Shown in pieces: positions 1 through 64,000 of a stretch of 64,000 nucleotides of DNA (within the stretch, counting starts at the first letter, position 1; each line of letters opens with the position of its first letter). Position numbers and translations under genes: made by a program. Below the pieces are notes generated by a model. It did not search any database, was not told the DNA's origin, and saw only the letters and a program-made list of their open reading frames with translations. Origin of the DNA: Nitrospira sp. MA-1 (GTDB taxonomy: Bacteria; Nitrospirota; Nitrospiria; Nitrospirales; UBA8639); assembly GCA_032139905.1 (NCBI GenBank), contig JAQJDB010000006.1:992001-1056000 (forward strand), in the 5' to 3' direction.

Positions 1-2
1 TG

Positions 3-689
3 GCTGCAGGGTTCAGAGCGGCTCGCGGGCACATTATTATCAGTATGGATGGGGATCTTCAAAATGATCCCAGTGATATCCCGCAATTGTTGGCCAAGAT
101 CGCAGAAGGCTATGACGTGGTCTGTGGATGGAGGAAGGAGCGGAAAGATAAATTTCTTTCTCGGCGATTTCCTTCACTCATTGCAAACTGGCTTATCGGC
201 AAAATCACAGGAGTAGCCATTCATGATAATGGATGTTCACTGAAAGCCTATCGAGCCTCCATTATTAAACGCGTAGCTCTATATTCAGAATTGCATCGGT
301 TTATTCCGGCAATGGCAACTTTGTCCGGTGCGAGAATTACTGAATTGGTTGTCACCCACCATCCACGGATGTTCGGAAAAAGCAAATATGGAATTTCAAG
401 AGCGTGGCGTGTGTTTTTGGATTTGTTTTTAGTGAAAATGGTGACCGGGTTTGCCGCCAGGCCGGCATTGTGGTTTGGCATACTCGCCATTCCTGGAGCG
501 TTGTTGGCGGGGCTGAGTTTGGTCGGCATGGTTTTCTCAGATACCATTGGAATTGTATTCCCTGCTACGACTTTTTTGTTATGCGCACTGACAGGGCATT
601 TGCTGACTATGGGAATGCTTGGTGAAATGATTCTCTTTTCCGGGGATTTTCGTCCGGATCAGATGATTTGGAGAGATCAGACTCAATGA
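3..689 (+). CDS. GT2 glycosyltransferase, DPM1-like (5' partial)
   Basis: This is the C-terminal part of a family 2 glycosyltransferase of the dolichyl-phosphate mannose synthase type; the frame is open to the left edge, so the true start lies outside the window. The metal-binding motif SMDGDLQNDP is intact at the beginning, followed by the conserved HDNGCSLKAYR and the ELHRFIP stretch. Two hydrophobic segments near the C-terminus (around APALWFGILAIPGALLAG and the LLCALTGHLL region) should anchor it in the inner membrane. By family it transfers a sugar from a nucleotide donor, often to polyprenyl phosphate. It heads a same-strand exopolysaccharide cluster and is followed by a paralogue in which the motif is lost. 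Confidence 0.9.
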   Translation, partial: AAGFRAARGHIIISMDGDLQNDPSDIPQLLAKIAEGYDVVCGWRKERKDKFLSRRFPSLIANWLIGKITGVAIHDNGCSLKAYRASIIKRVALYSELHRFIPAMATLSGARITELVVTHHPRMFGKSKYGISRAWRVFLDLFLVKMVTGFAARPALWFGILAIPGALLAGLSLVGMVFSDTIGIVFPATTFLLCALTGHLLTMGMLGEMILFSGDFRPDQMIWRDQTQ

Positions 690-912
690 TTCTTTCGTCC
701 AGTCTTCAAAATTGGCAAGGGAATGACCTAAATCGGTTTGGAATGATGTATCGACCGCCTCACGCATATGTCCGGACGGGGGTGGACTTTCATTGGATTG
801 CCAGTCTTTTTGAAGGCCAATGCATATCCCAAATACACAGGGTTCTCTCCTACCTTCTCCCATTTGTCATTTCTTGTGCTTTGCCATGCTTAACATTAAA
901 AGGCGAATTCTC

Positions 913-1902
913 ATGACTGTCCATTCCGTCCATCCAGCATGTGTCACTTCAGAGCCATTGCAGGTTGCCGTTTCGGTTGTCGTCCCGGTAACAGAACGGT
1001 GTGATGCCCTCGATGAGGTTTATCGTCTGCATGCGGACATCTTACGTCGTATGGTTCCCTCCTTTGAATTTATATTCGTCCTGGACGAAGGGTTTGAGCA
1101 ACAAGCCGAATCTCTCAATGCCCTGATAGCCAAGGGTGAACCGATTCGAATGGTTCCGCTTCAGCGACATTTTGGAGAGGCCACTGTTCTGATGGTGGGG
1201 TTTCAGGAGGCCAAGGCTGAGGTCATTATTACGTTATCAGCCTATTTTCAGACACTGCCTGAAGGTCTGCACACGGTGATGGATTCCCTTAAGGAGGGAT
1301 ATGATTTGGTGGCGACTCGCCGTTATCCCCGAAAAGATCCCTGGATCAATCGTCTGCAAAATCGCATCTTCCATTTTGCCATGGGATTGCTGACTGGCGT
1401 GGAGTTTCATGATATGAGCTGCAGCCTTCGTGGCATTCGAAGGCCTGTGGTTCGTGAAGTCAATCTTTATGGAGATCTTCACCGATTCCTTCCCTTGCTT
1501 GCCTATCAACGGGGGTTCCGGGTAGTGGAGCGAGATGTCGCCCAGCATCCGGCCGATTGCCACTCCCGAATGCTTCGGCCCGGCGTATACCTTCGCCGTT
1601 TTCTGGACATCATTACGGTCGCCTTCCTCTTTAAATTCACAAAAAAACCATTGCGATTTTTTGGGCTGATCGGAGCGGGATTGTTTTCAGGTGGCCTGGT
1701 CATTTCTATGATTTTGGCTATCCAAAAACTCTTTGGTCTCACTGGACTCACCGATCGGCCACTGTTAATCCTGGGTGTCCTATTGATGGTACTCGGAGTC
1801 CAAACCGCCTCGGTCGGCCTCCTTGGTGAAATGATCGTTTTCACTCATGCCAGGAAGATGAAAGACTACACCATCAAAGATCTCTTAAAGGCAAAACCTT
1901 AA
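913..1902 (+). CDS. GT2-like membrane protein lacking the DXD motif (possible pseudoenzyme)
   Basis: This protein of about 329 residues is a clear paralogue of the preceding GT2: HDMSCSLRGIR matches HDNGCSLKAYR and DLHRFLP matches ELHRFIP, with two C-terminal membrane segments. Where the neighbour has MDGDLQ, this protein reads LSAYFQ, so the metal/nucleotide-binding aspartates are absent, and the usual DDGS motif is LDEGF. It may be catalytically dead, a partner of the first enzyme, or use an altered mechanism. ATG 913 is chosen because AAAAGGCGA lies about 8 nt upstream; the frame stays open to an ATG at 889 and further upstream. No stop or frameshift suggests decay, so it seems to be maintained as a protein. 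Confidence 0.8.
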   Translation: MTVHSVHPACVTSEPLQVAVSVVVPVTERCDALDEVYRLHADILRRMVPSFEFIFVLDEGFEQQAESLNALIAKGEPIRMVPLQRHFGEATVLMVGFQEAKAEVIITLSAYFQTLPEGLHTVMDSLKEGYDLVATRRYPRKDPWINRLQNRIFHFAMGLLTGVEFHDMSCSLRGIRRPVVREVNLYGDLHRFLPLLAYQRGFRVVERDVAQHPADCHSRMLRPGVYLRRFLDIITVAFLFKFTKKPLRFFGLIGAGLFSGGLVISMILAIQKLFGLTGLTDRPLLILGVLLMVLGVQTASVGLLGEMIVFTHARKMKDYTIKDLLKAKP

Positions 1903-1987
1903 GAATAGTCGCCAAATCAATATCAAGTAAGAAAACGATAGTCTGAAGTTAGGTAGCTCGAACACGATTTCTGGTCACTCTGTTCTT

Positions 1988-4015
1988 ATGAATTCCCCTC
2001 TGGCTTCCTCTCCAGGTGTATCCATTTCGAAAAGCGAGTTAGGTTGTGCCATTGTTTGTCTTGCCGCCTTTTTAATTGGGGTCTTGGCCAGGTTCGATGC
2101 GTTAGGTACCTGGTGCCTGGCTGTCGATGAATTTTATATCGCAAAATCGGTTGAACTGATTCAGCAAAAGGGGATCCCTTTATATCCCCATGGTGGCATG
2201 TATTGGCGAGGCTTGCTTTTCCAATACTTCGAAGCTGCCAGTGCAGGCCTATTCGGTCTGAATGAATATGCGCTTCGATTGCCAGCGGTCCTGTTTAATC
2301 TGTTAACGATCCCCCCTCTCTATTTGTTGGGTAGAAAACGAATTGGAAACGCAGGAGCACTTCTTCTAGTTGCCTTTTTTTGTGTATCAATTTGGGAAGT
2401 GGAATTTGCTCGATTTGCACGAATGTATTCTATGTTTCAATGTGCCTTTCTTTGGTTTCTTTATTATTTTCATGAAGGATTTTTTCTTGGCCGAAAACGG
2501 GCAATTCTTTGGTCATATGCCATTGCTTCCATCAGCACCGTCATCTATGAGGGTTCGATTTTCATGGCGTGCTTACTGTTCTTGCCACTATTGATTCGAG
2601 GGGTAAGCCTTGTAAATCAGTTACGGTATGGTATTTGGGCTAGTGCAATTCTTCTTTTGAATGTTGTTTTTCCGAAGGTGTGGTTGTGGCTTTTCCCTGG
2701 AGGTTCGGAAAACGAGTACCCAAAGGGATTCGTTCTCCCTCAGGAGGGGGGAGGCCCTCTTCTACTGCCAGACATTTCCTTGTGGGAGTCTGTCTTCCTG
2801 CGAGGAGATCTCTGGGGTGTGGGATATATGGTACTTGTCCTGATGGGAATAGGTCTCGCCTATATGGGGATGAAAAATTCCTTATGGGATTGGCGGCAAA
2901 AAGCCATAGCCGTAGCGTTACTTGGCGCGGGCCTATTCCAGTTGTTTGGAGTCGTGCTGGCCATTCTACTTGTATCATATTTCACTCAAACCATTGATCC
3001 ACAGTCGGTCTTACGAAGGTCAATTGAAAGGAGTATTGCCATATTCCTGGTCGCATGCCTTGGATTCTGGCTTACCGTGGGGTTTCTCACGACTACTGGG
3101 TATATGGTTACACAAGGACCAGAAAGTCTATCTTTGCATAAAATTTTTGCGATTGTTTTTCATTATCCAAGAGTGATGGAGGAGTTTGTCTTTCTCTGGC
3201 TTGATGTGATGCCCTATTTCCTGATGGTGTCCTGTCTTTTCGGATTTATGGTGTTGTGGGGTTCGACAGAATCCCGCCAGTTCCTGAACAATCACTTTCT
3301 CCTTCTGGTGTTAGTTAGTTGTGTCCTCATCTTGGGAGTGATCAATACGATGTACAACTCGACAAGATATTCATTTTTCCTGTATCCCTTGGTTCTTCTT
3401 CTTTGGTTTGAAGGGGGGCTGGCCTTAAAATCATGGCTAGACTCGAAATTTTTCACCAATACTAATTTGGGACGAATTCCGAAGTGTGCCGTGGTATTCC
3501 TGCCATTTGGACTATTGCTCTGCTCGGAAGATTTTTCCTTCGCACATATCATGAATGTCGGGAAAGCCGAGGTGAACTTTCGGATGAATGTTCCCGAAAA
3601 AGTTTCCGTTCACTATTATCAGCGGGCTGATGTAAGAGGTCCTGCCGACTTTATTAATGAAGCTTGGAAGCCGGGCGACCTGATTCTCAATGCCGTCCCT
3701 TCTTCGTCATTTTATCTCACGCCTGAGAACTATATATTTTATGACGATCAGTCTTCCTTATTTAGGGAAAATTCCCAGGACCGGGGAAGGAAAGACCGAT
3801 GGGGAAATTTAATTCTTCATAATAAGGAGACCGTACAAAAAGCTGTTCAGGAAATTAATGGAACGGTCTGGATTTTGACCAAACCAAGATACCGGTCACT
3901 GCTGATTGGATGGGTGACCGAGGTTTTTGGTGAAAAAAATTCGGTGATCCAAAGTGGGGTGGCCGGAAAAGATCGCCGAATACAGGTTGTCAGAGTTGTC
4001 CGATATCCATCATAA
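1988..4015 (+). CDS. GT39/ArnT-like integral membrane glycosyltransferase
   Basis: This 675-residue polytopic membrane protein resembles the GT39 (PMT/ArnT) superfamily, which uses polyprenyl-phosphate sugars at the outer face of the inner membrane. Evidence: an N-terminal transmembrane helix, then a first periplasmic loop with the acidic pair in LAVDEFYIAKS (about residue 50), the stretch YALRLPAVLFNLL typical of the family, about a dozen hydrophobic segments to residue about 510, and a soluble C-terminal domain. Its position after DPM-like GT2 enzymes, which typically make polyprenyl-phosphate sugars, suggests it uses their product. Acceptor and sugar are unknown. The next gene begins 3 bp after its stop. 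Confidence 0.8.
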   Translation: MNSPLASSPGVSISKSELGCAIVCLAAFLIGVLARFDALGTWCLAVDEFYIAKSVELIQQKGIPLYPHGGMYWRGLLFQYFEAASAGLFGLNEYALRLPAVLFNLLTIPPLYLLGRKRIGNAGALLLVAFFCVSIWEVEFARFARMYSMFQCAFLWFLYYFHEGFFLGRKRAILWSYAIASISTVIYEGSIFMACLLFLPLLIRGVSLVNQLRYGIWASAILLLNVVFPKVWLWLFPGGSENEYPKGFVLPQEGGGPLLLPDISLWESVFLRGDLWGVGYMVLVLMGIGLAYMGMKNSLWDWRQKAIAVALLGAGLFQLFGVVLAILLVSYFTQTIDPQSVLRRSIERSIAIFLVACLGFWLTVGFLTTTGYMVTQGPESLSLHKIFAIVFHYPRVMEEFVFLWLDVMPYFLMVSCLFGFMVLWGSTESRQFLNNHFLLLVLVSCVLILGVINTMYNSTRYSFFLYPLVLLLWFEGGLALKSWLDSKFFTNTNLGRIPKCAVVFLPFGLLLCSEDFSFAHIMNVGKAEVNFRMNVPEKVSVHYYQRADVRGPADFINEAWKPGDLILNAVPSSSFYLTPENYIFYDDQSSLFRENSQDRGRKDRWGNLILHNKETVQKAVQEINGTVWILTKPRYRSLLIGWVTEVFGEKNSVIQSGVAGKDRRIQVVRVVRYPS

Positions 4016-4017
4016 GC

Positions 4018-5001
4018 ATGGGCCATAAATTGAATTTTACTGAACAAAGCATTGTACGTTTACCTTTAGTCTCTGTGGTTGTTCCAGTCTATAATGCCGC
4101 TAAATTTTTAACTGAAACTCTTAATTCCATCCTATGCCAGACCTATAAACAAATTGAGGTTATTGCCGTAAATGATGGCTCTACGGATTCCTCGAGAGAA
4201 ATTTTAAAAGAATTTTCTGGTCGGATTCATTGGATAGATCAGGAGAACTATGGGGTGGCCATTGCTCGAAATGTGGGAATTGCCCACAGTAGGGGAAATT
4301 TTGTCGCGTTTTGTGACGCCGATGATATTTGGTTTCCTGAGAAAATCGAATGTCAAATGGACCTTATGCATAGGCATCCTGATGTAGGGGTTGTCGGGGG
4401 GTTGTTGGAAAATGTTGATGAATTGGGAAGAAAAATCGAAGCATGCCTGTGTTATTTAGACCTATATGACAAGCCGATAAATCTTAGGCAGATTCTACTG
4501 ATGGAAGGTAATGTGAACGGTATAGACATGTCGACTGCGATCATTAGAAAAAATGTTTTGGAAAAAATCCAGGGATTTGATCCTGAGCATAAACATCTCA
4601 AGGCGGAGGACTATGATTTTTGGATACGAATTTCGAACCAAACAAAATTTTACCTGCCCTATGAATATTTTGGTCAATATCGGGTTCTCAGAAAATCCAG
4701 GAGTCATGGAAGCTTGCGAAAAGAATATTCTGCGCAATTCCAAATATTGCAAATGTACAGAAGTGAGTATTCTCTCAAGAATTACAACATACGTAAGGCC
4801 AAGATTTATAGTGAATGGGCCGAGAGTAGCTTTGTTGTTGGGGAAAAGCATGCCTGGAAGTTGCAAGCCAAGGCTATGAAATTGCATCCGGCAAACCTCT
4901 ACCACCAGGTCCGGTTCGGCTGGGGATTGATTAAACACATGGTGAAAAGCCTTGTTCGTCCTTTCCAAGGGAATATTGGTTTTCGCAAGGATATCGGGTG
5001 A
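4018..5001 (+). CDS. GT2 family glycosyltransferase
   Basis: This 327-residue soluble GT-A enzyme has the usual order of motifs: VSVVVPVYNAAKFL at the N-terminus, VNDGSTDSS (nucleotide binding), GVAIARNVGI, CDADDIW (DXD-type metal site) and AEDYDFWIRIS, where ED is the likely catalytic base region. The C-terminal 90 residues are basic and may associate with the membrane. It lies 3 bp after the GT39 gene and its stop overlaps the next start (TGATG), so the three genes are probably translated together. By family it adds one sugar to the growing repeat unit; donor and linkage cannot be read from the sequence. Confidence 0.88.
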   Translation: MGHKLNFTEQSIVRLPLVSVVVPVYNAAKFLTETLNSILCQTYKQIEVIAVNDGSTDSSREILKEFSGRIHWIDQENYGVAIARNVGIAHSRGNFVAFCDADDIWFPEKIECQMDLMHRHPDVGVVGGLLENVDELGRKIEACLCYLDLYDKPINLRQILLMEGNVNGIDMSTAIIRKNVLEKIQGFDPEHKHLKAEDYDFWIRISNQTKFYLPYEYFGQYRVLRKSRSHGSLRKEYSAQFQILQMYRSEYSLKNYNIRKAKIYSEWAESSFVVGEKHAWKLQAKAMKLHPANLYHQVRFGWGLIKHMVKSLVRPFQGNIGFRKDIG

Positions 5002-6716
5002 TGGCCTCAACGATACATGAACGTCTTGCCGATTTGGTGGAAGGATATGGCTGGCTGGACGGTGTCGGAAAGATTCTGAATGAATTGGGCTCCGAAGAGC
5101 GAAAGAAACTCTTTTGGGAAATCCACCTCGGATCCCAGGCAGCATGGATGTTATGGGTGGGAAGAACAAGCCAGGATACCGTCCTGGTTCTTGATGCGGG
5201 GTTAGGAACCACAACGGTGGCCCTATCCTATTTATTTATCAATGTGACGGGGGTCTATCGAGATGAGCCTAGCAGGAGATGTGCCATTGCTCGCGCCAGG
5301 CAAGAGGGCCGAAAAATTAAGACTGTCCTCTATGGACTTAATCAGTCCCTTTCTTTTCAGGAAGGCCTCTTTGATCTTGTGTGCCTTCCTGACCCGCAGG
5401 TTTGGTTGGAAGCCGGCGTAGGCACTGTGCGCAAGGCTAGGGATTTTTTTTCCGAACTCTTCAATTTATTGACTCCTGGTGGAATGATCTATTTGGGAAT
5501 GAGGGAAGGGCCATTATTCTCTGACATTGGCTATGAGGCAACCCGGGTATACCAACGCGGCCTTGGATCTGCAATGGTGAGGAATTCAAGCAGAGTTCTC
5601 AACAGACTCAGTTTTTATCCGACTTGCGGGCCTGTTGAAGCGGTATTTGAGGAGCGAAACAAAAAGTCGTGGGTCTCGAAAGGTCGGTCCACATTGAAAA
5701 AAGTGCTAAGAGGGGAGTCGTACGGTTTGATTGTAGGAAAGTCCTGCCCGGAGCGGTCTTCAGGGGTTATAGGGGACATCGTGAGTCAGCCTGAGATTGA
5801 CCAATCGGACCGATCAGATATTCAAGTGTATGTCGGAACTGCCAATACACTTGTGGGGAAACTTCCAGGTCGGATTGTCCGGTTTCCTTTAGGCGACGAG
5901 CCTTTGTTTCGATGTCGAAATAATTATGAGACCTTACATGCGTTACAGGGTAAAGCTCCTGTGGCCATTCCAGCTCCCTACAATCTTCGTCGTTTTGGGG
6001 ATTTGAGGTATTTTGTCGAATCCAAACTACCCGGTCTTGAACCAACAGGGACCCGAAAATGTTCGTGGGAATCTGACAGGATGACGGCTCAGGCCCTTCA
6101 CTTCATTTTGCAACTTCATACCGCAACAGCACAGAAAGTGATTCTTGATGACGCGCTTTTTGAGCGCCTTGTGGGTGCTTCTCTTTCCCATTTAATGGGG
6201 TATTCCAATGGAACCGATAAAGAGATGGTTGCAAAGGTTGAAGCCCTATTGAAAGAAGGGTTGCTGGGAAAGGAAGCGGTTCTGGTGCGGACCCATGGTG
6301 ATTTTAAGCGGACAAATTTACTTGTCAATGAGTCCGGGGAAGTTGTCGGTTTGATCGATTGGGATTTGTCGCGAGAGATGGGTTTTCCGTTGATGGATTT
6401 ATTGTGGTACTTGAGTTACGAAGTCTATTTGAAGCAGCGAATTCCCTTTTACCAAGCCATTGTGAGAGTGGCCTTTGAAGAAGATCTTTTTAAGAATGAG
6501 TGTGTCCAAACGTATTGGCACGCACTCGATTTAGGCCCTGGAGATCGGCAGAAAATTTATGCGGTCATTCTGCTTCTCTATCAATTTCATGAGCATTTCG
6601 ATCATTGGCATAAATCGGAAGAAGATTGGTTCTCTCACGCCATGATGCCAATTTTGCGTTCTGCTTTTGAGAAGGCGTTAGCTACGGTCACTGAAGCAAA
6701 CTGTTCCGTTTCATAA
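5001..6716 (+). CDS. Methyltransferase-like / aminoglycoside-phosphotransferase-like fusion
   Basis: This protein of about 571 residues has two parts. Residues about 1-250 look like a class I SAM-dependent methyltransferase: a glycine-containing strand VLVLDAGLGTTTVALSY, then LFDLVCLPDP and LLTPGGMIYLGM. Residues about 275-560 look like an APH-type kinase: HGDFKRTNLL (catalytic Asp and Asn) and GLIDWDLS (metal-binding Asp). A phosphorylation plus methylation step on a sugar or terminal residue of the polymer is a reasonable inference, recalling terminators of O-antigen chains, but no substrate can be assigned. Start: ATG 5001 overlaps the upstream stop; GTG at 4998 is in frame immediately before it. 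The methyltransferase glycine motif is loose, so the N-terminal call is less certain than the kinase call. Confidence 0.75.
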   Translation: MASTIHERLADLVEGYGWLDGVGKILNELGSEERKKLFWEIHLGSQAAWMLWVGRTSQDTVLVLDAGLGTTTVALSYLFINVTGVYRDEPSRRCAIARARQEGRKIKTVLYGLNQSLSFQEGLFDLVCLPDPQVWLEAGVGTVRKARDFFSELFNLLTPGGMIYLGMREGPLFSDIGYEATRVYQRGLGSAMVRNSSRVLNRLSFYPTCGPVEAVFEERNKKSWVSKGRSTLKKVLRGESYGLIVGKSCPERSSGVIGDIVSQPEIDQSDRSDIQVYVGTANTLVGKLPGRIVRFPLGDEPLFRCRNNYETLHALQGKAPVAIPAPYNLRRFGDLRYFVESKLPGLEPTGTRKCSWESDRMTAQALHFILQLHTATAQKVILDDALFERLVGASLSHLMGYSNGTDKEMVAKVEALLKEGLLGKEAVLVRTHGDFKRTNLLVNESGEVVGLIDWDLSREMGFPLMDLLWYLSYEVYLKQRIPFYQAIVRVAFEEDLFKNECVQTYWHALDLGPGDRQKIYAVILLLYQFHEHFDHWHKSEEDWFSHAMMPILRSAFEKALATVTEANCSVS

Positions 6717-6779
6717 TGTTCCGATTGAATATAGGGTCATAAACAGCCAGATGGTTTCTGTTGAAGGTTTTGCTTTTGA

Positions 6780-8270
6780 ATGGGACTTATGAATATGCAG
6801 TCAGATATGAAGCGCCTCTTCAAGCATTCTTCCATTTATGCAGTCGGAGGAATTGTCAATCGCGCTGGAGCATTTCTTCTTCTTCCGCTCTATACAAGCT
6901 ATTTGACGCCTTCTGAGTATGGGACGCTGGAGTTAGTTTACGGGGTCACGGCACTCGTCTCTTCTTTGCTGGGAGTGGGATTGGCGCATGCGACATTGCG
7001 ATTTTATTTTGAGTTCCAAGAAGAGTTGGAACGAAAATTTCTGGTGAGTACGACATTGGTCGGATCCAGTGTGATTGCCTCCAGCGGGGTCGCCTTGTTG
7101 TGGTTTACGACACCGATTTTGTCAGGATTTCTGCTTGGCTCAAGACAAGACGCGAGTCTCCTACAGCTTGGCCTCCTTATTCTCATTCTACAATTATCCA
7201 CGGAAATTGGTCTCGCGTACTTCCGGGCCAGGGAGTATTCCACCCGATTTGTGGTGGCTTCCTTTCTGCGATTACTTTTACAGGTAGGATGTAATTATTA
7301 CTCGGTGGCTATCCTTGGATGGGGAGTGTGGGGGATTCTTCTGGGAAATCTCATGAGCGTTGGGATATCGTGGGTCTATGTTGTTGGCACCACGGTGTAT
7401 GAATGCGGGCTACGGTTTCACCAAGCCAAGTTTCGCCAGGTGCTCACCTATAGTTTCCCCTTTCTCTTGAGCACCATTGTTGGGGTTGCCGTTCTGTATT
7501 CAGATCGGTTTCTCCTGAAGGCTTTGTATGGACTTGAAGCGGTCGGACTTTATGCTTTGGCGCTGAAGTTCGTGGAATTGGGCAATGTGCTGGTTCTCGA
7601 GCCGTTTAAAAACAGTTATGGATCTTTTCGATTTTCAATAATGAAGAATGAAAATGTGAAAGAATTGCAAGCCAAAATTGTTATTTATATGGCTTTAGTG
7701 GTTGGCCTGTTGGCACTGGGAATTTCAGCTTTTTCACCGGCTATTCTGCGGATGCTGACGACATTAGAATATTGGCCGGCTGAACACCTTATCCCGATTC
7801 TGGCCGCGGGTCTTTTGGTGTCAAGCTTGGGCTACCCATTTCAGACCGGTATTTTGTATTTAAAAAAAACGAAGTACTTATTTTATGTGACTGTGTTGGC
7901 CGGCTTTGTGAAAATCATCTTCAGTGTTGCCATGATCCCTCGTTTGGGGGCAATGGGGGCCGGGTTTGCGTATCTTTTGGCGGAAGTCGTGAGTGTGAGT
8001 TTAATGCTGTTTTATTCGCAACAGCTTTTTCCCATTCAATATGATTATCGGGCTCTGGGAAAAATTGGAGGGATTTGTGCTCTCCTTTTAGGACTCAATT
8101 GGGGAATTCTGTTTATGGGATATGGGGGATTCCTGGGTGCCGGGATAGCTATTGTGAGTTGTTATCCTTTTCTCATATTAAGTGCAGGCTGTCTGAACTG
8201 GTCAGAAGTCGAGGCAGGGTGGCATTTCGCTGTCGAAGAAATCCGGCGGTTGCGGGGAACAACTATATAG
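6780..8270 (+). CDS. Wzx-like polysaccharide flippase (MATE/MOP superfamily)
   Basis: This 496-residue protein has 12-14 hydrophobic segments and the N-terminal pattern of Wzx/RfbX transporters: KHSSIYAVGGIVNRAGAFLLLP, then YTSYLTPSEYGTLELV. Family members move undecaprenyl-diphosphate-linked repeat units across the inner membrane. It sits among glycosyltransferases and the cluster also holds a Wzy/WaaL-like protein at 13900, which together suggests Wzx/Wzy-type polymer export. In-frame ATGs at 6780, 6789 and 6795 make the exact start uncertain. The following gene begins 20 bp downstream. Confidence 0.88.
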   Translation: MGLMNMQSDMKRLFKHSSIYAVGGIVNRAGAFLLLPLYTSYLTPSEYGTLELVYGVTALVSSLLGVGLAHATLRFYFEFQEELERKFLVSTTLVGSSVIASSGVALLWFTTPILSGFLLGSRQDASLLQLGLLILILQLSTEIGLAYFRAREYSTRFVVASFLRLLLQVGCNYYSVAILGWGVWGILLGNLMSVGISWVYVVGTTVYECGLRFHQAKFRQVLTYSFPFLLSTIVGVAVLYSDRFLLKALYGLEAVGLYALALKFVELGNVLVLEPFKNSYGSFRFSIMKNENVKELQAKIVIYMALVVGLLALGISAFSPAILRMLTTLEYWPAEHLIPILAAGLLVSSLGYPFQTGILYLKKTKYLFYVTVLAGFVKIIFSVAMIPRLGAMGAGFAYLLAEVVSVSLMLFYSQQLFPIQYDYRALGKIGGICALLLGLNWGILFMGYGGFLGAGIAIVSCYPFLILSAGCLNWSEVEAGWHFAVEEIRRLRGTTI

Positions 8271-8289
8271 GGGAATCCCTTTGTCCTGA

Positions 8290-10095
8290 ATGGAGGCTTT
8301 TTCAACAAGCTTTAATCAGAGGAATGCATTGGCCAATCAAACAAAAGTTGCTCATGTGGTTTTAAGTCTTCAACCCGGTGGACTCGAGCGGTTGGTATGT
8401 ACGCTTGTTTGTTCTCCTATTCTTTCAACCTTGCCAACGATTGTCCTTTGTTTAGATGAACCGGGGGTTCTTGCTCCTATGGTAGAAAATGCCGGCTGTC
8501 GGATTGTGGTCGTCAAACGTAGGCCAGGACTTGATTTGGGTTTGATTGGTCGTTTGGTCAAAGTATTGAAGCGGGAAGGAGTTACCGTGGTGCACACCCA
8601 CAGTCTTGATCCGATGTTGTATGCCGGGTGGGCAGCGTGGTGGATGTCTGTCGCCGTTCGTATTCATACGCAACATGATATCTGGTTGAGAACATACAAC
8701 TGGAAGGACCGTCTGAAGTTTCGAGTCGGTTCTCTGTTTTTTCATAAAATCGTCGGTGTCTCTCAAGATACAACGCGGGCGTTTGGGGAGTATGGAATCT
8801 CTTCTCCTCAAGGTCTTACGATTTTAAATGGGATCGAAGAAAAGAAATTTTCGAACCCCCACAATGGGAAGAACATGGCTTTTCGCGAGGCCCCCGATTT
8901 TCAAAATCAAAGAGAATGGGTGGTGGGGACCGTAGCCCGGCTCTCTCCTGAAAAAGGAATACATCATCTTTTGCACGCTTATTCGGTCCTTCAGGCACGA
9001 GGCATTGCCCTTCGACTGATCCTTGTTGGAGACGGACCTCAGCGCGGTGAATTGGAAGCGCTAGCAGAGGGTCTTGGTATCTCTTCAAGCGTAGAATTTA
9101 TGGGGTACCAGGAAAATGTTGAAATCTTCCTGTCCACTTTTGATTTTTTTGTTCTTCCATCTTTGACCGAGGGCATACCACTTTCATTGTTGGAGGCGAT
9201 GGCCAACGGTCTTCCCGTTGTGGCGACGAATGTTGGGGGTATTCCTGAGATTATAGTTCATCAGGAATCAGGTCTTTTAATTCCTCCGGGGAATCCCGAA
9301 GATATTGCTCAAGCTCTGTCCCGACTTATCCAGGATCCTGGTGAAGCCAAGCGAATGGCTAACAATGCCCAAAACCGAATTCGAGACCATTTTGGAATGA
9401 CTCCGATGACCGAGGCCTATCAATATCTCTATGAGATGGAGCCACCACCTTCATTCTTGAAGAATATCGTGAAAAAGGTAGCTCAGAAGTTTCCACGGCG
9501 ATGGATGTTATGGAATGGGGAGCGGGATACCCGTCACATTGCCATCACAGTCGACGATGGCCCCGATCCAACCTATACCCCGCAAATTCTTGCAATCCTC
9601 AAAACCTATGGTGTCACCGCAACATTTTTCCTTGTTGGTGAAAAGATCGAGCGGCACAAAGAGTTGGTTTTACGAATGATTGAGGAAGGTCACGAATTGG
9701 GGAATCATTCGTTTACTCATCCTTCCTTCGATCACTTGTCATGGAAGGAAGTCGTCGTGGAAATTGAGCGCACTCAGGCACTCTTTCAAAGCATCACAGG
9801 ACGCCCCTGTCGATTATTCCGTCCTCCCTATGGAAAATTATGTTTGGGCTCTATTGGGGGAGCTTGGCTTGCACGTCTCACGTGTGTCATGTGGAATGTT
9901 GATCTCAAGGATTTCCAGGCAGAGAGTCCAGGAGAAATTCTTGCCGCGCTACAATGCCAGTCTCTTCAATCCGGGGATATTCTGTTATATCACGGAACCA
10001 ATCCCTCTGCGGTCAAGGCACTTCCGAATATCCTGGATGTTATCGTCCGCCAAAACCTGAACCCGGTTCATATTTCAAAAATGCTCACGGTTTGA
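8290..10095 (+). CDS. GT4 glycosyltransferase fused to a NodB polysaccharide deacetylase
   Basis: This 601-residue protein joins two enzymes. Residues about 12-385 form a GT-B glycosyltransferase of family 4: QPGGLERLV near the N-terminus, VGTVARLSPEKGIHHLL, and the donor-site region LPSLTEGIPLSLLEAMANG. Residues about 410-600 form a carbohydrate esterase 4 (NodB) domain: TVDDGPDPTYTP (catalytic Asp and metal Asp), HSFTHPS (metal His pair) and RPPYGK. The zinc-site residues are therefore present. No signal peptide or membrane segment is seen, so the deacetylase probably acts in the cytoplasm on a lipid-linked intermediate, consistent with an N-acetyl sugar being added and then deacetylated. 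This coupling is inferred. Confidence 0.88.
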   Translation: MEAFSTSFNQRNALANQTKVAHVVLSLQPGGLERLVCTLVCSPILSTLPTIVLCLDEPGVLAPMVENAGCRIVVVKRRPGLDLGLIGRLVKVLKREGVTVVHTHSLDPMLYAGWAAWWMSVAVRIHTQHDIWLRTYNWKDRLKFRVGSLFFHKIVGVSQDTTRAFGEYGISSPQGLTILNGIEEKKFSNPHNGKNMAFREAPDFQNQREWVVGTVARLSPEKGIHHLLHAYSVLQARGIALRLILVGDGPQRGELEALAEGLGISSSVEFMGYQENVEIFLSTFDFFVLPSLTEGIPLSLLEAMANGLPVVATNVGGIPEIIVHQESGLLIPPGNPEDIAQALSRLIQDPGEAKRMANNAQNRIRDHFGMTPMTEAYQYLYEMEPPPSFLKNIVKKVAQKFPRRWMLWNGERDTRHIAITVDDGPDPTYTPQILAILKTYGVTATFFLVGEKIERHKELVLRMIEEGHELGNHSFTHPSFDHLSWKEVVVEIERTQALFQSITGRPCRLFRPPYGKLCLGSIGGAWLARLTCVMWNVDLKDFQAESPGEILAALQCQSLQSGDILLYHGTNPSAVKALPNILDVIVRQNLNPVHISKMLTV

Positions 10096-10107
10096 CGGAG
10101 AGCCACG

Positions 10108-11298
10108 GTGAAATTTCTTTATCATCACAGAACGCTGGGTCGAGGAGGGGAAGGGGTTCATATTGCCAGTATGGTTCGGGCTCTTGAAACGCTAGGCCAT
10201 ACGATTCAGGTGGCATCTCCGTCTGGTGTAGATCCACTCCGGATGGCCGGCGCCTCGCCCGTTGATAAAGGTCAGGCCCAGGTACGAGGGATAACCCGAA
10301 TCTGGAAATTTGTGAGTTGTTGGGTTCCTGATATTTTCTTTGAAATTCTTGAAATCGGCTATAACGTGGTGGTGATGATTCGATTGGGGCCAATTTTACT
10401 ACGGCGAGGCCAAGATGTGTACTATGAACGGTATGCATTTTTCATGTTTATGGGAGTGTTTTTAGCCAAATTTTTTGGGTGGCCTGTTTTGCTGGAGGTG
10501 AATGAGGTAGTCGGAGTTCAGAGGGCTCGAAACCAGGTGCTGGTTCCTGTCTCTCAATGGTTTGAAAAAATGATATTCAAAAAGGCCGATGTGATACTCA
10601 CTGTCTCGAGCTTTTTGAAAGAAGAGGTGTTACAGCGAGGCGGAAAACCAGGTGCAGTCCATGTGATTCCCAACGCGGTGGATGCCCAAGTGATAGAAAC
10701 GACGGAATGGGGAGATCAGATTCGAAAGCGGTATCACCTCAATGGTCATACTGTCGTTGGTTTTGCAGGATGGTTTGATACCTGGGATCGGTTAGATCTG
10801 CTTATTAAAGCGGTCGGAGATGTTCACAAGGAATATCCACATATTCGGCTTATGCTGGTAGGCAATGGCCCGGTTGTTGATGGGCTCATCGAACAGATTC
10901 GAGCCAGCAAGTTAGAAGAGGTTGTGTTTCTCACTGGCCCCGTGCCCAGATCTCAGGTGTTATCGTATATTGCGGCTATGGATATCTGTGTGCTTCCAGA
11001 TTCAAATGTCTTTGGTTCTCCGATCGTCTTGTTTGAGTTTATGGGCATGGGGAAGGCCGTGATTGCGCCGGACCTTCTGCCCATTCGAGATATTATTGAA
11101 GATCGTAAGGATGGATTGATCGTCCAATGTGGCGATCCTGGTGCGCTCCGGCAGGCCCTCTCACTGTTATTGGGCGATAGTGCACTGCGGATGGAGTTAG
11201 GTGCCCGTGCCAGGAAAAAAGTTCTGGGTCAGCATACCTGGCATGAGAACGGAAAAAAGGTTGAACGGTTTGCCTCTGCACTCATAGACAAGAGTTGA
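10108..11298 (+). CDS. GT4 family glycosyltransferase
   Basis: This 396-residue GT-B enzyme starts at GTG 10108, 12 bp after the previous stop; MKFLYHHRTLGRGGEGVHI is a typical glycine-rich N-terminus of family 4. The C-terminal donor-binding half shows VGFAGWFDTWDRLDLLIKA, LMLVGNGP and the EX7E-like region SPIVLFEFMGMGKAVIAPD. The N-terminal half has a hydrophobic stretch that suggests membrane contact. It acts in the cytoplasm on a lipid-linked acceptor; the sugar is unknown. It is the last gene before a 197-bp gap that holds an AT-rich near-palindrome (about 11376-11396), a possible promoter or operator area for the following genes. Confidence 0.87.
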   Translation: MKFLYHHRTLGRGGEGVHIASMVRALETLGHTIQVASPSGVDPLRMAGASPVDKGQAQVRGITRIWKFVSCWVPDIFFEILEIGYNVVVMIRLGPILLRRGQDVYYERYAFFMFMGVFLAKFFGWPVLLEVNEVVGVQRARNQVLVPVSQWFEKMIFKKADVILTVSSFLKEEVLQRGGKPGAVHVIPNAVDAQVIETTEWGDQIRKRYHLNGHTVVGFAGWFDTWDRLDLLIKAVGDVHKEYPHIRLMLVGNGPVVDGLIEQIRASKLEEVVFLTGPVPRSQVLSYIAAMDICVLPDSNVFGSPIVLFEFMGMGKAVIAPDLLPIRDIIEDRKDGLIVQCGDPGALRQALSLLLGDSALRMELGARARKKVLGQHTWHENGKKVERFASALIDKS

Positions 11299-11495
11299 AG
11301 ACCCTGGTTTTTCCTTCCTCGCTATATGGATCCGCTTAGGATTGTCGAAAAATTACCGACATAAACAGCATACACTTAACTTTAATAAAGTTTAATCTCT
11401 CCTTTCCTTTTTGAGAGGGAAGAACGGCCGTAGGCTCTCCTTGAAGGAAATGAGAGGTGTTGCATGAATCTCTACTGTACTGAAAAGGATTTGGG

Positions 11496-12632
11496 ATGAA
11501 ACTGCTCTTTTGGGCGGCATTTGGGGCGGTGCTGTATACCTATTTTGGTTATCCACTTCTTGTTTGGGTTTTCGCACGGATAAGACCGAGGCCCATCAAG
11601 CAAGGCGCATTCTATCCTTCTGTATCTATGATTATTGCCGCCTATAACGAAGAGAAAGTGATTGGTAGCAAAATGGCCAACACTATGGCGTTGGCATATC
11701 CAGAAGGGCAATTGGAGATTATTGTTGTTGCGGATGGGTCGACTGATCAAACGGTGAGTATTGCTCAGTCATATGAAAAACAGGGAGTCACCGTCTTGCA
11801 TCGACCGGCCAGGCAAGGAAAGACGGCAGCTTTGAATCATGCCGTTTCGGTGGCTACTGGGGAGATTGTTTTATTTTCTGATGCTAACACCGTCTATGAG
11901 CCAACGGTGATTCAGAAGATTACACGAAATTTCCATGATCCTTCTGTGGGTGGGGTTTCGGGTCGAAAGGTCATTTTAATAGACTGCGATAGGCAAACCA
12001 GTCAAGGGGAGACGGCCTTCTGGAATTATGAAAGTTGGCTTAAATTGGGGGAAAGCCGTTTAGGTTCCATCGTGGGTGCGGATGGTGAAATTTTCGCCAT
12101 CCGCAGAGCTCTTTTTGCCCCTATGCCATCCTTCATTGTTCATGACGATATGTTTCTTTCTCTGAAAATTATTGAAGCCGGATTTCGAGTGATTTATGAA
12201 GGAGAGGCGACTTCAGCCGAATATTCCTCAAAAACGCTTCATGATGAATTTTTTCTCAAGGTTCGCTATGCATCTGCCGGGTATCAGATTCTCACCCAAT
12301 TCCCCAAGATGTTTTTTCCGCCAAAGACGTTCTTTGCCTCCCAGTTTATCTCTCATAAATTATTCCGCTGGTTGATCCCATTTTTTCTTTTAACCATGCT
12401 GTTGAGCAGTGCGCTGATTCCCTCCCTTTGGTATCACAGCCTTTTCTGGGGGCAAGTGTCTTTTTATCTTGCTGCGGTCCTGGGATGGGTTCTCATGAAA
12501 ACACTCGGCCGCGCTACCTTTTTTTATGTGCCGCTGTACTTCTGTATGGGGAATGCCGCCGCGTTGTACGGATTTTTCCTTCATTTCTTTAGTGCCGGAC
12601 AAACCAGTCTTTGGCGTAAAGCCGAACGTTAG
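11496..12632 (+). CDS. Membrane GT2, cellulose/poly-GlcNAc synthase-like
   Basis: This 378-residue protein belongs to the processive-type GT2 group. One transmembrane helix lies at the N-terminus (LLFWAAFGAVLYTYFGYPLL), followed by the GT-A domain with YNEEKVI, VVADGSTDQT, LFSDANTVYEP, GADGEIFAIRR and HDDMFLSLKI, and three C-terminal membrane helices after the HKLFRW motif, which stands where QxxRW is found in cellulose and poly-GlcNAc synthases. It could polymerise or start a chain. It opens the second half of the EPS cluster after a 197-bp gap. The start ATG 11496 has GGAT a few bases upstream. Confidence 0.85.
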   Translation: MKLLFWAAFGAVLYTYFGYPLLVWVFARIRPRPIKQGAFYPSVSMIIAAYNEEKVIGSKMANTMALAYPEGQLEIIVVADGSTDQTVSIAQSYEKQGVTVLHRPARQGKTAALNHAVSVATGEIVLFSDANTVYEPTVIQKITRNFHDPSVGGVSGRKVILIDCDRQTSQGETAFWNYESWLKLGESRLGSIVGADGEIFAIRRALFAPMPSFIVHDDMFLSLKIIEAGFRVIYEGEATSAEYSSKTLHDEFFLKVRYASAGYQILTQFPKMFFPPKTFFASQFISHKLFRWLIPFFLLTMLLSSALIPSLWYHSLFWGQVSFYLAAVLGWVLMKTLGRATFFYVPLYFCMGNAAALYGFFLHFFSAGQTSLWRKAER

Positions 12633-12659
12633 GATTCGCTAACCCTGGAGAATGGCTAA

Positions 12660-13835
12660 GTGTATCTCGTATCTGGACTGCTCGGTGGGTTTTTGATCAT
12701 CCTGGGATTTGTCGGGCTCGTATTGCGGCAAAAGCAGATGCATCTCTGGATTGCGAGCTATGTCATCCAGCAATTTCGTTCTCGTCCAAAGGTGACTGCG
12801 GGGCCGATTCATATATTTTTTTGTGTGACCGACCATTATGAGCCCGCTGTTGGTGGGGTGTCGTATGAACAAGAATGTGCCCGGGTAGAAAAATGGATGA
12901 AAAATTATCCGCATATCGCGTCCAAGCATCGGGATGTGAGTGGGAGATGTCCACAGCATAGCTTCTTCTTTCCTGCGGAAGAATATCGACCTGCTCATTT
13001 AGATCATCTCGCCACTTTATGTGGAATGGGGTTTGGAGATGTTGAGATTCATCTACATCATGATAATGATACCCCCGAACATTTGAGGGATACACTTCAT
13101 GAATTTAAGACCATTCTTCATGAGCGCCACGATCTCCTCCGTAAAAATCCTGAATCAGGAGAGATCGAATATGGTTTTATCCATGGAAACTGGGCCTTAG
13201 ATAATAGTGGTGGTGCAGGGAGATGGTGTGGAGTCAATAATGAGATCTCCATTTTGCGTGAGACGGGGTGTTACGCAGATTTTACCTTTCCTTCCGCTCC
13301 CGACGAGTCTCAGGTTGCCACAATTAACTCTGTGTATTATGCCACCGATGACCCCCTGAGACCGAAATCCCATAACACCGGTGTTGCTGTTGAAGCTGGG
13401 AGGAAGTCCAGTGGAGATTTGATGTTGATCCAAGGTCCATTGGGGTTGAATTGGAAATCTCGAAAATTAGGGTTACTCCCCAGGATTGAAAATGGAGAAC
13501 TCTCCGGGGATAACCCTCCCTCCAAAGAACGCGTTGACCTTTGGATTAAGACTCATATTCACGTACAAGGACAGCCCAATTGGATCTTTGTGAAACTTCA
13601 TACTCATGGAGCCGATGAGCAGAACATGGCGGTTTTGCTTGGAGAGCCCATGGACCGTATGTGGACCTATCTGGAGGACGAATATAACGATGGTCAAAGA
13701 TACTGTCTCCATTATGTGACTGCCTACGAATTATTTCAGGCAGTCAAAGCTGCGGAAAGTGGAGTCGCGCTCGATCCTTCTTTCTATTTAGCAAAATTTG
13801 GGAGATCTTTCAAAGCTACAACAAAAAACAAATGA
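12660..13835 (+). CDS. Membrane-anchored protein, possible polysaccharide deacetylase-like fold
   Basis: This 391-residue protein begins at GTG 12660 with GGAG about 10 bp upstream. One N-terminal transmembrane helix (LVSGLLGGFLIILGFVGLVL) is followed by a soluble domain rich in His and Asp: FCVTDHYEP (about residue 60), GDVEIHLHHDNDTPEHL, FIHGNWALDNS, CGVNNEI, and DFTFPSAPDES. The DH near the start, the paired HLHHD and the HGNW motif recall the metal sites and strand order of NodB-type deacetylases, but canonical motifs are not met, so this is inference. It would act at the periplasmic face. Between a synthase-like GT2 and a ligase/polymerase gene, a role in modifying the polymer is likely. 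Confidence 0.6.
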   Translation: MYLVSGLLGGFLIILGFVGLVLRQKQMHLWIASYVIQQFRSRPKVTAGPIHIFFCVTDHYEPAVGGVSYEQECARVEKWMKNYPHIASKHRDVSGRCPQHSFFFPAEEYRPAHLDHLATLCGMGFGDVEIHLHHDNDTPEHLRDTLHEFKTILHERHDLLRKNPESGEIEYGFIHGNWALDNSGGAGRWCGVNNEISILRETGCYADFTFPSAPDESQVATINSVYYATDDPLRPKSHNTGVAVEAGRKSSGDLMLIQGPLGLNWKSRKLGLLPRIENGELSGDNPPSKERVDLWIKTHIHVQGQPNWIFVKLHTHGADEQNMAVLLGEPMDRMWTYLEDEYNDGQRYCLHYVTAYELFQAVKAAESGVALDPSFYLAKFGRSFKATTKNK

Positions 13836-13899
13836 ATTAAATACAACTCTCCAGGCTATTCTATTCCGAAACGGCGAAAAGGATTTCATTTAAAACATT

Positions 13900-15264
13900 A
13901 TGGTCAAAGAAGAAACCGCAGATCTAGAGCCTGTGGACTCTATTGGGCCCAACCGGGCATCTGGGAATGGACCTATACCTTCACCGCTGTCTTTTCTTCT
14001 ATTTCTTTACTTCATCACGCTTTATTTGCGGCCCCAGGACTGGGTGCCGTTTATGTTGAATTGGCCTGTTGATTATATAATTTTTGCCTTTTTGCTCGGT
14101 GGCTCCATTTTTCAAATGGATGGATGGCAGCGTTTGTGCAAGTTGCCATTATTGTATGTATTGGTAGTCTGGCTTGTGGTGATCAGCCTGTCAAACCTTG
14201 CGCAAGGAGGGGAAGGAGCATGGTATGCGCGTGCGGCTTTCACGGAGTATTCGAAATCCTTTCTTATTTTCATGTGCTTGTTTCTGTTTTTAAACTCAAC
14301 TGGACAAATCCGTCGGCTGATATGGTTCCAAATTTTCCTGTCAGGGCTTCTCGCCTACCAGTGTATTGATCAAGTGGCGACTGGGGTTGGGTGGGCCGGG
14401 CAACATCTTGGTTGGGATGATGGACACGGTGGTCGCGCAAAGTGGGTGGGACTTTGGGATGGGATGAATGTTCTGGCTTTGCTTTTTGTCATTTCCTTTC
14501 CGTTTCTCATTCAATTTATGTTCTCTCCCTGGAATATCTTTATTCGGATTACATCCTTTCTTTTTAGCCTACTTATTTTTCAAGGACTTCTTTTGACTCA
14601 GTCACGCGGAGGATTATTGGCCACAATCGTAGCCTTGTTCGCTTCGCTGGTCTTACGATTTAAGCCACGTACCGCGTTGATCCTTGGTGCCATTGTTCTG
14701 GTTCTGGCCGCGCCGTTGGTTGGCTTTCTGACGACACGCGGGTTTGATGATAGTGATGGGAGTAAGTCAGCGGCACATCGTGTGGATCTTTGGGCTGCAG
14801 GGTTGGAGATGGCTAAAGAAAACCCTGTTTTTGGTGTAGGAAAGATGCGTTTTAAGAGCGCTGCGAGAGATAAAACAGGGCTCAGCCTCATTGCACATAA
14901 TTCTTATGTGGAAAATCTTGGCGAAACTGGCTTCCCCGGGCTGTTTATCTACATCTCATTGTCGTATCTGTCGATAAAAGGGCTGTGGCATGTATCGAGG
15001 CAAGTCTCTGATCCTAAGGATCGCTCACTCGCTTTGGCTCTTTTAGCGAGCATTTGTTCGTATGCAGCCACCTCGATGTTTGTGACCACAGATTTTATTC
15101 TTTTTTATGTACAGCTTGGTATTGCTGCAGCCTTTTGCTCATTAAATGGTTTTCTTCCTCGGTTGACTCTAAATGATATTTTTTGGATTGCCGTGATAGA
15201 AGTTGGATTTGTACTGTTTCTTCGATTATTTACTGCACTGTTTTTTGCTGGCGGAATGTCATAA
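13900..15264 (+). CDS. O-antigen ligase/polymerase family membrane protein (Wzy/WaaL)
   Basis: This 454-residue protein has 10 or more hydrophobic segments and the O-antigen ligase family signature region: LTQSRGGLLATIVALF followed by a large periplasmic loop with GVGKMRF and AHNSYVENLGETGFPGLF, where the conserved His is thought to matter for catalysis. Similar proteins are found in exosortase-A-associated EPS loci and are called putative O-glycosylation ligases there. With the flippase at 6780 it would complete a Wzx/Wzy-like route in the inner membrane. The N-terminal 25 residues are hydrophilic. Which of polymerase and ligase applies cannot be decided from sequence alone. Confidence 0.8.
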   Translation: MVKEETADLEPVDSIGPNRASGNGPIPSPLSFLLFLYFITLYLRPQDWVPFMLNWPVDYIIFAFLLGGSIFQMDGWQRLCKLPLLYVLVVWLVVISLSNLAQGGEGAWYARAAFTEYSKSFLIFMCLFLFLNSTGQIRRLIWFQIFLSGLLAYQCIDQVATGVGWAGQHLGWDDGHGGRAKWVGLWDGMNVLALLFVISFPFLIQFMFSPWNIFIRITSFLFSLLIFQGLLLTQSRGGLLATIVALFASLVLRFKPRTALILGAIVLVLAAPLVGFLTTRGFDDSDGSKSAAHRVDLWAAGLEMAKENPVFGVGKMRFKSAARDKTGLSLIAHNSYVENLGETGFPGLFIYISLSYLSIKGLWHVSRQVSDPKDRSLALALLASICSYAATSMFVTTDFILFYVQLGIAAAFCSLNGFLPRLTLNDIFWIAVIEVGFVLFLRLFTALFFAGGMS

Positions 15265-15288
15265 CCTTTTTCTTCGGAGTCAAATGCT

Positions 15289-17154
15289 ATGTGTGCCATA
15301 TGTGGTGTGGTGAGGTTTAGGGACGGTGAACCTGTCGAACAAAATCTCCTTGTGCAGATGAGGGATTCGATGGCTCATCGGGGTCCTGACTCCGCGGGAA
15401 TATTTTTGAATAAGCATGTGGGCTTTGGACACCGAAGGCTGAAGATTATTGATTTACATGCTGGCGCACAGCCTATGTTTAATGAGGATGGGACTATTGC
15501 GGTTGTCTACAATGGCGAGATATACAATTTTTTGGAATTGCGAGAGCACTTAATAGCTAAGGGGCACACCTTTCAAACCAAGTGTGATACTGAGGTTATT
15601 GTGCATGCCTATGAAGAATATGGAATTGACTGTCCCAAATGGTTTGACGGCATGTTTGCCTTTGCCCTTTATGATGCCACCAAGAATTCGGTCTTTCTCG
15701 CTCGGGACCGGGTTGGGATAAAGCCACTCTACTTTTATATGGACCAGCATCAGTTCCTCTTTGCTTCCGAGGTGCGCGCCATTCTCAAGGTGCTTGAATT
15801 TCGCCCATCCGCAAATATAGCTGCTTTGGATTTCTACGTGTCGGTAGGATTTGTACCCGGAGAAACTACATTGTTCCAAGGTGTCCAAAAATTGCTCCCT
15901 GGGTATGGTTTAATTCTTCAGGATCGACAGGTGACGCTTTCACAGTATTGGGATCTGAATGATGCTCCGCCCAGCGAGTTATCTTTTGGTGAAGCTCAAG
16001 AACGGTATGCCGAATTACTTCAAAAAAGCATTGAAATGAGTCTGATGAGTGATGTCCCATTGGGGGCATTTTTAAGTGGTGGGATTGATTCCAGTGCGGT
16101 GGTTGCAGGAATGAGTAAATCTATGACCGAGCCGGTCAAGACCTTTTCTGTTGGATATCATGATGATAAAGATGCCAGCGAACTTCCCTATGCCCAGTGT
16201 ATTGCAAATATTTTTCACACGGAACATCACGAGTATATTCTTGAATCGGAAGAATTCTTTGCCTCATTGGATTTGTTACTTGAGTACACGGAAGAACCCA
16301 TTGTGGAAAGTGCGGCAATTGCACTTTTCCACCTCTCTCGGTTAGCCAAAGAGCATGTGACGGTTATTCTCTCAGGGGAGGGAAGTGACGAGATTCTAGC
16401 CGGCTATCCCCTGTACCCGATTATGGCAAGGCTTGATCGAATCCACCGTGTATTTGGCTACCTCCCATCCTGGATTCATGAATGTCTGTCGACGAGCCTC
16501 AAGGCCAATGAGAAATACACAAAGTATGTTGATTGGATGAGAATGTCTCTTCTTAACCGCTATCGAGGAATCTCTAACGATGTGACGCCGAGCATCAAGC
16601 GGAAAATGTATCAACCGGGCTTTGCTTCTCGTTTAGGCAATGATTCTGATGTATTTTTTGAAAAACTTCTTGGCACACTTTCCCAAAGTTCCGGATTGAG
16701 GAAAATGGGCTATCTGGATATTAAGTCTTGGTTGCCTGATGATTTGCTGGTCAAAGCGGATAAGATGACCATGGCCAATTCCCTTGAACTGCGTGTACCA
16801 TTTTTGGATCACCATTTACTTGAATTTGCCATGTCCTTGCCTGATGAGTATCGATTGAAAGGGTGGGAGGGGAAATTGGCCTTAAAAAAAGTTATGGAAA
16901 AAGTTTTGCCTCATGAGATTATTTATCGAAAGAAGAAAGGATTTCCCGTGCCAGTGGCAAGGTGGTTTAAGGAAAAACTTTATCATCAGGTTCGTGATGT
17001 CTTGCTGGATAGCAAAAGTCTCACACGAAATTACTTTCAAGAGTCGTATATTGATAATGCTTTGAAGCGACATCGGCAGGGAAAGGAAGATTTGAGCCGA
17101 AGACTTTTTTCCCTTGTCGCTTTGGAAATGTGGCACAAAAAGTACATTGATTGA
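15289..17154 (+). CDS. asnB: AsnB-type glutamine amidotransferase (asparagine synthetase family)
   Basis: This 621-residue enzyme starts MCAICGVVRF, giving the N-terminal nucleophile Cys2 after methionine removal, followed by the class II glutaminase motifs HRGPDSAG and YNGEIYNF. The C-terminal synthetase domain has the ATP-binding PP-loop LSGGIDSSAVV (about residue 260) and GEGSDEILAGYP. It hydrolyses glutamine and passes ammonia to an adenylated carboxylate. Inside an EPS cluster such proteins often amidate a sugar acid rather than make asparagine; homologues in exosortase loci are annotated as exosortase A-associated amidotransferase. The substrate is an inference. Confidence 0.9.
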   Translation: MCAICGVVRFRDGEPVEQNLLVQMRDSMAHRGPDSAGIFLNKHVGFGHRRLKIIDLHAGAQPMFNEDGTIAVVYNGEIYNFLELREHLIAKGHTFQTKCDTEVIVHAYEEYGIDCPKWFDGMFAFALYDATKNSVFLARDRVGIKPLYFYMDQHQFLFASEVRAILKVLEFRPSANIAALDFYVSVGFVPGETTLFQGVQKLLPGYGLILQDRQVTLSQYWDLNDAPPSELSFGEAQERYAELLQKSIEMSLMSDVPLGAFLSGGIDSSAVVAGMSKSMTEPVKTFSVGYHDDKDASELPYAQCIANIFHTEHHEYILESEEFFASLDLLLEYTEEPIVESAAIALFHLSRLAKEHVTVILSGEGSDEILAGYPLYPIMARLDRIHRVFGYLPSWIHECLSTSLKANEKYTKYVDWMRMSLLNRYRGISNDVTPSIKRKMYQPGFASRLGNDSDVFFEKLLGTLSQSSGLRKMGYLDIKSWLPDDLLVKADKMTMANSLELRVPFLDHHLLEFAMSLPDEYRLKGWEGKLALKKVMEKVLPHEIIYRKKKGFPVPVARWFKEKLYHQVRDVLLDSKSLTRNYFQESYIDNALKRHRQGKEDLSRRLFSLVALEMWHKKYID

Positions 17155-17169
17155 TCACTCTCATTTTTG

Positions 17170-18387
17170 ATGGTTCTGTTCGTCATGCCAATGTCCTTAA
17201 ATGTTCTGTTTATTTCTCAAATTTTTCCAACTCCCGTGAATCCAACTAAGGGAGTCTTTAGCCACCAACTTGTTCAAGGTTTAACGAACTATTGCGAGGT
17301 CCGCGTCGTTTGCCCACAACCCTGGTTCCCGAAGCTCCCTCGATGGAAATTTTTGGAAAGATGGCATGGGTATTCATTAATTCCAATTGAATATGCTATC
17401 GATAGCATACCCGTCTTGAGCCCCAAATATCCGTTTATTCCTAAATGGGGTGACCATTACCATAGCTTCCTATTATTTCTAGGTCTTGTTCGATACGCGT
17501 ACACCCTGAGGCGCTGTTTTCGATTTGATGTGATAAATGCCCATTGGCTTTATCCTGATGGAGTGGCTGCTGCCCTGCTGGCCAGAATTATGGGGGTGCC
17601 CTTGGTACTGACAGGTCTGGGATGTGATGTAAATATGTTTTTGTTAGACAAGCGTAAGAAGGGGCCGATTCTTCGGGCCTTGAATCAGGCTTCTCGAGTC
17701 ACAGTCGTTTCAGAAGAATTGAAGACTCACCTCTTAGGCGTGGGAATAGACCATGAGCGTGTCACGGTTATTCGTAACGGGGTTAATAAACAATTATTTT
17801 TTCCAAGGGATCCAACTGAGTCAGGAACCATCCTTGGACTTCCACAAAAGGGCCCCTGCGTTCTATTTGTGGGAAGATTAGCAGAAGAGGAAGAGAAGGG
17901 GCTTCGGTATCTGATTGAGGCCTTCCAAGAACTTGTTCAAATTAGAAAGCCAATAACCCTGTATATTATCGGGGATGGCCCCATGCTCAAAGCGTATCAA
18001 GAACTCGTCCACAAGCAGGACCTTCAAGGGCATATTCAATTTGTTGGTGCGAAGGCACATCAGGATATCCCTCTATGGATCGGTGCATGTGATGTTTTCT
18101 GTTTGCCGAGTCTTCGTGAGGGGTGTCCCAATGTGATTCTTGAGGCATTATCCTGTGGCCGTCCAGTGGTGGCATCCAGAGTGGGTGATATTCCCAATCT
18201 CATTGGGAAAACTAATGGGATTCTTGTTGAGCCTGGCGATAGTCACCAATTATCTGAGGCGTTGGATATGGCACTGGCCAGGGAATGGGATGAAGGGGAA
18301 ATTTGCGGGTCTGTCGGTAACTTGACCTGGGATGCCGCCGCATCCCAATACTATTCGGTCCTCCTCGGCGCCTGTTCTGATGTGTGA
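17170..18387 (+). CDS. GT4 glycosyltransferase, TuaC-like
   Basis: This protein of about 405 residues is a GT-B enzyme of family 4. The acceptor half starts NVLFISQIFPTPVNPTKGVF and contains NAHWLYPDG and LTGLGCDVN, as in TuaC-type teichuronic-acid transferases. The donor half shows VLFVGRLAEEEEKGLRYLI, IIGDGP, and CLPSLREGCPNVILEALSCG with the EX7E motif. Start codons at 17170, 17185 and 17191 are all in frame with no clear ribosome-binding site, so the start is uncertain. It is the last gene of the EPS run and converges on the beta-helix gene. Confidence 0.86.
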   Translation: MVLFVMPMSLNVLFISQIFPTPVNPTKGVFSHQLVQGLTNYCEVRVVCPQPWFPKLPRWKFLERWHGYSLIPIEYAIDSIPVLSPKYPFIPKWGDHYHSFLLFLGLVRYAYTLRRCFRFDVINAHWLYPDGVAAALLARIMGVPLVLTGLGCDVNMFLLDKRKKGPILRALNQASRVTVVSEELKTHLLGVGIDHERVTVIRNGVNKQLFFPRDPTESGTILGLPQKGPCVLFVGRLAEEEEKGLRYLIEAFQELVQIRKPITLYIIGDGPMLKAYQELVHKQDLQGHIQFVGAKAHQDIPLWIGACDVFCLPSLREGCPNVILEALSCGRPVVASRVGDIPNLIGKTNGILVEPGDSHQLSEALDMALAREWDEGEICGSVGNLTWDAAASQYYSVLLGACSDV

Positions 18388-18427
18388 TTGTCTAACGGAT
18401 GGGTGGAAGTATTTCCCGGAAGGGGGA

Positions 18428-18462
18428 GGTGCAGCAAACCTTTCATGGCTGATTGCTGCACC
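18428..18462. terminator. Perfect 10-bp hairpin between convergent genes
   Basis: GGTGCAGCAA at 18428-18437 and TTGCTGCACC at 18453-18462 form a perfect stem with a 15-nt loop in the 88-bp gap between two convergent genes. No T-tract follows on either strand, so it may be a weak or factor-assisted terminator. A further 7-bp inverted pair, GTCTAAC (18390-18396) and GTTAGAC (18465-18471), encloses it. Confidence 0.5.
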
Positions 18463-18475
18463 AGGTTAGACCATA

Positions 18476-20017
18476 TTATTGAATGGTAAGGGTAAGGCCT
18501 TTTGGGGAAGCCGGAGGAATCGTATCTGAGGTGCCCCCCCCATTCGCATATTCTGCTGGAAGTGGGTTCCCAAGAAATTCCCAAATATAATGTGTGAGGG
18601 ATGATTTGCCGCAGAATCCTCGTGATTCATTTGCACAGAGATCCGCCTTGATCCGTGCCTCATTGGGGAATGGCCAGAGATTTTGGTTGGTTAAATTGCC
18701 ATTTTGATAGCGTTTGATGATTGTGGCGCCAATATCTCCACCATCCGAAGCCGCCCCTTTATTCGGTGTCCCTGTTTCCGCCCGCAGCAGATATTTCAAT
18801 CCTGGTTGTATACTGGAATCGTGAGCACCAGGACTTGCGCCGTTATAATTAGGACTATTCGAATAGACGTTATTGTAATCTGATGTGACGGATCCATTGA
18901 TTCCACTATTTGAATTATTGTGTATGAGGCTATTTTTTAGGGAGACGTTGGTCACCTGATTGCCGCCCCCACCGAAATACGTCCCATAAGATCCCCCACC
19001 CAATGTGACATGGTTGAGTGTGGTATTACTGCTTTTCCTAGGAACCGTAATTGCGTATTCGTTGCCCCAGGAAACAACATTTTCAAATCGATTATTGTTA
19101 TTGACTGCCCCTCCTGACTCAGATGCCAGACCGTTTCCGACATTATTGAGGCTAATCATGCCAAGAATGACGTTATTTGATGAGCCAGTATAGGGAGCGG
19201 TGTCACCATTGCTATTTCCGGCAAGCAATATGCCACCACGATCTCCTCCTCCTGTGGCTGTGGTCCCATCAAGGAGAATCACATTTTCCACCAAGCTGTC
19301 AAAGGTATTATATAAACTCATGTTGAATTTCGGGTCACCTGGCTTGTAAGCCAATCCATCCCACCTATCCCATCGGAGCACAGCGCGCCTGATGGTCACT
19401 TTTGTGCCTCCATAGACACTCAGAACATATCGTCCAGCTCCCCAGCCCCACACATCTTCGAATAGAGAGTCGCGAATCCTGGACAAGCTCCAGACATTAT
19501 TGTTCGTGTTTACCGCACTCCCATACGCACCTGTACGGCGAATGGTAATATTATTGATTTGATTGGTTAACGATGTGCCATCTGGGGATTGGACCGAAAC
19601 GGACGGTCCTTCGCCGCAATTCTGGAGGCGGAGCCCTTCGATAACGATATGATGGGTGCCCGCTTGACGGATGTCCACCCCCGTACGAACACCTGCACCA
19701 TCAATGACGGCTTTGCCATCGTGTTCTGCTTGAATTATCGTGGGTGAAGTTGTTGACCCACTTGGCGGATTCACGATGGTGCCTCCCTCATAATTATATA
19801 GGCCATCTTTAAGGATATACGTGTGGCCTCCTCCCTTCGAAAAGGCATGCGTGAGCGTATAATAAGGGTTCTGGCTGGTGCCATTACCTAGGACATTACT
19901 CCCTGTGGGGGAGATGTAGTAGGTCGCGGCAATGCTCTGAGTGGCATTCAGCATGAAAACTGCTGCGAGTAAAGACCAACAGAGTATTGCTGGATTGGTT
20001 GCATATCGACTTTTCAT
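18476..20017 (-). CDS. Exported right-handed parallel beta-helix protein
   Basis: This 513-residue protein has a signal peptide (basic MKSR, hydrophobic ILCWSLLAAVFML, likely cleavage after IAA near residue 31). The mature part begins TYYISPTGSNVLGNGT, typical of pectate-lyase-like beta-helix proteins, followed by turns rich in N, G and V such as HHIVIEGLRLQNCG and NNRFENVVSWGN. The fold is used by polysaccharide lyases, epimerases and surface proteins. No catalytic residues can be assigned. It ends DTIPPASPKGLTLTIQ, which resembles the linker that usually precedes an FN3 domain, so it may be shortened at the C-terminus. Next to an EPS cluster, action on the polymer is plausible. Confidence 0.78.
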   Translation of the reverse strand: MKSRYATNPAILCWSLLAAVFMLNATQSIAATYYISPTGSNVLGNGTSQNPYYTLTHAFSKGGGHTYILKDGLYNYEGGTIVNPPSGSTTSPTIIQAEHDGKAVIDGAGVRTGVDIRQAGTHHIVIEGLRLQNCGEGPSVSVQSPDGTSLTNQINNITIRRTGAYGSAVNTNNNVWSLSRIRDSLFEDVWGWGAGRYVLSVYGGTKVTIRRAVLRWDRWDGLAYKPGDPKFNMSLYNTFDSLVENVILLDGTTATGGGDRGGILLAGNSNGDTAPYTGSSNNVILGMISLNNVGNGLASESGGAVNNNNRFENVVSWGNEYAITVPRKSSNTTLNHVTLGGGSYGTYFGGGGNQVTNVSLKNSLIHNNSNSGINGSVTSDYNNVYSNSPNYNGASPGAHDSSIQPGLKYLLRAETGTPNKGAASDGGDIGATIIKRYQNGNLTNQNLWPFPNEARIKADLCANESRGFCGKSSLTHYIWEFLGNPLPAEYANGGGTSDTIPPASPKGLTLTIQ

Positions 20018-20729
20018 GGATTTCTCCTTGTGGTGCTATGTCGTGACTTCTCTAGAATGCCTTACGCATAGGAATTTAATGGATGGTAAAGCTATTAGAC
20101 ATATTCCCTTATAGTTTCCTGGAAATTGGGTTGTCACATCCCGTGACTGGTTATGTTTCGGTAATATTTAGAAAAGCTTTAGTAAGTTTTTAGGAATTTT
20201 TTTAACCTTAATTAGGGCATAGTTCGAAAACTCAACCTTGTTGACGGACGAAGTTTTCGGAAAAAGCTGCTTGCTGTGCGTCTGGTTGGAGTTTGTATGG
20301 TTCCCCTGCCTAATCTGGGTATCTGTGGTTGGTAAAAGATATATGTCAATGGATTCGTCATCATAGGCTAAATCTCTCTCCTACGGGGATGCTTAAGTTT
20401 AAGTACCGCTTAATTTGCTAACCTGTAATACAACCCTATAAGCCAGTTTAAAGCACGTATAATTTGTTGAGTGTGTCTTTAAATCTTTTTAAGGGAAGCA
20501 ATAGAGATCAAAAGCCCTTTCAAAGGCATTTCCCTTATCTGATCAGGCTTCGACCAACTGCTCCTCATCTGAAGAGTTGTCTGTAAGGGATGGTGCTGAG
20601 CACTCAAAGCTTTCCACCACCTCCTTCTTGGATCTGTTATATCTAGTCGAAATAATATAGGTATCACTTATCTTTCTCCGGATAGTCTCTTATAGTTTCG
20701 CCATTGATGGTTCATGGGATAATCCCGCC
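20018..20729. other. 712-bp intergenic region upstream of the beta-helix gene
   Basis: No convincing gene was found: the short frames here lack family resemblance and ribosome-binding sites. The part near 20018-20250 should hold the promoter of the beta-helix gene, which reads leftward. No clear sigma54 site (GG-N10-GC spacing) was seen by eye on the minus strand. The rest is AT-rich sequence downstream of the 908-residue gene, with no strong terminator seen. Confidence 0.5.
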
Positions 20730-23456
20730 CTACTGTTTGACGATGACGGAATACATGCTCAAATCATTTCCCGCATTGTTATTGCTGACATTTCCCCCGA
20801 GGGTAATCGTGCCGGCCGGGAAGGACTTCACAAACAGGCTGAAGGTCGCATCCGAGGTCACCAGGTTTGTGCCGGTGTCGGTAAAGGTGCTCAACCAGGA
20901 GGGTTTCGAGGTAATACGATCGCCATGGGCGACATATACGGAGACGGGTTGATTGACCGTAAAGCTGAGGAAAGTCGAATTGGTCGCCGCTTTGTCATCA
21001 TTGGCGGTTCTGATATAAGCACCTCCCTGGACGAGAGTGGGGACGGTCGCAAAGGTATAGGAACGGTCGATATACACGGTGGCGCCGGCTTGGAGGCCGG
21101 AGGTGGGCAGGACATAGGCTTTCCCACTGGACACGGACAGATTCGAAATGTTGAGTGGTGATAAGGGTGGTGGTGGTGGCGCACTGGTATTGCTCACGGT
21201 GACCGTGCGGGCTGTAGCGGTTTTCGTATTGCCCGCCGCATCGCGGGCGATCGCCGTGAGGGTGTACGAGCCATTCGGGACGGTGGTGGTGTTCCAGCTG
21301 GTGTTGTAGGGATTGGTCATATCTTCAGGACCGAGGTTGGCGCCCTGGAGCCGGAATTGGACGCCGGTCACGCCGACATTATCACTGGCACTGGCGCTGA
21401 CCGTTACCGTGCCAGAAACCGTACCGGCGCTGGGAGCTGTCAGCGTGACGGTCGGGGGAGTGGTGTCACCTGCGGGGGGGGCGTTCCCGCCCTCTGGTTT
21501 GATGCTGACGGAATACATGCTGCAACAACCCCCGCTGGCATTGCCCCCGAGGGTAATGGTGCCGGCGGGGAAGGACCGCACAAACAGGCTGAAGGTCGCA
21601 TCCGAGGTCACCAGGTTTGTGCCGGTATCGGTAAAGGTGCTCAACCAGGAGGGTTTCGAGGTAATGCGATCGCCATGGGCGACATATACGGAGACGGGTT
21701 GATTAACCGTAAAGCTGAGAAAGGCCGTATTGGTCGCGGCTTTGTCATCATTTGCGGTCCGGATATACGTGGCCCCCTGTACGAGAGTGGGGACGGTCGC
21801 AAAGGTATAGGCACGGTCGATATACACGGTGGCGCCGGCTTGGAGGCCGGAGGTGGGCAGAACATAGGCTTTCCCACTGGACACGGCCAGATTCGAAATG
21901 TTGAGTGGTGATGAGGGTGGCGGTGCTGGCGGCGGACTAGCATTGCTCACCGTGACCGTGCGGGATGCGGAGGTGGTGGTATTGCCGGCGGCATCGCGGG
22001 CGATCCCCGTGAGGGTGTAGGAGCCATTGGGCATCGTGGTGGTATTCCAGCTGGTGCTATAGGGATTGGTCGTATCTTCAGGGCCGAGGTTGGCGCCCTG
22101 AAGCCGGAATTGGACGCCCGCGACGCCGACATTATCGCTGGCGCTGGCGGTGACCGTCACCGTGCCGGAGACGGTACCGGCGCTGGGGGCCGTCAGCGTG
22201 ACCGTCGGTGCAGTGGTGTCGGCTGGTGGTGTGCTGGTATTGCTCACGGTGACCGTGCGGGCTGTAGCGGTTTTCGTATTGCCCGCCGCATCGCGGGCGA
22301 TCGCCGTGAGGGTGTACGAGCCATTCGGGACGGTGGTGGTGTTCCAGCTGGTGTTGTAGGGATTGGTCGTATCTTCAGGGCCGAGGTTGGCGCCCTGAAG
22401 CCGGAATTGGACGCCCGCGACGCCGACATTATCACTGGCGCTGGCGCTGACTGTCACCGTGCCGGAAACCGTACCGGCGCTGGGAGCCGTCAGCGTGACG
22501 GTCGGGGAGGTGGTGTCCCCTGGTGTGCCACTCTGGGGTTTGACGATGACGGAATACATGCTGAATCCTCCACCGCTGGCATTGCCCCCGAGGGTAATCG
22601 TGCCGGCCGGGAAGGACCGCACAAACAGGCTAAAGGTCGCATCCGAGGTCACCAGATTTGCGCCGGTATCGGTAAAGGTGCTCAACCAGGAGGGTTTCGA
22701 GGTAATACGATCGCCATGGGCGACATATACGGAGACGGGTTGATTGACTGTAAAGCTGAGGAAGGTCGAATTGGTCGCCGCTTTGTCATTATTGGCCGTT
22801 TGGATGTATCTGGCTCCCTGCACGAGAGTGGGAACGGTCGTAAAGGTATAGGTGCGGTCGATATAGACGGTACCCCCGATTTGCAGTCCGGAGGGGGGCA
22901 CCACATAGGTTTTCCCACTGGACACGGTCAGGTTCGAAATATTGAGTGTTGAGGGGGCTGGAGGCGACGTGCCTGTCGGTACAGAAATTTGCCTTTCTGT
23001 TGAAGGGGCACTTTCATTTCCGGCGGTGTCAAATGCTGTCGCTATAAATCCATAGGTTGTGCCAGCACTAAGTCCGGATACGGTTGTTGAAGGTGAGGAT
23101 GGATTAGTGGGCATTCCTGAAAATAGTGGTTGTCCAAAATCTTGGGATGGTAGCGTCCGTTTGTAAATTTTATATCCTGCTAAATCCGATTCGGTATTTT
23201 TATTCCATGTGACCGAAACATCAGCTGAAAAAACAGAAGTAGAAGGTATAACAGTTATTATTGCTATCAGGAGAATGGAAAACGAAAATATTTTAGGAGG
23301 TGCGTGAGAGGCTAGGGCCATGATTAATTGTGCAAAAAACTGCATGAGGTTTTTGCAAAACCTTTGTGCGATCTTCCCAGGTTGAGACGAAGCGATCTTA
23401 GGATCATTGGTTGGGAAAGTTTCCTTAAATAAAAGGAAAGTACTTTGTAATTTCAT
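20730..23456 (-). CDS. Large modular exported protein with FN3, Ig-like and repeated beta-sandwich-like modules
   Basis: This 908-residue protein starts at ATG 23456 with AGGAG about 8 bp upstream. The N-terminal region is long and basic, with one hydrophobic segment at residues about 56-77 (signal or anchor). Order of modules: FN3 at about 78-160; module A1 at 171-307; Ig-like 1 at 318-407; Ig-like 2 at 417-506; A2 at 518-654; Ig-like 3 at 667-756; A3 at 767-908. Ig-like copies share VTLTAPSAGTVSGTVTV and SDNVGV; A modules share VYIDRTYTF or close variants and VYVAHGDRITSKPSWL. I do not recognise the A family. There is no PEP-CTERM or LPXTG tail. It is likely a secreted adhesin, matrix or carbohydrate-binding protein; this role is inferred from architecture. 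Confidence 0.8.
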   Translation of the reverse strand: MKLQSTFLLFKETFPTNDPKIASSQPGKIAQRFCKNLMQFFAQLIMALASHAPPKIFSFSILLIAIITVIPSTSVFSADVSVTWNKNTESDLAGYKIYKRTLPSQDFGQPLFSGMPTNPSSPSTTVSGLSAGTTYGFIATAFDTAGNESAPSTERQISVPTGTSPPAPSTLNISNLTVSSGKTYVVPPSGLQIGGTVYIDRTYTFTTVPTLVQGARYIQTANNDKAATNSTFLSFTVNQPVSVYVAHGDRITSKPSWLSTFTDTGANLVTSDATFSLFVRSFPAGTITLGGNASGGGFSMYSVIVKPQSGTPGDTTSPTVTLTAPSAGTVSGTVTVSASASDNVGVAGVQFRLQGANLGPEDTTNPYNTSWNTTTVPNGSYTLTAIARDAAGNTKTATARTVTVSNTSTPPADTTAPTVTLTAPSAGTVSGTVTVTASASDNVGVAGVQFRLQGANLGPEDTTNPYSTSWNTTTMPNGSYTLTGIARDAAGNTTTSASRTVTVSNASPPPAPPPSSPLNISNLAVSSGKAYVLPTSGLQAGATVYIDRAYTFATVPTLVQGATYIRTANDDKAATNTAFLSFTVNQPVSVYVAHGDRITSKPSWLSTFTDTGTNLVTSDATFSLFVRSFPAGTITLGGNASGGCCSMYSVSIKPEGGNAPPAGDTTPPTVTLTAPSAGTVSGTVTVSASASDNVGVTGVQFRLQGANLGPEDMTNPYNTSWNTTTVPNGSYTLTAIARDAAGNTKTATARTVTVSNTSAPPPPPLSPLNISNLSVSSGKAYVLPTSGLQAGATVYIDRSYTFATVPTLVQGGAYIRTANDDKAATNSTFLSFTVNQPVSVYVAHGDRITSKPSWLSTFTDTGTNLVTSDATFSLFVKSFPAGTITLGGNVSNNNAGNDLSMYSVIVKQ
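20733..22946 (-). repeat. Near-identical internal gene repeats (A and Ig-like modules)
   Basis: The DNA coding for the modules is highly similar between copies. A modules lie at about 22946-22536, 21905-21495 and 21158-20733; Ig-like modules at about 22505-22236, 22208-21939 and 21458-21189. Ig-like copies 1 and 2 are spaced 297 bp apart; A2 and A3 are 747 bp apart. Many stretches match for dozens of bases, so recent duplication or gene conversion is likely, and the region is prone to copy-number change and to assembly collapse. The strong codon bias also opens long spurious frames on the + strand here. Confidence 0.9.
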
Positions 23457-24225
23457 TATTCATCTCCTGCTTTTGGTAGTTTTTTCCTATTTCATTTCCA
23501 GTTTTCTTGAACGGTTTTTCTCTGTGCGTGTCTATTGTCAAATTCGCCTCTCTAGTGGAATTTCAATCTGAGAGAAGAAATCAAGGCTTCCTGTCTGCTT
23601 GGATGTTTCCCGGCAGAAGAAATCCAATCAGAATATTTAATCCAGCAATAGAACCTAAACTTCCAAGTACTACCTAAGAAAAATTGGAAGATGTTTCCAG
23701 TTCAGGGGGAGGTTGTTGAAAAATCATGAAGATGGATAAATTTGGGGGGGACACGAAGAAAAAACGCAAAATGAGTAAATATTGTTTTAAGCACGATAAT
23801 AAAAATGCCAAAGGCAGACTTTTCATCAGATAATAAGGAGAAATTTAAAACGTGGGCTTTGATAGAATTTAAAGATCTTTCGAATTAATTATGACCGCTA
23901 CGGAGGCATATGCAATATGGAGACCATTGACGGCCTAGGCTTAATATTAGCTTGTTAATAAAGAAAAAAATATTTGGTGGGTTTACGGAAATTCTATCAA
24001 GAAATGGAATTCTGCTGTAGGGTTACTCAATGTAATGTAGGAAGTACAATTCAGCATTGCTACGTAACTAATATTTATGTGAAAGTTATTTGGTGATTCT
24101 GAGGAAGAAGATCTTTAAATTTTTAGGATGAAGAAAAACGGATTGTTTGGGGAAATTCTTTGCCTCGAGCCAGAGACAACGGGATTTTTTTTAAAACGAT
24201 GCTAAAGAATTTTGGTGTTTGAACA
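23457..24225. other. 769-bp AT-rich divergent intergenic region
   Basis: This gap separates the leftward modular protein gene from the rightward histidine kinase gene, so it should hold two divergent promoters. It is clearly more AT-rich than its surroundings. No frame of useful length, tRNA or terminator was seen. A string resembling a -24 element (TTGGCAT on the minus strand near 23810) lacks the matching GC 10 bases on, so it is not called. Confidence 0.5.
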
Positions 24226-25710
24226 ATGTTGCCACGCTTGTCCATATTTTGGCGATTAACCCTGGGATACCTGACAATCCTTGCGTTAGTGGTTGGGGTG
24301 AATTTATATATCCTCCATCAGTTTCGTGCATTAACGGAATTAGGCGCTGAGTTAGCAACGCACCATTTTCCGGCAGTGGAAACGGCAAAACGACTCATTA
24401 CCAGTCTGTATGCGCAATTAAAAAGTGATAAGCAATACTTGGTGCTTCGGGATACGGCCCTTCTGAAGGATTTCCTTCAGGAAGCTGAAAATTTTCGCAA
24501 AACCTTGAAAGCCCTTGAGGATCAGGAAAATCCTGGCAGTACGCTTGAATTGCTTGCGGAAACCAAAGAACTGCATGAAGAATTTCATACCTTATTTTTG
24601 AGCGTTGGCGTTGAACAAGCCGACCGTTCTCCTCAGGCTATCGCCAGATATGAACAAAACCGGGATACGTTGATTACTGCCATAACCCAATCCATCACAG
24701 CCTATATTACTTCTCAGGAAGCCAGTGTTGGCGCGATTCTCAAGGATTCTCATCTTCGCTCGGTACAGGCCCAGGAAATTACAAAACAGCTTCTCGTGAT
24801 GGCGTTGGTTCTAGGTCTTGGCTTGGCCGGAATCGCCAGCTATAGTATTCTTCGCCCCCTTCGACGAGTCAAAGCGCAAATCCGCCGAATTGGACAAGGT
24901 CAATTTGGAGGCACAATCTCCTTGTCTGTTCCCCAGGAGTTACGCGAACTGGTCGGCCAGGTAAATTGGATGGGCGAAAAACTACAAAAGTTAGATGAGA
25001 TGAAGTCGGAATTCCTGGCAAATATATCCCATGAGTTGAGGACGCCGTTAACATCTATTCGTGAGGGCTCACAGCTTCTGCTCGATGGCATTCCTGGAAC
25101 GTTGACCAAGGACCAACGAGAAACGCTCACCATTATTTCTGAAAGCAGCCAACGACTCAATCACTTGATCGGGAATCTTTTAGATTTATCCCGGATGGAA
25201 GCCGACATGGTTTCCTATAATTTTAGTCCCACCGACTTGAATCGTTTGGCCGTTCGATCGACAGAAAAGGTGAAATTTCTTGCGGAACGCAAAAATATTC
25301 ATCTGACCCTCGATTTGTTTCAGAACAAGGTGAGGTTCTATGATCTGGATGGACCGAGGATGGAACAGGTGCTGGAAAATCTTTTATCCAATGCCATTAA
25401 ATTTAGTCCTGAAGGAACGACGGTGTTGATTCGATCGAGGCCAGAAAGTTCAGGAGAAGGGTTGCAATTTACCGTGTCTGATACGGGACCAGGAATTCCC
25501 GAAGCCGATTTGCCTCATATCTTTGAACGATTTTACCAGGGGAAAACCCAAGAAGGTCGTGTGTATGTGGGGAGTGGGATTGGGCTGGCTTTGGCGAAGC
25601 GTGTGGTGGAAGCCCATGGTGGAAAAATTTGGGCGGAGAGCATTCTTGGAACCGGGACGGCGTTGCATTTTACCATTCCGAAGCGAAAACATACGGGGAC
25701 TGTCTCTTGA
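24226..25710 (+). CDS. Membrane sensor histidine kinase, GlrK/QseE-like
   Basis: This 494-residue kinase has transmembrane helix 1 (about residues 8-29), a helical periplasmic domain of about 150 residues, helix 2 (about 185-207), a HAMP linker starting ILRPLRRVKAQI, a HisKA domain with phospho-acceptor His269 in ISHELRTPL, and an HATPase domain with N-box NLLSNAIKF and G-boxes DTGPGIPEADL and GSGIGLALAK. The next genes encode a QseG-like protein and a sigma54 activator, giving the order of the enterobacterial glrK-qseG-glrR system. It would phosphorylate the regulator at 26545. The ligand is unknown. Confidence 0.88.
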   Translation: MLPRLSIFWRLTLGYLTILALVVGVNLYILHQFRALTELGAELATHHFPAVETAKRLITSLYAQLKSDKQYLVLRDTALLKDFLQEAENFRKTLKALEDQENPGSTLELLAETKELHEEFHTLFLSVGVEQADRSPQAIARYEQNRDTLITAITQSITAYITSQEASVGAILKDSHLRSVQAQEITKQLLVMALVLGLGLAGIASYSILRPLRRVKAQIRRIGQGQFGGTISLSVPQELRELVGQVNWMGEKLQKLDEMKSEFLANISHELRTPLTSIREGSQLLLDGIPGTLTKDQRETLTIISESSQRLNHLIGNLLDLSRMEADMVSYNFSPTDLNRLAVRSTEKVKFLAERKNIHLTLDLFQNKVRFYDLDGPRMEQVLENLLSNAIKFSPEGTTVLIRSRPESSGEGLQFTVSDTGPGIPEADLPHIFERFYQGKTQEGRVYVGSGIGLALAKRVVEAHGGKIWAESILGTGTALHFTIPKRKHTGTVS

Positions 25711-26534
25711 TACGCAAACAGTTTGAGTCGTTGATCTGGGTGTTTTTTGGGTCTCTGATAATTCTAATTTCTCTTGAATGGGGAGAGTGGAATTTTACCG
25801 GCTGGAAGAGTTTGGCTATGGCTCAATCTGTTTCACCCGGCTATTCCACTGGGCCCTCGGTGTTAACTCCTGACCCCGAAGATGTTCCATTTTTTCGGGC
25901 AATTGCGGATGATCAGGAAAAGAAGCTGGGTTCATGTAAAAATGAAGCTGAATGTCGGGCGGTTCATTTCCTTCTTGGAGTCGCTGCGTTATATGAAAAT
26001 AGGGAATTGGCTGCGCTTCATTTTCGAAAAGTGGTGGTCTCAAATCCCAATAGCGCCTTGGCGAGTGAAAGTCGATTCTGGTTATGGTTATTGGATGTAT
26101 TAAATGCTCCGGGAGGAGGGACTTTACCAGAGGGTCTTACAAAGCGATTAGTTCGTGAAATTGTGAATAAAGAATTACTGGTTCATGAATTAAGTCGTCA
26201 ATTAGAAACAGACTCTGTTGATGCACTTAAGCAAGAACTGACGAATCGGGAAAAGGCTGTCGAAGAGTTGAATCAGGCTCTCTCGAATCTTTCCAAACAA
26301 ACAGAGCAATTGAAAAAGGAGCAGACGCTCCGGCAGGATGTACAGCTGGAACTTAAGGCCAGTGAGAGAAAAGTTCAAGAATTGACGAATCAATTAGAGG
26401 CTTTACGCCGTATCGATCAGGAAATACGCGAGAAGGCCCCGCCGACCCGCCCGTCTGAAAAAATGGCCCCAACCCCCAAACTCGAAAGAGCCGAGGAGAA
26501 AGAAATACCATATGAAGGTGATGGAAAAAAATAA
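25707..26534 (+). CDS. Membrane-associated coiled-coil protein, QseG/YfhG-like position
   Basis: A TTG start at 25707 is proposed because it overlaps the kinase stop (TTGA) and GGGGA lies upstream; the protein has 275 residues. An N-terminal hydrophobic segment (LIWVFFGSLIILISL) could be a signal or anchor, followed by a short helical, TPR-like part with two cysteines (GSCKNEAECRAVHFLLG) and a long coiled coil from about residue 160 to 245 rich in E, K and Q. The Pro-rich C-terminus is charged. QseG of enterobacteria, which lies between kinase and regulator in the same order, is a lipoprotein; no lipobox is seen here. Homology is suggested by context, not proven. Confidence 0.65.
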   Translation: MIRKQFESLIWVFFGSLIILISLEWGEWNFTGWKSLAMAQSVSPGYSTGPSVLTPDPEDVPFFRAIADDQEKKLGSCKNEAECRAVHFLLGVAALYENRELAALHFRKVVVSNPNSALASESRFWLWLLDVLNAPGGGTLPEGLTKRLVREIVNKELLVHELSRQLETDSVDALKQELTNREKAVEELNQALSNLSKQTEQLKKEQTLRQDVQLELKASERKVQELTNQLEALRRIDQEIREKAPPTRPSEKMAPTPKLERAEEKEIPYEGDGKK

Positions 26535-26544
26535 AGGAACTGTG

Positions 26545-27945
26545 ATGGCTGATGAACGAATTCTTGTTGTTGATGACGATCCAAGTTTACTGACCCTCCT
26601 GAAAATGCGCCTGCATTCCATGGGGTTTGTGGTGACTGCGTGTGGGTCGGGGGGAGATGCGTTGAGCCGCGTACAGGAGGATCCCTATGATTTTGCCATT
26701 CTGGATCTTCGATTGCCGGATGCTGATGGCTTGGATCTCATGGAAGAATTGCACCAGCATCAAACCAATCTTCCAATCCTGATCTTGACGGCTCATGGCT
26801 GTATTCCCAATGCAGTGGAAGCGATGAAAAAGGGTGCGTATGGGTATTTGACCAAACCGTTTGATGACAAAGAGTTGCTGGAGAGTATTGATAAAGCCCT
26901 CACTACCAAACGAATGAGTCAGGAGATTCATCGGCTACAACTGCTGGTGAACGAATTGTATGGGCTCGAAAATGTCGTGGCACGGAGTGCAGAAATGCAT
27001 ACGGTGTTGAAGCAGGTGGCTCAAGTGGCGAAGACCGATACCACCGTTTGTATTTCCGGGGAAACAGGGACCGGAAAGGAAGTGATTGCACGCGTGCTTC
27101 ATTGTAATAGCCCCCGAGCTTCAAAGCCGTTTATGGCCGTCAATTGTGCGGCAATCCCAGAAACTTTGTTCGAAAGCGAGTTGTTCGGACACATGAAGGG
27201 TTCCTTTACCGGAGCCCATCAAAACAAGCGGGGTTTAATCCAAAGTGCCGATAAAGGGACATTATTTTTAGATGAAATAGGTGAAATGCCGCTGTCATTG
27301 CAAGGGAAACTCCTGCGAACTATTCAAAATCGGGAAGTGTTGCCTGTCGGCGGTCAGGTGCCTACAAAGGTGGATGTGAGGATTCTGGCTGCAACCAATA
27401 AGGATCTGGAATTAGCTGTGCGGGAGGGACGATTTCGGGAAGATCTGTATTATCGAATTCACGTCGTTCCCTTGTGGATTCCCCCGCTTCGTCAACGTCG
27501 GGAGGATATTCCTTCTCTCGCCCAGTTTTTTCTTAAGCGGAGTATTGAGCATCATGGGAAAGTCGTCAAAGGATTTTCACCGGAAGCTATGCAGGCCTTA
27601 ATTACCTATCCGTGGCCTGGAAATGTTCGAGAACTCGAAAATATGATTGAGCGCGCGGTTGTCATGTCCCCTCAGGATATTATTACAGCAGAATTTCTCG
27701 CCCTTTCTCCCCACGAACAAAGCAAGCCAGGGAGTCTTCAACCATTAACTGATGCGAAGGAAGCGTTTGAGAAGGAGTACCTCCAGGATCTGCTCAAGGC
27801 CACACAAGGGAATATCTCCAAGGCAGCACAAATTGCCGGTCGCTATCGGGCGGATTTTTATAAACTGCTTAAAAAATATGGCCTGCATCCTTCCGATAGA
27901 CAGGATGACGCGCCTCCTTCAAACGGCCAACCAGGACTTCAGTAA
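26545..27945 (+). CDS. Sigma54-dependent response regulator, GlrR/QseF-like
   Basis: The ATG at 26545 follows AAAGGA with good spacing, giving 466 residues. Residues 1-120 form a receiver domain with Asp54 (FAILDLRLPDADG) and Lys in LTKPF. The AAA+ domain has Walker A GETGTGKE, Walker B TLFLDEIGEMP, and a sigma54-contact loop reading GSFTGA rather than GAFTGA. A Fis-type helix-turn-helix lies at the C-terminus (GNISKAAQIAGRYRADFYKLL). It activates RpoN promoters after phosphorylation, presumably by the kinase at 24226. The Ala-to-Ser change in the loop is known in some members such as NtrC relatives and need not abolish function. Confidence 0.92.
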   Translation: MADERILVVDDDPSLLTLLKMRLHSMGFVVTACGSGGDALSRVQEDPYDFAILDLRLPDADGLDLMEELHQHQTNLPILILTAHGCIPNAVEAMKKGAYGYLTKPFDDKELLESIDKALTTKRMSQEIHRLQLLVNELYGLENVVARSAEMHTVLKQVAQVAKTDTTVCISGETGTGKEVIARVLHCNSPRASKPFMAVNCAAIPETLFESELFGHMKGSFTGAHQNKRGLIQSADKGTLFLDEIGEMPLSLQGKLLRTIQNREVLPVGGQVPTKVDVRILAATNKDLELAVREGRFREDLYYRIHVVPLWIPPLRQRREDIPSLAQFFLKRSIEHHGKVVKGFSPEAMQALITYPWPGNVRELENMIERAVVMSPQDIITAEFLALSPHEQSKPGSLQPLTDAKEAFEKEYLQDLLKATQGNISKAAQIAGRYRADFYKLLKKYGLHPSDRQDDAPPSNGQPGLQ

Positions 27946-28701
27946 TTTTGGTACAGCTGTCCAGAAGCTTATGTTTCGCCATGGGGTCGGGAAGGCGCCA
28001 GGTTCGCTTCACTTTAAAAACGGCAGTTAAGTAGTCTCACGCTGATTTATACTTCCAGATTTTCGGCAGAAATCGCCTGAAAAGGCCTATATATACCTGG
28101 TATGTTTCATTCCAGCAATTCGGATAAGGCGTTCCTGTCGAATAGCCGCATGTCCCCCTTTCTGCATGACTCAATTTATTGGCTGAAACGGGACGGCTCT
28201 GTCCTGTAGATGGAGAATCTAAAAATACTCCTATTCATCAGAATCGAACCCTAGCTTTCGTTGTCAGGCGAGAGGCGAGGTCGATTTGAGAAGCCGAACC
28301 CTACAGTCCCCCTCCTCATCTTCCGAAAAAATACTACAGTTGTATTCTGACTAAAGTCCTGTGATGCAGGCTAGAGTGGTTCTCTATCTTGAACTTTCTC
28401 TCCATGAAAAAGGTGTCATCGAAACCTATTGGGCGAAAATACTTTATCTATTAAACCAAGCTTTAGTCGCTTAATGACTGAATCCTCATGAGCCTGGCCG
28501 GAAGAGATAATTTTGTCTTGATACGCAAAGGACTCGATGACCAGCGTAGGTAGTCGGGTGTTTATTCCATAAACCCAGGTGCGCCAGAGTGATTGAGGCA
28601 TGTGCTACGTAGCATGTCCTCATCAATCAGAAAAATAGAAAGGCTGTGTCCTTTGGTAGCACCGAGAAATGAACTTGTCTCTGTTTAACTCTCAATAGGT
28701 A
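27946..28701. other. 756-bp intergenic region before the PrsK-like gene
   Basis: No supported gene, tRNA or riboswitch was found. Short frames on both strands have no family signature or ribosome-binding site. The region should contain the terminator of the glrR-like gene and the promoter of the prsK-like gene. No sigma54-type promoter was clear by eye. Confidence 0.5.
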
Positions 28702-30903
28702 ATGTGGGTCGGTATGAGTGTGTGGGTTTTTCCATCTATTCTCACGGCAGGAGTCTCCCTGTTTTTGGCGACGATCATATTTTGGAGGAGAAAGGATGGT
28801 GCTCATTTTTTTCCTTTACTCTTCCTGATGGTGGTTATGGTTTGGATCCATGGGCTGAATGTCATTCAAGAGGCGTTGCCAGCCCATCTCATTATTTCCA
28901 GGAAATTAATTCTCATTGGTGAGATAATTCTGCCGGTTATGATCGGCTATGTCGGGTATTCATTATTACAGGAATTTTCTCTTAATTCCTTGGCACTGGG
29001 CAAAGGGTGGTGGAAGGTCATCGCCGGTGGGGCTGCTCTCTTAGCAATGTTGATCATAGGTATTCCAGATGGATTCATGCAGGTCAATTCAGAAAGGGAA
29101 GTTGTTTTCAAAAGACCAGAGGGTTTGATGGTCTGGGGGTTTATTGTATTGGCCTCGTGTGTGGCAATATTTCAGTTGGAACGTATGCTCAAATCTTTTC
29201 CAGATCCCCTGCAATATCGATTGAAATACGTGTTAATTGGATTGGGAGGTCTGGCTTGTATATCCATCGCACAGGCTTTTCATGTGGCCGTGGCTTCGGT
29301 GTGGAAACAGGAAGATGTGTGGGCGGGGGAAATCGCATCGTTCATTTCTCTGGTTGTCATGGCACTGGGGTTAAGGCGATGGCCAGGACCCCAGGTGATC
29401 CAGAAAATTCAAATCAGTCACCATGCAGTATACGCCTCACTGGCCGTGGTGTGTGTCAGCGGGTATTTCGTTCTTGTGGCTATGGTGATCGCACTGGTGC
29501 AAAAAACCGGTTGGGAGGTCAAGGAATCACTGGGTGTGATCCTTAGTTTTCTTGCCGTTATGGGGTTGGTGATTGCCGTGCTTTCCAGGCGTATTCGTGT
29601 CGAGTTTCAGCAATTCATTTCTCGTCATTTTTTAAAAAATAAATATGATTATCGAGAAAAATGGATAGAGGTTACCGAGATGTTTGCGGCTTGTCCGGAT
29701 GTCCAACAAATTTTGAATCGGTACCTTGAGTGTCTCAGTCGAACATTTGGAACCTCTCGAGTCACAATTTGGAAATATTTTGATGTTGACGGCCGCTATC
29801 ATCAAATACGAACGGAACGGCGTCGAAGAAAGTTGACGGAGAATGGTTGGTCACCGAATATTTCAGAACCGATTCCCATTCCTGAAACTCACCCTCTTAT
29901 TCAACAGTTGAAAGCACAGCAAGAACCCTTGTTTGTACAGGCGGGTCAGCCGGCGGCCGAGGATTCGAGAGAATTTCTTGATGTCACTCACGCCCATGTG
30001 TGTGTGCCTTTGGTGACTGGACAGGGCAGACTGCTCGGGTTTTGTACGCTTAGTCAGGAATCGGCATATGAATGCTATGATCAGGACGATTTTTATTTAC
30101 TGAGAGCCATTGCGCACCATGTGACAATGCTGCTCATTCAATTTGAGTTGCTTGAAGAGCGCAGTTCATCCGCCAAATGGGAAGCGGTGCATCGGTTCTC
30201 TGCATTTTATTTACATGATTTAAAAAACTTGGCCTCGAGTTTATCTCTTGTGGCTCAGAATGCTGCTCAATACGGGAGTAATGTTGAATTTCAGACATCT
30301 GCAATGCAGACCGTTAAAAATACGTCTCAGCGAATTATTGATTTAATGGGGGAATTGTCTCGTCAGGCGAAGGAACCAAATCTGGGTGAAGGAACCGTTA
30401 CGGAATCAGTGGATGTGAATCTGTTAATTCAGGATACACTGGCTGCCGTAAATGACCCTGGATGCCAAACGAATTTTACACCAGGGCTAGAGGTTCCCGT
30501 CCTTCAGCTCAAAAAGGAGGCAATCAAACAGGTTTTCTTAAATTTGATCCTTAATGCGCGTCAGGCGACCGACCGGAATGGTACGCTTGATATTTCTACC
30601 GCCTATGATGGTGAGCAGGTGATCGTTGAACTGGTCGATTCGGGGGGTGGGATCCCTGCGGCCCAGCTTGAAAAAATTTTCCAGCCATTTAAAAGTTCCA
30701 AAAAAAATGGATTGGGTGTGGGGCTGTTTCAATGTAAGCGAATTATCGAGGACCATCATGGCGTGATTCACATTGAGAGCCAGGAAGGGCGAGGTACGAC
30801 AGTAATTGTTACATTTCCGGTACAAAGTGCCGATAACGCAAGTAGTGTGGTGTTTGGTGTTTCTAATGCCGGGGTAAAGTCTGACTCAGGAAGAAACGAA
30901 TGA
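28702..30903 (+). CDS. prsK: PrsK-type membrane histidine kinase (exosortase/PEP-CTERM system family)
   Basis: This 733-residue protein matches the PrsK layout: about eight hydrophobic segments in the first 310 residues, a GAF domain (about 325-490), and an atypical HisKA-like segment HDLKNLASSLSLVAQNA with His505, then an HATPase domain (N-box NLILNARQATD, G-boxes DSGGGIP and GLGVGLFQ). PrsK kinases are known from loci where exosortase A sorts PEP-CTERM proteins to an EPS-rich surface. The stop overlaps the start of the PrsR gene (ATGA), so the pair is coupled. No exosortase is in this window; the EPS cluster to the left is the likely target set. Confidence 0.88.
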   Translation: MWVGMSVWVFPSILTAGVSLFLATIIFWRRKDGAHFFPLLFLMVVMVWIHGLNVIQEALPAHLIISRKLILIGEIILPVMIGYVGYSLLQEFSLNSLALGKGWWKVIAGGAALLAMLIIGIPDGFMQVNSEREVVFKRPEGLMVWGFIVLASCVAIFQLERMLKSFPDPLQYRLKYVLIGLGGLACISIAQAFHVAVASVWKQEDVWAGEIASFISLVVMALGLRRWPGPQVIQKIQISHHAVYASLAVVCVSGYFVLVAMVIALVQKTGWEVKESLGVILSFLAVMGLVIAVLSRRIRVEFQQFISRHFLKNKYDYREKWIEVTEMFAACPDVQQILNRYLECLSRTFGTSRVTIWKYFDVDGRYHQIRTERRRRKLTENGWSPNISEPIPIPETHPLIQQLKAQQEPLFVQAGQPAAEDSREFLDVTHAHVCVPLVTGQGRLLGFCTLSQESAYECYDQDDFYLLRAIAHHVTMLLIQFELLEERSSSAKWEAVHRFSAFYLHDLKNLASSLSLVAQNAAQYGSNVEFQTSAMQTVKNTSQRIIDLMGELSRQAKEPNLGEGTVTESVDVNLLIQDTLAAVNDPGCQTNFTPGLEVPVLQLKKEAIKQVFLNLILNARQATDRNGTLDISTAYDGEQVIVELVDSGGGIPAAQLEKIFQPFKSSKKNGLGVGLFQCKRIIEDHHGVIHIESQEGRGTTVIVTFPVQSADNASSVVFGVSNAGVKSDSGRNE

Positions 30904-32285
30904 CCATGAAGTCTGATCCTCTTGCCGAATCTTCACGTCTTCCTTCCCTGCTTTTGGTTGATGACCACCCAGAGATTCTTGAACAGATGAAGTGGGGATT
31001 GAAGTCCTCTTATATGATCTATGAGGCAGATCAACGTGTGGCGGCTGTCGATATTCTTCAGCGGGAAAAGATCTCACTGGTAACCTTGGATTTAGGTTTG
31101 CCACCTGATACCGGCGGGGTGACCGAAGGATTGGCTGCCTTAGAACAATTGCTGGCGGTAAACCCTTTGGTGAAGGTGGTCGTCATCACGGGAAATCAAG
31201 ATCGCGCCAATGCGCTCAAGGCGATTCAATTGGGCGCATATGATTTCTTGGAAAAGCCGGTAGATTTGGAGGTGTTAAAAGTCGTTCTTCAGCGGGCCGG
31301 GTATTTGGCTGGCCTGGAAAAAGAAAATCAAAAGCTTCTGGACCGTGAGGCGAAACGAGGATTTCCAGAAATTATTGGAAGCAGCCCGGTTATGGTTAAA
31401 GTGTTCGATACTATCCGGCGAGTGGCCGGGTCGGATATTTCTATTCTTATTGTTGGGGAAAGTGGCACCGGGAAGGAGTTAGTGGCTCGGGCGATTCATC
31501 AGCAAAGCCACAGAAAGGATGGCCCGTTTATCGCGATTAATTGTGGGGCTATTCCCGAAACGTTGCTAGAAAGTGAGTTGTTTGGGCATGAGAAAGGTGC
31601 GTTTACCGGGGCTCATCTCCAGCGTCCAGGTCGAATTGAGTCGTCTCAGGGCGGGACGCTTTTTCTCGATGAGATTGGTGAGATTTCTCCTGCATTACAG
31701 GTCAAACTGCTTCGGGTCTTACAAGAACGAAGCATCGAGCGGGTAGGCGGACGCGTAGAAATTCCAGTTGACACGAGAGTTTTAGCGGCCACCAATATGG
31801 ATCTTCAACTGGCGATGAAAGATGGCCGTTTCCGGGAAGATTTGTATTATCGATTGAATACCGTGACAATTACGGCGCCTCCCTTACGCGAGCGGGGTGG
31901 CGATATCGTGATGTTGGGCAAATCGTTGCTTCAGCGTTATTCAGAAGAGGCCAAAAAGAAGATTTCAGGATTTACGAGGGAAGCCTTATTGTCGCTAGAA
32001 CAGTATCATTGGCCTGGCAACATTCGAGAATTAGAAAATCGGATTCGTCGGGCCGTGACACTAACCGACAATCCAAGAATTGCCCCGGAAGATTTGGATT
32101 TACCTGAACCCGATGAGAGTCAGGTTGGACTCACCTTGAAGGTAGCCAGAGACACGGTAGAAAAACGGGTGATTGAGCAAACTCTGGCCAAGACCGGTGG
32201 AAATATTACGAAGGCTGCGACTATTCTTGCTGTGAGTCGTCCGACCCTGCATGATTTAATATCCCGTCACCACATAAAAAAATAA
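30900..32285 (+). CDS. prsR: PrsR-type sigma54-dependent response regulator
   Basis: This 461-residue regulator has a receiver domain with Asp64 (LVTLDLGLPPD), an AAA+ domain with Walker A GESGTGKE, an intact GAFTGA loop, Walker B TLFLDEIGEI, and a C-terminal Fis-like helix-turn-helix (GNITKAATILAVSRPTLHDLI). This is the arrangement of PrsR, the partner of PrsK, which activates PEP-CTERM/EPS genes with sigma54 in other bacteria. It overlaps prsK by four bases. A second in-frame ATG lies two codons downstream (30906). It converges on argJ, 54 bp away, without a clear T-tract hairpin between them. Confidence 0.9.
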   Translation: MTMKSDPLAESSRLPSLLLVDDHPEILEQMKWGLKSSYMIYEADQRVAAVDILQREKISLVTLDLGLPPDTGGVTEGLAALEQLLAVNPLVKVVVITGNQDRANALKAIQLGAYDFLEKPVDLEVLKVVLQRAGYLAGLEKENQKLLDREAKRGFPEIIGSSPVMVKVFDTIRRVAGSDISILIVGESGTGKELVARAIHQQSHRKDGPFIAINCGAIPETLLESELFGHEKGAFTGAHLQRPGRIESSQGGTLFLDEIGEISPALQVKLLRVLQERSIERVGGRVEIPVDTRVLAATNMDLQLAMKDGRFREDLYYRLNTVTITAPPLRERGGDIVMLGKSLLQRYSEEAKKKISGFTREALLSLEQYHWPGNIRELENRIRRAVTLTDNPRIAPEDLDLPEPDESQVGLTLKVARDTVEKRVIEQTLAKTGGNITKAATILAVSRPTLHDLISRHHIKK

Positions 32286-32339
32286 TCCTCCCTCGGTAAT
32301 GGGCTATTCTCAATTTTCAGATTGAATGCTGGATGGAAT

Positions 32340-33548
32340 TTACGATCGATAGGATGCGTTGATTTTCACGTAATCGTAGGTCAAATCCGTGGTCCAAATC
32401 TTGGAGGAGCCCTTTCCCATTCCGAGTGAAATGGAAATCGTCAGGAAGGGCTTCTTCATTTCCTGTTTAATTCGTCGTTCGACCTGAGGACCCAGCCCTT
32501 TCCCATTTTGGACAATGGGAATCTTATTGAATTCGATAAGGAGTTTCTCCGCTTTAACAGGGGCATCTGCCCGTCCCAATGCGGCCACAATTCTCCCCCA
32601 GTTGGGATCCGTGCCAAAAATAGCGGTTTTGACTAAAGGGGAGGTGGCTAGAGTATTGGCAAATTGTTTCGCGGCCCGGTCACTGGAAGCCTGGGTAATC
32701 TGAAATTCTATGATTTTGGTGGCGCCTTCGCCATCCCGAACAATTTCCATGGCCAGATGGTGGCAGACTTGAAATAAGAGTGCTTCAAATTTACCATGTG
32801 CCGTCGTTCCGGTTTTGATGGTTAAATTTCCGGCTTTCCCGTTAGCCAGACATAATGCCGTGTCATTGGTGCTGGTTTCTCCGTCAACAGAAATGCAGTT
32901 GAATGTTTGTTTGGTGACGGCGCGAAAGGTTGCTTGTAGAGTTTTTTGGTCAATGGCCGCATCTGTCGTGATATAGGCCAACATGGTGGCCATGTCAGGG
33001 TGGATCATTCCTGAACCTTTGGCAATCCCGCCAATGGTTACTGTTTTTCCACCAATACGGTCCTGAATCGCGATTTCCTTAGGACAGGTGTCTGTCGTCA
33101 TGATGGCTTTGGCAGCTTCACGGTGACCAGCCTTGCGTAGACGTGAAATCAGAATCGGAATGCCGCTACGTATGGCGGATATGGGTAGAGGAACCCCAAT
33201 GACACCAGTGGATCCGATAAACACGTGGTGGAGGGGAATTATGAGTTGGTCGGCAACTCTCTGACCCATTTCTCTTGCATGTGCCAATCCTTCCTGTCCG
33301 GTAAATGCGTTGGCATTGCCACTATTAATGATGAACGCTTGACCCATGCCCCTCTTGAGATAGAGCCGGTCGAGAATCACCGGAGCGGCAGGGAGCCTGT
33401 TAGAGGTGAACACCCCGGCGATGGGTCCAGGCTTCTCTGACATGATCATGGTCAGATCAAGCTGCTTGGTCTTTTTAATGCCTGAGTGCATGCCTGCTGC
33501 TACGAAACCTTGGGGGGCAGTGATCCCACCTTTTACGCGTTTAGACAT
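32340..33548 (-). CDS. argJ: Glutamate N-acetyltransferase / amino-acid acetyltransferase ArgJ
   Basis: This 402-residue enzyme of arginine synthesis transfers acetyl from N-acetylornithine to glutamate, and may also use acetyl-CoA. The autoproteolytic site is visible as KGSGMIHPDMATMLAY, with Thr188 as the nucleophile that becomes the N-terminus of the beta chain. NSGNANAFTG near residue 75 and the C-terminal TDLTYDYVKINASYRS are also typical. It lies 43 bp downstream of argC on the same strand, forming an arginine pair; other arg genes are not here. Confidence 0.96.
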   Translation of the reverse strand: MSKRVKGGITAPQGFVAAGMHSGIKKTKQLDLTMIMSEKPGPIAGVFTSNRLPAAPVILDRLYLKRGMGQAFIINSGNANAFTGQEGLAHAREMGQRVADQLIIPLHHVFIGSTGVIGVPLPISAIRSGIPILISRLRKAGHREAAKAIMTTDTCPKEIAIQDRIGGKTVTIGGIAKGSGMIHPDMATMLAYITTDAAIDQKTLQATFRAVTKQTFNCISVDGETSTNDTALCLANGKAGNLTIKTGTTAHGKFEALLFQVCHHLAMEIVRDGEGATKIIEFQITQASSDRAAKQFANTLATSPLVKTAIFGTDPNWGRIVAALGRADAPVKAEKLLIEFNKIPIVQNGKGLGPQVERRIKQEMKKPFLTISISLGMGKGSSKIWTTDLTYDYVKINASYRS

Positions 33549-33591
33549 GGAGACATCCTCTTCTCGTCAGGAGCAATCGGTGAAAAATGGT

Positions 33592-34668
33592 TTAGGGAAA
33601 GAGGCCTGGCGCGGTCAATCCGAGTGTTTCGGGAAAGCCTAACATAAGATTCATACATTGAATCGCTTGTCCGGCTGCGCCTTTTACGAGATTATCCAGA
33701 GAACCTGTGCTGACCAGATACCCCGTTCGAGGATCATAGGTGCAACTAAGGTCACAAAAATTCGACCCTCGCAAATTTTTCGGATTGACTCCCTCGGAAC
33801 TGGGAAAGAGTCGAATGAAATATTCGTCTTGATACCGACTTTTATAGGCGGCATCCAAATGGGACTGATCAATGCCAGGTTTCAATTTGGCATAGGCCGT
33901 GCTCAGAATGCCTCGATTAATGGGTATGAGGTGAGGCGTGAAAATTATGGATGGACTGGAGGAAGTTGTTTTGGAGGATGGAGCAGGAGTCAGTCGTGCT
34001 AACCCCTGTTCGATTTCAGGCACATGGCGGTGTTTGCCGATTTTATAGGCATGAATGGCTTCATGGGATTCAGGGAAATGGGTCCCGAGTGCAGGTGTGC
34101 GACCCGCTCCTGAAATTCCAGACTTTGCGTCAATAATAATGGAATTTTGCTCAATGAGGTTTTGGGCTACAAATGGCGCGAGTTGCAAAATGGCGACGGT
34201 GGGATAACACCCGGCGACTGCGACAAGATGGGTCTTAGCGATAGCCGCGCGATTGAGTTCTGGGAGCCCATATACCGCATTTTTGAGCAAGTCAGGAAAA
34301 GTATGGGGGGTCTGATACCATTGTTCATAGACCGTCGGGTCTTGAAGACGATAATCGGCACTCAAGTCAATAACATGTTTCCCTTGTGACAGAAAATCGG
34401 CTACTGGTTGCAGGGATTGTGTGTGGGGAAGAGCGAGAAACACCACATCGACTTCCTTGGCGATCGCTTCGGTATTCAACGATGACAATGAACAGTCAAA
34501 AATCTTCGTAAGATGAGGAAGCAGCGAAGCGACAGCGATGCCTTCAGATTTTTCAGACGCCACCACGCGGTTCAGTGTGACCTGTGGGTGCAGGGTGAGT
34601 AATCGAAGTAATTCACCTCCCGTATAGCCACTGGCTCCGATCACTGCGACGCGAATTTTTTTATTCAT
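33592..34668 (-). CDS. argC: N-acetyl-gamma-glutamyl-phosphate reductase ArgC
   Basis: This 358-residue enzyme reduces N-acetyl-glutamyl phosphate to the semialdehyde with NADPH. The nucleotide-binding loop VAVIGASGYTGGELLRLL begins at residue 7, and the catalytic cysteine is Cys154 in VAGCYPTVA. The ATG at 34668 is preferred because MNKKIRVAVIG is the usual ArgC N-terminus; the frame is open upstream with in-frame starts at 34674 and 34707. It lies downstream of the rpsI terminator, so it probably has its own promoter in 34669-34803. Confidence 0.96.
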   Translation of the reverse strand: MNKKIRVAVIGASGYTGGELLRLLTLHPQVTLNRVVASEKSEGIAVASLLPHLTKIFDCSLSSLNTEAIAKEVDVVFLALPHTQSLQPVADFLSQGKHVIDLSADYRLQDPTVYEQWYQTPHTFPDLLKNAVYGLPELNRAAIAKTHLVAVAGCYPTVAILQLAPFVAQNLIEQNSIIIDAKSGISGAGRTPALGTHFPESHEAIHAYKIGKHRHVPEIEQGLARLTPAPSSKTTSSSPSIIFTPHLIPINRGILSTAYAKLKPGIDQSHLDAAYKSRYQDEYFIRLFPSSEGVNPKNLRGSNFCDLSCTYDPRTGYLVSTGSLDNLVKGAAGQAIQCMNLMLGFPETLGLTAPGLFP

Positions 34669-34803
34669 GGTCATTTCAAAGAAATTGGTTTTGGGAGAAA
34701 AGGACAATACCTATTAGGAAATCATTTAACTCTGTGCCAAATGCCTGTTTGTGGAAAGGTAAATTGAGGTTTGAGGTGGGCAAAGGCATCAGAAGATGAC
34801 GGA

Positions 34804-34835
34804 TTAAAAAAGGGGGAGGCTGGATGGCCTCCCCC
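34804..34835 (-). terminator. Intrinsic terminator after rpsI
   Basis: On the minus strand GGGGGAGGC, a 6-base loop and GCCTCCCCC form a perfect 9-bp GC-rich stem followed by six T. It lies 30 bp past the rpsI stop and should end the ribosomal protein transcript before argC. Confidence 0.9.
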
Positions 34836-34865
34836 ATGGTCCTAGGTGAACGGTGAGCTGGCCAA

Positions 34866-35258
34866 TTATCGTTTGGAGTATTGGAACCTGGCCCTGGCAC
34901 CTTTTTGCCCGTATTTTTTTCGCTCTTTCACCCTGCTATCTCTGGTGAGCAATCCATTTTTTTTCAAGGGATCCCGTAAGGAAGGATTATATAAAGCTAA
35001 GGCCTTTGCAATCGCATGGCGAAGAGCTCCTGCCTGACCTGAAACGCCTCCACCCGTCAACGTGGCTTTGACATTAAATTGTCCACCGGTTTTGGTGACC
35101 TCGAATGGTGTTTGAATTTGGATTTGATGTGTCAATCGTGGGAAATACGAATCTACTGATCGTGCGTTGATCAGAATGTCGCCTTGTCCTGGTTCTACCC
35201 ATGCTCGGGCAATCGCGTTTTTCTTTTTTCCGGTTGCGTATTGAACTGTATCGACCAT
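34866..35258 (-). CDS. rpsI: 30S ribosomal protein S9
   Basis: This 130-residue protein matches S9: AIARAWVEPGQGDILIN near the N-terminus, LTGGGVSGQAGALRHAIAKA in the middle, and the basic tail ending ARARFQYSKR, which contacts P-site tRNA in the small subunit. GGAGAT lies about 10 bp upstream of the ATG. It follows rplM by 46 bp, the universal bacterial pair. Confidence 0.98.
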   Translation of the reverse strand: MVDTVQYATGKKKNAIARAWVEPGQGDILINARSVDSYFPRLTHQIQIQTPFEVTKTGGQFNVKATLTGGGVSGQAGALRHAIAKALALYNPSLRDPLKKNGLLTRDSRVKERKKYGQKGARARFQYSKR

Positions 35259-35304
35259 GTGAGAATAGATCTCCTTTTTTACGTTGGAACGGTAACTGAT
35301 GATT

Positions 35305-35733
35305 TTAGAGGTTTAGAGGCGTTGGACTTTGCGCTCGATGCAGATGCTCGGCACCAGGATAAATTTTGAGTTTTCTAGCCATTTGCTTTCCTAACGTACA
35401 TTTTGGAAGCATCCCACGAATGGCTTTAGAGAGCACTTCAGTCGGTTTCTTTGCATGAAGATGCTCGGCAGTAATGGCTTTGATGCCTCCAGGATACCCG
35501 GTGTGGTGATAATAGATCTTTGAACGAAATTTATCGCGGGTGAATTGAATTTCACTGGAATTTATGATGACGACATGATCCCCTGTATCGACATTCGGAG
35601 TAAACGTTGGCTTATGCTTTCCACGAAGGATAGAGGCAACCTTCGCGGCCAAGCGGCCAACGGTTTTTCCTTTAGCATCGACTAAAAACCATTGTCGTTC
35701 AACTTCTAGCGGTTTAGCTTGATAGGATCGCAT
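35305..35733 (-). CDS. rplM: 50S ribosomal protein L13
   Basis: This 142-residue protein is L13, an early assembly protein of the large subunit. Diagnostic stretches are [31 protein letters not shown], the tyrosine-rich [12 protein letters not shown] and [24 protein letters not shown] precedes the ATG. It stands between a BFN-family gene, 37 bp upstream, and rpsI. Confidence 0.98.
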
Positions 35734-35770
35734 GAGTGTTGTATTTCCTTTCCTCTACTTGATTGTATGC

Positions 35771-36256
35771 CTAGATATCAGTCTGCTCTAATCCTTTTTG
35801 ATCGAGTTTGGAAAGCCAGGTATCCAAATCTTCTCCGCCGCGACGTTCCAGGACTTCAGGGGTGACGTAGATTGGACATTGACATCGAAGAGCCAAGGCA
35901 ATCGCATCACTCGGCCTTGAGTCGATCGATTTTTCCAAATCATCTTTGGATAAAAATAGCGTGGAAAAATAGGTGTTATTTTTGACTTCTGTGATCACCA
36001 CTTTATTTAGGGTAAAGCCAAGGTGCGAGGCAAAGCTGCAAATAAGGTCATGGCTCATGGGGCGTGGTGGGATGACGTTCTCCAACGCCAACCGGATCGA
36101 TGTCCCTTCGGCGGTACCGACCCATATGGGAAGAACCTCTGAGTTTTTTTCATCCCGTAAGACCACAATCTGTGTATCGGTATTCGGATCGACCAGGACC
36201 CCATGGACCTTTAACGGAATTAATGTGTTTATTTCAGTCATCACCCGCACACTCAC
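35771..36256 (-). CDS. Bifunctional nuclease (BFN, DUF151) family protein
   Basis: This 161-residue protein has the BFN core: VHGVLVDPNTDTQIVVLRD, LPIWVGTAEGTSIRLALE, PRPMSHDLICS and SRPSDAIALALRCQCPIYV. Members have reported RNase and DNase activity in plants and occur widely in bacteria, where the role is unclear. It is the second of two tandem paralogues, separated by 40 bp, and lies 37 bp upstream of rplM, probably in the same transcript. Confidence 0.88.
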   Translation of the reverse strand: MSVRVMTEINTLIPLKVHGVLVDPNTDTQIVVLRDEKNSEVLPIWVGTAEGTSIRLALENVIPPRPMSHDLICSFASHLGFTLNKVVITEVKNNTYFSTLFLSKDDLEKSIDSRPSDAIALALRCQCPIYVTPEVLERRGGEDLDTWLSKLDQKGLEQTDI

Positions 36257-36296
36257 TATTAATCGTTACTATTTCAGATGGCCTCATGAACATCAG

Positions 36297-36752
36297 CTAA
36301 ACATCTGATTTGCCAAAATCCTCAGGCTTGAGGTTTTCCAGCCATCGTTCCAATTCTTCCGAGTTTTGTTTATGGAGCACTTCTCCTGATGCGAAAATGG
36401 GGGCATCCGTACGAAGAGCCACGGCAATTGCGTCACTTGGCCGAGAGTCAACCGTAAATTCCGAGTCTCCAAAGAGGAGATGGATTTTAGCGAAATATGT
36501 ATTGTCTTTCAGATCCGTGATAACCGTACTGATAACCTTGGCATCCATATTATCAAGCACCGTTTTCATGAGATCATGGGTCATTGGCCTTGGAGGAGCT
36601 ATCCGCTCCAAGGCAAAGCTAATCGCGCTGGCTTCGGCTTTCCCAACCCAAATAGGGAGCATGTCCGAGTTTTGTTCATCTCTCAGGATGACAATATAGG
36701 CGTTATTATAGGGGTCAAATAAAAGACCCCTGACGTTCATTTGATTCAACAT
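36297..36752 (-). CDS. Bifunctional nuclease (BFN, DUF151) family protein, paralogue
   Basis: This 151-residue protein is a paralogue of the next gene downstream, with matching blocks VRGLLFDPYNNAYIVILRD, LPIWVGKAEASAISFALE, PRPMTHDLMKTV and SRPSDAIAVALRTDAPIFA. The start ATG at 36752 opens the BFN-BFN-rplM-rpsI unit; the 235-bp gap behind it, up to the proS stop, should hold the promoter. Biochemical function in bacteria is not established; paralogues may form heteromers, which is an inference. Confidence 0.88.
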   Translation of the reverse strand: MLNQMNVRGLLFDPYNNAYIVILRDEQNSDMLPIWVGKAEASAISFALERIAPPRPMTHDLMKTVLDNMDAKVISTVITDLKDNTYFAKIHLLFGDSEFTVDSRPSDAIAVALRTDAPIFASGEVLHKQNSEELERWLENLKPEDFGKSDV

Positions 36753-36987
36753 TCGATATGCCAGTCATAGATAAAAAGTGATTTTCACTTGAAAATCAAA
36801 CCTAGAAAAGTAGCATTCAATGAGATCTTTTGTCAATGAAAATAAGGGCTTTCCAATCTCATCATGCTCTTGGTTGATATCCCGTCATTTGTCATCCCCA
36901 GAAGAGAGGATGAGGGTTTCAAAGAATTATATCATGCATAGAAGGACATCGGTAACCAGCCTGCATTTGATCTGCCTTCCTTGCTGT

Positions 36988-38709
36988 TTATGCCTGGAAT
37001 TCGAGTTTCGCTTTGACTGTAGCGGTTATCCACTCACATGCTTCCTCACGGGAAATGTGATGCTTTTCGCCAGTTTTACGGTCTTTGATTTCAATGGTGT
37101 TCTGTGCCAGGCCCTTATCCCCAAGGATAATATGGAACGGAATGCCTAGCAAATCCGCATCGTTAAATTTAACACCACCTCGTTCCTCACGGTCGTCAAG
37201 CAACACCTCTATCCCGTTTTTGGAAAGGTCCTGGTAGAGCTGATTGGAGGCTTGACGTACGTTGTCTGATGCCGTGACGGAAAGAATGTGGACATGGAAG
37301 GGGGCAATGGGCATGGGCCAACAAATACCTTTGTCGTCATGGTTCTGTTCAATGGCTGCTGCCGCTGCTCTGCTGACACCAATGCCATAGCATCCCATGA
37401 TAGCGGGGAGCGTCTGACCCTGGTCGTCAAGGTAGGTTGCGCCCATTTTTTCACTATATTTTGTCCCTAGCAAAAAGATATGACCTACTTCGATTCCCCT
37501 TGCCGTTTGCAGCGAACTGCCCCCACGCGGAGAAGGATCACCTGCCTGGGCCTGGCGAAAATCTCCTATGCTCTCAATGGAAAAATCCCGATCAATGTTG
37601 ACATGGATGAAGTGGACGTCCGGTTCGTTCCCACCGACAATGAAGTTGCTCAAGACAGCCACGGCATGGTCAGCCAGAATTCGAACGTTCTGAAGACCGA
37701 TCGGTCCGACAAAGCCGATTGGGGCTGTTGTGAAGCGGGCGATCATTTCAGAAGTCGCCAGGGATAATTCATGAATACCAAGATGTCGTTGAATTTTGAT
37801 TTCGTTTGCTTGATGGTCCCCTCGAATCAGGACTGCGGTTATCTCATCCGTGCCAGTCTGATACAAGAGGGTTTTCACCAGACGGGAAGGAGGTACGTTA
37901 AGTAGGGCACATACCTCTTCAACTGATTTGGCATTGGGTGTGGAAACCTTTTCTGACGGTAGTGGGGCGTCACGCTTCCCGATGGTGGGTGGAGCAATCT
38001 CAGCTCGCTCGACATTGGCAGCATATTGTGTATCCGGATCAAAAACGATGAGTTCCTCTCCGGTATTGGCTAGGACCATGAATTCGTGAGAAGAGATGCC
38101 CCCGATCAAGCCGGTATCGGCCTCCACCGGACGAAATTCGAGGCCCATGCGAGAAAAAATACGGCAATAGGCGTCGTACATGCCTTGATAGGTACGTTTG
38201 GCTCCTTCCGCATCCTGATCAAAGCTATACGCATCTTTCATGATGAATTCACGCCCTCGCATAATGCCAAACCGTGGCCGAATTTCATCACGAAACTTTG
38301 TTTGGATTTGATAAAGGGTAAGGGGCAATTGACGATAGGAACTGACCTCTCGACGGAATAAATCAGTGACAACTTCTTCGTGAGTGGGGCCCAGGCAAAA
38401 GTCTCGATCGTGACGATCTTGTAATCGGAACAGTTCCTTTCCGTAGAAATCCCAGCGATCGGTTTCCTTCCACAGCTCGGCAGAAGAAAGAATCGGAAGT
38501 AAAAGTTCTTGAGCTCCTGTCCGGTTCATTTCTTCCCGAACAATGGCCTCGATTTTCCGAATGACCCGCAATCCAAGGGGAAGGTAGGAATAAATACCGG
38601 CTGCGACTTTCCGGATCATTCCGGCGCGAAGCATGAGTCGGTGACTGACCACCTCGGCTTCACCCGGATCTTGTCGCATCGTTGGGATTAAGGATTCTGA
38701 TACACGCAT
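36988..38709 (-). CDS. proS: Prolyl-tRNA synthetase, bacterial type
   Basis: This 573-residue class II synthetase charges tRNA-Pro. The N-terminal MRVSESLIPTMRQDPGEAE, the motif 2 region LYQIQTKFRDEIRPRFG and the motif 3 area GCYGIGVSRAAAAAIEQ are present. The editing INS domain (YbaK-like) fits at about residues 230-390 (LNVPPSRLVKTLLYQ), and the anticodon-binding domain closes the protein (LLDDREERGGVKFNDADLLG). Length is that of the long bacterial form. It is the last gene of the uppS-cdsA-dxr-rseP-proS group, 87 bp after rseP. Confidence 0.97.
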   Translation of the reverse strand: MRVSESLIPTMRQDPGEAEVVSHRLMLRAGMIRKVAAGIYSYLPLGLRVIRKIEAIVREEMNRTGAQELLLPILSSAELWKETDRWDFYGKELFRLQDRHDRDFCLGPTHEEVVTDLFRREVSSYRQLPLTLYQIQTKFRDEIRPRFGIMRGREFIMKDAYSFDQDAEGAKRTYQGMYDAYCRIFSRMGLEFRPVEADTGLIGGISSHEFMVLANTGEELIVFDPDTQYAANVERAEIAPPTIGKRDAPLPSEKVSTPNAKSVEEVCALLNVPPSRLVKTLLYQTGTDEITAVLIRGDHQANEIKIQRHLGIHELSLATSEMIARFTTAPIGFVGPIGLQNVRILADHAVAVLSNFIVGGNEPDVHFIHVNIDRDFSIESIGDFRQAQAGDPSPRGGSSLQTARGIEVGHIFLLGTKYSEKMGATYLDDQGQTLPAIMGCYGIGVSRAAAAAIEQNHDDKGICWPMPIAPFHVHILSVTASDNVRQASNQLYQDLSKNGIEVLLDDREERGGVKFNDADLLGIPFHIILGDKGLAQNTIEIKDRKTGEKHHISREEACEWITATVKAKLEFQA

Positions 38710-38796
38710 GAAGACACCTGGTTATATGGTTGAGGAAAAAAGCCGCAGGGCAGATTCATAGGGCTTGAAAGGCAGTAGACGTTAAACAGGATAGAA

Positions 38797-40188
38797 TTAT
38801 TGCAGAAGTCGACTAATGTCATTCCAGGTCGCATAGGCCATCAGGAAGACCAACAATACCAGGCCAATTTGTTGGGCCATTTCTCTCGACCGATCCCCTA
38901 AAGGTCGACCTAAAATACCTTCGCAGGCAAAAAAGAATAGATGGCCTCCATCAAGAATGGGAATGGGTAACAAATTTAAAATTCCCAAATTAATACTCAA
39001 AATCGCAATAAGCCACACGACGCTGGCCATGCCTTGTTGGGCCTGCTCACCGGACACGGTGGCAATCATGAGCGGGCCGCCCAGGTGTTTCGATGAAATT
39101 TCTCCAGTTACGAGCTTATAGAGCCCCATAACGGTTAATTCACACCATTTCCATGTCGCCTTGAGGCCATCCCAAGGTGCGAGGAAGAGAGACGTACTCT
39201 TGAGCACCGTACCCGCGCCGGCTAGTTTGACGCCAATGCGGCCAATAGACGTTGTTTCTCCATCCGGGGAGGTGCTGGTTTGGCCTTCAGGGGTGATGCG
39301 AAGTGACACCGTCTGTCCTCCGCGTTCGACCTGTACCTCGAGAGGGGTTCCAGGGTGATTGCGTACGATCTCGGTCATCTGAGACCAGGTGGCAATCGGT
39401 GTGTCATTAATTTGGATAATTCGGTCATCCTGTTGAAGACCCGCAGCCATGGCAGGCGTGTCTGGCATGACTCCTCCGACTAGTGGAGCATGATCCTCAA
39501 TGCCTAAGGTGTATTGAGGTTCGTCCGGGCGATCAGGCACCATTTGAACGGTTGGAGTGATGATCAGCGTTTTCACGCTATTTCCACGAATAACATCCAA
39601 GGTGACGGGACGCCCATGGGCCTTGCCCACCTGTTCGTATAGTTCACCCAGGGTCGAGATGTCTTCTTCGTTGGCACGGATTACGCGATCACCGATGTGT
39701 AATCCGGCAGTTTCAGCCGGAGAGTCCGGGATGATGGCTTCAATGACCGGGGTGATGTTGTCGATGCTGGGAACAAACAGCGGTGACCCTAAGGCCAGCA
39801 TTCCCGTAAAGATCAGGTAGCTGAGGATAAAGTTGAAGCCGGGGCCAGCCGCCACAATCAACGTTTTGTGGGGAAGTGACTGGTGAATAAAGGATTCACG
39901 TTGTTCAGCAGCTGAAACCGCCTCTGACCCTTCTTCTCCATATAATTTGACATATCCCCCAAGAGGAATGGCTGCCAGGAGATATTCTGTATCTCCAATC
40001 TTGCGACCAATCAGTTTTGGTCCAAACCCGATGGAGAATTTGAGGACCTTCACTCCCACCCAGCGAGCGGCCAGGTAATGTCCGTATTCGTGAAAAGTCA
40101 CAAGGACTCCCAGGACGACCAGGAACCACCATAATTTTTGCCCGAATAGGAAAATGGAATCAGGAGAAAACGCCAGGAGGTTATTCAT
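38797..40188 (-). CDS. rseP: Site-2 protease RseP, M50 zinc metalloprotease
   Basis: This 463-residue intramembrane protease has the zinc motif HEYGH at residues 33-37 in the first membrane helix and the third ligand in NLLPIPILDGG (Asp about 413). Two PDZ domains lie between (GLHIGDRVIRANEEDIS and GLQQDDRIIQINDTPIA). By family it cleaves anti-sigma factors and leftover signal peptides inside the membrane. It follows dxr by 24 bp, the classical gene order. Confidence 0.95.
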   Translation of the reverse strand: MNNLLAFSPDSIFLFGQKLWWFLVVLGVLVTFHEYGHYLAARWVGVKVLKFSIGFGPKLIGRKIGDTEYLLAAIPLGGYVKLYGEEGSEAVSAAEQRESFIHQSLPHKTLIVAAGPGFNFILSYLIFTGMLALGSPLFVPSIDNITPVIEAIIPDSPAETAGLHIGDRVIRANEEDISTLGELYEQVGKAHGRPVTLDVIRGNSVKTLIITPTVQMVPDRPDEPQYTLGIEDHAPLVGGVMPDTPAMAAGLQQDDRIIQINDTPIATWSQMTEIVRNHPGTPLEVQVERGGQTVSLRITPEGQTSTSPDGETTSIGRIGVKLAGAGTVLKSTSLFLAPWDGLKATWKWCELTVMGLYKLVTGEISSKHLGGPLMIATVSGEQAQQGMASVVWLIAILSINLGILNLLPIPILDGGHLFFFACEGILGRPLGDRSREMAQQIGLVLLVFLMAYATWNDISRLLQ

Positions 40189-40212
40189 GGATGTGTAATC
40201 GTGGGTTGATAT

Positions 40213-41382
40213 TCATAGAGGTGAAGTAGAGCAGGCTTTCATCATTTCCGTGGCTGTTCGTCGGGCCCATTGGTCTATCTCTAAGGTGTCTTCAATGGAT
40301 GTGACGGGAGTCGCGTTATAGGCATTCATGGTTTCTTGAATCACTCTGGGTATATCCAAAAAGGCAATCTGCTCCTTGAGGAAGGCATCCACGGCAATTT
40401 CATTTGCGGCGTTTAATGTGGCTGGAAGCCCGTCCGCTCCTGCCAGGGCGTCGTAGGCTAACTGGAGACACGGGAATTTTTCCGAATCAGTTGGATAAAA
40501 CGTGAACTTTCCGATTTTCCCTAAATCCAGGAGTGGGGGATTCAAGGGAATGCGTTCCGGGTATTTGAGAGCATAGGAGATTGGTGTTCGCATATCCGGG
40601 TGGCCTAATTGCGCAATGACTGACCCATCACAATATTCTACCAAAGAGTGGATAATACTTTCTCGGTGAATGATGACATCTATTTGATCCTGAGGGATAT
40701 CAAAGAGCCATCGGGCTTCAATTACCTCCAGGCCTTTATTCATCAAGGTGGCGGAATCGGTGGTAATTTTAGCTCCCATTTTCCAATTTGGATGTTGCAT
40801 CGCTTGTTCGGGTGTCACGTGTTCGAGGTCATTGATGGGCCAATCCCAAAATGGTCCGCCGGAAGCCGTTAGCACGATCCGGCGAATGTCGACCTTCCGG
40901 TGGCCTTCCATCGATTGGAAAATAGCACTATGTTCGCTATCGATGGGGAAAATCGTCACGTGATGTTTGTGGGCTTCCAGTTGCATTAATCGACCTGCCA
41001 TGACCATTGGCTCTTTATTTGCGAGGGCAACCTGCCGGCCTGCTTGGATGGCTGTCAATGTTGGTTTGAGCCCTGCCCCCCCGACGATAGCGGAAATCAC
41101 TAAATCGCCTTTCGATGCACTGGCGACGGCGCAGAGCCCCTGTTCTCCGTCCAAAATTTCAGTTGACGTGCGTCCCATCCGTGCTCGCAATCGGTTGGCG
41201 GCATCCTGGCAGAAAAGCGCAGCCACTTCGGGCTTGAAGCGGCGGATTTGTTCCTCAAGGGCCTGATCATTGGATCCGGCGGCCAGGCCGACGACTTGAA
41301 ACTCTTCAGGGAATCTGGAGATCACATCTAAGGTACTGTTCCCAATCGACCCGGTAGATCCCAAAATAACGATGTGTTTCAC
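40213..41382 (-). CDS. dxr: 1-deoxy-D-xylulose 5-phosphate reductoisomerase
   Basis: This 389-residue enzyme makes methylerythritol phosphate, the committed step of the MEP isoprenoid route. The NADPH loop ILGSTGSIGNSTLDV is at the N-terminus; the metal and substrate region shows PIDSEHSAIFQ and TDSATLMNKGLEVIEA. It shares an operon with uppS and cdsA. The product feeds undecaprenyl phosphate for the EPS and cell wall, and squalene for the hpnD/hpnE products elsewhere in the window. Confidence 0.97.
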   Translation of the reverse strand: MKHIVILGSTGSIGNSTLDVISRFPEEFQVVGLAAGSNDQALEEQIRRFKPEVAALFCQDAANRLRARMGRTSTEILDGEQGLCAVASASKGDLVISAIVGGAGLKPTLTAIQAGRQVALANKEPMVMAGRLMQLEAHKHHVTIFPIDSEHSAIFQSMEGHRKVDIRRIVLTASGGPFWDWPINDLEHVTPEQAMQHPNWKMGAKITTDSATLMNKGLEVIEARWLFDIPQDQIDVIIHRESIIHSLVEYCDGSVIAQLGHPDMRTPISYALKYPERIPLNPPLLDLGKIGKFTFYPTDSEKFPCLQLAYDALAGADGLPATLNAANEIAVDAFLKEQIAFLDIPRVIQETMNAYNATPVTSIEDTLEIDQWARRTATEMMKACSTSPL

Positions 41383-41415
41383 CAGATTCTCTCCCTATGG
41401 TTGCGTACAGTCTGG

Positions 41416-42225
41416 TTATGAGTTTGATCCCGTGAATAAGGCAAAGTAATAAATGACCGGGCCGGTAAAGAGCAGGCTATCCACACGATCTAACACTCCC
41501 CCATGTCCTGGAATGATTGTGCCTGAGTCCTTGACACTCACGCTACGTTTGATCGCGGATTCTGCAAGATCACCAAGGGTTCCGATTATGGCCATGCCCA
41601 TGCCGAGAATAGCGCATTCCCCCAGCGAGAAAAAGGGGAGAAACCAAAAGTGGCTGATGAGGGCTCCCAGTACGGAAAAGAGAACTCCTCCGAACAGGCC
41701 TTCAATCGTTTTTTTAGGACTCAGGGTGGGAGCCAGGGCATGTCGTCCAAGAGATAAACCTACGACAAATCCACCGGTATCAGCCAACCACGTGATGGCT
41801 AAGACAAAAAAGATTAAGGCGATTCCATGAGGGAGCTGCCGGAGGAGTATGAAATGCCCGAGCAGAACCACAACATAGAGGATCCCAAAGGGATAGGCCA
41901 CCCATAAGGGGAGACGTTGTCTCATGGTGGTCGGAGATATGAAAAATCCTGTCAAAATGACCCCAACGATTCCCAAGAACCAAGGGTTCAAGGCGAGGGA
42001 GTAGCCGGTATACATAGCGACAAGGAGCATGACCGCACAAAGGCAGGAGATCACCTTAGGAATAAGGGTGCCGGTCCGTCCAAAGTAGAGCGTGAGAAAT
42101 TCCCACAATGCAAGGAGGGAAGCGCCCCCAATCAGGATGGAGAGCAGCCAGGGTGGAGAATAGCGTATTCCCGCATAGAGCAAAGGAATAAATACGATGG
42201 CTGAGTAGAGTCTCCGGGGATCCAT
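41416..42225 (-). CDS. cdsA: Phosphatidate cytidylyltransferase CdsA
   Basis: This 269-residue membrane protein makes CDP-diacylglycerol for phospholipid synthesis. About seven to eight hydrophobic helices are present. The family signature lies near the C-terminus: KRSVSVKDSGTIIPGHGGVL followed by DRVDS, including the metal-binding aspartates. It stands between uppS and dxr with short gaps (75 and 33 bp). Confidence 0.95.
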   Translation of the reverse strand: MDPRRLYSAIVFIPLLYAGIRYSPPWLLSILIGGASLLALWEFLTLYFGRTGTLIPKVISCLCAVMLLVAMYTGYSLALNPWFLGIVGVILTGFFISPTTMRQRLPLWVAYPFGILYVVVLLGHFILLRQLPHGIALIFFVLAITWLADTGGFVVGLSLGRHALAPTLSPKKTIEGLFGGVLFSVLGALISHFWFLPFFSLGECAILGMGMAIIGTLGDLAESAIKRSVSVKDSGTIIPGHGGVLDRVDSLLFTGPVIYYFALFTGSNS

Positions 42226-42300
42226 TGTTTAGGGGAGTACAATTAGCAGTGGGTTAGATGAACAAGAAGTAGGGTGAATGCGGGATGGCCACAGCCCGTG

Positions 42301-43086
42301 TTATGGCGAAACGGTTTGAGTGATTCGGCCAAAACGACGCTCCCGTTTTTGATAATCGAGTAAGGCAAGAAGAGTCTCAGCGCGACGAAAATCAGGCCAC
42401 AGGGTTTTGGTGAAATAGAGTTCCGTGTAGGCAATCTGCCAGGGAAGGAAGTTGCTGATTCGCGCTTCTCCAGAAGTGCGAATCAGCAAATCGGGATCAG
42501 GGAGACCCCATGTGCTGAGATATTGCTCAAATAAGGACTCATCAATTTGGTCTGGTGTAAGCGATCCCATCTGAACCTCGATCGCAACTTTTCGAGCGGC
42601 ATCGACAATTTCGCTGCGTCCTCCATAGCTCAGGGCGACGGCCAGAGTGCGCTGAGTTAAATGGCGGGTTTCTTCCGCTACTTCTAAGGCCAGAGACCGG
42701 ACGGAAGACGGCAGTTGTTCAAGCCGTCCAATCGGCAGGAATCGTACCTGTCGCTCTTGAAACCGTTGGCGTTCTTGATTGAGGTACTGCTCAAGCAACC
42801 CCATGAGGAGTCGAATCTCAGAATGAGGACGTTTCCAATTTTCCTGGGAAAATGCATAGATGGTGATATAGGGAATCCTGAGTTCATGCCCGATTTCCAG
42901 AACGTCCTGGAGCGCACGAAGCCCTTCTTTGTGACCGGCAATTCGAGGCAATCCTCGTTGAGCGGCCCATCGGCCATTGCCATCCATGATGACCGCGATA
43001 TGTCGGGGAAGGGAGGTGAGGTCAAGTTGATCCAGCAATTCCCCTTCAGCAACTTGCCTTGCATCCACCGCGTGAAAGTCATCCAT
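42301..43086 (-). CDS. uppS: Undecaprenyl diphosphate synthase (cis-prenyltransferase)
   Basis: The enzyme condenses isopentenyl diphosphate to the C55 carrier used in wall and EPS synthesis. The catalytic stretch HIAVIMDGNGRWA is near residue 30, with AGHKEG, ALSYGGRSEIVDAA and the C-terminal LIRTSGEARISNFLPWQ. The ATG at 43086 (261 residues) is preferred; a TTG at 43131 is in frame but has no ribosome-binding site. It heads the uppS-cdsA-dxr-rseP-proS run. The frr gene often found before it is not here; tldD diverges from it instead. Confidence 0.95.
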   Translation of the reverse strand: MDDFHAVDARQVAEGELLDQLDLTSLPRHIAVIMDGNGRWAAQRGLPRIAGHKEGLRALQDVLEIGHELRIPYITIYAFSQENWKRPHSEIRLLMGLLEQYLNQERQRFQERQVRFLPIGRLEQLPSSVRSLALEVAEETRHLTQRTLAVALSYGGRSEIVDAARKVAIEVQMGSLTPDQIDESLFEQYLSTWGLPDPDLLIRTSGEARISNFLPWQIAYTELYFTKTLWPDFRRAETLLALLDYQKRERRFGRITQTVSP

Positions 43087-43306
43087 TGAATTGTGTTGAA
43101 ACCGATTGTGAGGGTGAGAACCGCGTTGCAATTCAGTTGAAAGGTTTTAGAAACTAGCAAAATTTCACAACAATTTCAGTCTAATAATGAAACCGATTCT
43201 TGTCAAATTGCGGGCAGAACTTTCACCGGAAATTGCGCCCACCTAGGAGATGGGCTATACTCCAGTTTTTCCTTCTTTGATACGTAATTTGTTGTAATTG
43301 AGGTTT

Positions 43307-44734
43307 ATGGTACCCAGCCTTTCAGATTTTGCCCTCCAAGAAAAAGATGTCCTCCAGGCCTTAAATAAGGCCATCGCTCGCGATGTGGATTACGTGGACA
43401 TGTATGTCGAGTCCTGCGTGACCGATTCCGTTTCTATGGAAGAAAGCCTGGTCAAGCGCGCGGTCAAAAGTATTTCCCAGGGGGCAGGCATTCGAGCGGT
43501 GGCTGGTGAACGAACAGGGTTTGCGTATTCAGATGATCTGTCTGTGCGAGATCTTGAAATTGCCGCTGATACGGCACGATATATTGCGGATTCTCCTCAA
43601 GGGGACAACCCTATAGCCGTCACCCATCGTTCTCAACCAACACAGAATCTCTACTCGTTGGCTCAGCCGCTCACCGATATTACAACCGAAGCCCGGGTTG
43701 ACTTACTGAATAAAATAGACGTGGAAGCCAGGCGTTATGATCCGCGAATAACCAAGGTCATGGCGTCTTTTAACACGGAACAGAAAATATTTTTAGTCAT
43801 TAACTCCCAAGGGCAGCTGGTGGGAGATGTGCAGCCTCTTTCTCGTCTTCAGATTACCTGCATTGCTGAAGATGGATCCAATCGCCAGGTCGGGTCATTT
43901 GGAGGAGGGGGACGGGTCGGATTTACTTTCTACCTGGAGCAGAACCGCGCGATGGAGTTTGCGCGAGAAGCTGCACGCCAGGCGATTCTTAATCTAGGCG
44001 CGGTCGAAGCTCCGGCTGGCACCATGCCGGTTGTCTTAGGTGGAGGCTGGCCTGGCATTTTGCTTCACGAAGCGATCGGGCATGGGTTGGAAGCGGATTT
44101 CAATCGTCGCAAAACCTCAGCCTTTAGTGACTTAGTCGGAAAGTCCGTCGCATCCGAATTATGCACCATCGTGGATGATGGGACGCTCCCATTCCGGCGT
44201 GGGTCTATGAACATCGATGATGAGGGGACGCCGACGTCACGAACCATGCTCATTGAAAAAGGTATTTTGCGGGGCTATATCACTGACCGGCTCAATGCCC
44301 GCTTGATGGGCATCCCGTTAACAGGGAATGGAAGACGGGAAGATTTCAGGAGTATTGTTCTTCCACGGATGACCAATACCTTTATGCTAGCCGGAGAATC
44401 CGATCCGCAGGATATCATCCGGTCGGTGAAGAACGGGTTGTATGCCGTCTCGTTTGGGGGAGGGCAGGTTGATATCACCAGTGGAAAATTCGTCTTTTCA
44501 GCCAGCGAAGCTTATCTGATCGAAGATGGGAAGGTGACCAAACCGGTCAAAGGCGCAACGTTGATTGGGAACGGTCCTGATGTTCTCAAGAAAGTTTCGA
44601 TGGTCGGACATGATATGAAATTGGATGAAGGAATCGGTACATGCGGAAAAGATGGGCAATCGGTTCCGGTCGGCGTGGGACTTCCTACCATTAAAATCGA
44701 TGAAATGATCGTCGGTGGCACGGCGATGGGCTGA
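43307..44734 (+). CDS. tldD: Metalloprotease TldD
   Basis: This protein of about 475 residues is the catalytic subunit of the TldD/TldE protease. The zinc motif is visible as LLHEAIGHGLEADF, near residue 252, followed by FSDLVGK. Other family blocks are SQGAGIRAVAGERTGFAYS and NGRREDFRSIVLPRMTNT. The complex degrades unfolded or modified peptides and matures some small peptides in other bacteria. ATG 43307 is chosen (GAGG just upstream, though close). Its partner tldE starts 37 bp after the stop. Confidence 0.95.
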   Translation: MVPSLSDFALQEKDVLQALNKAIARDVDYVDMYVESCVTDSVSMEESLVKRAVKSISQGAGIRAVAGERTGFAYSDDLSVRDLEIAADTARYIADSPQGDNPIAVTHRSQPTQNLYSLAQPLTDITTEARVDLLNKIDVEARRYDPRITKVMASFNTEQKIFLVINSQGQLVGDVQPLSRLQITCIAEDGSNRQVGSFGGGGRVGFTFYLEQNRAMEFAREAARQAILNLGAVEAPAGTMPVVLGGGWPGILLHEAIGHGLEADFNRRKTSAFSDLVGKSVASELCTIVDDGTLPFRRGSMNIDDEGTPTSRTMLIEKGILRGYITDRLNARLMGIPLTGNGRREDFRSIVLPRMTNTFMLAGESDPQDIIRSVKNGLYAVSFGGGQVDITSGKFVFSASEAYLIEDGKVTKPVKGATLIGNGPDVLKKVSMVGHDMKLDEGIGTCGKDGQSVPVGVGLPTIKIDEMIVGGTAMG

Positions 44735-44771
44735 TGGATAACCCTTCCGTTTTGTTTTTCTCCATTTAATA

Positions 44772-46142
44772 ATGTCAAATCTGTCAACCATACATGGTGA
44801 CCGTTTCCCGGAATTGGCGGACACGGTTCTCAAGCGAGCCAAGGCCTTGGGGGCGACAGAAGCGGATCTTCTTGTGGCTGAAGGTGATTCAGTCTCGGTG
44901 CAGGTGCGGATGTCAGAAGTGGACCGCCTCTCCAAAGCCCGTGAGAAGGTCTTGGGGATTCGGGTGTTTTTTGGCAAACGTTCAGCCAGTTCTTCAACAT
45001 CGGATTTTTCCAAAGCCTCGTTGGATCGTTTAGTCAGTGACACATGTAGTTTGGCCAGGGCTGTGGTTGAAGACGAAACGTCAGGACTGCCGGCGCCGGA
45101 TCACATGGTAACCGATATCCCCGACATGGATATGAAAGATGATCGGCAATTGACCGTTGATGAGGAAATAGACCTGGCCAGGAGAACCGAACAATCCGCG
45201 TTTTCCGCTGATACCCGAATCACCAATTCTGAAGGGGCTGAGTGTTCGGCTGGTTATGGGTCGATTTTGTTGGCGAATTCCCATGGATTTATTGGATCGT
45301 ACGCCAGTTCCTCTTACTCACTCTCTGTGTCGCCCATCGCATTGGACAGCCAGAATGGCGGCATGCAGCGGGATTATTGGTATTCCGTGAAACGGAAATT
45401 TCATGAATTAGAGAGCCCGGAAAAGATCGGACAGGAGGCAGCTCGCCGAACCTTGCGGCGGCTAGGCAGTCGAACCATTACGACGCAAGAAGTTCCCGTG
45501 ATCTTTGATCCGGAAACGGCCAAAGGCCTCCTAGGGCATATTTCCTCAGCGGTTTCAGGCTACTCCCTGTATAAGGGGGCCTCATTTCTGTTGGGACAAC
45601 TCGGAAAGTCTATTGCCTCAGATTTAGTGACCGTGATCGATGATGGTCGATTAGCCGGAGGGCTTGGGTCTCGACCTTTTGATGGTGAAGGGTTACCCAC
45701 GAGAAAAACCCTGGTGGTCGATAAAGGCGTGCTGTCGAGTTACATGTTAGATACGTATTCTGGACGAAAACTGGGAATGGCATCCACCGGCAATGCGTCA
45801 CGATCCGTGGGTGAAAATCCGACAGTGGGTGCCACGAATTTATATCTCTCGCCAGGCTCCTATTCACCAGAAGAAATTCTCAAGTCAATGAAGCGGGGGT
45901 TATTCGTTACGGATCTGATTGGGTTTGGCGTCAACCTTGTCACCGGAGACTATTCAAGGGGAGCAGTAGGGTTTTGGGTTGAAAATGGAGAACTGACCCA
46001 TCCTGTGGAGGAGGTCACCATTGCCGGGAATTTACAACAGATCTTGAAGGATATTGAAATGGTCGGGAATGATTTAGAATTTCGTGGCCGGTTGGCCAGT
46101 CCTACCGTCAAAATTCGGAAAATGATGGTTGCCGGTCATTAG
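44772..46142 (+). CDS. tldE: TldE/PmbA, non-catalytic partner of TldD
   Basis: This 456-residue protein is a paralogue of TldD in which the zinc motif is missing: the matching position reads GLLGHISSAVSGYSLYKG. That fits TldE (PmbA), which shapes the substrate cavity of the heterodimer. Shared blocks include VTVIDDGRLAGGLGS and GFGVNLVTGDYSRGAVGFW, the latter close to the C-terminus. Translation coupling with tldD is likely. Confidence 0.94.
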   Translation: MSNLSTIHGDRFPELADTVLKRAKALGATEADLLVAEGDSVSVQVRMSEVDRLSKAREKVLGIRVFFGKRSASSSTSDFSKASLDRLVSDTCSLARAVVEDETSGLPAPDHMVTDIPDMDMKDDRQLTVDEEIDLARRTEQSAFSADTRITNSEGAECSAGYGSILLANSHGFIGSYASSSYSLSVSPIALDSQNGGMQRDYWYSVKRKFHELESPEKIGQEAARRTLRRLGSRTITTQEVPVIFDPETAKGLLGHISSAVSGYSLYKGASFLLGQLGKSIASDLVTVIDDGRLAGGLGSRPFDGEGLPTRKTLVVDKGVLSSYMLDTYSGRKLGMASTGNASRSVGENPTVGATNLYLSPGSYSPEEILKSMKRGLFVTDLIGFGVNLVTGDYSRGAVGFWVENGELTHPVEEVTIAGNLQQILKDIEMVGNDLEFRGRLASPTVKIRKMMVAGH

Positions 46143-46234
46143 AGAAATACACGACAAGAACTCATTCAAGGGTCTATCGATACCTATCCATTTCATGAAG
46201 ACAGAAAACGGCCGCAGGCCCATAAGGAGTTAGG

Positions 46235-46735
46235 ATGCCACTGGAAAAAGAGGATGGAGCCAAAGTTCTCCAGTTGATCACCTCCCGGTACAATGACCGG
46301 GAATGGAGAAAAAAAATTGAAAAGACCTTAAGCTTACCCCCATCGGGGTTGAAAGACGAAGATCAACGCAAAGCATTTCTCTATCTTAAGGTCGGGCTGC
46401 AAATGTACAAATCCCGCAGGGCGGATGCTCCTTCTTGGATTGTGGGAGGTTTTGCCACGAAGGAAGTGATTGACCGGGCATTGTTTAAGCCCACGGTTAT
46501 TGATCCCGATTTTACCAAAGACCAGGTGGCTGGCTTTGGAGAAGATCCGGGTTCGGAAGTCGATGCGGTCTGGTGGGAGGACATGCTCGTCAATTGGTTT
46601 GAAGAGCCGGAAGAAGAGGGCGATGACGAGGCCGAGGCTGAATCATCTGAGGAAGGAGAACTATCTACTGAAGCCGCCAATGCCTCTGACGACTCCACAA
46701 AAAGTCCATCTCACGCAAAAAAACCCACTACCTAA
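46235..46735 (+). CDS. Protein of unknown function with acidic C-terminus
   Basis: I do not recognise this 166-residue protein. Residues 1-120 look like a compact, mostly helical domain with many charged residues and several tryptophans (YNDREWRKKIEKTL, PSWIVGGFATKEVIDRAL, DAVWWEDMLVNWFEEP). From about residue 122 the chain is low-complexity and acidic (Glu, Asp, Ser, Ala), then ends basic. GGAG lies upstream of ATG 46235. It sits between tldE and plsC on the same strand; no signal peptide or membrane helix is seen, so it is probably cytoplasmic. Confidence 0.7.
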   Translation: MPLEKEDGAKVLQLITSRYNDREWRKKIEKTLSLPPSGLKDEDQRKAFLYLKVGLQMYKSRRADAPSWIVGGFATKEVIDRALFKPTVIDPDFTKDQVAGFGEDPGSEVDAVWWEDMLVNWFEEPEEEGDDEAEAESSEEGELSTEAANASDDSTKSPSHAKKPTT

Positions 46736-46767
46736 GTTATTTTTGTCAGGCTTCTCGCGGGTCTCTT

Positions 46768-47490
46768 GTGCCTATTTTCAACAGTAAGGGCATGGAGGGA
46801 CATACTTCTATACCGACTCACCGGCCTTTTTCCTCTTCATCGTTGAAAGTTTCAGCGACACACAAGGGCTTCGTCTATTCTTCCTTGCATCGATTAAACT
46901 CCTGGGTTTGTCGGCTTATGTATGGTGTGGTGGCGAAGCCATACCCGGTTCCTGTAGACGGTCCGGCATTGATTGTCTGTGACCATACTTCAATGGGGGA
47001 TCCATTGGTGTTATTGGCCACAGCAGGACGTCCTATTCGATTTTTGATGGCAAATGAGATCTATGCCAAGTCGCACATTCGTTGGGTATTTCGAGCGTTT
47101 CGTTGTATTCCGGTACAACGAGGCAAGCGGGATATTCGTGCAATTCGCACGATGTTGGAGGGGTTGGCAGCGCAGGAGGTGATCGGCCTTTTTCCGGAAG
47201 GCGGATTGGATCGGCATCGTTTAGATGCGGGGCATTTGGGGGTGGGCTATCTGGCAATTAAATCCGGCGCGCCTGTTATCCCGGCGTCTATTGTCTGGGA
47301 CGGCCCCCATTCGGTGACGTCGATGGTCAAAACGCTCTTGGTTCCGAGTAAGGCGAGAATTCGATATGGGAAACCCCTGCAATTCCCTCAAGAGGTTCGT
47401 CCGAGAAAGGAATCCCTTCAATCGTGCACCAAGGAAATTATGAAACACATTGAAGGATTGAGGGAAAGCCTGCTGTCTGATGTATCCTAA
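46768..47490 (+). CDS. plsC: 1-acyl-sn-glycerol-3-phosphate acyltransferase family (PlsC)
   Basis: This protein of about 240 residues carries the PlsC motifs: motif I CDHTSMGDP (His and Asp of the HX4D site), VFRAFRCIPVQRGKRD (motif II area), LFPEGGLDRH (motif III) and the Pro-containing block GAPVIPASI (motif IV). It acylates lysophosphatidate on the inner membrane, upstream of CdsA in phospholipid synthesis. GTG 46768 and ATG 46792 are both possible starts. It is the last ordinary gene before the accessory island. Confidence 0.88.
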   Translation: MPIFNSKGMEGHTSIPTHRPFSSSSLKVSATHKGFVYSSLHRLNSWVCRLMYGVVAKPYPVPVDGPALIVCDHTSMGDPLVLLATAGRPIRFLMANEIYAKSHIRWVFRAFRCIPVQRGKRDIRAIRTMLEGLAAQEVIGLFPEGGLDRHRLDAGHLGVGYLAIKSGAPVIPASIVWDGPHSVTSMVKTLLVPSKARIRYGKPLQFPQEVRPRKESLQSCTKEIMKHIEGLRESLLSDVS

Positions 47491-47540
47491 GCCGTGTTAA
47501 CCTGGAAGTTTCTTCTAGGGGCAGACATCCTCAAATTTCC

Positions 47541-47570
47541 GTCATACCGGCAGTTGTAAGTGGGTATCCA
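47541..47570. repeat. Short inverted repeat (GTCATACC ... GGTAT)
   Basis: CATACC and GGGTATCC flank a 13-base spacer. The form (GTCAT-ACC ... GGGTATCCA) resembles small dispersed intergenic repeats of the type GTCATTCC...GGAATCCA common in many genomes. Only one copy is seen here. It stands immediately left of repeat copy R1. Confidence 0.35.
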
Positions 47571-47601
47571 TCTTGAAACCCTGTCTACAATGTTGAAGTT
47601 T

Positions 47602-47976
47602 TGCCGGGTTTCGGCCCGGCAGCCGAGCCACTTTTGTTTCGGCAAAAGTAGCCAAAACCATCTTGGCCATGCTGTGGCCCTTCGGGTTCCCTGCGCGGTT
47701 CGCCGACCCCGGCGTCGCGCAAACTCGCAAGGCTCAAACAATGCGCGCCTTTTCTCCGGGGTCGGCTGCACTGCTCGGCCACATCACAAGGCCAGGGGAG
47801 TCTGCTGAAACTGAGCTTTCTTTAATTATAGAGGACGAACTCGCGGAGTTTACCCTGAGTCAGTTCGAAGACCTCAGGTCCCGCCGGCTGACACGAGCAT
47901 CCGCCCATGTGGCGGAACGGCAGGCGGCGGTCAGGGAAAGGGAGACAAAAGTAAGTAAAAAGGTACACTACCTATC
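47602..47976 (+). repeat. Structured repeat, copy R1
   Basis: The first 211 bp match copy R2 with a single difference (47650). Elements in order: GCCGGG-loop-CCCGGC hairpin (47603-47620); hairpin GCCACTTTTG/CAAAAGTAGC (47627-47652, one mismatch, loop TTTCGG); outer stem GCCGACCCCGG (47702-47712) with CCGGGGTCGGC (47756-47766); inner stem CGCGCA/TGCGCG (47716-47721, 47742-47747) around a conserved 20-base loop. A diverged tail follows, with a CCCTGAG...TCGAAG...CTCAG block and a GGCAGGCG module, to about 47976. The frames crossing it are not credible proteins. Probably a non-autonomous mobile element or structured RNA. Confidence 0.85.
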
Positions 47977-48105
47977 TCACCATATGCTGGATTTTCAGAT
48001 GCTCTCCATACTGTATGGCAAGACCTGGCCCTAACCCCGCAGTTCCCGTGTAGCCAACGATATCTTCTCACACGACGCAGTTTGGCTGTTCGCTAACGCT
48101 AAATT

Positions 48106-48642
48106 TCAGGGGCACGGCTTGTCCGCATCCGCTGGAGGGCCTTTTCCGATAATTTTTCTGAATTTTTTTCCAATTTTGTTAGCAAAATTCTGGACCTTTT
48201 CTTCTGGAATGGCACCGCTCATCAACATAGGTTGAAAGAATGCATCATGCCATTCGAGCAAAACTGCATCGTTACGGTAGACATGGAAATGAACAGCCAA
48301 TTCTGGCCCCGCATGGTGTTTCATGATCCCAGACAACTCGGTCAATACGATACGCGTTGCAGGGACGTGAAATATCTTCGGGCGTGGCCATATAGTTCCC
48401 ATCGCCACGTGTAATGTTTCCGGAACTGAGTGTATGGCGAAGAAACGATTGATCTCTGCGTCCGGAGAGCCACCCTCAAAATAGAGAAGTGCATCTTCTG
48501 GAATCCAGCCTTTGAGTGCGTTGAACAATTCTTCGAAGGTATTCGGTCCTTCAAGCTCCCAATGGGTTCCTCTGGTGCTCAGACGAATACCTTCCATTTC
48601 GTCGTTTGGTATCGCTTTGAATAGTCTACTGAGCCAATCCAT
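48106..48642 (-). CDS. Unknown 178-residue protein
   Basis: I do not recognise this protein. It starts MDWLSRLFKAIPNDEMEGIR and has alternating polar and hydrophobic stretches that suggest an alpha/beta fold, with GWIPEDALLYFEGG, HVPATRIVLTELSGIMKHH and HFHVYRNDAVLLEWHDAF. The last 25 residues are basic then Gly/Pro rich. There is no signal peptide or membrane helix. It lies alone between repeats R1 and R2 in the accessory island. Its size and setting resemble immunity or small island proteins, but nothing specific supports that. Confidence 0.65.
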   Translation of the reverse strand: MDWLSRLFKAIPNDEMEGIRLSTRGTHWELEGPNTFEELFNALKGWIPEDALLYFEGGSPDAEINRFFAIHSVPETLHVAMGTIWPRPKIFHVPATRIVLTELSGIMKHHAGPELAVHFHVYRNDAVLLEWHDAFFQPMLMSGAIPEEKVQNFANKIGKKFRKIIGKGPPADADKPCP

Positions 48643-48854
48643 TATTGTCTCTTTGCCGAACAGAGTCCGCAGCTGAGCGGGGGGCCTGAGGCTTGTCTGG
48701 TCCAGCCGCTAGTTTGGCCGCCGCAGGCGGCTGATGAGCGGCTACAGCCCTTCGCTTCCAAAGGATTGTCAATGATCTCCTCGGGTGCCATATCGAAAGA
48801 CATCTTGAAAGGTTTGGCTCTTTTGTCCTACTGGAAAGGAGCTGCCCCTCGTTC

Positions 48855-49412
48855 TTAGAAGAGTATGGATAACGTCTCGTCGGCTTTAGAATACAGCGTA
48901 TGCTCTGCTATCAGCAAAAACCTTGTGTTGGTTTCAAAGAATTTCCGCTTCGTCTGGAAGATGCCGGGTTTCGGCCCGGCAGCCGAGCCACTTTTGTTTC
49001 GGCAAAAGTGGCCAAAACCATCTTGGCCATGCTGTGGCCCTTCGGGTTCCCTGCGCGGTTCGCCGACCCCGGCGTCGCGCAAACTCGCAAGGCTCAAACA
49101 ATGCGCGCCTTTTCTCCGGGGTCGGCTGCACTGCTCGGCCACATCACAAGGCCAGGGGAGTCTGCTGAAACTAAGCTTTTTTAAATTATAGAATACCAAC
49201 TCGAGGAGCCTGCCCTGAGTTTTTTCGAAGGGCTCAGACAAGGTCCGCTGGTTGATAAGAGCGTCCACCCCTAGGGCCGGGCGGCAGGCGCCAGTCAGGG
49301 AAAGTGGGAAAAATTGAAGTAGCAAAAGAGGTTAGCCAACGAACACGCGTCGCCGCTGAATGGGTCCCAATTGCTCGAACACCTCTTTAAGAAATTCAAC
49401 GTATTCGCTCAT
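48855..49412 (-). pseudogene. tfoX-like gene interrupted by repeat R2
   Basis: The 5' part (49412 to 49334) reads MSEYVEFLKEVFEQLGP, then IQRRRVFVG, which is the N-terminus of the TfoX N-terminal domain family; at the position of the family motif FGGYG the frame meets the repeat and stops. Beyond the repeat, the same strand reads KFFETNTRF, LLIAEHTLYSKADET (48946 to about 48876), matching the next family strands (FALIADNTLYLKAD). The downstream part then ends after a few unrelated residues. TfoX-type proteins regulate competence in some gammaproteobacteria; many family members have no known role. The gene is broken and presumably dead. Confidence 0.7.
48962..49333 (+). repeat. Structured repeat, copy R2, inserted in tfoX
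   Basis: Positions 48962-49172 match R1 with one difference; the tail to about 49333 is diverged but still alignable. Hairpin GCCACTTTTG/CAAAAGTGGC (48987-48996, 49003-49012) is perfect here. Outer stem 49062-49072 with 49116-49126; inner stem 49076-49081 with 49102-49107; loop 49082-49101. The element is bounded by two halves of a tfoX-like gene, which fixes its ends to within about 20 bp and gives a length near 375 bp. No coding potential is evident. No clear target duplication was found by eye. Confidence 0.85.
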
Positions 49413-49930
49413 TAGGATTGCAAGGGGTCTTTCGGGAACCAATCCAATTCATAATCTGCCATATCCGAAACACCCACATTCAATCTTAGAAAAAGACCAT
49501 ATTGATAGTTGAATGGGGGCTTAATGAATTCTTCAAGCTTTCTTCGATCAAAATTTCCATTGTCTGGATTTGATGTTTTCTTTACTTCAATTACCAGCAA
49601 ATTACTATTCTCATTTCTATGGTGAACAATGATGTCAGGGAAAACCGTTTTGGCCTCAGTATCGTCAATTCGGGTTGTACCATTTGGCACCACCAACTTT
49701 TTCGTAAGATCATGATCGCGGTTATATTCACAATCAACGTGCCACTTCCGGAATTCTTTCTGCAAATATTCCGCCAACTTATGCGACATGGAGCGCTCAT
49801 TCACATTACATTGCAGAAGAAACGCATCTTGCCGAATGAGCAAGTTAATTGCCTTCATAACTCGAGTTTCAATGAAAGACCGGCTGTAGGTTTTCATGAT
49901 TGCCATATTCGCTTTTCGAGTTCTATTCAT
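49412..49930 (-). CDS. PD-(D/E)XK nuclease-like protein
   Basis: This 172-residue protein shows the ordered residues of a PD-(D/E)XK nuclease core: a helix with Glu54 (SHKLAEYLQKEF), then DCEYNRDHD, Asp99 in FPDIIVHHRN, and Glu115-Val-Lys117 in LLVIEVKK. The catalytic set is complete. Small stand-alone proteins of this kind are common next to mobile DNA and are of unknown role. Its stop overlaps the start of the broken tfoX gene (TAATG), suggesting a former two-gene unit. The start is uncertain: ATG 49930 or the internal ATG at 49906. Confidence 0.72.
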   Translation of the reverse strand: MNRTRKANMAIMKTYSRSFIETRVMKAINLLIRQDAFLLQCNVNERSMSHKLAEYLQKEFRKWHVDCEYNRDHDLTKKLVVPNGTTRIDDTEAKTVFPDIIVHHRNENSNLLVIEVKKTSNPDNGNFDRRKLEEFIKPPFNYQYGLFLRLNVGVSDMADYELDWFPKDPLQS

Positions 49931-49983
49931 CTATAGCCCCGCATAGAGGGGACGGCTACTAGCACATCCTCTCTATGCCTTTT

Positions 49984-51099
49984 CTAAATCTCAAAGTTGC
50001 GGTCCTTCAGTTCTTCACAAGCACCGTCTAACCCTGGGAACAAGGAGCCAGCAGTGATACCCATGAAGCGCAGCTCTTGTACGACTTTATCCCGTTCGCT
50101 TGCCGGCAGATCGATCGCCGACAAGTACGTCTTCCCTGGAGATTCCTTTAATTTAATATATGACTCGATATCGTCAACATTAGTAACTGTTGATGCCGCT
50201 TGTTGAGGAATCATTCTTTCATTTTCAATGGCCAGGAACTCTCCGATTGATACGTGAGGGACAGCAGTGGCAAGCATCACAAGTTGGGGCCAATCGGATT
50301 TCCACTGCAACTGATCGAATACCAATACTCTCACTTTGGCATTGGCATCTGCCTGGGCGGCTGTTGCACTCGATATTGCTCAGTAAGCGAAAAAAGCCGC
50401 AACGTATGGAGAGTAAGTCCAATCGAGTAAAGGCGTAGGATAGCCATGATGTTGGACCAGATTAAAGAAAGCGCCGTTCTCATTTGGGTTTTCCAAATTG
50501 AAGACATGTCTTGTTCGCGCGCTAAGATGCTTGTGGAGAATTTGAATGTCCTCGCTCAGAAACCTAGTCAGGTCTGCGCGACCCGCACGGTGAAAGGACG
50601 TTCGTAGACGCCACGGCTCCGTTTGGCCACGGAACAAGAATCTCCTGCTTTCTAGCCTTTCGACATATGTCTTAAATTCACCCCATTCTTGAATCAGTGG
50701 AACTAACTCAGACGGGTTGGCTGCTCTTGAGCGAAAGAGTTTGCAGTTGCCGACTGCCCCTAAATTTGTCGTCCATGCCAACGTCAGTTCGTCGGAATGA
50801 TAGTTTGCACACACATCCGCATACTCCGACACGGCAACGTTGGCTCCATAATGTTTTCTTACCTCATCCCATGTATCAGGGATTCCGGTTTTCGGGTTAA
50901 TAGGATGTATCACGTCCGTACGGAATTTGGCTGCTGAACTCTTGTCGTAGGTGCGAAAAAATGCCGCAGTACTAGGGAAACTTCTGTCGGATTCGTTAAG
51001 ATAAGCGACCCCTTGATAATATGTTCTACGCTCGTCGATATTCACTACGATTAAGCCTTCGGATGACTCACCGTATCTACCAATCCACTGACCGTTCAT
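49984..51099 (-). pseudogene. FRG-domain protein gene with one in-frame TGA
   Basis: The frame from 51099 to 49984 would encode about 370 residues but carries a TGA at 50382-50380. Before it, the FRG motif is clear (RRFLFRGQTEPWRLRTSFHR, then NLVQHHGYPTPLLDWTYSPY and VAAFFAY); after it the same frame continues with AISSATAAQ, VRVLVFDQLQW and the family ending LRFMGITAGSLFPGLDGA. So one base change separates it from an intact gene; CGA or TGG are possible ancestors. FRG proteins are of unknown biochemical role, often in islands and defence-like loci. Sequencing error or readthrough are alternatives to decay. Confidence 0.8.
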
Positions 51100-51278
51100 G
51101 CGACAACTCTCAATAACGATCTAACAATGATAAAATTGGACCGCATAAGCTGCAGAGTGCTGGTTTTTACACCGGATAAACTACCTTTGCATTCCTTACC
51201 GAAAACGTGTGAACCATCTACGTTCAATTCCCCACTCACTCTAACTGATTTATCAGGGGAACTTATGTGGATCAGCAT
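51096..51278 (-). CDS. Small hypothetical protein overlapping the FRG gene start
   Basis: This 60-residue frame ends in TGA that overlaps the ATG of the FRG gene (ATGA), the usual sign of coupling, and AAAGGGA lies about 5 bp before its ATG. The sequence (MLIHISSPDKSVRVSGELNV and so on) has no recognised family, signal peptide or membrane helix. It may be a real leader gene or a chance frame; only position and the ribosome-binding site support it. Confidence 0.3.
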   Translation of the reverse strand: MLIHISSPDKSVRVSGELNVDGSHVFGKECKGSLSGVKTSTLQLMRSNFIIVRSLLRVVA

Positions 51279-51485
51279 TAGATCCCTTTCTTGATTAAGA
51301 TTAAAGGCCGTCCTATGGACTCCAGAAACTTCCTATAGGTTCATGAAGAGTCGAGTCAGGAGATAATTTAATAATCATCGAAATAAGTCAACTAAAGATT
51401 AGTGTATTTTCGAAAATTATTCGAGGTCGAAACCAAACGCTCAAATCCACCTGGTCTCCTTTCAACCACGAATACCGTCGTTGAG

Positions 51486-51748
51486 CTGGGCACAGATTCT
51501 TCGCGGAGCCTGCCCTGAGCGGAGTCGAAGGGGCTCAGAATGACAGAGTAGCCGAGAAATCCGACGCCTGCCGTCTGGCAAAGGGAGGGACGCTCTTTTC
51601 CTCTGCGGACCTTGTTTGAGCCAGGCGAGTTGGTCCGCTCTCCCCAAATTGGCGTCCGTCCCCTCTTATGAGGCCAGACGGGGCGTCAATGGTTTTGGCC
51701 ACTTTTGCCGAAACAAAAGTGGCTCGTGGCGCGGGGGCGAAACCCGGC
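51486..51748 (-). repeat. Structured repeat, copy R3 (opposite orientation)
   Basis: This diverged copy reads on the minus strand relative to R1/R2. On the + strand: a CCCTGAG...TCGAAGG...CTCAG block (about 51503-51538), outer stem GGACGC (51588-51593) with GCGTCC (51652-51657), inner stem GCGGACC (51605-51611) with GGTCCGC (51632-51638) around the conserved 20-base loop, then ATGGTTTTGG and the perfect hairpin GCCACTTTTG/CAAAAGTGGC (51698-51723, loop CCGAAA), then GCGAAACCCGGC. Stem sequences differ from R1/R2 but pairing is kept. Confidence 0.8.
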
Positions 51749-51800
51749 AACACAAAAAATCATGCCAACACCAAATCTTCCAGAATTTCATCTCAAATGA

Positions 51801-51986
51801 CCGGACGCCTGCCGGCCAGCCCCATGATCGGACGCTCTTGTTCTTGACGGGCTTGTGTGAGCGCCGCGAGTTAGCCCGTCTCCCCCCTTCGCGTCTGATC
51901 AATCTGATGAGCCCGGGCGGGGCGTCAATGGTTTTGGGTCCTTTTGCCGAAACAAAAGGACCTCGGCTGTTGGGCCGAAACACAGC
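51801..51986 (-). repeat. Structured repeat, copy R4 (opposite orientation)
   Basis: It follows R3 in the same orientation. Outer stem GATCGGACGC (51826-51835) with GCGTCTGATC (51891-51900), 10 bp with one G-T pair; inner stem GACGGGC (51846-51852) with GCCCGTC (51874-51880); loop TTGTGTGAGC...GCGAGTTA; then ATGGTTTTGG and hairpin GGTCCTTTTG/CAAAAGGACC (51937-51962, loop CCGAAA). Compared with R3, both the inner stem and the hairpin have changed on both arms. The last feature is a GCTGT/ACAGC pair around GGGCCGAAAC. Confidence 0.8.
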
Positions 51987-52014
51987 ATCTGCTAATTAAT
52001 TGGTTAAATGGTTT

Positions 52015-52674
52015 CTAGAACAGGCTCATTTGGGTGGGTGGATCGGCTGGAGTTTTATCTTTGGAAGAGGCTTGGGATGAGGGAAGGGTTGGTGGTGACG
52101 CGGTTTGCGGGAGGGTGGGAGTTTTGCTCATACCTTCCAGGACAGTCTTGAGTTTTTGGAAATCCTCCTTGAGAGGAACCCGGAGATTTCCCTGGTGGAG
52201 TGCGGCTGCCGGATGAAGCAGTGGGAACACGATGAAGTTGGGCATTCGAATGACTTGCCCGCGTACTTTGGTGATACCGACTTTTCTTTCCAATAACGTT
52301 TGTGTGGCAAAGTTTCCTAAGGTGCAAACCAATTTAGGTTTGATGAGTTCAATTTGTTGAAGCAGGAACGGTTTGCATGTCTCGATTTCTTCCGGAAGAG
52401 GATCTCGATTGTTGGGTGGCCGACATTTAATGACGTTGGCAATGAAAATATCTGCGCGACTGAGCCCGATTGATTGCAGCAACTCGTTGAGTAATTTTCC
52501 TGCCGCTCCGACAAAAGGCTCTCCCTTCTGGTCTTCATAAAAACCCGGGGCTTCTCCAACAAACATGATGTCAGCCTGAGGATGTCCTGTCCCAAACACC
52601 ACCTGAGTGCGTCCTGAAGACAATGCACATCGTTGGCATTCGTGAAGGGATGATTTGAGTTCATGAAGATCCAT
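52015..52674 (-). CDS. Type 4 uracil-DNA glycosylase (4Fe-4S)
   Basis: This 219-residue enzyme removes uracil from DNA. Four cysteines fit the iron-sulfur site: Cys13 and Cys16 (HECQRCALS), Cys84 (NVIKCRPP) and Cys100 (EIETCKPFL). Catalytic and binding motifs are GEAPGFYED and, near residue 155, LLHPAAAL. The C-terminal 40 residues are rich in Pro, Ser and Thr and look disordered. It lies 34 bp downstream of hpnE on the same strand, so it may share the transcript, although no functional link is known. Confidence 0.93.
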   Translation of the reverse strand: MDLHELKSSLHECQRCALSSGRTQVVFGTGHPQADIMFVGEAPGFYEDQKGEPFVGAAGKLLNELLQSIGLSRADIFIANVIKCRPPNNRDPLPEEIETCKPFLLQQIELIKPKLVCTLGNFATQTLLERKVGITKVRGQVIRMPNFIVFPLLHPAAALHQGNLRVPLKEDFQKLKTVLEGMSKTPTLPQTASPPTLPSSQASSKDKTPADPPTQMSLF

Positions 52675-52708
52675 TGAGGGGGGATCTTAAATTTGACGGT
52701 TTTGGATG

Positions 52709-54097
52709 TCAATGTGAAGAGGTCTGAACCCATTCAGTCACAGCCCTTGCACAGGCAGAGGCACTCAAGACGGTGCTTTCTAGAGAAGGAGGGAGGAGGC
52801 TGGCCGTCCAGGGGCCGGCAAGAAAGAGATTAGGAATGGGCGTGTGGGGCAGAGGGCGAAATGTGCGGAAACCTGCCAGGCAAGGAAGATAGGGGTAAGC
52901 TGAGTACGTGACGGGTGGCTTACCGGACGGGAAGGATTGCTCAGGAGAAATGTGAAGCATGTTTTTGATATGAGGCCAGACTGTTTCTTTCAGCCAGTCG
53001 TCGGTATGTCCTGAGGATGGGGAAGGGGTAAGGTTAATGCCCGTGATCGATGTCCTGGCGCCATCAGCATTCCGAACGGCCTGGCTGGTTATCCAATCAA
53101 ATACACCGGAGTTGAGGATAAGGCGAGGAGGAAGGAATGTGTCGTTCAGGGTGAATCGGACCGTTGTTCCTGAGGATTCCTGCAGGTGAGCCAAATGGGA
53201 AAAAGAAGAAAAACGAGCCGGGGCTCTTTCCGGCAAGAGTCGAAGAAGCTCTGGAGGGGAGAGAGGCGAGACGTAGATGTCAGCGGTGAGACGTTCGCCC
53301 TTATCCAGGACAATGGCTTGGATGCGTTCCGTGTCGGCTTGAATGAGGGTGATTTCATTTAAGGGATAAAACGTCACGCCTTTTCCAAGTAAGACTCCTT
53401 TAAGCTGTTGTTGTAGATGGTCGAGCATGTCAGGTGAGGCTAGAAATGTCTCTGGTCCATTGGGTTTGGATAACCAGAATCGCGAGAGTACCTCAAGAAA
53501 ATACTCGAGCGATGCCTGGGCCACATCACATCCTAAAAATAATCGACAAAATGGGTTCCAGATACGTTGCCGGGCAAGAGTCGATTGTTGAGTCGAATTC
53601 AGCCAGGATTCAACTGTGAGCATGTCAGGGTGGTGGTCCGGTGAATGGGGATCTTCCCATTTTTTTTCTAAAAAATTTATCAAACGCCATCGATCAGCCC
53701 AGGGAAGGCCACGAAAGCCGGCGAGTCGGATCATGGGATGAAGAGTCGTAATTCCGTGCGGGTTGGATAGCGTCTCTGTTAAGCCTTCGGATGTCCCAAA
53801 CTCCAGCTCAACCGGTTGAATGGATTGGGCTGTATGTTCGAAGGCCAGTTCCTGAAAAAGTGCCCATGTAGCATGGTAAAACCGGGGAAGAATGAGCGGG
53901 GAGGGCTGTGTCATGAGGTGTTGAAAGGATGTTGGAGGTTCCGGTTCTTTCGATTCGGAAAATTGAGGAGAGGATGTTGTCGGAGAAAAAGATCTGTGGT
54001 GTTCGAGAATGGTGATCCGGAATCCGTAGGGGACGAGCCGAAAAGCCGTGAGTAATCCGGGCAGATTTCCACTCAGTATCAGAATGTGGCGTGTCAC
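52709..54097 (-). CDS. hpnE: HpnE-like FAD-dependent squalene desaturase/oxidoreductase
   Basis: This 462-residue protein belongs to the amine oxidase/phytoene desaturase superfamily and, from its place after hpnD, is likely HpnE, which with HpnC converts presqualene diphosphate to squalene for hopanoids. The N-terminal Rossmann strand is unusual: the usual GxGxxG reads SGNLPG in ILILSGNLPGLLTAFRL, followed by a normal acidic end (TILEHH). The C-terminal FAD site shows NLFLAGPWTASLLPPSLEST, similar to the NLFLAGDW of the family. It overlaps hpnD by four bases. The weak dinucleotide motif may affect FAD binding. Confidence 0.78.
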   Translation of the reverse strand: MTRHILILSGNLPGLLTAFRLVPYGFRITILEHHRSFSPTTSSPQFSESKEPEPPTSFQHLMTQPSPLILPRFYHATWALFQELAFEHTAQSIQPVELEFGTSEGLTETLSNPHGITTLHPMIRLAGFRGLPWADRWRLINFLEKKWEDPHSPDHHPDMLTVESWLNSTQQSTLARQRIWNPFCRLFLGCDVAQASLEYFLEVLSRFWLSKPNGPETFLASPDMLDHLQQQLKGVLLGKGVTFYPLNEITLIQADTERIQAIVLDKGERLTADIYVSPLSPPELLRLLPERAPARFSSFSHLAHLQESSGTTVRFTLNDTFLPPRLILNSGVFDWITSQAVRNADGARTSITGINLTPSPSSGHTDDWLKETVWPHIKNMLHISPEQSFPSGKPPVTYSAYPYLPCLAGFRTFRPLPHTPIPNLFLAGPWTASLLPPSLESTVLSASACARAVTEWVQTSSH

Positions 54098-54984
54098 ACT
54101 GATGGGGCAATGTTATGGGAGAGAAATGACCGAATCCAGATATTGGCGGCAATCCCGAGTCGTTGTATGGGGGCGACCCGAATCCGTGGGCCGAACACCT
54201 GATAATGTTGGTCTTCGAGTTGTGTGAGGATGCGGCTGTAGACCCCACGCATGATTTCGGAAACCACCAGGGACTTCTGGTCGGTGGGGGGAAGGGTTTG
54301 GAGAATTTCTTGAGCTTGGCGGTAATAGGTGTGAGCTCTTTCGCATTCAAATTTTACAAGTTCAACCAGCGCTGGCGATTCTTGTTGACCCAGGAGTGCT
54401 TCCTCCGGGTAGCCGAATCGCTGTAAGTCCTCTAGCGGAAGATAGATGCGGTTCTGTTCGGCATCCCCTTTGAGATCGCGAAGAATATTGGTTAATTGAA
54501 ACGCCAATCCCAAATTGACCGCATAGTCTTCTGCCGCAGGGGATTGGGTTTGGAATATCTTGAGGCAAATGAGCCCAACCACCGACGCAACCCTGTAGCA
54601 GTATTGATAGAGATCGGCAAACGACGCAAACCGATTGGTCGTCAGATCCATTTCGACGCCAGAAATTAATTCTTGAAGGAGTGCTTCCGGAATATCGAAG
54701 GTCTGTAGGTGGGCGGCGAGGCTCGTCGTGACCGGTTGGGTCGGGTGGCCTTGATAGGTGGCCGTCAATTCTTGTCGCCATTTGCGGACTTCTTCGATGG
54801 GATGGCTTCCCGGTGCCGGTTCATCAACCGCGCTATCCACCATTTTGCAAAAGGCATAAATGGTATACATCGCTTCCCGCCGCTGCTGTGGCAGGAACAG
54901 AAAAGAGTAATAGAAATTGCTGCCACTTTCTTTCGTATATTTTGTGCAGAACGTCTGCGCTTCAATAGGAGTCATCGGCTTCAT
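54094..54984 (-). CDS. hpnD: Presqualene diphosphate synthase HpnD (squalene/phytoene synthase family)
   Basis: This 296-residue prenyl-condensing enzyme has the first aspartate-rich region YAFCKMVDSAVDEP and the second, QLTNILRDLKGDAEQNRIYL, which bind diphosphate through magnesium. With hpnE it forms a two-gene unit (ATGA overlap). HpnD is assigned over phytoene synthase because of the hpnE-like neighbour; hpnC and the cyclase shc are not in the window. Substrate farnesyl diphosphate derives from the MEP route (dxr at 40213). Confidence 0.88.
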   Translation of the reverse strand: MKPMTPIEAQTFCTKYTKESGSNFYYSFLFLPQQRREAMYTIYAFCKMVDSAVDEPAPGSHPIEEVRKWRQELTATYQGHPTQPVTTSLAAHLQTFDIPEALLQELISGVEMDLTTNRFASFADLYQYCYRVASVVGLICLKIFQTQSPAAEDYAVNLGLAFQLTNILRDLKGDAEQNRIYLPLEDLQRFGYPEEALLGQQESPALVELVKFECERAHTYYRQAQEILQTLPPTDQKSLVVSEIMRGVYSRILTQLEDQHYQVFGPRIRVAPIQRLGIAANIWIRSFLSHNIAPSV

Positions 54985-55392
54985 GAAGTATTTTCCAAAG
55001 GCGGTGGTCAGTCAATGATCGTGAACCGGGGGTACAAATGAATGGCGGCAACTTTTCAATTTAAGGGCAAGCTATGTCGGACTAAGCCGCTAACGAGGTT
55101 CCCGCGCTGCCCTGGAGGGAAATTTTGAGTCCCCTCTTTTCTACGCATAACTCTGGGTGACTCATCTATTGATCAACAATCTCAATATGGCAACAATCCG
55201 ATTACCGGATATACAACTGATAAACGTCAATGCAGAGTAGCAAGGATTGCGAAGCTCTTCAATGGATGGGAAGAGGGTACTTTTCTGGATGGAGCGGAAT
55301 ATTTTTCAGGTGATTCAACCGCAAGCCGGATGATTCCCGGTAATTGACCCCGGATCCTAAGTGGAACAATGGAACAAGTCCTGCCATCCCAG
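54985..55392. other. Intergenic region upstream of hpnD
   Basis: No gene, tRNA or riboswitch was seen in these 408 bp. The left part should contain the promoter of the hpnD-hpnE-udg transcript, which reads leftward. Confidence 0.45.
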
Positions 55393-55442
55393 TGAAAAAA
55401 TGGGAAGGTTCCTCCTTACCGGATGGGAACCTCTCCTATTTT
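55393..55442. terminator. Bidirectional intrinsic terminator
   Basis: AGGTTCC (55406-55412) pairs with GGAACCT (55426-55432). On the + strand a T-rich stretch (TATTTTTTT) follows; on the minus strand TCCCATTTTTT follows. It overlaps the end of the SH3-like gene at 55436, and so serves as its terminator. Confidence 0.7.
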
Positions 55443-55969
55443 TTTGCCTGTGGTTCGAGCTTATCGGCAGAGATCCAGCCTGTTTTTCCCGTTTGTGTTC
55501 GAACCTGGTAGACCCATCCGGTTGGCTGATATGCTCCATCCAGAATCGTTAATGTTTCTCCTAATTTCACGATGGGACCAGGCGTGGCGTTAGCAGGATC
55601 TCCCATCAACAAGGACCTTCCAAGAATATTCGTAAGTGTTACCTGCTGATTCTCGTGAAAGGTTGGATCTTTCATTCCAATCTTGGATTCATTACCCTTT
55701 TGATTCCTGGTGATGGCAGTTGTCTCAGTGGCGGTCTCTTGGGGCAAAAAGGTATTTGAATTGAGGGCCCAATACGCTACTCCACCAATCACCAATAAAA
55801 GGACGATCCAGAAAAGCGGTTTCCTTGAAGGAGGCTTGGATTGGTTGAGGTCGTCCTCTTCCAATCCTTCGTCGAATTCCAAATCTTTATCAGGCTCCTG
55901 GGCAAAGAGCACGTTCCATCGAGAAGGTTGTTCTGGGGTGAACACCGTACCGATTGTCGAGGTCATCAT
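55436..55969 (-). CDS. Single-pass membrane protein with SH3-like C-terminal domain
   Basis: This 177-residue protein starts at ATG 55969 with AGGAGA 6 bp upstream. An acidic N-terminal part (LEFDEGLEEDDLNQS) faces the cytoplasm, followed by a membrane helix PLFWIVLLLVIGGVAYWAL, a polar linker, and a C-terminal domain of about 65 residues with the bacterial SH3 pattern (VKLGETLTILDGAYQPTGWV, then VRTQTGKTGWISADKL). Such domains bind peptidoglycan or peptides in the periplasm. The exact role is unknown. It diverges from the YjbQ gene. Confidence 0.75.
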   Translation of the reverse strand: MMTSTIGTVFTPEQPSRWNVLFAQEPDKDLEFDEGLEEDDLNQSKPPSRKPLFWIVLLLVIGGVAYWALNSNTFLPQETATETTAITRNQKGNESKIGMKDPTFHENQQVTLTNILGRSLLMGDPANATPGPIVKLGETLTILDGAYQPTGWVYQVRTQTGKTGWISADKLEPQAKK

Positions 55970-56305
55970 GCCTATCTCCTTTTTATTCGTGAGGTCTGCG
56001 AGCGAGTGTCAGTGCCAGATTGGCGTGGGATGAATTTGCCAAATCAGCGGGTTGTGTACGAAGAAATACCCATCCATGAAGTTTATTAACATCACTTCTA
56101 TTTCCTGTCAAATCTTCCAGCCATATCAATGAGGCCACATGGTCGCGTCTTCCCGCGAACAGAACGCCCTGGGGAAACGATCGAGTTCATTCGAAGGTTG
56201 AAAGGATCCGGGCGGTCAGTTGTGCCTGGCAATAATGACGATTGATATCGTGATCGGCGTTATGGAAAATAGACCTGGTATGGAATCTTTGATTTGGGGG
56301 ACATC
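55970..56305. other. 336-bp divergent intergenic region
   Basis: This region separates the SH3-like gene (-) from the YjbQ gene (+) and should hold both promoters. No RNA gene, operator or convincing frame was identified. Confidence 0.45.
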
Positions 56306-56719
56306 ATGAAATCGTATCGAGAAGAACTCTGGTTTCAGACCAAAGAACGAAGGGAATTTCGGAATATTACCCCTCAGGTGGAACGTGTGGTACAACAGAG
56401 TGGGATTCAAGAGGGATTTGTCTTGGTGAATGCCATGCATATCACCGCGAGCGTCTACATTAATGACGATGAACCCGGATTGCTACATGATTATGAACAG
56501 TTTCTTGAGCGTCTGATTCCGCAGACGGGAACGTATCGGCACAACCTCACCGGAGAGGACAATGGTGACGCACATATCAAACGCCAAATCATGGGCCGGG
56601 AAGTTGTCGTGGCTATCACCAATGGACGCTTGGACTTTGGTCCTTGGGAACAAATCTTTTACGCGGAATTTGATGGCAGACGTCGGAAGCGGGTGTTGGT
56701 GAAGATCATTGGAGAGTAA
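56306..56719 (+). CDS. YjbQ family protein (UPF0047, secondary thiamine-phosphate synthase enzyme)
   Basis: This 137-residue protein has the conserved family core: [53 protein letters not shown] and [17 protein letters not shown]. coli YjbQ has weak thiamine-phosphate synthase activity; the true role is unknown. The ATG at 56306 is chosen over a TTG four codons upstream. Confidence 0.92.
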
Positions 56720-56821
56720 TGAGTTGGCAAACGGGTTCCGGTCATGTGAAAATACCTTGGATATTTTGATGATTTGCCTTTTCAGAAGTATTTTTTACCT
56801 CCGCCTGGATCGTTTACACCC

Positions 56822-57844
56822 ATGAATGCAATGTCTAGTTGGTATCGTCCTGATCCCCTCACCCGGGATTTAATTCATCTCATTAATGCCCGGCGACACG
56901 AACATGGGGATCCCAGTTTAGCCATTGAAGTGTTGCAGGCGTTGCTCGATCAGGACCGCGAACATGAGGTGCTTACCGTTCTTGCAGCCTTAGACGAAAG
57001 TATGGCGGAGTGGTTATTCGATTTGTTGGCGGAAGCGGCCAGCTCGTGTCTGATGGAGGATGAGAGCGAAGACAGCGAGCAGTATGGGATTCTGGCCTCA
57101 TTTGAATTATCACTCCAGGCCAATCTGGAGTTTCCGTTGAAGTTGAAAATCGATCCTGTGGAAACCGCGGATTTGTTACGGAGACATCTGCATGTCCCGC
57201 CAGAAGCCGTGATTACGGTTGAACCAAGGCTTCTTACCGATTCTACCCTGGAATTTTTAAGCTTGCAGAAGATTCACGACCATATTTCCAATCTGGCTGA
57301 TGGACAGCCGCGTCAGGCGATTGCGGCAAGGCTTCATCCACCGGTCGAAGCCACCGCATTTTTATTTTTTGAAATTCTTGGCGTTCCTGACACCACGTTA
57401 CCGGAAGCTCTTTCCGAGGATGATTGTCAGGCAATTATGGATCATCTCGTCAATCAATGTCCCGAAGTGGCCAAGGCGCCTCAATTATTGGAAGCGCCTA
57501 ATTACGCCGCCTATGCCTTGTATGATGCACAAAACGCCGTTCGTCTTCATCGATTGGCTGATGAAACAGCTGCGGTGTGGCATGACCTGGAAGGCCCGGT
57601 TCGAAGTCGCACGGTCGTTCACCTGCATACTCAATGCGGGAATGGCGTGTATATGCCCGTGTGGACGGATCTGTTTGATCCGGATCTACCTGAAGACCAT
57701 GGACCGATTTGGACGTCTCCGGATGTGTGGGTGTTTACGGCCGACTTACCCATTGAATGGCCAGGGGAATTGTTAACCAACCGCCTATTGGCAGAGGGCT
57801 GCACACGATTTGAAAACCACATTGTGGAAGCCACGGACAATTGA
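56822..57844 (+). CDS. Unknown protein of about 340 residues
   Basis: I do not recognise this protein. It is acidic, with helical N-terminal segments (AIEVLQALLDQDREHEVLTV), a middle part with repeated alpha/beta features, and a C-terminal part rich in aromatic residues (CGNGVYMPVWTDLFDPDLP, GPIWTSPDVWVFTADLPIEW). There is no signal peptide, membrane helix or metal motif. The start is uncertain: ATG 56822 or 56831, with a TTG at 56774 also open. Repeated Ala/Leu-rich turns could make it a scaffold, but no function is claimed. Confidence 0.65.
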   Translation: MNAMSSWYRPDPLTRDLIHLINARRHEHGDPSLAIEVLQALLDQDREHEVLTVLAALDESMAEWLFDLLAEAASSCLMEDESEDSEQYGILASFELSLQANLEFPLKLKIDPVETADLLRRHLHVPPEAVITVEPRLLTDSTLEFLSLQKIHDHISNLADGQPRQAIAARLHPPVEATAFLFFEILGVPDTTLPEALSEDDCQAIMDHLVNQCPEVAKAPQLLEAPNYAAYALYDAQNAVRLHRLADETAAVWHDLEGPVRSRTVVHLHTQCGNGVYMPVWTDLFDPDLPEDHGPIWTSPDVWVFTADLPIEWPGELLTNRLLAEGCTRFENHIVEATDN

Positions 57845-57881
57845 ACAATCGTTATGGGGCCTGGCCCATGCGACTTGGGTT

Positions 57882-58727
57882 TTACCGGGCAGCCGCCTGA
57901 CGTAAGTGATCCATCAACTTGGGAGGAACCCGTAGCGAACCACGTCCGGTTCCGACCGAGATATCAGGCTTCAGGGTTCCGTGAAAATCACTGCCTCCTG
58001 TCATGAGCAGGTCAAATTTTTTGGCTAAGTTGAGATTGATTGAAATTTGACGAGCGGAAAAGGTTCCATAGAAGACTTCAAGCCCCCGTAATCCCTGGTC
58101 CATCAACGTCCGGCATGAGGACTCCGTCTTATCCGCACCCAATCCCTCCCAATAGGGGTGAGCAAGTATGGGGATGCCCCCAGCGTCTGTGATCCACGTC
58201 ATGATTTCGGCTGCTTCAGGGACCATTCGTCGAACATAAGCTGAGCCTCTGACCCCCAGGAAGCGATCGAACGCTTCTTTCATTCCCTTCACATACCCTT
58301 TTTCAATTAATACCTGTGCAATGTGCGGGCGACCGATCGTTCCGCTTCCGGCGACATGCTCCACTTCAGCGAGAGAAACCTCTACATGGAGGTTGTGGAG
58401 CCGGTCAAGGATGTGGTGAAGCCGATCAAAGCGTGTCGTGCGAAGCTGCTCAAGCCTGGTTTGAAACTCAGGATCAGCGAGATCAATGAAATACCCGAGC
58501 ATATGCGTTTCCCGCCCTTCAAACTCTGTACTTAATTCAATGCCGGGTATGATTTCAACCGGGAGGTCCTGAGCGGCCTCCATGGCTTCCGTGAGGCCCT
58601 CAGTGGTGTCATGGTCGGTTACCGCCAGGATGCTCACGTTTTGTTGATGAGCAAGCTCCACGAGTGCGGTGGGAGATTCGCTTCCGTCCGAGAAATGGGT
58701 GTGAGTATGAAGGTCGATACGGCTCAT
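57882..58727 (-). CDS. PHP-domain phosphoesterase (YciV/RNase AM family)
   Basis: This 281-residue enzyme has the four PHP metal motifs: DLHTHTHFSDGSESP near residue 5, AVTDHDTTEG, EIIPGIELSTEFEGRETHML, and PILAHPYWEGLG with TGGSDFHG near the C-terminus. Relatives of E. coli YciV (RnmA) hydrolyse 3',5'-nucleoside bisphosphates and 5' ends of short RNAs, using divalent metals. It lies 11 bp downstream of the FolB-fusion gene on the same strand. Confidence 0.92.
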   Translation of the reverse strand: MSRIDLHTHTHFSDGSESPTALVELAHQQNVSILAVTDHDTTEGLTEAMEAAQDLPVEIIPGIELSTEFEGRETHMLGYFIDLADPEFQTRLEQLRTTRFDRLHHILDRLHNLHVEVSLAEVEHVAGSGTIGRPHIAQVLIEKGYVKGMKEAFDRFLGVRGSAYVRRMVPEAAEIMTWITDAGGIPILAHPYWEGLGADKTESSCRTLMDQGLRGLEVFYGTFSARQISINLNLAKKFDLLMTGGSDFHGTLKPDISVGTGRGSLRVPPKLMDHLRQAAAR

Positions 58728-58738
58728 ATGATTGGGAA

Positions 58739-59650
58739 TTATGGTTTGCGTGCTAAGATTCGTGCGGTAAACGCCGGTCCTGAAGAGCCCGCATGATCTC
58801 CTTCGTCATAATGGAGAATGCTGAGCCCTTGAAGAAGTCCGAGTAATTCATTGGATTCAAGACAGAACTCTTTCCGGCGTGGGTGTTGTCGATGGATATG
58901 GTTGTCCAGAAGAAAGGTTTCATACATGATGACGCCACCGGATTTAAGAGCTTTAATGAGTTGAGGAAAAAGAGGCCGGTTCAGGTAGAAAAAGACTAAA
59001 ATGACATCATACATGGCCGTGCCCAAGTCCGGAGGATGTTGCGGGTTCACTTCTAAATCTATGGATTCGGTTGTGATCGAGGACAGACCGGCTTCCTGGG
59101 CTTGTGTCTGAAGCTCATGTAGCGCGTCGGCATCACGATCAATTCCATGAACGGAAAACCCTTTGGAAGCCAGATACAGCGCATGACGACCTCGTCCCGT
59201 TGCCACATCCAACGCTGTTCCGTCAGGAAGTCGTGAGAGGTGGTCTACCAGAAATGGAGAAAGATGCATGAGATCGGTTGAGGCCATTGGTTGGCGTGAC
59301 CGGATCAACTGAACCCCGACTGACCCCTCAATCCTCTTCAACGGAGGGCGGATTTTTCTGACCCATATTTTAAGACGGGTAATGGGAAATTCATCAAACA
59401 GGGCTTGGCAGATTTTCTCCGCCATTGTTTCAATCAGGGAAAAGGCTTGCCCTTCCCCAATGTCCTGAATTCGTTGCGTGATTGATCCATAATCGACCGT
59501 ATCGGATAATTCATCGCTCTGAAAGGCCGATTGATTGGGGCAACGGAAAATGAGATCGACCAGGAGGGGTTGAGGTTGCTGTCTTTCCTTTTCAGTGACC
59601 CCGCATCGTGCGGACAACTGGATACCTTTGACGACGATGGATGATGACAT
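58739..59650 (-). CDS. folB: Dihydroneopterin aldolase (FolB) fused to a SAM methyltransferase
   Basis: This 303-residue protein joins two domains. Residues 1-118 match FolB: GIQLSARCGVTEKERQQPQP, the conserved DTVDYGSI, and FSLIETMAEKICQALF, with RIEGSVGVQLIR at the end; it would convert dihydroneopterin in folate synthesis. Residues about 125-303 match a class I methyltransferase of the TehB type: TALDVATGRGRHALYLASKG (motif I), FSVHGIDRD, and LIKALKSGGVIMYETFL. The enzymes are cytoplasmic. The link between folate and the methyltransferase is not known. Other fol genes are not here. Confidence 0.88.
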   Translation of the reverse strand: MSSSIVVKGIQLSARCGVTEKERQQPQPLLVDLIFRCPNQSAFQSDELSDTVDYGSITQRIQDIGEGQAFSLIETMAEKICQALFDEFPITRLKIWVRKIRPPLKRIEGSVGVQLIRSRQPMASTDLMHLSPFLVDHLSRLPDGTALDVATGRGRHALYLASKGFSVHGIDRDADALHELQTQAQEAGLSSITTESIDLEVNPQHPPDLGTAMYDVILVFFYLNRPLFPQLIKALKSGGVIMYETFLLDNHIHRQHPRRKEFCLESNELLGLLQGLSILHYDEGDHAGSSGPAFTARILARKP

Positions 59651-59768
59651 GGGCCATTATGTCAGAACTTCCTCGTCGTGTGCATGTGATTTTTGAAAAG
59701 AGCCCATAAATAGTCCCAATCGTGTTCCGGAATGGAGGGATTTTGTATGTTCCCTTCAGGAGATGTTG

Positions 59769-60215
59769 ATGAAATTCGGGAAATGGATTTCCCTACAGCC
59801 TGGGATTTGCTGGAACGCTCGCTCGGGCCTGCTGTGGGTTATCGGTTTCCTCGTTCTGCAGGGGTCGTGTGAGTGGAGTGGTCCACCCACCATCATGTTG
59901 ACTGCTGAGGAATTTCGATTTAGTCCTACCCGGATTGAATGGGAATCGGACCAGCCTCTTCGTCTTCTGATTCGGAATCAGGGACGTGAACGTCATGTAT
60001 TTCACAGTCAGGAATTGTTTGGTCCGGATGCTAACGTCCTATGGCATCAGCCAAGGATTGCGCTGCAGGAGACCAATGCCGTTGTGCTTGAGCCGGGTCA
60101 ATCGATTGAGTTGTTTTTTACTGCATCTGCCGGTCTCTATCCCTTTCGATGTTGGATAAAAGGGCACACCGGCATGGAGGGAACGATCCTTATCAAAGAC
60201 CTCTCCTCAAGCTAA
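59769..60215 (+). CDS. Exported cupredoxin-like copper protein
   Basis: This 148-residue protein starts at ATG 59769, with AGGAG about 7 bp upstream; an ATG at 59763 is closer. An N-terminal hydrophobic segment (GLLWVIGFLVLQGSCEW) is a signal, possibly lipoprotein-like, although the box QGSC is atypical. The rest fits a cupredoxin fold with a complete type 1 copper set: His76 (RERHVF), Cys128, His133 and Met136 in CWIKGHTGM. It probably carries electrons or binds copper in the periplasm. It is not next to oxidase genes in this window. Confidence 0.8.
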   Translation: MKFGKWISLQPGICWNARSGLLWVIGFLVLQGSCEWSGPPTIMLTAEEFRFSPTRIEWESDQPLRLLIRNQGRERHVFHSQELFGPDANVLWHQPRIALQETNAVVLEPGQSIELFFTASAGLYPFRCWIKGHTGMEGTILIKDLSSS

Positions 60216-60412
60216 TAGAGATCATCTTGATGAAATCACAATAGGACCACCATCAGGGAACCAGAAAGCCCTGGATCTTCTTGTCGGCGTATATCGTGGC
60301 TTGAGAAGCCCAAAGACCTGAGGTACTTTAATTATCTAGGATTCTTTGGATCTGAATGATGGCGAGAGACAAAACGCTTGCTGGTGGCAGTGAGCCGCCA
60401 GCAAGCATGGTC

Positions 60413-60733
60413 CTATTTGCCTGGAACAGCGTCAATGGAGGTTCTGGCCTGGGCGTCACGTTTGCAACTCGTCGTGGCGATCATTCGTTGGCCTGCAGTT
60501 GCATCAGCGGGAATCCTGGAGATACAGGCTTCAAGCGTGTCGCCCTGCGTGCCAGTAGAGACTCGGGTGGGTCCCGTGGTAACGGCTGTGGTTTCAGCGC
60601 TTGAGGACGGCGAATTAGGTGAAGCTGGAGCGCCACTTGCACCGGTTGCGCCGCCATTCATCTCAGCGCAGCCCATCGTCAAGGTTGCGAGACCGAAAGA
60701 AGCATAGAGGAACAGTGTAGAAAATGATTTCAT
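60413..60733 (-). CDS. Small secreted lipoprotein, unknown function
   Basis: This 106-residue protein has a signal peptide with lipobox-like TMGC (Cys22), then a stretch rich in Gly, Ala, Ser, Pro and Thr, and a short C-terminal part with two more cysteines (TLEACISRIPADATAGQRM, then SCKRDAQ). GAGGAGGGG lies about 8 bp upstream of the ATG. The last 45 residues with conserved-looking Cys pair may form a small disulfide-linked module. No function can be assigned. Confidence 0.78.
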   Translation of the reverse strand: MKSFSTLFLYASFGLATLTMGCAEMNGGATGASGAPASPNSPSSSAETTAVTTGPTRVSTGTQGDTLEACISRIPADATAGQRMIATTSCKRDAQARTSIDAVPGK

Positions 60734-60995
60734 TGGTCGAACCCCTCCTCAATAGATAAACAAGTCGCGAAATATACTTGAGACTCCAAAAAAAAACAAG
60801 GTGTGGAGAGCAAAATCTTCTTTACTGATCTCTACCGCATTTGAGTCGTTTCCCATCCGATAATCTTGACTGATTTAGGGTTTATTGCTAACGTAAAATT
60901 TTCCTCCCTACGCGCAGAAAACGGACGGAATCAATCATGGCGTACCTCATTGCTCGACTGTTCCGGGGTCAACCTAGGGGCCAGGGTCAAGTGTT

Positions 60996-61913
60996 GTGAC
61001 CTTTCAAGACATTATTCTCTCCCTTCATCAGTTTTGGAAATCCCACCACTGCATTTTGACTCAGCCGTATGACACTGAAAAAGGGGCTGGAACGTTTAAT
61101 CCGGCAACCTTTCTTCGCGCGATCGGACCCGAGCCTTGGCGTGCGGCGTATATTGAACCCTGTCGAAGACCAACCGATGGCCGATACGGGGATAATCCGA
61201 ATCGCCTCCAGCATTACTTTCAATATCAGGTGGTGTTAAAACCGGCTCCTGCGGATTCGCAGGATCTGTATCTCCAAAGTCTTGCCCATTTAGGGTTAGA
61301 TCCCTACCAACACGATATTCAATTTCTTCAGGATGACTGGGAGTCTCCCACGTTAGGGGCCTGGGGGTTGGGATGGGAGGTCCGGCTGGATGGGATGGAG
61401 ATCACGCAATTTACCTACTTCCAGGAGATCGGGGGATTGGAGCTGGATCCGGTCACAGTGGAGTTAACGTATGGGTTGGAACGCATTGCTATGTATCTGC
61501 AGCAAGTCGACAACGTGTATGACCTGATGTGGACAGAAGACGTTCGATACGGAGATCTCTATCATGAGTCCGAAGTCCAGTTTTCTGTCTATAACTTCGA
61601 GGCGGCCGATGTGGACTTGATTCAGACCGGCTTTGATCGCTACGAAAAGGAATGTGAGCAGTTACTGGAGCATCCACGGGGATTGGTGCTGCCGGCTTAT
61701 GATTGCTGTATGAAGTGCTCTCATCTCTTTAATTTGTTGGATGCCAGAGGAGCGATCAGTGTGGCTCAACGGACAGGCTATATCGGCAGGGTTCGAAACC
61801 TTGCCAGGAAATGTGCGAAGGCCTATCTTGGTCAACGGGAGCAGATGGGGTTCCCACTCTTACGACAGGCGTCAGCTTCCTCCCGTCCTCATAGAAAACA
61901 ACAGATCATTTGA
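60996..61913 (+). CDS. glyQ: Glycyl-tRNA synthetase alpha subunit
   Basis: This 305-residue protein is the catalytic-core subunit of the heterotetrameric GlyRS. Diagnostic stretches: the N-terminal [53 protein letters not shown] and [22 protein letters not shown] 60996 is the start; AGGG lies 9 bp upstream. The glyS gene begins 37 bp after its stop. No T-box element was found in the 262 bp upstream. Confidence 0.97.
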
Positions 61914-61950
61914 ATCGATGCCCCGAGGCGGGGCTGTGGCAATTAGGCTT

Positions 61951-64000
61951 ATGGCACCATCAAGAACGACCCGCAAAAACGTCAAGGTCAAGTCTGTCCC
62001 GAAATCTCAACCAAAGACTGTCCCGTTTTTGTTAGAAATTGGGACGGAAGAATTGCCGTCGGCTGTTATCCCGCAGGCATTGGAAGACCTGGCAAATCTT
62101 GGGCAACGGCTCTTTGCGGACAGCCGGTTGGAGTATGAGTCCTTGAGGGTCGTGGGTACGCCGCGGCGCTTAGCCTTGCTGGTCAAAAGTGTGCAACCAC
62201 AGCAAGCTTCCCTGACTCAGGAAATATTAGGCCCTCCGGTTTCTGCAGCCTTGGATGCTTCGGGCCAGCCCACCAAGGCAGCCTTGGGATTTGCCAAATC
62301 TCAAGGGGTGCCGGTTGACCGACTTCGTAGGAAAGATACGCCAAAAGGGGCCTACATGGCGGTCGAAACGCATCAACGAGGTCAGTCGGCCAAGCGGGTG
62401 ATCACGGAGGCGCTTCCGCAGATCTTAAGTAAACTGGCCTTTCCGAAATCGATGCGCTGGAATGCCTCAAGGGCAAAATTTGGTCGTCCAATTCGTTGGG
62501 TGGTCGCGTTATTAGGCGACCAACCGCTCAGAATAGAATTTGCGGGAATTCAATCCGGCGCCATGACGAAAGGGCATCGATTTTATCGAGCGAAAGGGAA
62601 AAAGCCGGGACAGGCGTTTCCTCTTACCACCGCCAACAATTATATCGAGGCCATGAAGCGACTGGGGGTGCTGGTTGACCCTGAAGAGCGTCGGAGCCTC
62701 ATTACGGAACAAGTCTCTGCGTTGGCTAAGGCGGCAAAAGGCCAGGTGGATCCATTGTACCGGGATGAGCTGATTGAAACAGCAGTCTTCGGTGTGGAAT
62801 ACCCTCACGCTATTCTTGGAACGTTTCAGAAAGACTTTTTAGCGATTCCCAAACCGGTGCTGATCTCATCGATGAAAGAGCATCAAGGATTTTTCTCGCT
62901 GATCACCAAGGATGGTGGGCTCCTGCCAAAATTTATTGCGGTGACGAATATGCCGTGGGGAAATACCCCGCTCATGACCAAAGGGAATGAACGAGTCCTG
63001 GCCGCTCGCCTGAGTGACGCTCAATATTTCTTTACAGAAGACTCGAAACGCCCACTCCATGAACGAGTGCCGGCGTTAGAAGGGGTTCTGTTGCATCACA
63101 AGTTAGGCACGGTTCGTCAAAAAGTGGATCGGGTGGGTCATCTGGTCGGATGGATGGCTGAACAGATCGGCGGAAAGGATCTGGACGAGATGTGCCGTCG
63201 CGCCGCTTTTCTGGCCAAGGCGGATTTGACGACCGGAATGGTAGGTGAGTTTCCGACCCTGCAAGGGGTCATGGGGGAAGAATATGCCAGGCATGATGGC
63301 GAATCTCCAGAGGTGTGTCGCGCCATTGGTGAACAGTATTTTCCCAGGTTTCCAGATGACCAATTACCGAAAGAGCTGCCAGGAGTCCTAGTCGCCGTGG
63401 CCGATCGGTGTGATTCCATCGTGGCTTTTTTTGCGGCCGGCATGTCTCCGTCCGGCTCGGAAGATCCGTTGGGGTTGCGCCGCGCTGCGTATGGGTTGGT
63501 GCGGATACTCGCCGAAACGCCCCTCCGGTTGAATGTCAATTCCGTTGTGGATCAGGCGCTGCGGATCTTAGATGGACAAGGTGGTAAGGTGCGTGGCACC
63601 CCTCAAACCGGTTCAGATGTTGTGGCGTTCATTCTTGACCGGCTTCGGTTTTATGGCAGGCAACATCTGGGCTTACGGGAAGATATCATGGAAGCGGTCA
63701 TCCATGTTTCCAATTCGATGGTCTGTGATATGGCTGATTTGGTCGCACGCATGCAGGCTTTGGAAGCCATGGTGCCTCAGCCGGATTTTGATCCGCTGAT
63801 GATCGGATTTAAGCGGGCTCATCGAATTGTCGAAAAAGAACAATGGACGAACGCGCAGGCCCTGCCTGAACAGTTTGTGCATGAATCGGAGCGTCGGCTG
63901 TTTCAGGCCTTGGAAGTGGTGCAACAGCAAGTCCGCGATTCGGTGAATGACCGGAATTACGGGAAAGCCCTTCTTTCGTTGTTGGAACTCAAGAGCCCGA
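61951..64000 (+). CDS. glyS: Glycyl-tRNA synthetase beta subunit (3' partial)
   Basis: The frame is open from ATG 61951 to the right edge, about 683 residues so far. After a basic N-terminal extension it reads FLLEIGTEELPSAVIPQALE, typical of GlyS, and later has GHRFYRA, MKEHQGFFSL, KADLTTGMVGEFPTLQG and DPLGLRRAAYG. The subunit binds tRNA-Gly and works with GlyQ. The C-terminal DALR-type anticodon region is only partly present. Confidence 0.97.
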   Translation, partial: MAPSRTTRKNVKVKSVPKSQPKTVPFLLEIGTEELPSAVIPQALEDLANLGQRLFADSRLEYESLRVVGTPRRLALLVKSVQPQQASLTQEILGPPVSAALDASGQPTKAALGFAKSQGVPVDRLRRKDTPKGAYMAVETHQRGQSAKRVITEALPQILSKLAFPKSMRWNASRAKFGRPIRWVVALLGDQPLRIEFAGIQSGAMTKGHRFYRAKGKKPGQAFPLTTANNYIEAMKRLGVLVDPEERRSLITEQVSALAKAAKGQVDPLYRDELIETAVFGVEYPHAILGTFQKDFLAIPKPVLISSMKEHQGFFSLITKDGGLLPKFIAVTNMPWGNTPLMTKGNERVLAARLSDAQYFFTEDSKRPLHERVPALEGVLLHHKLGTVRQKVDRVGHLVGWMAEQIGGKDLDEMCRRAAFLAKADLTTGMVGEFPTLQGVMGEEYARHDGESPEVCRAIGEQYFPRFPDDQLPKELPGVLVAVADRCDSIVAFFAAGMSPSGSEDPLGLRRAAYGLVRILAETPLRLNVNSVVDQALRILDGQGGKVRGTPQTGSDVVAFILDRLRFYGRQHLGLREDIMEAVIHVSNSMVCDMADLVARMQALEAMVPQPDFDPLMIGFKRAHRIVEKEQWTNAQALPEQFVHESERRLFQALEVVQQQVRDSVNDRNYGKALLSLLELKSP

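Follow-up and report, generated by a model that had tools for sequence, protein, structure and literature searches.

A fused APH-type kinase with a putatively degenerate methyltransferase domain in a polysaccharide gene cluster of Nitrospira sp. MA-1

A gene in an exopolysaccharide cluster of Nitrospira sp. MA-1 joins a methyltransferase-derived domain to an APH-type kinase in a single protein of 571 amino acids. From its sequence and its relatives, we modestly favour the reading that this protein is an APH-fold small-molecule kinase with a pseudo-methyltransferase N-terminal domain, which would phosphorylate a glycan or sugar without methyl-phosphate capping. The gene lies in a 64,000-nt stretch of contig JAQJDB010000006.1 (assembly GCA_032139905.1, positions 992,001 to 1,056,000), hereafter the window, and all coordinates are positions within it. 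Nitrospira-type bacteria build flocs and biofilms in wastewater treatment, where exopolysaccharide matters. The annotation 'methyltransferase' may mislead as to the activity of such fusions. Among the best matches listed in a literature search, no title or abstract opening described a pseudo-methyltransferase–APH fusion.

The fusion gene (5001..6716, + strand), comprising a methyltransferase-like N-terminal half and an APH-type kinase C-terminal half, occupies a single open frame (4998/5001–6716), and its start codon at 5001 shares one base with the stop codon that ends the glycosyltransferase gene before it (TGATG); Pfam matches and relatives agree with this assignment. Of 20 genomes of the genus, four carry the fusion, in three distinct sequence versions, the other carriers being G003, G017 and G018 (genomes are numbered with the prefix G). 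Because frame and domain order are retained at 77% identity in G003 and 60% identity in G018, and dN/dS (NG86) is below 0.5 in both halves, the fusion is neither a chance product nor an assembly artefact, and is confirmed as real and as one gene. The ratio is 0.23–0.35 in the N-terminal half and 0.18–0.22 in the kinase; the N-terminal half is thus under purifying selection that is not stronger than that on the kinase, as for a retained non-catalytic fold. Against this reading, the ratio is nearly equal between the halves for the window and G003 (0.228 versus 0.221). A mobile or plasmid origin was dropped, as a plasmid search returned no match for either the window protein or the protein of G277, and of 30 pattern matches on viral contigs none was borne out as a relative. 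A single-protein scan of genome contigs, which reaches close relatives only, gave two loci; the phylum searches covered 295, 395 and 395 Nitrospirota genomes drawn from a larger group, and one locus found in one of the 395-genome searches (G462:C8, L039) was left out of the reading.

In its C-terminal half the protein carries an intact small-molecule kinase of the APH type. The kinase domain and its C-terminal helices span residues 276–571 (5826..6713, +), as delimited by the Pfam match, a nine-member kinase alignment (A5) and the PDB matches of that alignment; Pfam APH (PF01636) matches residues 276–491 with an E value of 1.4e-15 (58.2 bits against a cut-off of 23.2). The protein has the HxDxxxxN loop and the metal-binding D of a DxD-type motif by which the APH family is recognized: the catalytic loop reads HGDFKRTN (residues 432–439; 6294..6317, +), with H, D and N invariant in all nine aligned kinases, and the metal-binding motif reads IDWD (residues 452–455; 6354..6365, +), with the first D and the W likewise invariant in nine of nine. 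These nine were chosen by likeness to the window kinase, and one of them, from G232, is not matched by Pfam APH even at E 0.5. The earlier note had read the gene as an APH-type kinase with these motifs, fused behind a methyltransferase-like domain in a polysaccharide cluster, and that description is borne out by the APH and Methyltransf_11 matches within one ORF.

The nearest solved relatives of the A5 profile are mostly APH-fold antibiotic kinases, namely macrolide 2'-phosphotransferase (E 4.7e-7), APH(3') and APH(2''), and the C-terminal half of a profile built from four fusions matches the solved APH-type kinases 8v3v (6.5e-4) and 9o56 (0.005), more weakly than its N-terminal half matches solved methyltransferases. 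The HGD...N and DW(D/E) catalytic motifs are common to the window kinase and the APH/phosphotransferase family PF01636. In contrast to members of that family such as macrolide 2'-phosphotransferase, APH(3') and N-acetylhexosamine 1-kinase, however, the window kinase is fused to a methyltransferase-derived domain. N-acetylhexosamine 1-kinase itself is one of the weaker structural matches to A5 (E 0.012), and APH-fold anomeric sugar kinases exist; both observations count towards an enzyme similar to NahK or AmgK that phosphorylates a free sugar, at position 1 or elsewhere, to supply a precursor of nucleotide sugars, with the N-terminal domain only aiding folding. We consider such a role unlikely, as the best solved relatives are instead macrolide and aminoglycoside kinases, no nucleotidyltransferase was found among twelve cluster proteins scanned, and in several relatives a methyltransferase accompanies the kinase, which points to a modification made later.

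Profile matches show homology between the N-terminal half and class I methyltransferases. The methyltransferase-fold core (residues 58–170; 5172..5510, +) is matched by Methyltransf_11 at residues 64–164 (E 4.6e-4; 21.2 bits, exactly the cut-off and hence borderline), and the N-terminal half of the four-fusion profile (A1) finds the solved methyltransferase PH0226 (1ve3) with an E value of 1.4e-6. The SAM site of this domain nevertheless appears eroded. In alignment A1, motif I reads DAGLGTT in the window protein (residues 65–71; 5193..5213, +), DAGMGTT in G003 and DDSIGTT in G018, and is thus partly decayed from the active consensus (E/D)xGxGxG. The acidic residue at the end of beta-2, which holds the SAM ribose in active class I methyltransferases, is replaced in all three distinct sequences of the window clade, by Tyr86 in the window protein (5256..5258, +) and by Phe in G003 and G018. 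D or E occupies this position in 27 of 28 readable methyltransferases from the same genome, the exception (L054) having N, and in all six other stand-alone methyltransferases; two partial own-genome matches, one gapped at this position and one (L072) reading S, were set aside from the count. The FD of motif IV is retained. AlphaFold models of the whole protein and of the N-terminal domain (two sequences each) have mean pLDDT values of 31.2 and 31.8, and the SAM pocket is not readable from such models.

Domain order links the window protein to two known methyl-phosphate terminators, WbdD and O7 ORF6, both enterobacterial and ABC-dependent according to the published accounts (PMC3482155, PMC11231755). 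E. coli O9a WbdD combines in one chain a methyltransferase (1–210), a eukaryotic-type kinase (211–459) and a part with a coiled coil (460–708), and belongs to an ABC-dependent O antigen (PMC3482155), and ORF6 of Klebsiella pneumoniae O7, demonstrated in 2024 to be a methyltransferase–kinase terminator, has a kinase domain closest to the aminoglycoside-type kinase AmiN (PMC11231755). As there described, both have a methyltransferase followed by a kinase in one chain, as does the window protein, and in ORF6 the second domain is aminoglycoside-kinase-like, a likeness in described domain type. With its AmiN-like kinase domain, ORF6 anticipates what the earlier note had proposed as a new form of capping enzyme.

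The identical domain order, the retained FD of motif IV and an N-terminal half that just reaches the Methyltransf_11 cut-off and evolves under purifying selection would fit an active dual methyltransferase–kinase, which would place methyl-phosphate on a glycan end or repeat unit as WbdD or the O7 terminator does, here in a Wzx/Wzy pathway; a separate gene pair in G074, described below, speaks for the same reading. We nevertheless judge an active dual enzyme to be decidedly improbable. The beta-2 acid is replaced throughout the clade and motif I is decayed, a PDB search to E 10 gave 31 matches without WbdD, and no coiled coil was detected in the window protein, in which the heptad score (a crude score of our own) of the 116 C-terminal residues was reached by 481 of 500 shuffles. 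In addition, the genome of G024, which has a similar kinase and, on a reading of the sequence, similar neighbours, gave no match to Wzt_C at E 1e-3.

The gene cluster also argues against this role. The GT2 glycosyltransferase gene upstream (4018..5001, +; PF00535, E 1.1e-35), which overlaps the fusion by one base, the Wzx-type flippase gene downstream (6780..8270, +; Polysacc_synt_3, E 1.8e-15) and a gene for a Wzy/O-antigen-ligase-type membrane protein (13900..15264, +; Wzy_C, E 5.9e-24) make the cluster look Wzx/Wzy-type. In a Pfam scan of ten proteins, namely the fusion with nine of its neighbours, no ABC exporter component was detected, and the nearest Wzt_C match on the contig, below the cut-off at 25.0 bits, is about 283 kb from the fusion. 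WbdD-like chain capping by the window protein is thus unlikely, because it has no detectable coiled coil and sits in a Wzx/Wzy-type cluster without an ABC component; with the eroded SAM site and the absence of WbdD from the PDB matches, the capping role suggested by the earlier note was downgraded. Compared with WbdD, the window protein has an APH-type rather than a eukaryotic-type kinase, altered SAM motifs, no detected coiled coil and no Wzm–Wzt in the scanned neighbours. ORF6, in contrast, is described as having a coiled coil, a CBM-like domain, GT2 modules, intact SAM residues and an ABC-exporter pathway, none of which was found for the window protein.

Decoration of the phosphocholine type, in which a methyltransferase and a choline/ethanolamine kinase would make phosphocholine, finds an echo in Choline_kinase matches that are weak and below threshold, in G018 (11.7 bits; cut-off 29) and G037 (16.9 bits). 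It is very unlikely: a LicD-family match is absent from all ten genomes searched at E 1e-3 (the control was positive in two of 14 named genomes, and other transferases are conceivable), APH rather than choline kinase is listed for the window protein at E 0.1, and the SAM site looks eroded.

Among the methyltransferases tested, the closest relatives of the window N-terminal domain are stand-alone proteins from other Nitrospirota. A profile of the four fused N-terminal domains scores those of G069 and G223 at 46.1 and 39.7 bits, with the next among all others tested at 12.0, and hhalign of the window clade against methyltransferases of this type gives an E value of 1.1e-13; the N-terminal domains of G024 and G037 gave no significant match to methyltransferases. 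Searches in the reverse direction count against the favoured reading, as the methyltransferase profiles score the window protein at 24.9 and 27.3 bits, a rank within the range of ordinary methyltransferases. A related methyltransferase is present in seven of 395 Nitrospirota genomes and adjoins an APH or APH-like kinase gene in five of the seven (G223, G069, G474, G462 and G074), or three of five once the two genomes that seeded the search are set aside. In G191 and G197 the methyltransferase has no APH gene within about 6 kb, so genomes with one half only, which the earlier note had named as evidence against its proposal, do in part occur. The APH-adjacent stand-alone methyltransferases keep motif I and the beta-2 acid, which are altered in the window fusion, and several begin with a zinc-ribbon-like CxxC...CxxC stretch (Trm112p matches just under cut-off) that the fusion lacks. 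The ancestor of the fusion was probably a methyltransferase and APH-kinase gene pair, still separate and adjacent in some other Nitrospirota.

In G074 (L090), such a methyltransferase/APH-like gene pair lies directly behind Wzm–Wzt, the kinase has a terminal coiled coil and the pair is followed by a dual-GT2 gene. This layout resembles a split WbdD, and by analogy capping would fit the G074 relative better than the window protein; a coiled coil and an ABC exporter, which the earlier note had suggested seeking in relatives, are present in G074 and were not found in the window cluster.

If the window protein is a kinase with a pseudo-methyltransferase domain, as we favour, it would move the gamma-phosphate of ATP onto a sugar hydroxyl within the exopolysaccharide operon, the acceptor most likely being a lipid-linked repeat unit or precursor prior to Wzx flipping. 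The N-terminal domain would stay folded and serve as a scaffold or bind the acceptor, with methylation lost, and the product would bear phosphate without a methyl-phosphate cap. A broader proposal, possible but doubtful, is that a Nitrospirota family of methyltransferase/APH-kinase pairs puts (methyl-)phosphate on surface glycans: the G074 pair would be a split WbdD-like terminator that works with an ABC exporter and carries its ruler on the kinase, and in the window clade the pair would have been fused, moved to a Wzx/Wzy operon and lost methylation, so that phosphate alone marks or stops repeat units and capping machinery has become a phosphate-only modifier of glycans. With versions of the pair that are separate, fused, or fused but decayed in the methyltransferase half, one could test which half of a terminator matters, whether phosphate alone ends or marks a chain, and how such enzymes pass between ABC and Wzx/Wzy pathways.

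Members of the family may also differ in activity and substrate. In the G277 fusion (VAVQE, ETGRGT), a possible acid lies one residue further on, and this fusion could be an active methyltransferase. Judged by the genes around them, the copies in G223 and G277 lie outside glycan clusters; therefore, some members may act on a substrate other than a glycan.

The gene at window positions 5001–6716 (+) is a single frame, running from an ATG at 5001 to a stop at 6716 and encoding 571 amino acids. The window (G000:C6:992001–1056000) belongs to a 4.76-Mb genome of 7 contigs. The stop codon of the upstream GT2 gene shares one base with the start of this frame, and a Wzx-type flippase (Pfam) starts downstream at 6780. 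Pfam assigns residues 276–491 to APH (E 1.4e-15) and residues 64–164 to Methyltransf_11 (21.2 bits, exactly the cut-off), bearing out the earlier note's observation that one gene joins a methyltransferase-like domain to an APH-type kinase. The kinase half keeps its HGDFKRTN and IDWD motifs intact. Profile A1, built from four fusions (window, G003, G018 and G277), aligns through its N-terminal part to solved methyltransferases (1ve3, E 1.4e-6) and through its C-terminal part to APH-type kinases (8v3v, 6.5e-4; 9o56, 0.005). Profile A5, built from nine kinase domains, matches a macrolide 2'-phosphotransferase among solved structures (4.7e-7), 3dxp (8.8e-6, labelled as a putative acyl-CoA dehydrogenase) and aminoglycoside kinases, with N-acetylhexosamine 1-kinase as a weak match (0.012).

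In class I methyltransferases, the acidic residue that ends β2 binds the SAM ribose. In the alignment, this position is occupied by Y, F and F in the window clade (the fusions of G000, G003 and G018), and motif I reads DAGLGTT, DAGMGTT and DDSIGTT. As a control, we aligned 30 of the 34 Methyltransf_11 hits in G000 (those with loci available), using a profile made from the same 30 sequences; leaving out two partial hits (L069, a gap at the column; L072, S), the column holds D or E in 27 of 28 readable methyltransferases, the exception being L054 (N). The acid is also present in all six other stand-alone methyltransferases of the compared clusters. The more distant fusion of G277 is ambiguous, with a better motif I (ETGRGT) and an E placed by the profile at the β2 column. 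Selection on the N-half remains purifying: its dN/dS (NG86) in the three pairs is 0.228, 0.261 and 0.345, compared with 0.221, 0.195 and 0.184 in the kinase half, practically equal in the first pair. The N-domain has thus been retained, but probably not as a methyltransferase.

Named records encoding close relatives are Nitrospiraceae/Nitrospirales genomes. Four of the 20 genomes of the same genus carry the fusion (G000, G003, G017 and G018), giving three distinct sequences because the G017 protein is 100% identical to that of the window; the other two, from G003 and G018, share 77% and 60% identity with it. A class-wide search matched 6 of 269 genomes at E 1e-12, adding G277, which is fused and 24% identical to the window protein, and G024, in which the kinase part only matches. 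A phylum search with a profile including G024 matched 10 of 395 genomes at 1e-7, one of which, G462, gave two matches, with one locus read. Among the loci read, G037 and G232 encode kinases of 515–521 amino acids with N-terminal extensions of about 200 amino acids, G223 a lone kinase adjoined by a methyltransferase gene, and G069, matched through a stand-alone methyltransferase, an adjoining 552-amino-acid kinase with an N-terminal extension. The kinases of G024, G037, G069 and G223 exceed the Pfam APH cut-off; that of G232 has no Pfam APH match at E 0.5 and is counted on its match to profile A2 (2.9e-9) and its HRDF...N and MDWEW motifs. The N-domains of G232 and G069 align to the methyltransferase profile with their second half alone, and those of G037 and G024 have no significant match to it. 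The protein adjoining the kinase, whose N-domain is degenerate, in G232 (L046:3258–4574) and G037 (L047:10574–11863) has sub-threshold P-loop/thymidylate-kinase-like matches, with an additional sub-threshold nucleotidyltransferase match in G037, and is a possible recurring partner of the kinase.

Where the fused N-domain came from is indicated by profile comparison. Outside its own four members, a profile of the fused N-domains best matches the stand-alone methyltransferases of G069 (46.1 bits) and G223 (39.7 bits), against 12.0 bits for the next best of all others tested. With hhalign, this pair matches the window clade (E 1.1e-13) and G277 (6e-13), weakly the N-domains of G069 (1.4e-5) and G232 (9.3e-5), and not those of G024 and G037; five other methyltransferases and four control proteins gave nothing, in an uneven comparison that favours the pair, a two-sequence profile set against single sequences. 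Against the lone G277 N-domain, although it is clearly related, the window clade reached only 4.9e-4. In the reverse search, the two-sequence profile placed the fusions among the better hits, mixed with other methyltransferases (window protein, 24.9 bits, versus 36.3 for OWN_L078 of G000), and a seven-sequence profile scored the window clade at 27–32 bits, comparable to ordinary methyltransferases. Four control profiles of unrelated methyltransferases did not pick out the window-clade fusions. As the reverse searches do not single out the window clade, kinship is supported mainly from the fused side. L078 (G000:C7:1206843–1207151) is a methyltransferase domain inside a 1,556-amino-acid open frame; it scores 62.9 bits with the seven-sequence profile, which relates it to the APH-adjacent family.

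A search of 395 phylum genomes at 1e-15 detected the methyltransferase closest to the fused N-domain in seven, with a zinc-ribbon-like start in several. An APH or APH-like gene adjoins it in five of the seven (G223, G474, G074, G462 and G069), or in three of five without the search seeds G223 and G069, which had been noticed because both genes were present. APH genes are rare, with four matches in the whole G000 genome at E 1e-5. The two genes have overlapping ends in G223, G474 and G074, and the G069 kinase carries a degenerate N-domain. In G191 and G197, no APH match was found in the roughly 6 kb examined on either side. The pair lies among glycosyltransferase-9 (heptosyltransferase) genes in G474 (scanned) and G462 (by reading) and in a Wzx/ligase-type cluster in G069 (by reading); the G223 pair and the G277 fusion, again by reading, lie outside glycan clusters.

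In G074 (C4, L090:2831–9814), the pair follows an ABC-2 permease (PF01061) and a Wzt with Wzt_C, and precedes a protein containing two consecutive GT2 stretches. The kinase is below the Pfam APH cut-off (17.7 versus 23.2 bits) and weak with A5 (E 0.0083), retains GD...N and DFD, and has a tail with a strong heptad pattern (0 of 500 shuffles as high by a crude score of our own). This locus resembles a split WbdD-type terminator together with its polymerase. In G000, at L029:8398–13975 (C7), a 1,093-amino-acid protein follows Wzm (identified by reading) and Wzt (Wzt_C, 117.6 bits); it begins with a methyltransferase domain, which precedes a stretch weakly resembling a coiled coil (22 of 500 shuffles) and, by sequence reading, a GT2-like part. 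At a second, Wzm–Wzt-like locus of G000, L028:9144–12766 (C6; Wzt_C below cut-off, 25.0 bits), a 392-amino-acid APH-type kinase (PF01636, 29.1 bits versus 23.2) lies directly downstream.

The earlier note had proposed that an APH-type version would be a new form of WbdD-like capping enzyme. WbdD acts in an ABC pathway and comprises a methyltransferase (1–210), a eukaryotic-type kinase (211–459) and a part with coiled coil (460–708) (PMC3482155); A1 matched 31 sequences in the PDB at E up to 10, and WbdD was not one of them. PMC11231755 describes Klebsiella pneumoniae O7 ORF6, a methyltransferase–kinase terminator whose activity was shown in vitro and abolished by D441A, with orthologues reported in alpha- and gammaproteobacteria and cyanobacteria. 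AmiN is the closest match to its kinase domain, so capping enzymes of the aminoglycoside-kinase-like type were already known and the proposed form is not new. In contrast to both enzymes, the window protein has an altered methyltransferase site, no detected coiled coil and a Wzx/Wzy setting. A coiled-coil-like tail and an ABC exporter, which the note suggested looking for in relatives, were both found with the G074 pair, and neither with the window protein and its scanned neighbours. The note's interpretation is therefore partly supported: the lineage of the fusion gene may include a capping pair, but the capping reading probably does not extend to the window protein itself, which we slightly favour as a kinase of glycans or sugars that carries a pseudo-methyltransferase domain, its substrate judged from context.

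The Pfam scan found no ABC component among the fusion and nine of its neighbours in the window, which include Polysacc_synt_3 and Wzy_C proteins; two further proteins, at 15289 and 17167, had the NCBIfam scan only, and frame 45–689 lay outside the scans. The tail of the window protein has no heptad pattern (481 of 500 shuffles as high by the same crude score; G003, 369; G018, 93). The nearest Wzt_C match on C6, about 283 kb from the fusion, is below cut-off (25.0 bits); G000 has another on C7 (117.6 bits). Wzt_C has no match at E 1e-3 in G024, G277, G037 and G232, so such kinases occur without a Wzt_C-type exporter in the genome. Elsewhere in the window cluster, 8290–10095 (+) encodes a fusion protein that joins a GT4 glycosyltransferase with a polysaccharide deacetylase (Polysacc_deac_1, E 2.7e-34), with similar frames read in the G018 (606 amino acids) and G003 (591 amino acids) clusters. 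At E 0.1, neither Pfam nor NCBIfam matches the 391-amino-acid protein at 12660–13835 (+), to which a frame in G018 is similar. At 13900–17154 (+), a ligase and an asparagine-synthase-like amidotransferase resemble exosortase-A cluster families, both below cut-off (TIGR03097, 62.9 of 188.1 bits; TIGR03108, 565.2 of 816.9 bits).
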